From: a virus
DNA: 23,586 nt
Reading direction: 5' to 3' (one strand)
IMG/VR virus record: IMGVR_UViG_3300031787_000851
Location: 1 to 23,586 of that record
Shown: piece by piece, positions 1 to 23,586 of the stretch
Numbering within the stretch: position 1 is the first letter of the stretch
Layout of the letters: each line of letters begins with the position of its first letter
Notes under the pieces: generated by a model
Seen by the model: only the letters and a program-made list of their open reading frames with translations
Told to the model about the DNA's origin: nothing
Database searches by the model: none
Position numbers and translations under genes: made by a program

Positions 1-26
1 GCGCGTATATCCTGGTCGCCAGTCAG

Positions 27-269
27 CTAGGCTTCCAGAGGGGCGGGTGACATCCCCACAGTTTCTGCCGGTTTAGGCGCTGGCAAGGCGCTTTGCGGGG
101 CTAGATTTTGCCGCGAATGTCGGCGCGCATCTGTCCACCAAGGCAGCTTTTTCGCTAGTCCCCGGCCAAAGCGCCAATTCGCGTAACCGTTCTTGAAATG
201 GACACGGATTCCGGGTATTGGAATCTCGGGAGCGTCGCTTGGGACTAGCAGGCGGCGTTCCCAACCCGT
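27..269 (-). pseudogene. Leftward 80-residue frame lacking a standard start; small gene remnant or frameshifted gene
   Basis: I do not recognise this protein. The frame is open for 80 residues and ends in TAG. It has a believable composition: a basic, Trp-containing middle (residues about 25-50, with NWRF near 31 and PWW near 43), then a Pro/Ala-rich tail ending SPAPLEA. A TAA lies directly upstream, and no ATG, GTG or TTG occurs near the front. An ATG at 274-276 sits one frame away, so a single-base shift between about 255 and 270 would give it a start. The competing 70-residue frame (285-73) is Arg/Ser/Pro-rich and looks like a shadow. Third-position GC is similar in both frames, so composition does not decide. 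Two LexA-type boxes lie directly upstream. It could be a decayed gene, a gene with an unusual start, or non-coding. Confidence 0.35.
154..249. repeat. Long inverted repeat enclosing a second stem
   Basis: The 9-bp arm GCTAGTCCC at 154-162 is perfectly complementary to GGGACTAGC at 241-249. Just inside, AAGCG (about 169-173) can pair with CGCTT (236-240). Within the loop, GATTCC (207-212) pairs with GGAATC (220-225) across seven bases. Together these could form a branched RNA of about 96 nt or a DNA cruciform. No U-tract follows on either strand, so it is not an intrinsic terminator. It lies inside the 27-269 frame, so the stems may be coincidental. Confidence 0.35.
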
Positions 270-278
270 TTAGCATAT

Positions 279-293
279 GTTCCACGTATGTTC
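279..293 (+). promoter_or_regulatory. LexA-type SOS box GTTC-N7-GTTC
   Basis: The sequence reads GTTC at 279-282, seven bases, then GTTC at 290-293. This direct repeat is the established LexA recognition pattern of Alphaproteobacteria. It lies just upstream of the leftward frame ending at 27. A second copy on the other strand lies 27 bp away at 321-335. LexA binding here is inferred. Confidence 0.6.
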
Positions 294-320
294 TACGCGG
301 TAATTCCGATTGAATTGGCG

Positions 321-335
321 GAACTAATCGTGAAC
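321..335 (-). promoter_or_regulatory. Second LexA-type SOS box, opposite strand
   Basis: The plus strand reads GAAC at 321-324, seven bases, then GAAC at 332-335, so the minus strand carries GTTC-N7-GTTC. It lies between the stop of the two-TM lysis gene (341) and the first box (279-293). Two exact matches within 57 bp of non-coding DNA are unlikely by chance. The pair may repress a promoter firing leftward out of the window. Confidence 0.6.
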
Positions 336-336
336 A

Positions 337-348
337 GCGATTAATCGC
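337..348. promoter_or_regulatory. Perfect 12-bp palindrome beside the SOS box
   Basis: GCGATTAATCGC is exactly self-complementary. It begins one base after the second LexA-type box and covers the stop codon of the two-TM lysis gene (TAA at 341-343). It could be a dimeric repressor operator or a short 3'-end hairpin. No U-tract follows in the leftward direction, so it is not a terminator. Its function is unknown. Confidence 0.4.
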
Positions 349-604
349 CCCGGTCGTCGATCTTCGCCCCGTCCTTGCTTACGTCGATCTGGAGCCTGCG
401 CCCCATTGCCCAGCCCATTGCGGTCATCCCGACAAGGATTTGAACGTGGGCGGCAATAGCCAGCCAGAACGACAGCTTGGTATCACCGCTAACGAGGTAA
501 ACCCCGGCGGCGGCAAACAGCGTCATGACAACGCAGCCGCCTAGGATGGCAAAGAACGCGAAGGCCCTGCGCCCGTCATGTGTATCAACAGGTGGGAGTT
601 TCAT
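341..604 (-). CDS. Small two-TM membrane protein, holin candidate
   Basis: This 87-residue protein has two clear hydrophobic segments, at about residues 13-38 and 44-67. A short polar turn (SGDTK) separates them, and a charged tail ends in DDRGD. That layout fits a class II-type holin, which would make membrane lesions and release the cytoplasmic lysozyme encoded two genes upstream. Its ATG overlaps the stop of the previous gene by 4 bases (ATGA), and GGAGG lies about 7 bases before the start. It is the last lysis-region gene before the SOS boxes. Family membership cannot be shown by eye; holins are too diverse. Alternatives are another small phage membrane protein or an antiholin. Confidence 0.7.
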   Translation of the reverse strand: MKLPPVDTHDGRRAFAFFAILGGCVVMTLFAAAGVYLVSGDTKLSFWLAIAAHVQILVGMTAMGWAMGRRLQIDVSKDGAKIDDRGD

Positions 605-843
605 TCCGCGCCCTCCGCAATCTGCTGGCCTAGGAACTGCTGGGCAAGCTGTAGCAAGCCAAGGCTCCCCAGCGCGTCAATATGGCCTAGAACGCCCGTG
701 TAGAAGCTGCCCCCGCCCTGCATCGCATAGACCAGCGCGTCGGCTTCGTATTCGCCTTCCTCTATGCCGTCCGCCAGCTTGCGGAGCATTTCGGGAATGT
801 TGTTAAGGTTGTTTACCGGAAGGGGGACAACGTTAAGGGTCAT
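601..843 (-). CDS. Small conserved-looking phage protein of unknown function
   Basis: I chose the ATG at 843 because GGAAG lies about 8 bases upstream. The ATG at 879 lies within the lysozyme gene. The resulting 80 residues begin MTLNVVPLPVNN. They contain an acidic helix (LADGIEEGEYEADALVYAM, about 23-41) and a Gly-rich turn (GGGS), and end in a Leu/Gln-rich helix (about 58-75). There is no membrane segment or signal peptide. The gene starts just after the lysozyme stop and overlaps the next gene by 4 bases. Position suggests a role in or near lysis, but no domain is recognisable. The function is unknown. Confidence 0.7.
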   Translation of the reverse strand: MTLNVVPLPVNNLNNIPEMLRKLADGIEEGEYEADALVYAMQGGGSFYTGVLGHIDALGSLGLLQLAQQFLGQQIAEGAE

Positions 844-844
844 G

Positions 845-1282
845 TCAGGGCTTCCGGTAAAGAGCGGCCTCGGCTTCACGGCGGCGGACTAGTCCCGGCA
901 GCACCTTGCCCCCGCCCTTGTTCCACCGGGCGAATTGACCGGCAGCGCCTTCGTAATTGCCTTCAAGGTGCATCCGGCGCAGCGTCGAGCCTTTCAGCGC
1001 CGTTTCGCCCACGTTGAAGCAGAACGACACTAGCGCGCTGTATTGGTTATCCGTGGCTGGGGCACATTCCTTGGCAACGTAATCCTCAAACCGGCGTAGA
1101 TCGGAACGCAGCAGTTCTTCGGCCTGGTCCTTCGTAATGGTCATGCCGGGCTTAACGTGCGGGCCGGTTGAACCGTAACCGATGGTCCAGACTTTTGCGG
1201 GGCAGAGGTATGAGGTCAGCTTGCAACCTTCGAATGCTTTGACCAGTTCTAGGCCGTCCTTATTGATTGCGCGGCGGGTCAT
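845..1282 (-). CDS. Endolysin, GH24 (T4-type) lysozyme
   Basis: This enzyme hydrolyses the beta-1,4 bond between MurNAc and GlcNAc in peptidoglycan at lysis. I chose the ATG at 1282 because GGAGG lies 7 bases upstream; the ATG at 1297 would place the Shine-Dalgarno inside the gene. The 145-residue product has the GH24 signature Glu-x8-(Asp/Cys)-x5-Thr: E18 in KAFEG, C27 and T33 in VWTIGYG. The Cys form of the second residue is known in phage members. The C-terminal lobe contains ALVSFCFNVG and the conserved LPGLVRRREAE. There is no signal peptide or signal-anchor, so release should depend on a holin. The length is typical for a single-domain phage lysozyme. Confidence 0.93.
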   Translation of the reverse strand: MTRRAINKDGLELVKAFEGCKLTSYLCPAKVWTIGYGSTGPHVKPGMTITKDQAEELLRSDLRRFEDYVAKECAPATDNQYSALVSFCFNVGETALKGSTLRRMHLEGNYEGAAGQFARWNKGGGKVLPGLVRRREAEAALYRKP

Positions 1283-1464
1283 AGGGCTTGCCTCCATGTT
1301 GTTGGGATGGTATGGAAATGCGACCGCCCTTCGAGGGCTTGGCCGAACAAGTTTGCACTGCGCAGACCGGTGACGCGGATGTGAAAGCCATCCGATTGCA
1401 GTGCAGAGCCGGTTGCAAACGGCGCTGGCGGTGGAAGCCCGCTAAACCCGACCGCTAAGGGCAA
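1279..1464 (-). CDS. Possible 61-residue coupled reading frame before the lysozyme
   Basis: This frame fills the space between the 63-residue gene ending at 1442 and the lysozyme. Its TGA overlaps the lysozyme ATG by 4 bases (ATGA), the coupling pattern used throughout this operon. The best start is a TTG at 1464, which lacks a convincing Shine-Dalgarno and lies 23 bases inside the preceding gene. The product is Pro/Gly-rich at the front, then SDGFHIRVTGLRSANLFG, and ends in a basic stretch. No domain is recognised. If it is not a gene, 1298-1441 is a short leader for the lysozyme. Confidence 0.35.
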   Translation of the reverse strand: MPLAVGFSGLPPPAPFATGSALQSDGFHIRVTGLRSANLFGQALEGRSHFHTIPTTWRQAL

Positions 1465-1633
1465 TCACCGTATCCACCAGCCCCCCGCATACGTCCTTGA
1501 CGCTCTCCCCGTTACGGATGCGCTTGGCAGCTAGGGTAAGGATACGGGCGGCAGCTTCACCGGATTGCGTGGCCTGATAGTCCGCAGGCTCGGCAGCGTG
1601 AACGCGATCCATAGGCGTTCCAAAGGGCGTCAT
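1442..1633 (-). CDS. 63-residue protein of unknown function
   Basis: The ATG at 1633 overlaps the stop of the preceding 41-residue gene (ATGA). It is preceded by two GGAGG-like elements, so initiation looks strong. The 63-residue product is mostly helical: an Ala-rich stretch (GEAAARILTLAAKRI, about 25-39), then a second helix (VKDVCGGLVDTVIALSG). It has no membrane segment, catalytic motif or zinc site. It lies between the exonuclease-like gene and the lysozyme, so it is co-transcribed with the lysis genes. The function cannot be told from the sequence. Confidence 0.7.
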   Translation of the reverse strand: MTPFGTPMDRVHAAEPADYQATQSGEAAARILTLAAKRIRNGESVKDVCGGLVDTVIALSGRV

Positions 1634-1755
1634 TCGACCTCCTCCGTATCGTCCACCACAATCAGCGGAACGGGCGGATAGTATGCCGCGACAACTTCCG
1701 CGCTCTCGGCTTCCTTGCCGAGAAAATGGTAAGGTAGCTTAAACAGGTTTTGCAT
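1630..1755 (-). CDS. 41-residue acidic protein of unknown function
   Basis: This short gene starts at the ATG at 1755, inside the last codons of the exonuclease gene in another frame, with GGAG about 8 bases upstream. The 41-residue product reads MQNLFKLPYHFLGKEAE at the front, then a hydrophobic VPLIVV stretch, and ends DDTEEVE. The same frame stays open to 1929, but that part overlaps the exonuclease and has shadow-like composition, so I use the internal ATG. Its stop overlaps the next start (ATGA), supporting real, coupled translation. The function is unknown. Confidence 0.6.
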   Translation of the reverse strand: MQNLFKLPYHFLGKEAESAEVVAAYYPPVPLIVVDDTEEVE

Positions 1756-2461
1756 TGCCCATGCTCCATGATCCGCACGACTGGCACTGATACCGCTGCC
1801 GGACGCTGGCCTTGGTCCGGTAGAAACCCCGCGCCTGTGTCCGCGTCGATCCGCAAGACGGGCAATCGCGCGGCTGTATATCCAGCCCCATGAACGGGTG
1901 GCTGTGAATATAAGGCCGCACCCGATCATAGACCGCTTCGGTCAAGCGAACGTCCCCGGCGCAATACTTAGCCATGCGCTTCTGTGCGGCTTCGTCCCCG
2001 TCCATGACCTTAAGCCACAGTTCCAGGCCTTCATGCTTGACCTTGCCGCCTAGCCCTAACAGCGGGGCGATGTAGTCCAGTTTATTCGATATGAAGCCGA
2101 GACGCCTAACCGACTTGTAAATGTCGATCTGCGTCACCTGCGGGGCGGGCGGCATACCAGCTAGGAGAAACTCGCCCTGTAGCTTGGGAAGGTCGAACGC
2201 GGCACCGTTATAGGTTGCCACCCCGTCCGCTTCACAGAGCGCGTCATGGGTGGCCTGTAGCATTGCATCCCGGCCATGTTCCCAAACGCTGTAGACCGGC
2301 GCTTTCCGTTCGCCGTGCCATTTAAGCCCGACACAGATAACGCCGCCGTCTTTCAGGATTTGCTTATGGCCGATATGCTGGTCGCGTATCCCGAAGGACG
2401 CGACAATGGCAGGCTTGGTTTCTATATCTAGAAACAAGACCCTTGGCTTGGGTGCTGCAAT
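1739..2461 (-). CDS. DEDD-type (RNase H-like) 3'-5' exonuclease with C-terminal zinc ribbon
   Basis: This protein has the three exonuclease motifs of the DnaQ/RNase H-like superfamily. Numbering from the TTG at 2437: Exo I LDIET gives D4 and E6; Exo II YNGAAFD gives D82; Exo III YCAGD gives Y158 and D162 (the Tyr-x3-Asp, DEDDy form). After residue 185 comes a four-Cys zinc ribbon (C192, C195, C218, C221). It should be a metal-dependent 3'-5' nuclease on DNA or RNA. The start is uncertain: no ATG exists. The TTG would cut into the first beta strand, while the ATT at 2461, with AGGTG about 5 bases upstream, restores it (PRVLFLDIET). I use ATT (240 residues). Its place among lysis genes is unexpected. 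Confidence 0.85.
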   Translation of the reverse strand: MAAPKPRVLFLDIETKPAIVASFGIRDQHIGHKQILKDGGVICVGLKWHGERKAPVYSVWEHGRDAMLQATHDALCEADGVATYNGAAFDLPKLQGEFLLAGMPPAPQVTQIDIYKSVRRLGFISNKLDYIAPLLGLGGKVKHEGLELWLKVMDGDEAAQKRMAKYCAGDVRLTEAVYDRVRPYIHSHPFMGLDIQPRDCPSCGSTRTQARGFYRTKASVRQRYQCQSCGSWSMGNAKPV

Positions 2462-2471
2462 AAGTCACCTG

Positions 2472-2714
2472 TCAGCTTGAGAGGTATTTAATCAGGCCCG
2501 CCACGGCGGCGGAAACCACCCCGGCAACCGTTACGATCACCTTCCACGCGCCCCGGCGTTCGGTTTCAGCAGCCTTTAGCGCCTCAACGTCCCGCTTGAT
2601 CTCGCGCAACTCGTTCTTGATCTCCTGGAACCCTTGCGACACAACTTTCTCCAAGGACTCCAAGCCCGCCTCCATGCGGCCAAAATCGCGGTGCAGGTCT
2701 TCGTGGTTGGTCAT
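2472..2714 (-). CDS. Coiled-coil plus one-TM protein, XhlA-like lysis accessory candidate
   Basis: This 80-residue protein has a long charged coiled coil (about 12-53, with heptad-like Leu/Ile spacing around LEKVVSQGFQEIKNEL). One membrane segment follows (about 57-78, WKVIVTVAGVVSAAVAGLI). That is the shape of XhlA/haemolysin-like phage proteins, which in Bacillus PBSX work with a holin in lysis. Its ATG overlaps the tailspike stop by one base (TAATG). The shape is common, so an alternative role such as a superinfection or membrane-anchoring protein is possible. I would call it lysis-associated mainly from topology and position. Confidence 0.7.
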   Translation of the reverse strand: MTNHEDLHRDFGRMEAGLESLEKVVSQGFQEIKNELREIKRDVEALKAAETERRGAWKVIVTVAGVVSAAVAGLIKYLSS

Positions 2715-4651
2715 TACGCCAGTTCCACCAGTTCAACGGTGAACAGGGACGTCGAGCGGTTGACGTTCAAAGCCCCGCCGCTGTTCTGCGTGGCTTCAAG
2801 GCGCACCGTGTCATTCAAGGCAAGGCTGACCAGAATGTCGCCTGCGACCGTAGTAACCTCGCCGTTGACTGCGGATGTAGCAAAGATGCTGCCCGCGAAG
2901 GTGCCGCCGTTCTTCAGCAGGTTAATCTTGCGATAGCCGGTCGCGTTGCTGGCAAAGGTTACTGCGAACGAAATACGATAAAGGCCCGCAATCTTTGCGG
3001 TTACAGCAGCAGCAGCAGCCGCATGGGCAGCGGGGCCGTCGATCTGTTCCGTTCCCCAAGTTAGGTCAGTTGGCGTTGCGTCTGGGATCGACTGGTTGCT
3101 GTTATCGCTAAGCTGGGTGCGCCAAGGGGTAAAGCCAACAGTCGGCGCGGTCACATGGCCCAGTGAACGGCAGTTGTGCAGTTCATTCAATAACAGGCTG
3201 GAGCCGTCATAGGTGCCATCATAGCGGTAGCCGTAGACCAGAAACCCGCCACCCGTATTGTCGATGGCGTCACAGTTGCTAAAACGAATGCCGCGCGGCC
3301 AGCCAATCGAAGCGGCCTGTTCGGCGATATAAAAGCCATAGTTCGAGGCTTGGTGTTCGCCGGTCGCGTCGATGGCCTTGCAGCCCGTTACCGTGATGCG
3401 CTGGGTGTTTTTGGTGGTGTCTGCAGGTGCGCTTGAACTACCGGAGAACGCAAAGCCCGCCAGCCCGAAGTTGCGCGCCACACAGCCAGACACCGCAATG
3501 TCGCGCGCCACGTTGGCGAACTTGAAGCCATAGGTGCGAACGCTGTTTGCCTGATTGCCCGTAACCGACAGGCCGACATTGCCGTTGGTATTTGTTACCG
3601 CATCATAGGCACCGGAAAAGTCGAAAGCCTGGTCAACATCCGTCACCACGTTTCCGGTTATCGCGCTGTCCCGCAGTTCAAAGAACAGCATCCCGCGCGA
3701 GTAACGGCGGGTCGAAACCCCGGCAAGCCGCGCCCGCAGGTTGCGAACCACATTGCCCGAAATGACCATGTTGGTGGACTGGCTAACGTCAATGCCGTTC
3801 TGGCAATCATTGCTGATCGTGCCGTCAACAATCCGATCATAGACAACGTTTTCTGAGATAACGCCATAGCGGCAAGAGCGGACATAAATGCCGGTCCCGT
3901 TACCGTGGCCGGTGGCCTTGCAGCGGGTGATCGAAACGCGGTCATTAAAGGTAACATTCGGGCTGGCGCTGGTGACTTTCAGGCCCGCGCGGCTGCTATC
4001 GTCAACCGAGCCGGTGCTTTCCACCGTCCCCATGTTGAAGGTGACATTATCAATCGACCAGTCCGAGAGGTTGGCAATGTAAAGCAACGCCTGCTGCACA
4101 GCCATTGCCGCTGTGCTGGACCATTTCAGGGTGCAGTTGGACAACCCCTTGAAAGAGGATGGAGCCAACTGCGAACTGATTGCATAGGTGCGCCCGTTGC
4201 CGTCCACGGGCCGACCGGATTGCAGGGCGTTAAGCAGGGCGGTGTAATCATCAGTCACTCCATCCCCAACCGCGCCGAAGTCCTCCGGCGAAACAGCGTC
4301 CCGCAGCTTGCCTTGCACCGTGCGGGCGGTTGCCCCGGTGCCGGATTGCGTAAAAGTGACAGTGCCGGAATCGACCGCGCTGGCAACCGGGTCATGGTCA
4401 TAAACCGTGGTTGCGCCCGTGCTGTTCTTCAGGACCGCGCGATAGGTGACTTCCGGGTCAAGATAGATCGCTGGGAACAGCCCCGCGCTGTCAGCTTCGA
4501 CCGGGTTGGAAAGCGGCGTTACAAGGTCGCTGCCTTCGTAAACGTCAACCGGCGTCGTGGTGCCGGTCTGGTAGAAGTAAAGCTTGGCTCCGGACAGCGG
4601 GTTGTTGTCGCTATCGGTCGCCCGCGCGGGGTTCGTGAACAATTCGGCCAT
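2714..4651 (-). CDS. Tailspike with N-terminal adaptor, pectate-lyase-type beta helix and C-terminal jelly-roll-like domain
   Basis: This is the probable receptor-binding spike, 645 residues. Residues 1-90 form an adaptor seen in many phage spikes, with NPLSGAKLYFYQTGTTTP near 17-34 and GLFPAIYLDPEVTYRAVL near 57-74. Residues 121-135 (SPEDFGAVGDGVTDD) are the hallmark start of the pectate lyase 3 superfamily. Then Asn/Gly/Val-rich beta-helix coils run to about 500 (repeated ITGN, ISGN, VTGN turns). Residues about 530-645 resemble a C1q/TNF-like trimerisation domain. It should bind, and perhaps cut, a surface polysaccharide; catalytic residues cannot be assigned by eye. The gene follows a strong terminator, so its expression may be set separately from the ejection genes. 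Confidence 0.92.
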   Translation of the reverse strand: MAELFTNPARATDSDNNPLSGAKLYFYQTGTTTPVDVYEGSDLVTPLSNPVEADSAGLFPAIYLDPEVTYRAVLKNSTGATTVYDHDPVASAVDSGTVTFTQSGTGATARTVQGKLRDAVSPEDFGAVGDGVTDDYTALLNALQSGRPVDGNGRTYAISSQLAPSSFKGLSNCTLKWSSTAAMAVQQALLYIANLSDWSIDNVTFNMGTVESTGSVDDSSRAGLKVTSASPNVTFNDRVSITRCKATGHGNGTGIYVRSCRYGVISENVVYDRIVDGTISNDCQNGIDVSQSTNMVISGNVVRNLRARLAGVSTRRYSRGMLFFELRDSAITGNVVTDVDQAFDFSGAYDAVTNTNGNVGLSVTGNQANSVRTYGFKFANVARDIAVSGCVARNFGLAGFAFSGSSSAPADTTKNTQRITVTGCKAIDATGEHQASNYGFYIAEQAASIGWPRGIRFSNCDAIDNTGGGFLVYGYRYDGTYDGSSLLLNELHNCRSLGHVTAPTVGFTPWRTQLSDNSNQSIPDATPTDLTWGTEQIDGPAAHAAAAAAVTAKIAGLYRISFAVTFASNATGYRKINLLKNGGTFAGSIFATSAVNGEVTTVAGDILVSLALNDTVRLEATQNSGGALNVNRSTSLFTVELVELA

Positions 4652-4666
4652 GTGTGGTTTTCCAAC

Positions 4667-4693
4667 AAAAAGGGCCGGGGTTTCCCCCAGCCC
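4667..4693 (-). terminator. Intrinsic terminator between ejection gene and tailspike
   Basis: Read leftward, a 9-bp stem (GGGCTGGGG with CCCCGGCCC, one G-U pair) closes on a GAAA tetraloop and is followed by five T residues (4667-4671). It lies between the 809-residue ejection gene (ends 4776) and the tailspike start (4651). Tailspike and lysis genes would then need read-through, antitermination or their own promoter; I see no convincing promoter in the 15 bases left before the tailspike start. Confidence 0.85.
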
Positions 4694-4714
4694 TGAGCTG
4701 TGTTATTGTGCGGT

Positions 4715-4936
4715 ATGAGCAGTATTTTTTGGGCCGCCTTTGCTAAGGCGATTATCCTTGCACTGATTGTCGGCGTTACTGGGAAGGAGTTGTTCCCGGC
4801 AAAGACGCCGCCCCGGTGGCTGCGCCGATTTTACCAAGCAATTGCTGGAGCCTTGGATCGGCTAGCCGCTGGCTTCCGCGTCCTGGCTTCGTCAAAACCC
4901 GCTGACCAGCCTTCGAGTAAGCCCCCAGCAGAATAG
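4715..4936 (+). CDS. Candidate plus-strand small membrane protein
   Basis: This is the only plausible gene on the plus strand. From the ATG at 4715 it encodes 73 residues: one strong membrane segment (about 3-25, WAAFAKAIILALIVGV), a basic amphipathic stretch (WLRRFYQAIAGALDRLAAGF), and a Ser/Pro-rich tail. The first 61 bases lie in otherwise empty DNA. The rest is antisense to the end of the 809-residue ejection gene. No clear Shine-Dalgarno or promoter is visible; a GTG at 4700 would add five residues. It could be a small holin-like or anchoring protein, or a chance frame. Confidence 0.35.
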   Translation: MSSIFWAAFAKAIILALIVGVTGKELFPAKTPPRWLRRFYQAIAGALDRLAAGFRVLASSKPADQPSSKPPAE

Positions 4937-7205
4937 CGGAAAGCGCAAGGCCGGTGCCGGTGCCATAGGCCGCGCCAGTGCCGGGGTCGCCAGCAACAGC
5001 GCCGCCGCCCGTTCCGATAATCCCGCCAGCGCCCGCAGCGCCCAGAACAAGACGCCCAGCGGTCCCGCTGTCTGGAACCTTGTTAGGCAGGACCGCTTGC
5101 CCAGCCTCGCCAAATTCGCGGAACTGGCGAGGGCCTGAAGCGGCGCTCATTGCGCCTTCATACTTCTTTGCATTGGCCGCATCGGCGGTGTTAAGCTGGG
5201 CCGGGGTAAACATGCTATCGGGCTGGTTCTTACCCTTCAGCGTAGCGTCGGCCAAGATTGAAACCCTGCGGTAAGCCTGCTTGGCGGCGTTATACTTCGG
5301 CACAACGTCGGGCGCTTGCCGCTTGAACAAGCCGAAAACGGCATTCTCGGTGCTGTCAATTGCCTCGCCAATCTTCTTGTAGAACGCTGGCTCTGACTTC
5401 TTGTATGCCGCCTTCAAGTTCCGCAGTTCCTGGCTGATGATCTGCATTTCCTCGCCGGTCAGGTTGTTCTTGCCCTGCTGCATATGCGGGCCAAGAATGT
5501 CCGCTACCTGTTCCGACAGTTCGGGGCCGACGCGGCGGATTGCCATAACCTTGGTCGTGGCCTGCGTCATTTCGTTCGCAAAGGATGCGTCGGCCTGAAC
5601 CGAGCGGCCAGCCAGTGCATCCTGGAAAGCCTGCTGCACCTTCGCTTGCGCATTGGCGACAGCATCCTGCCCCACTTCGCCGTTAAGCTTCTGACCGATA
5701 GGCTCAAGCGCCTTGTCAAAGGCTTTGGCGTTGAAGTTCTGGACGGTCTTGGCGCGGGCGGCGTTGACGGAATCGCCCACAACCGGAAGCCCGGATAGCC
5801 GGTCCTCTACGCCCTTTACTGCTGCGCCGACACGGCCAGATTGGCCATACGTCTGTCCAACGGTCAGGTCGCCGACCTCATTCATCATTTGGCGCGTGGC
5901 TGGATCGCGGACGCCACGTGCCAGAGCGTTGACGCCCTGCCCTGCAGCGCGGCCAGCAGCATTGCCGCCAGCAGCAAGCGCCGCGCCAAACAGGGCATTT
6001 GTGCCACGGTTCTGACCGGGGTTGTCGGCCATCCCCGCGCCATTTGCCGCGCCGTAACCGGCATCAGCCGCGAACGAGCGGATGACGCCGCCAGGAGCGC
6101 CGAGGCGAGCCAGCATGGCCTCTCCAGCCAAAGACCCTATGACGCCGCCAGAAACTTCCCCCAGCGTGGTCGCTGTAGGGCTTTGCTGTGCGGCAAGGTC
6201 CATTGACAGGCGAGCGCGCTCCGGGTCGGCCTGAAGGTTGTCTAGGGTGTTACCCGAAAGGAACTGACCAGCGCCGATAGCATAGGCCCCCGGCGCACTT
6301 CCCCCAATAGCCGTGGCGGTGCGCTCAAAGTCGGAAACCGGCTCATAGCGATTTGCGGTAAACGGGTTCCAGCCCGGATTCTTGCGGGCATAGTCCAGCG
6401 TTTCAGCGTTCGGGATGATCGGTGCTGCGCCCTTCGATTGGGCATAGGCGCTAATCTCATCAATCGACCGGCCTGCATTGAGCATGGCAAACAGTTCGTT
6501 TGCAAGGTTCGGATCATTTACGGCCCGCATTCCGCCGCCTGCGGGGGCCATAGGTTGACTGCCTCCCCCGCTAGCGCCAGGCATACCGGGCTGCATCAGC
6601 GGCGGCGGTTCCTTGGCGGGGCTATCCTCTAGGCCCGTCCAGTTGGCCGGGGGAAGGCCAGCGGCTTTTCGATTGGCGTCAACACGCCCCCGAAGATTGC
6701 GCAACTTTTCTTCAATTGCCGCATCCCAATTGCCTGCCTGCGGCTTATTGGCTTCGGCAAACTGCTTGGCTTCAAAGTCTGACTGAGAACCGACACCCGG
6801 AACGCGGAAAGCCGCGAGGCCCTGATCGGCAAGACCAGAACCCGCCGAGTCGAAGCGGCCAGCCTCCGGGCCTACGCCATCAAGCAGACCAAAAGCGTTC
6901 CAGAGGCTTTCATCGCGAATGCCTGCGGCGTATAACTCTTGGACCCGGTTGATCTGCGGGACAATGCTTTCTAACGTTGCTATCCGGCTTGCGCCCTTGG
7001 GGTCTTCATCGCCACCCGGCATAGCCTTTACGTCGCCTTCAGAGCTTACCAAAACGCGAACGCCGTTGCGGACATCTTCGCGCCAAGTGGTCTTAGGCTC
7101 GTTCGGCTTATCGGGCTTCGGCGGTGCGCCATAGACCGGGCCAGAAGGCGCGCCAGTAGTAGGCTGCTGCCCGCTCCAATTCATTTCCCAAGGATTCTGT
7201 GCCAT
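4776..7205 (-). CDS. Large DNA ejection (internal virion) protein
   Basis: This 809-residue protein stands where P22 has its ejection proteins, just before the tailspike. Residues 1-235 are Pro/Gly-rich with short helical blocks. Residues about 290-440 are Gly/Ala-rich and hydrophobic (for example GGVIGSLAGEAML and AALAAGGNAAGRAAG), suited to membrane insertion. Residues about 440-700 are charged helices (LSEQVADILGPHMQQGKNN region). A second Gly/Ala-rich hydrophobic block follows at about 716-763. Proteins of this kind leave the virion ahead of the DNA and help form a channel through the envelope. Direct homology to P22 gp16 or gp20 cannot be claimed by eye. Its ATG overlaps the stop of the peptidase gene by one base (TAATG). 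Confidence 0.75.
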   Translation of the reverse strand: MAQNPWEMNWSGQQPTTGAPSGPVYGAPPKPDKPNEPKTTWREDVRNGVRVLVSSEGDVKAMPGGDEDPKGASRIATLESIVPQINRVQELYAAGIRDESLWNAFGLLDGVGPEAGRFDSAGSGLADQGLAAFRVPGVGSQSDFEAKQFAEANKPQAGNWDAAIEEKLRNLRGRVDANRKAAGLPPANWTGLEDSPAKEPPPLMQPGMPGASGGGSQPMAPAGGGMRAVNDPNLANELFAMLNAGRSIDEISAYAQSKGAAPIIPNAETLDYARKNPGWNPFTANRYEPVSDFERTATAIGGSAPGAYAIGAGQFLSGNTLDNLQADPERARLSMDLAAQQSPTATTLGEVSGGVIGSLAGEAMLARLGAPGGVIRSFAADAGYGAANGAGMADNPGQNRGTNALFGAALAAGGNAAGRAAGQGVNALARGVRDPATRQMMNEVGDLTVGQTYGQSGRVGAAVKGVEDRLSGLPVVGDSVNAARAKTVQNFNAKAFDKALEPIGQKLNGEVGQDAVANAQAKVQQAFQDALAGRSVQADASFANEMTQATTKVMAIRRVGPELSEQVADILGPHMQQGKNNLTGEEMQIISQELRNLKAAYKKSEPAFYKKIGEAIDSTENAVFGLFKRQAPDVVPKYNAAKQAYRRVSILADATLKGKNQPDSMFTPAQLNTADAANAKKYEGAMSAASGPRQFREFGEAGQAVLPNKVPDSGTAGRLVLGAAGAGGIIGTGGGAVAGDPGTGAAYGTGTGLALSAILLGAYSKAGQRVLTKPGRGSQRLADPRLQQLLGKIGAATGAASLPGTTPSQ

Positions 7206-7405
7206 TAACGCGGCTCCATGTGGACGTGATCGCCCTCGTTGATTACTTTTAGGTGCGGGTTCAGGCGGGCCAACTCAGCAGCATAAGCGGCCATGCTCAT
7301 ACCCTTGGGCGGGACGCTATCGCGGGCCTGTCCGGAAAGGTGATAGCTGTTCTTGACACCGCCCACTGCTTGATTGCGGGCAGGACTGCGCAGGGTGCTA
7401 GTCAC
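7205..7405 (-). CDS. Minimal M15-type murein peptidase, likely virion-associated
   Basis: This 66-residue protein matches the core of small D-Ala-D-Ala peptidases of the M15 group. RSPARNQAVGG is followed by YHLSGQARD, giving the zinc pattern H22-x6-D29, and then by EGDHVHMEP with E57, H60 and H62. The start is the GTG at 7405, after GGGGGA. The frame is open further upstream (to 7474), but that part overlaps the preceding gene. The product would cleave peptide cross-links in peptidoglycan. Its place between ejection-protein genes, far from the lysozyme, suggests local wall digestion during DNA entry. At 66 residues it is very short for the family, so it may work as an oligomer or with a virion partner. 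Confidence 0.85.
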   Translation of the reverse strand: MTSTLRSPARNQAVGGVKNSYHLSGQARDSVPPKGMSMAAYAAELARLNPHLKVINEGDHVHMEPR

Positions 7406-7422
7406 CTGTTCCCCCGGCAATC

Positions 7423-8355
7423 CTACTGCGCGAAAGGGCCATTGCCGCCGGGCTGGCCTCCTGCCGGTTCCCATGAATTGCGGTCGTTTGGATTGCCGCC
7501 TTTGAAGCGATAGCCGCCAACGACAGTGCCGGGAGCGGGGCCGCTGTTGACCGGAGCGCCAGCGGTAAAGCCCCCAGGATTAGGTGCAACAATCGTATTG
7601 GTCTGCCCGGTCATGGGGTTATAACCCGCGACACCGCCACCCTGAGTATAGGGGATGGTTTTTAGCGCCTCTGCCTCGATCCGCTTGCGCATCGCGTCGA
7701 TAAAGACCGGGCTGTTCGGATTGCGATGCTCTGGCGGAAGGGTAAGCATGACCTCCTTCGCCGTATTAGTCAGCATGTCCTTGCCTTCCGGCGTCTCTAT
7801 CGCGTCAACAATAAAGAGCTGAGTCTGCCGCCACTTTTCAAAATCAGGCGTTCCGGGCTGCGGCATTCCGTTCAAGGGGATGCCCAATTGTTGAGCCGCG
7901 CCGATAGCCTGCTGCGGGTCGGTCCCTGCCTGCTTGAGAAGCTGGCGGAAGGTCGCGGCCTGCTTCTGCTGCTCTTCACGCTGAAGCTTCGCCTGCTCCA
8001 CCTGCCGCTGCTGAAGCTGGCCAAACAACTGCGGATTATAGCGGGCGATGGTGGCCCAATCCTTGCCAATGTCGCGGTTGTGTTGATCGCCAATGCCGGG
8101 GGTCATGCCGCCCGGATTCATCGGAGGAAGCGGCAAGCCACCCGGTTGGCCTGGAACGGTCGGCGCACCCGTTGGCGCACCCATAGGCGCGGGCTGTCCG
8201 CCTGGAACGGATTGACCCGGAATTTGCCCGGTCAGGATGTTAGCCGTTGCCTTGCCCACGCGGCTGTCAACGATGTTCTGCCCGATCTGCTGGCCCATCG
8301 CAAAGTAAGCGAGGGGATTGTTGTTCTGGGCGGCACCGCCCCAATTGATCGCCAT
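7423..8355 (-). CDS. Ejection-module virion protein with coiled coil and C-terminal GGYRFKGG motif
   Basis: This 310-residue protein has a Pro/Gly/Gln-rich front (about 40-90), a helical Gln/Lys/Glu-rich coiled coil (about 112-140, QLQQRQVEQAKLQREEQQ), and a mixed middle. The end holds GGYRFKGGNPNDRNSW (near 280-295), a motif I recognise from phage internal or ejection proteins with the general form G-[YF]-[RK]-F-[KR]-G-G-x-P. It has no signal peptide. It follows the 282-residue ejection gene by 4 bases and its end lies just before the peptidase start. A role in the internal core or DNA injection apparatus is inferred from position and composition. The exact P22 counterpart is unclear. Confidence 0.65.
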   Translation of the reverse strand: MAINWGGAAQNNNPLAYFAMGQQIGQNIVDSRVGKATANILTGQIPGQSVPGGQPAPMGAPTGAPTVPGQPGGLPLPPMNPGGMTPGIGDQHNRDIGKDWATIARYNPQLFGQLQQRQVEQAKLQREEQQKQAATFRQLLKQAGTDPQQAIGAAQQLGIPLNGMPQPGTPDFEKWRQTQLFIVDAIETPEGKDMLTNTAKEVMLTLPPEHRNPNSPVFIDAMRKRIEAEALKTIPYTQGGGVAGYNPMTGQTNTIVAPNPGGFTAGAPVNSGPAPGTVVGGYRFKGGNPNDRNSWEPAGGQPGGNGPFAQ

Positions 8356-8359
8356 GTGT

Positions 8360-9208
8360 TTACCCCAGCTTCAGAAGGCCGCCGCCAAGCATCGAAAGCG
8401 CGTTGCCGAACGGGTTGGTTTTTGCGAGTGCGGCGTTCGCAAGGTTGTCGCCCTGCTGCATCTGGATATTCGCCAGATTGTTGCCGAGGCTCTGCGATAC
8501 ACCAGCTTGGGCCGATGCCGCCGAAAGGCCCTTATTGGCCTGCCCACCAAGCATGTTGAAGTAGTTGCCAAACTCGTTGCTGGCGAAGTTCTGGCCGTAT
8601 TCGGTTGCCGCCTTCATGGCCGCACCGGATTTGATCGTTCCCGCCCCTGCGTAGCCCGAATTAAGCGCGTTCATGCCCTCGCCAAGCCGGAACTGATAGC
8701 CGGTCGAATTGCGGAACTGGTCAAACGCGGCCCGCGCTGCATCGGGATTTGACGAAGCCGCAGTTGGTCCCGCCTGCATCTGCTGGCTCGGCAGCAAGCG
8801 GCCCTCGCCCTGCCCATACTGCCCGTAATGGAACTGGCCATAAGCGCCCATGTCGCCGCCGAACTGCCCGCCAACCCGGCCAAATTCGGCCATCAGGTCG
8901 GGATTGGAGCGGACGTAAGCCGCGTATGGATCGCCGCCCGCCATCTGGCCCATCTGTGCCGGTTGCGGATTGCCAAGCCCCAGCAAGGCGTTCATCTGGT
9001 TATTGGCCGCAAGGCCCGACGATTGCCACGGCGCAAGGGCCGCCGCGCTCTTGTCGTAGTTTTCCCGCAGGACCGCCGCAGACTGGTCGGCAGCGTATTG
9101 CGTGGCGTTTGCCGCCTTGCTTGCCGCCTTGTTCTGCGAAATGCCAGAGGCGACAGCCCCAGCACCGGCCAAGCCAATGCCGACCGCCGCAAGCGTTCCA
9201 ATTGCCAT
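8360..9208 (-). CDS. Ejection (DNA transfer) protein with N-terminal hydrophobic helix
   Basis: This 282-residue protein begins with a Gly/Ala hydrophobic helix (about 4-23). An Ala-rich charged helix (KAASKAANATQYAADQ) and the APWQSSGLAANNQMNALLGL block (about 59-78) follow, a layout typical of phage DNA-transfer proteins. Residues about 93-137 form an unusual Tyr/Gly block (YVRSNPDL, then FHYGQYGQGEGR) resembling a repeat unit of large bacterial secreted proteins. The rest is Gly/Asn/Ala-rich helix, with a hydrophobic tail (ALSMLGGGLLKLG). It should travel into the host with the DNA. The start ATG at 9208 lies 2 bases after the acetyltransferase stop. Confidence 0.75.
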   Translation of the reverse strand: MAIGTLAAVGIGLAGAGAVASGISQNKAASKAANATQYAADQSAAVLRENYDKSAAALAPWQSSGLAANNQMNALLGLGNPQPAQMGQMAGGDPYAAYVRSNPDLMAEFGRVGGQFGGDMGAYGQFHYGQYGQGEGRLLPSQQMQAGPTAASSNPDAARAAFDQFRNSTGYQFRLGEGMNALNSGYAGAGTIKSGAAMKAATEYGQNFASNEFGNYFNMLGGQANKGLSAASAQAGVSQSLGNNLANIQMQQGDNLANAALAKTNPFGNALSMLGGGLLKLG

Positions 9209-9210
9209 GT

Positions 9211-9657
9211 TTAAAGCCTCTTGATGTAAGAGTTTTCAGAAGCGCGATACCCGCGCCGTTCGTAAAGCTTGCCCATCCGGTCGCCGTTCAGGCGGGCCAG
9301 GGACTTCATTTGCCAAGTGGTGCAGCCGCGTTCCCGTGCGGCGTTTTCAAGCCCCACAAGCAGCTTCAGGCCGGTAGATTGCGGGGCCTTGTCGGATACC
9401 CACCAGAACAGCTCCTCACCGCTCAAGTGGTCGCGCTTGAAATAGACCGGCGAGACAATCCCGGCGCACATGCCGACAATCCCGCCGAAGTCAGCCACCA
9501 GAATGATCGCAAGGCCGGTGTCCATGAAAGCCCGCAATGAGGCTTCGCAATCGGCTTCGTCATATTCCAGAACGTCAGACCAACCAGCCCGGTCGAAAAA
9601 CGCCCGCCCCAGCCTTGCAATCTCCGGTAGATCGCTAGCCGTGGCGGGCCGGATCAT
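9211..9657 (-). CDS. GNAT-family N-acetyltransferase
   Basis: This 148-residue protein has the GNAT layout: N-terminal IRPATASDLPEIARLG (beta1-alpha1), strand IILVADFGGIVGMCAG (about 51-66), motif A strand EELFWWVSDK (81-90), the turn APQSTGLKLL leading into the pyrophosphate-binding helix, and motif B LYERRGY (131-137). The usual Q/R-x-x-G-x-G/A loop is degenerate, keeping one Gly (G96). It should transfer an acetyl group from acetyl-CoA to an amine; the target is unknown. It overlaps the preceding gene by 4 bases (ATGA) and sits inside the virion gene block. Acetyltransferases in this position occur in other short-tailed phages, so it may modify a virion or host protein. Confidence 0.88.
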   Translation of the reverse strand: MIRPATASDLPEIARLGRAFFDRAGWSDVLEYDEADCEASLRAFMDTGLAIILVADFGGIVGMCAGIVSPVYFKRDHLSGEELFWWVSDKAPQSTGLKLLVGLENAARERGCTTWQMKSLARLNGDRMGKLYERRGYRASENSYIKRL

Positions 9658-10259
9658 GGGATAATGCCGCCCACGCCCGGCGCGCCCACATAGTTGCCAT
9701 CGGTGTCAGGTGCCGCCGCCGCAGGGGTTGTCACCGAGCCGACCAGATGCCGGTCGCCAGTCTGCGCCGCCGTGGTTTCCGAGGTGGTCGTTTGATAGGT
9801 AACGGCCCCGCCAGCGCGTGAGGGCTGATCGTAATACACGTAATAGAAGGTCGAATAGGCCCGCCCGGTCAGGGTTGCGCCCGTCACCGCTACGCTTGTC
9901 CCGTCCCCATATACCCGCGTGTGGCCGCTAATCGTAATGCTGGTATCAGCCCCGGCGTCGGCTGCCGTAATGGTTGCGCCCGTAACGCCCGAATTAGCCA
10001 GCGCCGAATTAGCCGCTGCATCATCTGCCGCGCCCTGTGCTGCTACAGCCGCTGCATCTGCCGCCGCCGCCGCCGCATCCGCAACCGCCGCCGCTGCATT
10101 GGCCGCATCAGCCGCCGCTTGAGCTGCAATGACGCTGTTTAGCGCCTCCTCGATGGTCTGCATCGCGGTATCCCAGTTTTGATGGAATGCCGGGTGAGGC
10201 GTCCCGCCTTGCTCCACAATCGGAAACAGGCGTTGCATCCGGGGCAGTTTAATCGCCAT
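9654..10259 (-). CDS. Ala-rich coiled-coil virion protein in the tail-needle position
   Basis: This 201-residue protein has a short N-terminal module (RLFPIVEQGGTPHPAFHQNW, about 10-29) and a helix (about 31-45). A very Ala-rich stretch follows (about 45-90) with repeated AADAA units spaced like a coiled coil. The C-terminal half is Gly/Thr-rich and beta-like (about 90-201). Its place directly after the gp10-like gene is where P22 encodes its needle gp26, also a long coiled-coil trimer. A needle or small tail fibre is therefore my best guess; sequence homology is not visible. Its ATG overlaps the gp10-like stop by one base (TGATG). Confidence 0.7.
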   Translation of the reverse strand: MAIKLPRMQRLFPIVEQGGTPHPAFHQNWDTAMQTIEEALNSVIAAQAAADAANAAAAVADAAAAAADAAAVAAQGAADDAAANSALANSGVTGATITAADAGADTSITISGHTRVYGDGTSVAVTGATLTGRAYSTFYYVYYDQPSRAGGAVTYQTTTSETTAAQTGDRHLVGSVTTPAAAAPDTDGNYVGAPGVGGIIP

Positions 10260-11608
10260 CAGATGCCCCCGAAGCCTTCGTTGACCACCACATCAGAAAC
10301 GCGGAAGTCCACCGGGGCGGTCACGCGAAATTCAAGCAGCACACCGGGCCGCGATGCCATCCCGCAAGCCAGCCATTGCACCCGCTTGCGGTATTCGCCC
10401 TGTTCGCCAAGGGTGGCCGTGCGCCAGTTGCTCCAGGTCTTGCCCGCATTGCGCGATGAACGCATTTCAATTGTCGGGTTGGCATAGGTGCCGGTCAGAT
10501 AGCCCGTGGTGCCGGGGTTGGTCCGCAGGCTCACACTTGAAAGGATCAATCCGCCCGCTTCAAACGGCGCACCGGCCCTAAATCGGCGCTCTAACGTGGT
10601 GCCAATGTCTTCCCATGCCGCGCCCCATTCCAGCGTCTTGCCGTCAATGGATGAACCGAACACACCGCCCGAAAAGCACTGCGGCACAAAGTTGTCGGCT
10701 TCGGCGCTTTCAAACTGCGACCACAGCCGCGAGCGGTAGCTATAAACCCACGTTTCGGCGTCCAGCGTCAGGGCCAGAAACTCGGTGCCTTCAAGCTGGA
10801 ACGTCCAGAGACGAACGCTTGCCGAGGCTTCAATCTTGGCTTCCAGACCCGGCCCCGAAACAACCTGATCGGGGCTTTCAAGGCATACCTGGTTGGTATC
10901 GGAAACCCATGCAAAGGACGGGCCAAACAGCGTTGCACAGCCGGTCCCGCGAATGCCCTTGCGGTAAGTCCGGCCCTCTAGCACCTGAAACGGCAGGTCC
11001 GGATCGGAGGTGTTGGGCCAAAACTCGACTGTTTCACTTCCGAACAGGATCAGCGAGTCCGACCAGAACAGAATATCCTTGAGCCGGTCGGGCTGCTGTT
11101 CCGCCGTGGCGAACGATAGCGCGTCAATCGTGGTGGACAGGACGTCCGACCAGTAGAATTTCTCGGTATCGGCGCGAATTGCAACCAGGCGCGAACCGCC
11201 CACCACAACCTTCAGCACGTTTGCACTATCGGGGAACGACAGGGCGCTAAGGGTTGCCCCGTCATAGCCAAAAATCGAGCCGCCGCCCGCTGCAAACAGG
11301 TAATCCTCAAAGCCCGCCATAAAGAACGGGCCAGGTCCATTAACAGGGCCTAGCGAGGTGCTGGCGTTGTAAAAGGCATTCCCCGAAATGCCGTATAGGG
11401 TGCTGTCCAGAACCCCGTCGGCCTTGAACAGTGCTTTAACCGGGCCTGCGCCCATATCCACTTCGCGGTCAGACAGGCCGGGGCGCGACTGCAACGCAAT
11501 GCCGGTGGCCTCCGTAGGGGCTTGCTCGGCGAACATATTGACAACCGGAAGCTCCGGAAGGTCGCCGCGCGTCCGTTCCGTTGCGTTGGTGCCGAATTGC
11601 AGGCGCAT
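10259..11608 (-). CDS. P22 gp10-like packaged-DNA stabilisation (tail hub) protein
   Basis: This 449-residue protein resembles the P22 gp10 family, which forms part of the tail machine below the portal and keeps packaged DNA in. Supporting stretches are LPVVNMFAEQAP-type N-terminal sequence (about 20-31), SRPGLSD (41-47), and the segment FYWSDVLSTTIDALSFATAE (151-170) followed by LILFGSETVEFWPNT (186-200). Repeated short beta strands fit the beta-propeller-like body. Length is close to P22 gp10. It sits directly after the gp4-like gene, as in P22, with a one-base TGATG overlap. The call is strong from motif and order. Confidence 0.88.
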   Translation of the reverse strand: MRLQFGTNATERTRGDLPELPVVNMFAEQAPTEATGIALQSRPGLSDREVDMGAGPVKALFKADGVLDSTLYGISGNAFYNASTSLGPVNGPGPFFMAGFEDYLFAAGGGSIFGYDGATLSALSFPDSANVLKVVVGGSRLVAIRADTEKFYWSDVLSTTIDALSFATAEQQPDRLKDILFWSDSLILFGSETVEFWPNTSDPDLPFQVLEGRTYRKGIRGTGCATLFGPSFAWVSDTNQVCLESPDQVVSGPGLEAKIEASASVRLWTFQLEGTEFLALTLDAETWVYSYRSRLWSQFESAEADNFVPQCFSGGVFGSSIDGKTLEWGAAWEDIGTTLERRFRAGAPFEAGGLILSSVSLRTNPGTTGYLTGTYANPTIEMRSSRNAGKTWSNWRTATLGEQGEYRKRVQWLACGMASRPGVLLEFRVTAPVDFRVSDVVVNEGFGGI

Positions 11609-12231
11609 CAGTAATAGACCCCCGCCGCACGGTCTTCCGGCAGGTTCGCGGTCTTGATGAGCTGCATCCCGCGAAGGGCGTTTTGTGCGGTCTTGATGCT
11701 GATCGGCAGGTCATACAGGTCGGCAATCTCAAGAATGAGGTTGGCCTTGATCGCGCCTTGAAATTCCGGCTTGCAGTAGATCACCGAGGCTTCCACCAGC
11801 GGGAACGCGGCCCCTACATCGGCCCCGGTCCACTTCCACGACAGCAGCATATCGTTAAGCCGTTCGATGGCGTCCGACATGGCCGAGGCTTCCGGCGTTT
11901 CGTCCTTCCCATAGACCTTGCGCAGCGCAAATTCGCACACATCGCGCGCCGTCATGCCGGTCGCGTCAACGGCCACAATCGGCAGGTAAACCTTTTCGCT
12001 AAACTCCTCACCCTGATCGCTTACAGCGGTGAAGGTGAAGGTTGCGGTGGTGGCCGCCGTGCCTCCCGAAACAAACAGCACAACCGCGTTGTCGTCGATT
12101 GCCTCGCTGTCAATCGTCGCGCCGGAGGCGGAAACGGTATAGCTTGCCAGCCCGTCACCGGAGGCAAGCGCCGGGGTCCAGGAGTAGCGATAAACCGCTC
12201 CCGGTGCCTTGGCAGTCCAAGTCAATGCCAT
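11608..12231 (-). CDS. Ig-like domain fused to P22 gp4-like head-completion protein
   Basis: This 207-residue protein has two parts. Residues 1-88 are a beta-sandwich module starting MALTWTAKAPGAVYRYSW, with alternating hydrophobic strands (AVVLFVSGG, ATFTFTAV, VYLPIV); this module type is known on phage surface and neck proteins. Residues about 93-207 match the P22 gp4 family: TARDVCEFALRKVYG, ETPEASAMSDAIERLNDML, SWKW, and a helical end. In P22, gp4 binds under the portal after packaging and adds the gp10 hub. The following gene is gp10-like, which supports this. The N-terminal fusion lengthens the protein by about 40 residues over P22 gp4. Confidence 0.85.
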   Translation of the reverse strand: MALTWTAKAPGAVYRYSWTPALASGDGLASYTVSASGATIDSEAIDDNAVVLFVSGGTAATTATFTFTAVSDQGEEFSEKVYLPIVAVDATGMTARDVCEFALRKVYGKDETPEASAMSDAIERLNDMLLSWKWTGADVGAAFPLVEASVIYCKPEFQGAIKANLILEIADLYDLPISIKTAQNALRGMQLIKTANLPEDRAAGVYY

Positions 12232-12233
12232 GT

Positions 12234-13139
12234 CTATCTCCGAGAACTGGCCCCGCGCCCGCCGCGCGAACTGGCCGCGCTACGGTTGAACGCCGCCCCC
12301 GCCGCGATGCGGTTGCCTCTATCGTTAGCAACGCCGCGAACGGGCCTGATTTGCAGAAACCGCGCCACCATCGTTCCAGACGGGGCAAATGTGATTGTTA
12401 CCGTGCCGCTGATCGGCGTGAGCGGCGGGACCATTGACCCCGCAGTAATAAACGTTGCGCCGGTAGCGCCGGACAAGGCCCCATTGCCCGCCAGAACGCC
12501 GCTGGGCGCGAAAGTAGCGGTTAAGCTGCCTGTGAGCGCCCCGGTGCCTGTAAGCGCCCCTGCGGCGCTAAATGCCGCGCTAGAGCTACCGCTTGCAGGA
12601 ACGAAGCCCTGTAAAGTCCCCGCCGTAGTGAAAGCAGGTGAGGTAGATCCCGACAGCGCGCCCCGACCGGCCAGATTGCCCGCCGTGGTAAATGCCACCG
12701 AAACCGCGCCCGAAGCCTGCGCAAGCCCGAGGATGGTGCCCGCAGTCGTGAATGTCGGGGCGGTTGAGCCGGACAAGGCCCCTGTGCCGCGAAGTGTCCC
12801 CGCCGTGGTGAATGCTGGCGCGGTTGAGCCTGACAGCCTGCCCGCCCCGGTTATTGCCCCGGAGGTCGTGAATGCTATCGTGGAAGTACCCGAAGCCGCC
12901 GCCGTTGCCGTGCCGGTTGCCGAGGTGGTGAATGTTGCCGAGGTGGTGCCACTTAGAGCGCCCGTTCCCCGGAGAGTGCCTGAAGTCGTGAACGTCGGGG
13001 CGGTCGAGCCAGAAAGCGCGCCAGAACCCGTTAGATTGCCGCTAGTCGAAAATGCAACGGTTGAGGTGCCGGACATGGCACCCGAACCGCCCGCAAGTTG
13101 TGCTGCCGCAGCCTGTAGCGGCTGAAACAGCCAGCTCAT
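12234..13139 (-). CDS. Repeat protein with about twelve 20-residue Gly/Ser/Thr-rich units
   Basis: This 301-residue protein is almost all tandem repeats. After a short front (MSWLFQPLQAAAAQLAGG), units of 20 residues run from about 17 to 254. The consensus is roughly G-T-L-x-G-x-G-A-L-S-G-S-T-x-x-x-F-T-T-A; one later unit has 21. The conserved Leu, Gly and Phe positions suggest one short beta hairpin or solenoid coil per unit. The tail (about 262-301) is Arg/Ser/Gly-rich and basic. It begins right after the stop of the preceding gene, with AGGTGG 7 bases upstream. A fibrous or decoration role on the virion is inferred. The function is unknown. Confidence 0.8.
   Translation of the reverse strand: MSWLFQPLQAAAAQLAGGSGAMSGTSTVAFSTSGNLTGSGALSGSTAPTFTTSGTLRGTGALSGTTSATFTTSATGTATAAASGTSTIAFTTSGAITGAGRLSGSTAPAFTTAGTLRGTGALSGSTAPTFTTAGTILGLAQASGAVSVAFTTAGNLAGRGALSGSTSPAFTTAGTLQGFVPASGSSSAAFSAAGALTGTGALTGSLTATFAPSGVLAGNGALSGATGATFITAGSMVPPLTPISGTVTITFAPSGTMVARFLQIRPVRGVANDRGNRIAAGAAFNRSAASSRGGRGASSRR
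12378..13091 (-). repeat. Coding 60-bp tandem repeat array
   Basis: The DNA behind the 20-residue units repeats with a 60-bp period, about twelve copies. Copies differ mostly at variable codons, while the GALSGS and FTTAG parts stay similar in protein. Unit 12 has one extra codon. The array makes copy-number change by slippage or recombination possible. It also keeps a long antisense frame open on the plus strand. Confidence 0.85.
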
Positions 13140-13490
13140 TTACGCCACCTGCCGGATGGACCAAAGAACCGTAATCGTCCCAGCCAGGGCGTCGCAGGTA
13201 ACGTCCCAGCCGTTCATCAGAACAAGCGAGGGGCTAACCCAAATCGGGCTAGACTGCGCACCAGTCAGGATTGCCTCATAAGCAATCCGCTGGGTGTCCG
13301 CGCTGCGCACCTTTTCATAAATGCGGATTTGCAACTGGTCGCCGGCAACCATGTCGGACAGGTCAAGCCACACCTGAAAAACGCCGTCAGTCGTCTGCGC
13401 GTCGCCCGTGTCGTAGCTGGTATCGGTCGCAAGGCTCCATTCGGTCGTGCTGACCGCCTCGGTGCCGGTGATTAGTTCAACTATTGCCAT
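13140..13490 (-). CDS. 116-residue phage protein, probably a small virion component
   Basis: I do not recognise a named family. The protein opens MAIVELITGTEAVSTTEWSL, then alternates short beta-like stretches (VFQVWLDLSDMVAGDQLQIRIYEKV, split by polar turns). It ends in a strand with WDVTCDALAGTITVLWSIRQ. It has no signal peptide or membrane segment and looks like a small beta-sandwich. Its ATG overlaps the stop of the HNH endonuclease gene by one base (TAATG), and it is followed directly by the 20-residue-repeat gene. Its place among structural genes suggests a head- or tail-associated protein. Confidence 0.75.
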   Translation of the reverse strand: MAIVELITGTEAVSTTEWSLATDTSYDTGDAQTTDGVFQVWLDLSDMVAGDQLQIRIYEKVRSADTQRIAYEAILTGAQSSPIWVSPSLVLMNGWDVTCDALAGTITVLWSIRQVA

Positions 13491-13912
13491 TAGCGCGCCC
13501 TCGCCTCACGAGCGGCCAGTGCGCGCTTCGCCTTCACTTCAGGTATAGCCCTGTGTCGGTGGTGAGCATTTGCCTGGCACTGCTTGCAAATGCGCTTGCC
13601 TCGCCAAATCCGAGTATTCGGATGAGTGAACGCGTGACCATGGTTGCAGTGCGTCTTAACCTTGTTGACCGCCGTAATGCCTACACTGTTCTCAACCGAG
13701 TTTTGGCCCCGCGTCACAACCCGTAGATGGTCGACATTTACGCAGGCGCGATTGCGGCAGATGTGGTCAATACACATTCCTTCCGGGATTGGCCCATGCG
13801 CCCTCGTCCATGCCCAGCGGTGTGCAAGCCACGTTGCGCCATCGACTCTTTTCTGCGCATACCCGTCTTTATAGACTGGCCACGGCGAAGACTCGCAATC
13901 GGTTATCGCCAT
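13490..13912 (-). CDS. Free-standing HNH endonuclease with C-terminal zinc finger
   Basis: This 140-residue protein has an HNH_3-type nuclease core. HRWAWTRAHGPIPEG (about 31-45) leads into CIDHICRNRACVNVDHL, which supplies the D49-H50, N59 and H62 positions of the metal-binding fold. A small zinc-binding tail follows (C89, H93, C109, C112, with the RGKRICKQCQ stretch). Such proteins nick or cut DNA and are usually selfish homing endonucleases in phages. It has a good Shine-Dalgarno (GGAGG 5 bases before the ATG), starts 1 base after the previous gene, and ends in a TAATG overlap with the next. No intron or intein is visible nearby. Confidence 0.93.
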   Translation of the reverse strand: MAITDCESSPWPVYKDGYAQKRVDGATWLAHRWAWTRAHGPIPEGMCIDHICRNRACVNVDHLRVVTRGQNSVENSVGITAVNKVKTHCNHGHAFTHPNTRIWRGKRICKQCQANAHHRHRAIPEVKAKRALAAREARAR

Positions 13913-13913
13913 G

Positions 13914-14765
13914 TCAGCCTCCGATCCCGATCACAGTCGCGTTGTAGCCCGTTACCGGCGCGGCATTGTTGCGGCCCCTGATCCAAATCTCGGCCCCGGC
14001 AGGAACGGGCCAGAAACATTCACCGCAGGATTGGTTGGGAGCGAACGCATCGCCCGCAATTTCAGCGGTTGTCGAAAACATCAGTTGGCGGGTGATGACC
14101 TTCTTGTTGGTCACATCGCCCACCGCGACATCGATGTAGGTCTGGTGTGCCGAGGTCGTGCCGTTGTCGATCTGCACTCCAAGCTGCCACCACCACAGCG
14201 GGGTCGTCGTGGTGCCTAGGCTAACGTAAGTCCCGTCGGCGGCGTTGCCGGGTGTGAAGCTGGTCCCGTTGCTGTTGGTGATCGTGCCAAAAGTCTGGCT
14301 GATAGCGCCGACCGGCACGTTCTGCGGGTGAGTCGGCTGACCGTAAAACTTTACGCAAACGCGAACCGTCCCCGCCGTGGCGTTGCTGCCCTGAACGCGG
14401 ACCGCAACGCTGGAACCGGCCTTGATAAAGAACGGAAAGCGGAAATTGCGCAAACCCGTGCCTAGTGCCGCCGTGCTGCCACAAGCTACGTTCGATATGA
14501 TCGCTGTGTAGCTGGTGCCACCGGCAGGATCGACACCGATGTCCAGAAGGTGCATTTTTGAAGCGGTCGAAGTTGAACCGCCCAGCACTGCCAGCATGAT
14601 CCAGTAGCAGTCCTGCGCGATGTTTGCGCTTGATGCCACCTGCGTCCACCCGCCTTCGCCGTTAGACGCGCCCGGAATAACCGAGGTTCCCGGCGTAGTG
14701 CTGGGGTTTGCGCCCCAGTTGTCATAGGTGAAGGCGTAACCCGAGAGGCCAGCGGGAAGCAGCAT
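13914..14765 (-). CDS. 283-residue beta-rich virion protein of unknown function
   Basis: The protein starts MLLPAGLSGYAFTYDNWG and contains many short beta strands with aromatic and Thr/Gly-rich turns (FRFPFFIKAGSSVAVRVQG near 108-126; a WWWQLGVQI stretch near 191-199). It ends in a compact hydrophobic strand (VTGYNATVIGIGG). It has no helices of note, signal peptide or catalytic motif. The pattern suggests two jelly-roll-like domains, common in phage fibre and baseplate proteins. Its ATG overlaps the previous stop by one base (TGATG). It lies in the module between the capsid and neck genes, so I infer a surface structural role. Confidence 0.75.
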   Translation of the reverse strand: MLLPAGLSGYAFTYDNWGANPSTTPGTSVIPGASNGEGGWTQVASSANIAQDCYWIMLAVLGGSTSTASKMHLLDIGVDPAGGTSYTAIISNVACGSTAALGTGLRNFRFPFFIKAGSSVAVRVQGSNATAGTVRVCVKFYGQPTHPQNVPVGAISQTFGTITNSNGTSFTPGNAADGTYVSLGTTTTPLWWWQLGVQIDNGTTSAHQTYIDVAVGDVTNKKVITRQLMFSTTAEIAGDAFAPNQSCGECFWPVPAGAEIWIRGRNNAAPVTGYNATVIGIGG

Positions 14766-15205
14766 CAGTCAAGATTCACATCAAGTTCGCCGATGGCAAA
14801 GCTGGGCGTGATGCCGGAGCTAACCGACAGCGTAGCGCCCAGCGCACCCTTGAAGAACAGATTACCCGCGCCAGAAGCGTCCGAGCCAATGCCAAAATGC
14901 GTAATCGAGTTAGTGCCGCCAGTGCAGGCCGGGAAGTTGATCGCCGCCGCGTTGGAGGCGTTCGCGCCCGATACGGTCCAGCCCGCACCCGAACGCGCCA
15001 CGGCAACGCGGGCATAACTGGTGTAAGTCGCCTCGCTGCTGGTCTGGCTGCCCGTTTCGGTCGGGTCGGCGGTATGCAGCGAGATATAGAACGAACCCGC
15101 CGAGGCGCTGTTCTGAAGGCCCGCAGCATCGCCCACGTTTGCGTGGTCGGTGTTCGTAAAATACAGGTTTAGAAGCGCGGTTTCAAACGCGTTGGTAGCA
15201 CTCAT
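14765..15205 (-). CDS. Small phage tail-fibre-like protein
   Basis: This 146-residue protein has a pattern I recognise from a widespread family of small phage tail-fibre-like proteins. The N-terminal helix is FETALLNLYFTN; then come YISLHTADPTETG (about 40-52), EATYTSYARVAVARSGAGW (about 58-76), AAINFPACTGG, THFGIG, and a final beta region (PSFAIGELDV). The segments LHTADP and YTSYARVAV are the best markers. The protein has no enzymatic motif. The ATG has AAAGGA about 9 bases upstream. Members often sit beside other fibre genes, as here beside the beta-helix protein. Confidence 0.8.
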   Translation of the reverse strand: MSATNAFETALLNLYFTNTDHANVGDAAGLQNSASAGSFYISLHTADPTETGSQTSSEATYTSYARVAVARSGAGWTVSGANASNAAAINFPACTGGTNSITHFGIGSDASGAGNLFFKGALGATLSVSSGITPSFAIGELDVNLD

Positions 15206-15228
15206 GGCTTATCGTCCTTTAGGGATTA

Positions 15229-16842
15229 TCAGGAAACGTTATTCGAGCCGCCGCTGCCGGGGTTGTCGGTTGCCCAATTGATCGCGCCGCTGCCGACCGC
15301 GCCCGCGTCGAAGGCGCCGCCGAGGTCAGCAGGACCGCCCGCCTTCATATCCAGCATGGTGAATACATCGGCGCGGGAAAGCGGCTCAAAGGTCGGGCCG
15401 TCGAAAGTCCCGCTGTAAGCAAGGGTCGCGCCCTTGTTGCCGCTGGTGATGTTGTCGGTCAGCGTCGGGCTGCCGCCGATGTTGTATGTATCGGCAATAT
15501 TGCGTTCAAGGCGATGCGTTCCGCTGGTCGTGCCGTTCGAGCCGGTGCCAAGCGAAAGCTGGGCAATGTTTCCGGTCAGGTTAGCATCCGACTGGATCAC
15601 CGTATTGTTAAGCGCCACGCCGGTCTTGCAGTTCTCAACTTGGATAGGCCAAGTGCTCCCCGATGTCACAACTACGTTCCCGATAAGGGTCGGAATGAAG
15701 AAAAACCCGCTATCGACGCCGCTTGCCTTGTAGTCACTGAGGAAGATGCCTTGACCCAAGCCGCCGCGCGCCGTGCCGGGGAAAAGGATGTTGCGCGAGA
15801 TATTGAAGATGCAGTCGGCCTTGGCGGTGTTGGTCGCCACCCCACGGATGGCATCCGGGTGCGGGGCGGCGCTGTCGGTCGATAGGCCAACGCAGTCCGA
15901 TATTACGTTATCGTTGATGTTATAGGTCACGACATACCCGGCTTCTGTCGTGCTGCCCGCAGGAGAAGTCGTAATCGCATCCGAGTAGTAGTAGCGAATA
16001 CGGTTTCCAGAAATTGTCCCGACCGCTGCCGCGCTCTGGCTGACTTTCATTACAACCGCCGAGCCGCTCCACTCGATCAGATTGTTCGTGACCGTGATGC
16101 TGCCGACCGCGTTGTCGTTCGATGAACTGGTGCGGACCAGGCTAATCCCGTTGTTCGGGTAGTTCGTGCTGGTGGCGTAGTTGCCGTTTGGATCGCCAGT
16201 CGCGCCACGAATATGGCAGCCATCAATGGTGATGCCCGCTGCGTTGTTGGCAGTCTCACCGATGATGTTAAACTTCGGCTCCGCAACCGCAGTCGTGCGC
16301 AGGCGACGGAAGGTAACGTTGCGCGTGCCGCGAAGGCTGAACTTGTCAACGTCCGCATAGGTCGAGGTATCTCGGCAGTAAATTTCCAGCCCGCCAAAGT
16401 CAGCCCGGCGAAGGCGGGTCGCTGTGCCGTCAACGCCGGTCGTGATCGTTGCGCCGGGGCGAATGGCAATCTTCTTGCCCGAAATTGTAGCGGTGCCCAG
16501 CGTGATAACCGTGTCCCATTCGCTGGTCTGGCGAACGTCCCACTCGTTAGTGGCAATCGTAATGTTGACTTGCTGGCCGTTGTCCAAAACCAGCGCGTAA
16601 GGGCCAAGGTTGAGGTTAGCCGTGTCGCCAGCGGCAGACGGGACGATATAACCGCCAGTAATGGTCCAGTGCCCGGAGGCATCGCCGCTGCTGATAGTGG
16701 TGCCAGCGACCGCAACGCCGCCGTGGCCCGCAATGGTCAGGTTGCCGAAAGTCGTTTCAACCGTTGACGGGGCAGAAGAAGCCCCGCCCCTTGACATCGC
16801 GTAATATATTAAGCGCCGCTTGCGCTTGGACCATTCTTCCAT
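15229..16842 (-). CDS. Parallel beta-helix virion protein, second spike candidate
   Basis: I use the ATG at 16842 (GGAAGG 10 bases upstream); a TTG at 16848 would add two residues. The 537-residue product starts basic (MEEWSKRKRRLIYYAMSRGG). A beta-rich lead-in (about 30-140) is followed by a right-handed beta helix (about 150-450), shown by repeated turns such as NVTFRRL, ITIDGCHIRG, ITVTNNLIEWSG and ISGNRIR. The C-terminal part has SRADVFTMLDMKAGGPADLG. This is the pectate-lyase-like fold used by many phage spikes and depolymerases, but catalytic residues are not assignable. Its place near the head genes, away from the tailspike, suggests a second surface-binding protein, perhaps on the head or neck. 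Confidence 0.82.
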   Translation of the reverse strand: MEEWSKRKRRLIYYAMSRGGASSAPSTVETTFGNLTIAGHGGVAVAGTTISSGDASGHWTITGGYIVPSAAGDTANLNLGPYALVLDNGQQVNITIATNEWDVRQTSEWDTVITLGTATISGKKIAIRPGATITTGVDGTATRLRRADFGGLEIYCRDTSTYADVDKFSLRGTRNVTFRRLRTTAVAEPKFNIIGETANNAAGITIDGCHIRGATGDPNGNYATSTNYPNNGISLVRTSSSNDNAVGSITVTNNLIEWSGSAVVMKVSQSAAAVGTISGNRIRYYYSDAITTSPAGSTTEAGYVVTYNINDNVISDCVGLSTDSAAPHPDAIRGVATNTAKADCIFNISRNILFPGTARGGLGQGIFLSDYKASGVDSGFFFIPTLIGNVVVTSGSTWPIQVENCKTGVALNNTVIQSDANLTGNIAQLSLGTGSNGTTSGTHRLERNIADTYNIGGSPTLTDNITSGNKGATLAYSGTFDGPTFEPLSRADVFTMLDMKAGGPADLGGAFDAGAVGSGAINWATDNPGSGGSNNVS

Positions 16843-16844
16843 GC

Positions 16845-17039
16845 TCAAACAGCCTTCCGGAGACGCCCGCGACGGGGCTTTGCGGGAGCGTCGTCAACCG
16901 GCTCGACCGCTTCAAATTCAGGATTGCCAGCGATGCGGGGGCAATCGCACTCCGAAGGCTCGCGGCCTTCAAACGTCACACCGCTGATAGTGATGGAAGT
17001 GCGGCCATGCGTATAGGTGCCGATAAAGCGATACAGCAT
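16845..17039 (-). CDS. 64-residue small phage structural-module protein
   Basis: The 64-residue protein begins MLYRFIGTYTHGRTSITISG, then VTFEGREPSECDC, and ends in a basic Lys/Arg-rich tail (PRRGRLRKAV). The front resembles a short beta hairpin seen in small head-module proteins; two Cys sit close together (ECDC). It has a strong Shine-Dalgarno (AAGGAG about 8 bases before the ATG). It lies between the beta-rich protein gene and the beta-helix gene. The frame on the same strand reaching 16757 is a shadow. The function is unknown. Confidence 0.75.
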   Translation of the reverse strand: MLYRFIGTYTHGRTSITISGVTFEGREPSECDCPRIAGNPEFEAVEPVDDAPAKPRRGRLRKAV

Positions 17040-17052
17040 GACCGCGCTCCTT

Positions 17053-17517
17053 TTACGGGGTTACGTAGTGAACGACGAGCGTTGCGGTGCCAGCAGCGAA
17101 GGTCGCACTGGCGGCAACGATGGTGCCGATCACAACCGTCTCAGCGGTGATCGTAACCGGGCCGTCCTTCAGGGTGCCGTGCAGCGGCAGCAGAGTGCCA
17201 CCTTCCGGCAGGTAGTCAGTCACGGCATCGCCAGTGCGCGGGCCGAAGTTGCCAAAGGCGTCCGGGTCCGTTGCGGTGCCGATGTCCATGTCGAAGGTTT
17301 CGGCTGCGTTGGTGTCGATGTCTTCAATGCGAAGATGACCGCCAAGCACAATCGCGCCCTTCGGCAGACGGCAAAATTCTACCGTATCTGCAATGGTCGG
17401 GTTTACGGCGAAGTCATAAGACCCGTAAGCAACGCACAGTTGCCCGCCGCCGCCGTTGCTATAAGCCGGGAAGGTCGAAGCCGCCCGGTTGTTCGTCAAG
17501 TTGTATAAAACTGCCAT
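17053..17517 (-). CDS. 154-residue beta-rich virion protein, head decoration candidate
   Basis: This is the first gene after the capsid terminator. The protein opens MAVLYNLTNNRAASTFPAY and is rich in short strands and Gly/Thr turns. The strand-loop-strand segment LPKGAIVLGGHLRIEDID (about 51-68) is followed by a Thr/Asp-rich loop and a C-terminal beta region (VTITAETVVIGTIVAA). It looks like a single jelly-roll domain, and no enzyme motif is visible. A small beta protein directly after the major capsid gene is often a head decoration or vertex protein, which is my inference here. The Shine-Dalgarno AAAGGG lies about 7 bases upstream. Confidence 0.72.
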   Translation of the reverse strand: MAVLYNLTNNRAASTFPAYSNGGGGQLCVAYGSYDFAVNPTIADTVEFCRLPKGAIVLGGHLRIEDIDTNAAETFDMDIGTATDPDAFGNFGPRTGDAVTDYLPEGGTLLPLHGTLKDGPVTITAETVVIGTIVAASATFAAGTATLVVHYVTP

Positions 17518-17531
17518 TTTACGGCCCTTTC

Positions 17532-17559
17532 AAAAGGGGGCAGACCGAAGCCCGCCCCC
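17532..17559 (-). terminator. Intrinsic terminator after the major capsid gene
   Basis: Read leftward, a 10-bp stem with two G-U pairs (GGGGGCGGGC pairing with GTCTGCCCCC) is capped by a TTCG tetraloop and followed by TTTT at 17532-17535. It lies 11 bases past the capsid stop (17571). A terminator here would raise capsid mRNA relative to downstream genes, as in several other phages. Downstream genes then depend on read-through or antitermination. Confidence 0.88.
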
Positions 17560-17570
17560 AAAAGTTCAAG

Positions 17571-18683
17571 TTACGGATTTTCAGCCGCAACAGCCGTCAG
17601 GATGGTCGGCGAACCGGTCGTGGCGAAGAAGCCGGTCACACAGCCGTGATCTTTCGTGTCGTCGGTATCACCAGCACCCGACCCGAAGATGATCTTGCGG
17701 ACGCCGTAGATGCCTTCGATGGCGACGCCCTTCTTGTCTTCGTAGTCGAAGTTCTCGGTCACAGTGCGCCAGCGCTTTGCGTAAGCGATGGCAAGCGCCT
17801 GAGCGCCGCACAGGTAAACCGGGGTGACTTCAGCCGTGCCGCCGTTGCCGAGATTTTCGTAGATCGGCAGGTTGTCAGTTTCCTTGACAATCACGCCATT
17901 CCAGAAAATGTCGCCGCCTTCGAACAGCTTCGAGGCTTCCATCTGCACAACGGTCGAGGCCAGAACTTCGGTGTCCAGGCTGTCACGCAAGTCCTTGAAG
18001 GCGTGCGGGTTGGCGAAGGCAACGTAGTAACGCTTCCCGTTGCCGGGGTCGCGCATCGGGCGAATCTTCGGGTTGCAGGTCTTGGCCTTCAGCACCATGC
18101 CGTCCAGCGCCGTAGCGTTGAACTTGTCGCTGGTGGTGTCGAGCTGGGCAAGGTCCGCCGACAAGTCGGTGCCCGAACCGACGCCCGCGCCGAAGTAAAC
18201 GCGGTCAAGGTTGTCCACCAGCCAAGCGTCACCAATCGCAGCGGTGCGATCGACAAACTTGGTGCCGTTGAGCGAGCCCAGCGCCTCGATGATGAGGTCG
18301 CGGGTGTCTTCCATCGACCAATCAAGCAGGGTAGCGCGGGCAGCGTTACGCAGGTCGATTGCCGACTTGACTTCGCTCATTTCAGCGATGCGGACAGCGT
18401 TACGGCGCTTATCGACATAGATGCGCATGGAGCGCGAAGCCATGTCTTCTTCAAACCCTTCAAGGGTCGAAGTGCCGGTAACTGCGGCGTTGTTAAGGCG
18501 GTTAACCAGGGCGATGGTAATCGAGTCACCGGCCTTCTTGGTCAGGTCTTCCTTGACCTGGATAACCGAGGTTTCAGTCGTCCCCATGAGCGACTTGAAG
18601 CCGCCGTCATGAAGGTATTCCTGGAAGAACTTGTCTTCCCACTGCTGGACCACCAAACCGGTGGCGGGAGTCGTGTCAGGCAT
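17571..18683 (-). CDS. Major capsid protein, N4-gp56 family
   Basis: This 370-residue protein builds the head shell. It matches the N4-gp56 capsid family: VIQVKEDLTKKAGDSITIAL (40-59), TGTSTLEGFEED (69-80), VDKRRNAVRIAEMSEVKSAI (90-109), LRNAARATLLDW (111-122), and RYYVAFANPHAFKDLRD (218-234). The fold is the HK97 type in this family. The start ATG has only a weak Shine-Dalgarno (GGA 11 bases upstream in an A/T-rich stretch), surprising for so abundant a protein; the leader (18684-18752) holds two small hairpins. It follows the scaffold gene, as in P22, although P22 uses a different capsid family. A terminator follows directly. Confidence 0.92.
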   Translation of the reverse strand: MPDTTPATGLVVQQWEDKFFQEYLHDGGFKSLMGTTETSVIQVKEDLTKKAGDSITIALVNRLNNAAVTGTSTLEGFEEDMASRSMRIYVDKRRNAVRIAEMSEVKSAIDLRNAARATLLDWSMEDTRDLIIEALGSLNGTKFVDRTAAIGDAWLVDNLDRVYFGAGVGSGTDLSADLAQLDTTSDKFNATALDGMVLKAKTCNPKIRPMRDPGNGKRYYVAFANPHAFKDLRDSLDTEVLASTVVQMEASKLFEGGDIFWNGVIVKETDNLPIYENLGNGGTAEVTPVYLCGAQALAIAYAKRWRTVTENFDYEDKKGVAIEGIYGVRKIIFGSGAGDTDDTKDHGCVTGFFATTGSPTILTAVAAENP

Positions 18684-18752
18684 TTCTAAAAATCCATCTG
18701 TTGCGGACTAGCCGCGTGTTGGGATGCAACGTCTCGCGACGTGGCGATCTGA
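18684..18752 (-). promoter_or_regulatory. Capsid mRNA leader with two small hairpins
   Basis: This 69-base gap is one of the few true intergenic spaces. On the minus strand it contains ACGTC-GCGA-GACGT (18729-18742, a GNRA-type tetraloop on a 5-bp stem) and GCGG-CTAGT-CCGC (703-715 of the 18,000s). An A/T-rich stretch precedes the start codon. Possible roles are mRNA stabilisation or translation control. No promoter consensus is clear. Confidence 0.3.
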
Positions 18753-19511
18753 TTAGCCCAGCAACTCGTTGATCGACTTCGGCCCGGTCCAACCTGGACC
18801 AGAGCGGGAGCCGACGTTGCGGGCGGTTGAGAGTGACGGCGGGAGGCCGATTGCAGGGGCAGGGATTGCCTGCTGTTCTGCCATCAGTTCCTCGCGCAGT
18901 TTGGCCTTCAGCGTTTCGAGGTCAGTCGCCCCAAGCTCTTCCATCGTCGCCGCGTTCTTGGCGATCTGGTAAGCCTTGCCCCACGGGTCGGGGTCACTAA
19001 GGGCCTGTTGTGCCAAGGCAGGGTTAAGTTCGGCCATCTGAAGGAACTTGCCCTTCATATCGTCGAAGTCCTGCTTCTCGCGGCGGTTGAGCATTTCCGA
19101 CATGTTCAGCACGGCATTCATATTTGCCTGCTGCACTGCGGTGGAAACGATATGTCCGCCGTAAGCCTGTTCGTCCTCCCATATTGAGGGAGGCGGTGCA
19201 GGTGGTTCCTTGGGTTGCTGTGCGGCCTGAATTTGCTGCTTAAGAGCTTCCAGTTCCTGCTCAAGCCTCTGGCGCTTTTCCCGTTCCTCTTTCAGCCCCT
19301 TAAACGTCTCGGGCGGCAGTCCTTGGTTGGTCGGCGGCACCTCTGCGGCGGGATCCGTTTCCGGTTCCGGTGCAGTATCGCCCGTTTCCTTGGGTGCAAA
19401 TCGCCCGTGTTCGTCACGGGGTGGGCCGGTGTCCTCTACCTGTGGGGTTTCGGCTACTTCGGCGGTATCGGGATCGTCGTTGAAGAAGTCCTCAAGCGGT
19501 GTCTGTTCCAT
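18753..19511 (-). CDS. Scaffold-like head assembly protein
   Basis: I use the ATG at 19511; a GTG at 19520 would add three residues but has no Shine-Dalgarno. The 252-residue acidic protein opens with Asp/Glu/Pro-rich sequence and has DEHGRFAPK (33-41), a motif common in phage scaffold-type proteins. It then has a coiled coil (about 71-99, LKEEREKRQRLEQELEALKQQ), a Pro-rich hinge (101-109), a helical middle, and a C-terminal GSRSGPGWTGPKSINELLG. The gene order portal, scaffold, capsid supports the call. Scaffolds guide capsid assembly and then leave or are degraded. No protease domain is visible. Confidence 0.85.
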   Translation of the reverse strand: MEQTPLEDFFNDDPDTAEVAETPQVEDTGPPRDEHGRFAPKETGDTAPEPETDPAAEVPPTNQGLPPETFKGLKEEREKRQRLEQELEALKQQIQAAQQPKEPPAPPPSIWEDEQAYGGHIVSTAVQQANMNAVLNMSEMLNRREKQDFDDMKGKFLQMAELNPALAQQALSDPDPWGKAYQIAKNAATMEELGATDLETLKAKLREELMAEQQAIPAPAIGLPPSLSTARNVGSRSGPGWTGPKSINELLG

Positions 19512-19677
19512 TGCTCTCACATACGCCCGTTAGGCCCGGCGGCGGCTCAGATACGCCCGTTGACCCGGCGGCGGCTTCTACGTCGTCACGACGTTGAACT
19601 GTGAACCAAATGCCCCTAACAGGCAGTCGGTCTTGCGCGGTCCCCAAGAGAAAAGCGCGGTATCCGGTAAGTTTCAC
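19492..19677 (-). CDS. 61-residue protein carrying a 10-residue duplication
   Basis: The GTG start at 19677 overlaps the TGA of the preceding gene by 4 bases (GTGA). The product begins MKLTGYRAFLLGTAQDRLPV and includes RGIWFTVQRRDDV. It then carries two 10-residue units (EAAAGSTGVS and EPPPGLTGVC, residues 34-53) before a short tail. The stop lies 20 bases inside the scaffold gene. The same frame stays open upstream to 19896, but there the other frame encodes the 56-residue protein. No family is recognised. The overlaps and sensible composition support a real gene. Confidence 0.5.
   Translation of the reverse strand: MKLTGYRAFLLGTAQDRLPVRGIWFTVQRRDDVEAAAGSTGVSEPPPGLTGVCESNGTDTA
19519..19578 (-). 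repeat. Two-copy 30-bp tandem duplication with a compensated frame slip
   Basis: The two 30-bp copies share GCCGCCGCCGGG and AACGGGCGTAT. One copy has lost one base in the first part and gained one base in the middle, so the frame is restored. Between the slips the reading changes from Ala-Ala-Ala-Gly to Pro-Pro-Pro-Gly. The duplication lies within the 61-residue gene, just before the scaffold start. Confidence 0.75.
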
Positions 19678-19844
19678 TTGACCCAACCCTTGCCATCGCG
19701 CCGCCAGCCATTGGCTTCGGCTTTCGTGGCAATCCTGGCCTTGATCTCGTCGCCATAGCGCGCCCAAATGGCGGCACGGTCGGCCTCGCTCATTCGGCCC
19801 TGCATCAGCGCCCAAATGTCGGCCAGCATGGTTTCGCGGTCCAT
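19674..19844 (-). CDS. 56-residue helical protein between portal and scaffold
   Basis: This short gene starts at the ATG at 19844, which overlaps the TGA of the preceding 51-residue gene by one base (TGATG). AGGTGG lies about 9 bases upstream. The product is charged and helical: MDRETMLADIWALMQGRMSE, then a segment with IWARYGDEIKARIATKAEA, ending NGWRRDGKGWVK. Its composition is clearly more protein-like than the overlapping longer frame. It has no membrane segment. The domain is unknown; the context suggests a small head-assembly or regulatory factor. Confidence 0.72.
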   Translation of the reverse strand: MDRETMLADIWALMQGRMSEADRAAIWARYGDEIKARIATKAEANGWRRDGKGWVK

Positions 19845-19999
19845 CAATCTGCCACCTGCTCAATCGCAATGCGAATGGCACTAAACGAGCCGTCAAACTC
19901 GCGCACCAGGATGGCTAATGCCTTCCCGTCCTCAATAATCTCAGCCTCGTAAAAGCGCGGCCAGCTCTCGACCGCCGTTAATGCGTCAGGCTGGGGCAT
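19844..19999 (-). CDS. 51-residue protein overlapping the portal end
   Basis: The ATG at 19999 lies 14 bases inside the portal gene. The product is MPQPDALTAVESWPRFYEAE at the front, then two strand-like segments (ALAILVREFDG and SAIRIAIEQV), and ends in VAD. Alternating hydrophobic residues suggest a small beta or alpha-beta fold. No strong Shine-Dalgarno is visible, so coupling to portal translation is likely. It joins the next small gene by TGATG. No family is recognised. Confidence 0.65.
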   Translation of the reverse strand: MPQPDALTAVESWPRFYEAEIIEDGKALAILVREFDGSFSAIRIAIEQVAD

Positions 20000-21848
20000 T
20001 GACCGACTGCATACCGGCTTGCATCGCGTTCAGGGCAACGCCGGCCTGTGTCTCTTCGGCCTTGGCGTAGTTAAGGACCGTCTTGCTCTGGGTTTCCTCA
20101 ACCTGCGCCTGCGCACCGGCCATCGCCAATTCCTGCTGCTGCATCATCGCCGGGTCAGGCGGTTGGCGCAGGGCTTCGAGCGCCTTTTCCTTGTCCTTGA
20201 AGGCCGAGTTGGCAAGCAAGGCTTCCCACAGGATCGGCTGAAGGTTCGGCGGCGCGCCGGGCAGCATCTTTGCCACAACGTCAAACTGCTCAGCCTGGAT
20301 CGTCGGGGTGTCAACGCCCTCATCGACTACAATGTCAACGTCTAGCTCGGTTACGCTGTTTTCATAAGCCACCGGCATTTGCGACCGGGGATCAGCCTTC
20401 AGCGCCTGAAGCTGGGCAAGCATCTGTGCGGCCTGCGGGTCGCCCTGCTGTGCGGCCTGCATCATCTGCGGCATGGTTTCTTCGGTCACACCCATCTGCT
20501 TGGCAGCGGCTTCCAGCATGGTCACAGGTCGGTTAAGCCCGACGAACCGGACGTTCATCTCGTTGTCGGTAACGCGGATCCAGCGTTCTTCTTTCCAGAA
20601 CTGGCGAATGCGGCACCACACCGAACGATAGACCATCAGCGACAAGCGGCGGATTGCGTCCAGATAGTCAGCGGCTTCCGTCATGCCGCCCATCTGCTGC
20701 AACGCGATAGCCTTGCCTGACTGCCCGCCAGTGTCCTTGCCCGCCATTGCGCTATTGACGCCAGTGCGGTGGATATGATCGCGGGCGTCAACCATCAGGT
20801 TGAGATTGCCCATCAGCATGTCGGACGTTTGCAGAATTTCTACGTCGCCAGCCTCGCCGATGAATACACCATCAGGCTTAGCAAGCTCCTTGCGCACATC
20901 ATCGGCGTTCTGCGCCACGTTAGGCGATACGCGAACCTGCCGGGTATTGACCGTATGCAGCGACTTCGACCGGCGCTTGTTGATCTCATCTTGCGGGCTA
21001 ATCATAGCCTGCACTTCGCCGTAGCGGTTGTTATCGCGGTCAACGTAAAGCGAGATTGCCTTGATCGGGCATTCAGGCTGGTCGTCGTCGCCAAGGTAAG
21101 GCGAAGGCTGCGGCTCGACTACAAAGCCCGCCTTGGTGAAGATGCAATACTTCCAGCCCTCAGCGTCCCGGTAGTAATGCTCGCAAACCCGGACGCGGCG
21201 GCGCTTGTGGTCGGCCCACATGTTCCACTTAGGCTTGTCGTCATAAGTCTCAGACCCTTGAGCCTGCCGCCAGGTATCGGTCAGCGCGTCCTTGCCCTCA
21301 GGATAAGCCGCGATGGCGTCGTCAAGGTCCATCCAAACGACAATGCCCTTGAACTTGGCGTCCTCGAAGTCGTCCTCGGCGCTGTGCGGGTCGTAATAGA
21401 AGCGATCCCAGGCGATGCGGCGAATGTCCGGATCAAAGCCGCTGCGGGTCTGCTTTACCCCGATGAACGCAATGCCCGTTCCCTGAATGGCAATGTTCTT
21501 TGCCGCCTTGGAACGAACGTCGTCCCAATTGCTATCATCGCAGACAAAGCGGATTGCATCGGTTGCAGCGCGTGCGGAGTCCTCGTCCTGCGGATTGCGC
21601 GGGAATGCCTTCGGGTCTTTGCGGGTCTGCTTTTCCAGCCCCAGCATCGTTTTGACCTTGGGCTTGATCTCATTGAACACAACGGCAGGTTGGCCGCGCT
21701 TCTTGAGCGTAGCCTCTTCCTCTGCGGTTAGCTGCTTGTCGTCGAAGTAATCCTGGCAGCGTTCCGCATTACGGCGCGCGTCAACGGTTGCATCCTCGGC
21801 AGCCTCAAACTCGCGGACGAGCTGCTCAAGGGTCACGCTGTCTTCCAT
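19986..21848 (-). CDS. P22-type portal protein
   Basis: This 620-residue protein forms the dodecameric ring at one head vertex, through which DNA enters and leaves and onto which gp4 and the tail assemble. The N-terminal region has helices with DARRNAERCQDYFDD (23-37), then RGQPAVVFNEIKPKVKTMLG (51-70) and LEKQTRKDPKAFPRNPQDED, which I recognise from P22-type portals. IQGTGIAFIGV (121-131) and the wing and stem regions follow. The last 58 residues are Gln/Ala/Met-rich helix, fitting the portal barrel. The gene overlaps the large terminase gene by 16 bases, and AAGGAGG lies 10 bases upstream of its ATG. Family assignment agrees with the gp4-like and gp10-like proteins downstream. Confidence 0.93.
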   Translation of the reverse strand: MEDSVTLEQLVREFEAAEDATVDARRNAERCQDYFDDKQLTAEEEATLKKRGQPAVVFNEIKPKVKTMLGLEKQTRKDPKAFPRNPQDEDSARAATDAIRFVCDDSNWDDVRSKAAKNIAIQGTGIAFIGVKQTRSGFDPDIRRIAWDRFYYDPHSAEDDFEDAKFKGIVVWMDLDDAIAAYPEGKDALTDTWRQAQGSETYDDKPKWNMWADHKRRRVRVCEHYYRDAEGWKYCIFTKAGFVVEPQPSPYLGDDDQPECPIKAISLYVDRDNNRYGEVQAMISPQDEINKRRSKSLHTVNTRQVRVSPNVAQNADDVRKELAKPDGVFIGEAGDVEILQTSDMLMGNLNLMVDARDHIHRTGVNSAMAGKDTGGQSGKAIALQQMGGMTEAADYLDAIRRLSLMVYRSVWCRIRQFWKEERWIRVTDNEMNVRFVGLNRPVTMLEAAAKQMGVTEETMPQMMQAAQQGDPQAAQMLAQLQALKADPRSQMPVAYENSVTELDVDIVVDEGVDTPTIQAEQFDVVAKMLPGAPPNLQPILWEALLANSAFKDKEKALEALRQPPDPAMMQQQELAMAGAQAQVEETQSKTVLNYAKAEETQAGVALNAMQAGMQSVNAPA

Positions 21849-23095
21849 GAAGCGCCTTCCTCCTTACCCTTGAATGCCCGATCCCACCGATCACGCGGCG
21901 GGCCTGACTGTTGTTGCCGTGGTTTGTATCCGGTGCGGCGCAGTTCCTCTAAGGCGTAGCGCAGCGCATCAATCGTGTGATTGTTCTTGTCTTCCAGAAC
22001 GGGGAGAATGTCGCCCGTGTGGTCGTCAACCTTGTAAGCGTAGAGCGTCAGTTCCTCCGCCACCTTCTTGCAGCGGGGATGCACGATAATGTCGAACGAG
22101 CGCAGAAACTCTATCCCGTCTTCAATTGAGCCGGGGCCTTTGACCGCCTGTGTTATCCTGAAGCCTTGCCGCTTCATGTAGCTGACCGTCTCAGGTCTGG
22201 CGCTATCAGCCCGGATTAGCCACTTGCGGCTTCCAGGGATGGTGTCAAACAGCGCCGGGGTCTTGTCGATCTCGCAACCGACTTGCCAGGCCTCGGCATC
22301 TACAAACAGCTTGCGGCCTTCAACGTGGCAGCGCACCAATACAGTCGGATCGACCGCAAAGCCCCAGTCTGCCCCGAACCTGTGAACCGCATCGGCAGGC
22401 GGATCGAATGCCTCGATCTTCCAGTTACGAAACACCCGCGCTTCGCTGTTCAGGCTGTAATGGCCTTCCCAAACGTGCAGGAACTTGTCGGGATCGCGCT
22501 TGCGGTCGTCCTCTAGGTCAGCCCTTAGCTCGGCAGGCAGGAACGGGTTGTCGTTCCAGTTGACCTCGATCACTACGCTGTCTTGCGGCGGGTTCTCGCC
22601 CCTTAGCAATACGTCAACCGGATCGGTCGGCTTGGCAGGGTTCCAGCTAAACCATAGTTCCGAACCGGGCTTGCGAATGGTCGGGCGCAACAGGTCTAGA
22701 CTGCGCTGCGATAGGCTCTGCGCTTCCTCAACCCAGGCAACGTCAAAACCCTCTAGCGACTTGATGCTGTCCGCCGTGTGGTTTTGCATCCCCTGGAACA
22801 TGATTAGACCGCCACCGGGCGTTCTGATCTCTGCTTCCAGTATCTCGAACTGGTCTTGAACGCCTAGCTTGCGTATCTTGTCCTCAACCAGAAGCTTCAC
22901 GCTGTTCTTTAGCGACTTCTGAACCTCACGAACGCAGGCAGCGCGAAGGCCGGGTTGCAGGATTGCCTTCTCAACTAATAGCTCGGCAAAGAAGTGGCTC
23001 TTGCCGCTACCTCTTCCGCCATGTGCGCCCTTGTAGCGAGCTGGTCCTAGTAACGGGACAAACTTACGCGGCGTCGGGATTTGCAGGATCGACAA
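21833..23095 (-). CDS. Large terminase (packaging ATPase and nuclease)
   Basis: This 420-residue motor protein pumps DNA into the procapsid and cuts it to length. Walker A is GGRGSGKS (26-33), Walker B FDVAWVEEA (117-125, with E123/E124), and the coupling motif SWNP (150-153). The RNase H-like nuclease has D243 (GADWGF), D297 (RADSARPE) and D376 (NHTIDALRYALEE). The layout fits the Terminase_3/PBSX-type family. No ATG lies at the front; the TTG at 23095, after GGCGGA, begins MSILQIPTPRKF. It overlaps the small terminase by 32 bases and the portal by 16. Packaging strategy (headful or cos) cannot be read from this. Confidence 0.96.
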   Translation of the reverse strand: MSILQIPTPRKFVPLLGPARYKGAHGGRGSGKSHFFAELLVEKAILQPGLRAACVREVQKSLKNSVKLLVEDKIRKLGVQDQFEILEAEIRTPGGGLIMFQGMQNHTADSIKSLEGFDVAWVEEAQSLSQRSLDLLRPTIRKPGSELWFSWNPAKPTDPVDVLLRGENPPQDSVVIEVNWNDNPFLPAELRADLEDDRKRDPDKFLHVWEGHYSLNSEARVFRNWKIEAFDPPADAVHRFGADWGFAVDPTVLVRCHVEGRKLFVDAEAWQVGCEIDKTPALFDTIPGSRKWLIRADSARPETVSYMKRQGFRITQAVKGPGSIEDGIEFLRSFDIIVHPRCKKVAEELTLYAYKVDDHTGDILPVLEDKNNHTIDALRYALEELRRTGYKPRQQQSGPPRDRWDRAFKGKEEGASWKTA

Positions 23096-23471
23096 TGGTC
23101 CGCCTAATCTCGGTGGTCTTGTTGTCGGTCTGGATCGGCCCGCCGTCCTTGCCGGTCAGTTCCGTTCCCTTCACTTCGCGCCAGTCACGCGGGAAACGAG
23201 CGGCCATCGAACGCGACCAAATCGGCGCGCTGATGTTGTTCTCAATCATGCCAATGCGGCCCGCGCGTTCCCACCAAGCCTGTGAGCATTGCATCGCGTG
23301 TGTAAAGGCTTCCAGAAATTCCGGGTGGGCCTCGGTCCAATTGGTTTCCAGGGTATTGCGCGAAACGCCAATCTCTGCCGCCATCTCGACAACGGAAAAG
23401 CCTTCTTTCCCCATGCGGATTACGTCATCGCAATACTTGGGATCATACAACGAAGGGCGACCAGCAGGCAT
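23064..23471 (-). CDS. Small terminase (DNA recognition)
   Basis: I chose the ATG at 23471 because GGAAAGGA lies about 8 bases upstream; a GTG at 23504 would add 11 residues without a good site. The 135-residue product begins MPAGRPSLYDPKYCDDVI. It has a helix-turn-helix-like region (FSVVEMAAEIGVSRNTLETN, about 25-44), then a helical WWERAGRIGM segment likely used for oligomer formation, and a flexible C-terminus. Such proteins recognise the phage packaging site and pass DNA to the large terminase encoded directly downstream. It is the first complete gene of the block at the right edge. Confidence 0.9.
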   Translation of the reverse strand: MPAGRPSLYDPKYCDDVIRMGKEGFSVVEMAAEIGVSRNTLETNWTEAHPEFLEAFTHAMQCSQAWWERAGRIGMIENNISAPIWSRSMAARFPRDWREVKGTELTGKDGGPIQTDNKTTEIRRTIVDPANPDAA

Positions 23472-23586
23472 TTGGTCGGTCCTTTCCAAATTAACCCCGA
23501 TCACACGCGCGCCTACCCGAATGCGTCTCGGTTCCGACGCTTGCTCATTGCAGAGGGTGGGGTGTGACCGGGGACCGGCTGCGAGG

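Follow-up and report, generated by a model that had tools for sequence, protein, structure and literature searches.

OOP of bacteriophage lambda is a short RNA antisense to cII. The promoter of OOP contains a LexA-binding sequence (PMC5869508). Large phage RNAs have also been described: GOLLD is a large, ornate RNA of phages and prophages that has a conserved 3' and a variable 5' region and rises during lysis, and ROOL is a large, phage-borne RNA with pseudoknots (PMC12286853). The LexA sequence in the OOP promoter and the rise of GOLLD during lysis provide a precedent for each half of the mechanism that we propose here. At the locus under study, a LexA-repressed promoter probably drives a large non-coding phage RNA (we put the probability at about 0.7); its transcription, LexA binding, timing and function we infer from sequence.

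The window, by which we mean the whole stretch of DNA analysed, is a 23.6-kb virus record that carries the gene set of a P22-like podophage. Small and large terminase, portal, head-closure protein and endolysin were recognised among its proteins, and by portal comparison the Pseudanabaena phages Pan3 and Pam1 are among its closest annotated relatives. A search of the window for tRNAs found none. Because the main genes run along the minus strand, the endolysin and holin-like genes lie upstream of the reported site. The structural genes enclose an ORF that by inspection resembles an HNH homing endonuclease (13490-13912, minus strand) and an ORF of imperfect Ser/Thr/Gly-rich repeats of the GSGALSGSTAPTFTTSG type (12234-13139, minus strand). 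A sister-phage contig, IMGVR_UViG_3300032116_001645 (L085), reaches beyond the window edge. The features surrounding the site are:

845-1297, minus strand: endolysin (PHROG 7, E = 1e-61)
341-604, minus strand: holin-like ORF of 87 aa, upstream neighbour of the non-coding insert, with relatives in L085, L116 and Pam1
337-348, no strand: 12-bp palindrome spanning the stop codon at the end of the holin-like ORF, attributed to chance
321-335, minus strand: box B, an exact match to the pattern but unsupported as a LexA site
279-293, plus strand: box A, putative LexA-type operator (GAACATACGTGGAAC on the RNA strand), top matrix site, kept in L085
269-274, minus strand: GCTAAA, -10-like element 4 nt after box A, part of the putative RNA promoter (GAAC-N4-GCTA kept in L085 and L182)

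GCTAAA may be an alphaproteobacterial -10 element. In L085, 542 non-coding bp, which extend past the window edge, separate the holin-like ORF from a gene that looks like an i-spanin gene, with a membrane anchor and a coiled coil by inspection. The insert is absent from Pam1 and from locus L116, which has a 92% identical holin-like protein; in both, the holin-like gene directly adjoins the i-spanin-like one. A family search gave no match for the holin-like ORF, and its position and hydrophobic segments suggest that it encodes a holin. Between the window and L085 the non-coding sequence differs at 3 of 340 positions, compared with 16 of 90 fourfold-degenerate sites in the two adjacent ORFs (P = 2e-9, Fisher test); as divergence would also be low had the block been exchanged recently as a whole, conservation alone is no proof of function. 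The minus-strand ORF at 73-285 of the window was rejected as a gene because it ends after 39 codons in L085, and the insert has no conserved reading frame, as expected of a structured RNA. Further upstream (842-900), homology between the window and L085 ends sharply near position 842; this mosaic junction coincides with an ORF end.

An earlier note had described two exact GTTC-N7-GTTC elements in this non-coding DNA and a palindrome one base further, and read them as paired LexA-type boxes that place a leftward promoter, and a phage gene beside lysis, under host LexA control. Both elements are present, GTTCCACGTATGTTC at 279-293 (plus strand) and GTTCACGATTAGTTC at 321-335 (minus strand), as is the perfect palindrome GCGATTAATCGC, and both boxes lie inside the 542-bp insert. 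That so close a pair is unlikely to be pure chance is borne out by 300 first-order Markov shuffles, none of which produced a pair within 57 bp; the window as a whole has four exact boxes (at 279, 321, 3435 and 22847) against a shuffle mean of 0.78, with four or more in 0.7% of shuffles. The two boxes fare differently, however, when scored with a LexA matrix and compared with relatives: box A reaches 20.7 bits, ranks first in the window and is identical in L085, whereas box B reaches 3.0 bits, ranks 18th and is broken in L085, where GTTC is changed to GTCC. Box A also fits the local refinement of the operator in addition to its core, whereas box B has an exact core and a poor refinement. We rejected box B as part of an operator because of its weak score and lack of conservation, and the palindrome because such sequences occur at chance frequency (two perfect 12-bp palindromes in the window, against 5.8 expected). 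Of the proposed LexA control we therefore retain box A and give up the paired operator, the palindrome and the idea that the main target is a protein gene; box A is followed instead by a covarying structured RNA.

The matrix was built from nine sites of a related sphingomonad genome, the host of the window phage being known only indirectly, and it is partly circular because these sites were chosen by the core pattern; their leave-one-out scores range from 15.6 to 29.8. The next-best site in the window scores 12.3 bits, and the score of box A was reached by 2 of 400 shuffled windows. In genome G041, sites of the refined form GAACATWNNNNGAAC adjoin DNA polymerase IV-like, imuA, rmuC and radical-SAM genes, with the ImuA and RmuC matches falling below the curated cut-off and both representing partial or divergent proteins. 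The host genome has many exact copies of the pattern: G041 contains 104, against 72 for the reversed control, a mild excess, and in two other genomes the pattern is no commoner than the reversed control, so that overall there is no enrichment above control. Box A nevertheless looks like a real LexA-type site, to which LexA would bind. Elsewhere, Pam1 (L087) has a good alphaproteobacterial LexA-type site of 16.8 bits between two genes (18192, plus strand), an odd occurrence for a phage recorded from a cyanobacterium.

Comparative structure shows that the minus strand encodes a predicted large, structured RNA of about 450 nt, the parts of which within the window are (all on the minus strand):

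1-262: 5' part of the RNA, with its 5' end placed at about 260 and about 190 nt more past the window edge in L085 (conservation, covariation)
243-248: helix X, 5' strand CTAGTC, pseudoknot, pairs with 155-160
175-182: landmark GCGAATTG, GYGAATTR in all members (sequence conservation)
168-175: hairpin Z, 5' strand GGCGCTTT, base-paired in every phage row
155-160: helix X, 3' strand GACTAG, within the hairpin Z loop, pairs with 243-248
142-150: hairpin Z, 3' strand AAAGCTGCC, base-paired in every phage row
1-66: opening third of the 181-nt conserved 3' domain, truncated at the window edge (cmsearch 60.7 bits)

Compensatory changes in this RNA exceed chance. In the 181-nt 3' domain, 94% of cells are paired and 25 pairs have changed on both sides, compared with 12.0 +/- 2.1 in shuffles (0 of 500 reached the observed number) and with 2-7 when the pairing partners are slid. 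Alignments A5 and A6, having been fitted to the model, are biased in its favour; the same picture emerges from A3, in which four members are aligned by plain sequence (16 double-changed pairs against 7.1 +/- 1.8), for a structure predicted from those same four sequences. The closing 7-bp helix exists in at least four versions (AACTGTG/CACGGTT, TGGCATG/CATGCCA, CACTCCG/CGGAGTG and TATCGTG/CACGATA), each of them fully paired. Among the phage versions, hairpin Z and the helix X that crosses it, both in the 5' part, are paired in every row, helix X in three sequences. As G-U pairs outnumber C-A, the minus strand of the window is favoured as the RNA strand.

Over the whole insert, folding energy yields z-scores of -3.7 on one strand and -2.6 on the other, and that of the predicted transcript is no better than that of shuffles; because it fails to separate the transcript from shuffles, the case rests on covariation. 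A minimum-free-energy stem between the SOS region and the far 3' end was rejected, as it contradicts the covarying 3' domain. An alternative helix, 87-95/167-175, is mutually exclusive with hairpin Z; it is a perfect 9 bp in L085, is partly retained in L182 and is unclear in other members. Searches of five members (L085, L134, L154, L155 and L182) against Rfam at loose thresholds gave no match to GOLLD, ROOL or OLE. With no matching Rfam family, the RNA appears to represent a previously uncatalogued family.

A single exact 22-mer of the insert matched an Erythrobacter MAG (L130), and further homologues were found in genomes G129 and G528 of the same family or genus, in a prophage present twice in the isolate genome G041, IMG record 2840477696, the prophage sequence being nearly that of viral contig L182, and in viral contig L196. 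The RNA is found in six independent loci. It is rare, with confident matches in 3 of 398 family genomes and a fourth, G528, from the genus and order searches. No homologue was found in the plasmid and annotated-phage collections, and the RNA is absent from the examined stretches of Pan3, Pam1 and 31 other loci, most of them from phages whose relationship rests on the portal, the holin-like protein or the endolysin. Weak covariance matches of 20-24 bits (L162-L166 and L197) were set aside as chance; L162, L164, L166 and L197 are without the sequence landmarks.

The contexts of the RNA vary. In the podophages it lies between the holin-like and i-spanin-like genes, in L182 and the G041 prophage after endolysin, holin-like and spanin-like genes, and in L196 downstream of helicase, methyltransferase and other early genes. 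Among ten window proteins tested, only the large terminase (38%) is recognisably common to the window and about 58 kb of the G041 prophage region. Three sphingomonad islands carry the RNA after an AlpA-like gene, close to a tyrosine integrase and in the vicinity of restriction-modification or candidate defence genes. The P4-type integrase and AlpA-like regulator that characterise P4-like satellites or PICI were both found in the islands, which encode an integrase domain protein (L130), a tyrosine recombinase (L152) and an excisionase-family protein (L158); the AlpA-like ORFs in L130 and L134 were recognised by inspection. The cargo after the RNA in L158 (9946-13882) is a candidate defence system: of its two ORFs, located upstream of a type I methyltransferase, the one of 734 aa matches ZacB and the other, of 589 aa, gave no match. 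In G041, one copy of the prophage lysis region is on a short contig and a nearly identical one on the chromosome (L177 and L178), possibly from an excised or duplicated prophage.

A LexA-type box is found at a conserved position, that of the putative promoter, in the phage relatives. Its distance to the landmark is 111 nt in the window and L085, 117 nt in L182 and 116 nt, in the opposite orientation, in L196; it stands upstream of the RNA both where lysis genes precede the RNA (L182) and where early genes surround it (L196). In an alignment of the L085 RNA with that of L182, similarity starts at the box and GAAC-N4-GCTA is retained. In the islands no GTTC-N7-GTTC box occurs at matching spacing upstream of the landmark. 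A box in either orientation at one spacing in dissimilar phages is, in our view, the strongest evidence that it serves as an operator for the promoter of the RNA. The G041 prophage also has, downstream of the RNA, a second and stronger LexA-type site of 18.4 bits (L182:10788-10802, minus strand), and 12 bp past it begins a 78-aa ORF with cysteine pairs (10814-11050, plus strand).

We propose that the host LexA repressor would bind box A, which overlaps a leftward promoter, and that its removal upon DNA damage would allow the RNA to be made independently of the phage late promoter. The RNA would consist of a multi-branched, conserved 3' domain common to phages and integrative islands and, in the phage versions, of a 5' domain with a pseudoknot.

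Coincidental box matches, or boxes that are part of the RNA's own conserved sequence, seem quite unlikely to us. The pattern is frequent, with five exact boxes in 12.4 kb of L182, and the boxes of L182 and L196 agree with the refined consensus only in part, that of L182 being weak (11.4 bits); but box A tops the matrix sites of the window, and the equal spacing in three phage contexts, flipped in orientation in L196 and absent from the islands, speaks against coincidence. By our own estimate, for eight fixed bases, an exact box in either orientation would fall within about 15 positions by chance with a probability of about 5e-4 for each of the two further phages. Far less probable still is a DNA element or a self-splicing or transposing element (attachment site, origin, MITE or intron) in place of a functional RNA. 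Such an element would account for the clean way in which the sequence is inserted when compared with L116 and Pam1, and for its repeated occurrence near integrases in mobile elements, but covariation that includes G-U pairs indicates an RNA, Rfam models at loose thresholds gave no group I or group II intron or ribozyme match, and self-comparison revealed no outstanding terminal inverted repeats.

The RNA might also be mainly the long 5' leader of the i-spanin-like gene, the LexA box controlling this protein gene beside lysis. The gene begins about 15 nt past the conserved RNA on the same strand in L085, and read-through into it from the putative box A promoter may occur; the spanin genes of L182, however, are upstream of the RNA, and no lysis gene is near it in L196 or in the islands, which makes this account as improbable as coincidence of the boxes. 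Action in cis on whatever follows, such as attenuation or antitermination, is less improbable but still doubtful: same-strand genes follow the RNA in L085, L152 and L158, but the downstream genes have nothing in common, the size and conserved 3' domain exceed those of usual leaders, and the neighbour in L130 is convergent, which argues against a simple leader. Because neighbours differ in every context, the RNA most likely acts as a free-standing molecule.

The presence of the RNA on both the phage and the island side suggests a role in phage-island or phage-host conflict, in which, for example, one side would make the RNA and the other copy or counter it. That an RNA class common to dissimilar phages and restriction-modification islands, and induced by DNA damage in the phages, has such a role is a tentative idea that we hold to be less probable than its negation. 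As the RNA is common to phages and restriction-modification islands, a phage-island role is directly testable, and the apparent SOS wiring makes mitomycin C an immediate handle for expression and deletion studies. The locus would, if our reading is true, add a further class to the large phage RNAs beside GOLLD and ROOL, of moderate size and found in the prophage of an isolate.

Like GOLLD, the present RNA is a large phage RNA with a conserved 3' and a variable 5' region; it differs in length (about 450 nt, against more than 800 nt for GOLLD), in matching no Rfam family, in a window without tRNA and in the LexA-type box upstream of it in phages. With ROOL it shares a large size, carriage by phages and a pseudoknot, but there is no sequence or covariance match between the two, and hosts and contexts are other ones. 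The int-alpA RNA motif of Rfam is by name an RNA of integrase/alpA elements; no present member matches it, and the RNA described here follows alpA but is also found in phages without alpA. OOP is likewise a phage RNA with a LexA-type site at its promoter, whereas the present RNA is large, structured and antisense to no recognised gene. Box A itself resembles the alphaproteobacterial LexA operators at SOS genes in both the GTTC-N7-GTTC core and the refined form, and differs from them in lying in a phage and in having as its proposed target an RNA rather than a repair gene.
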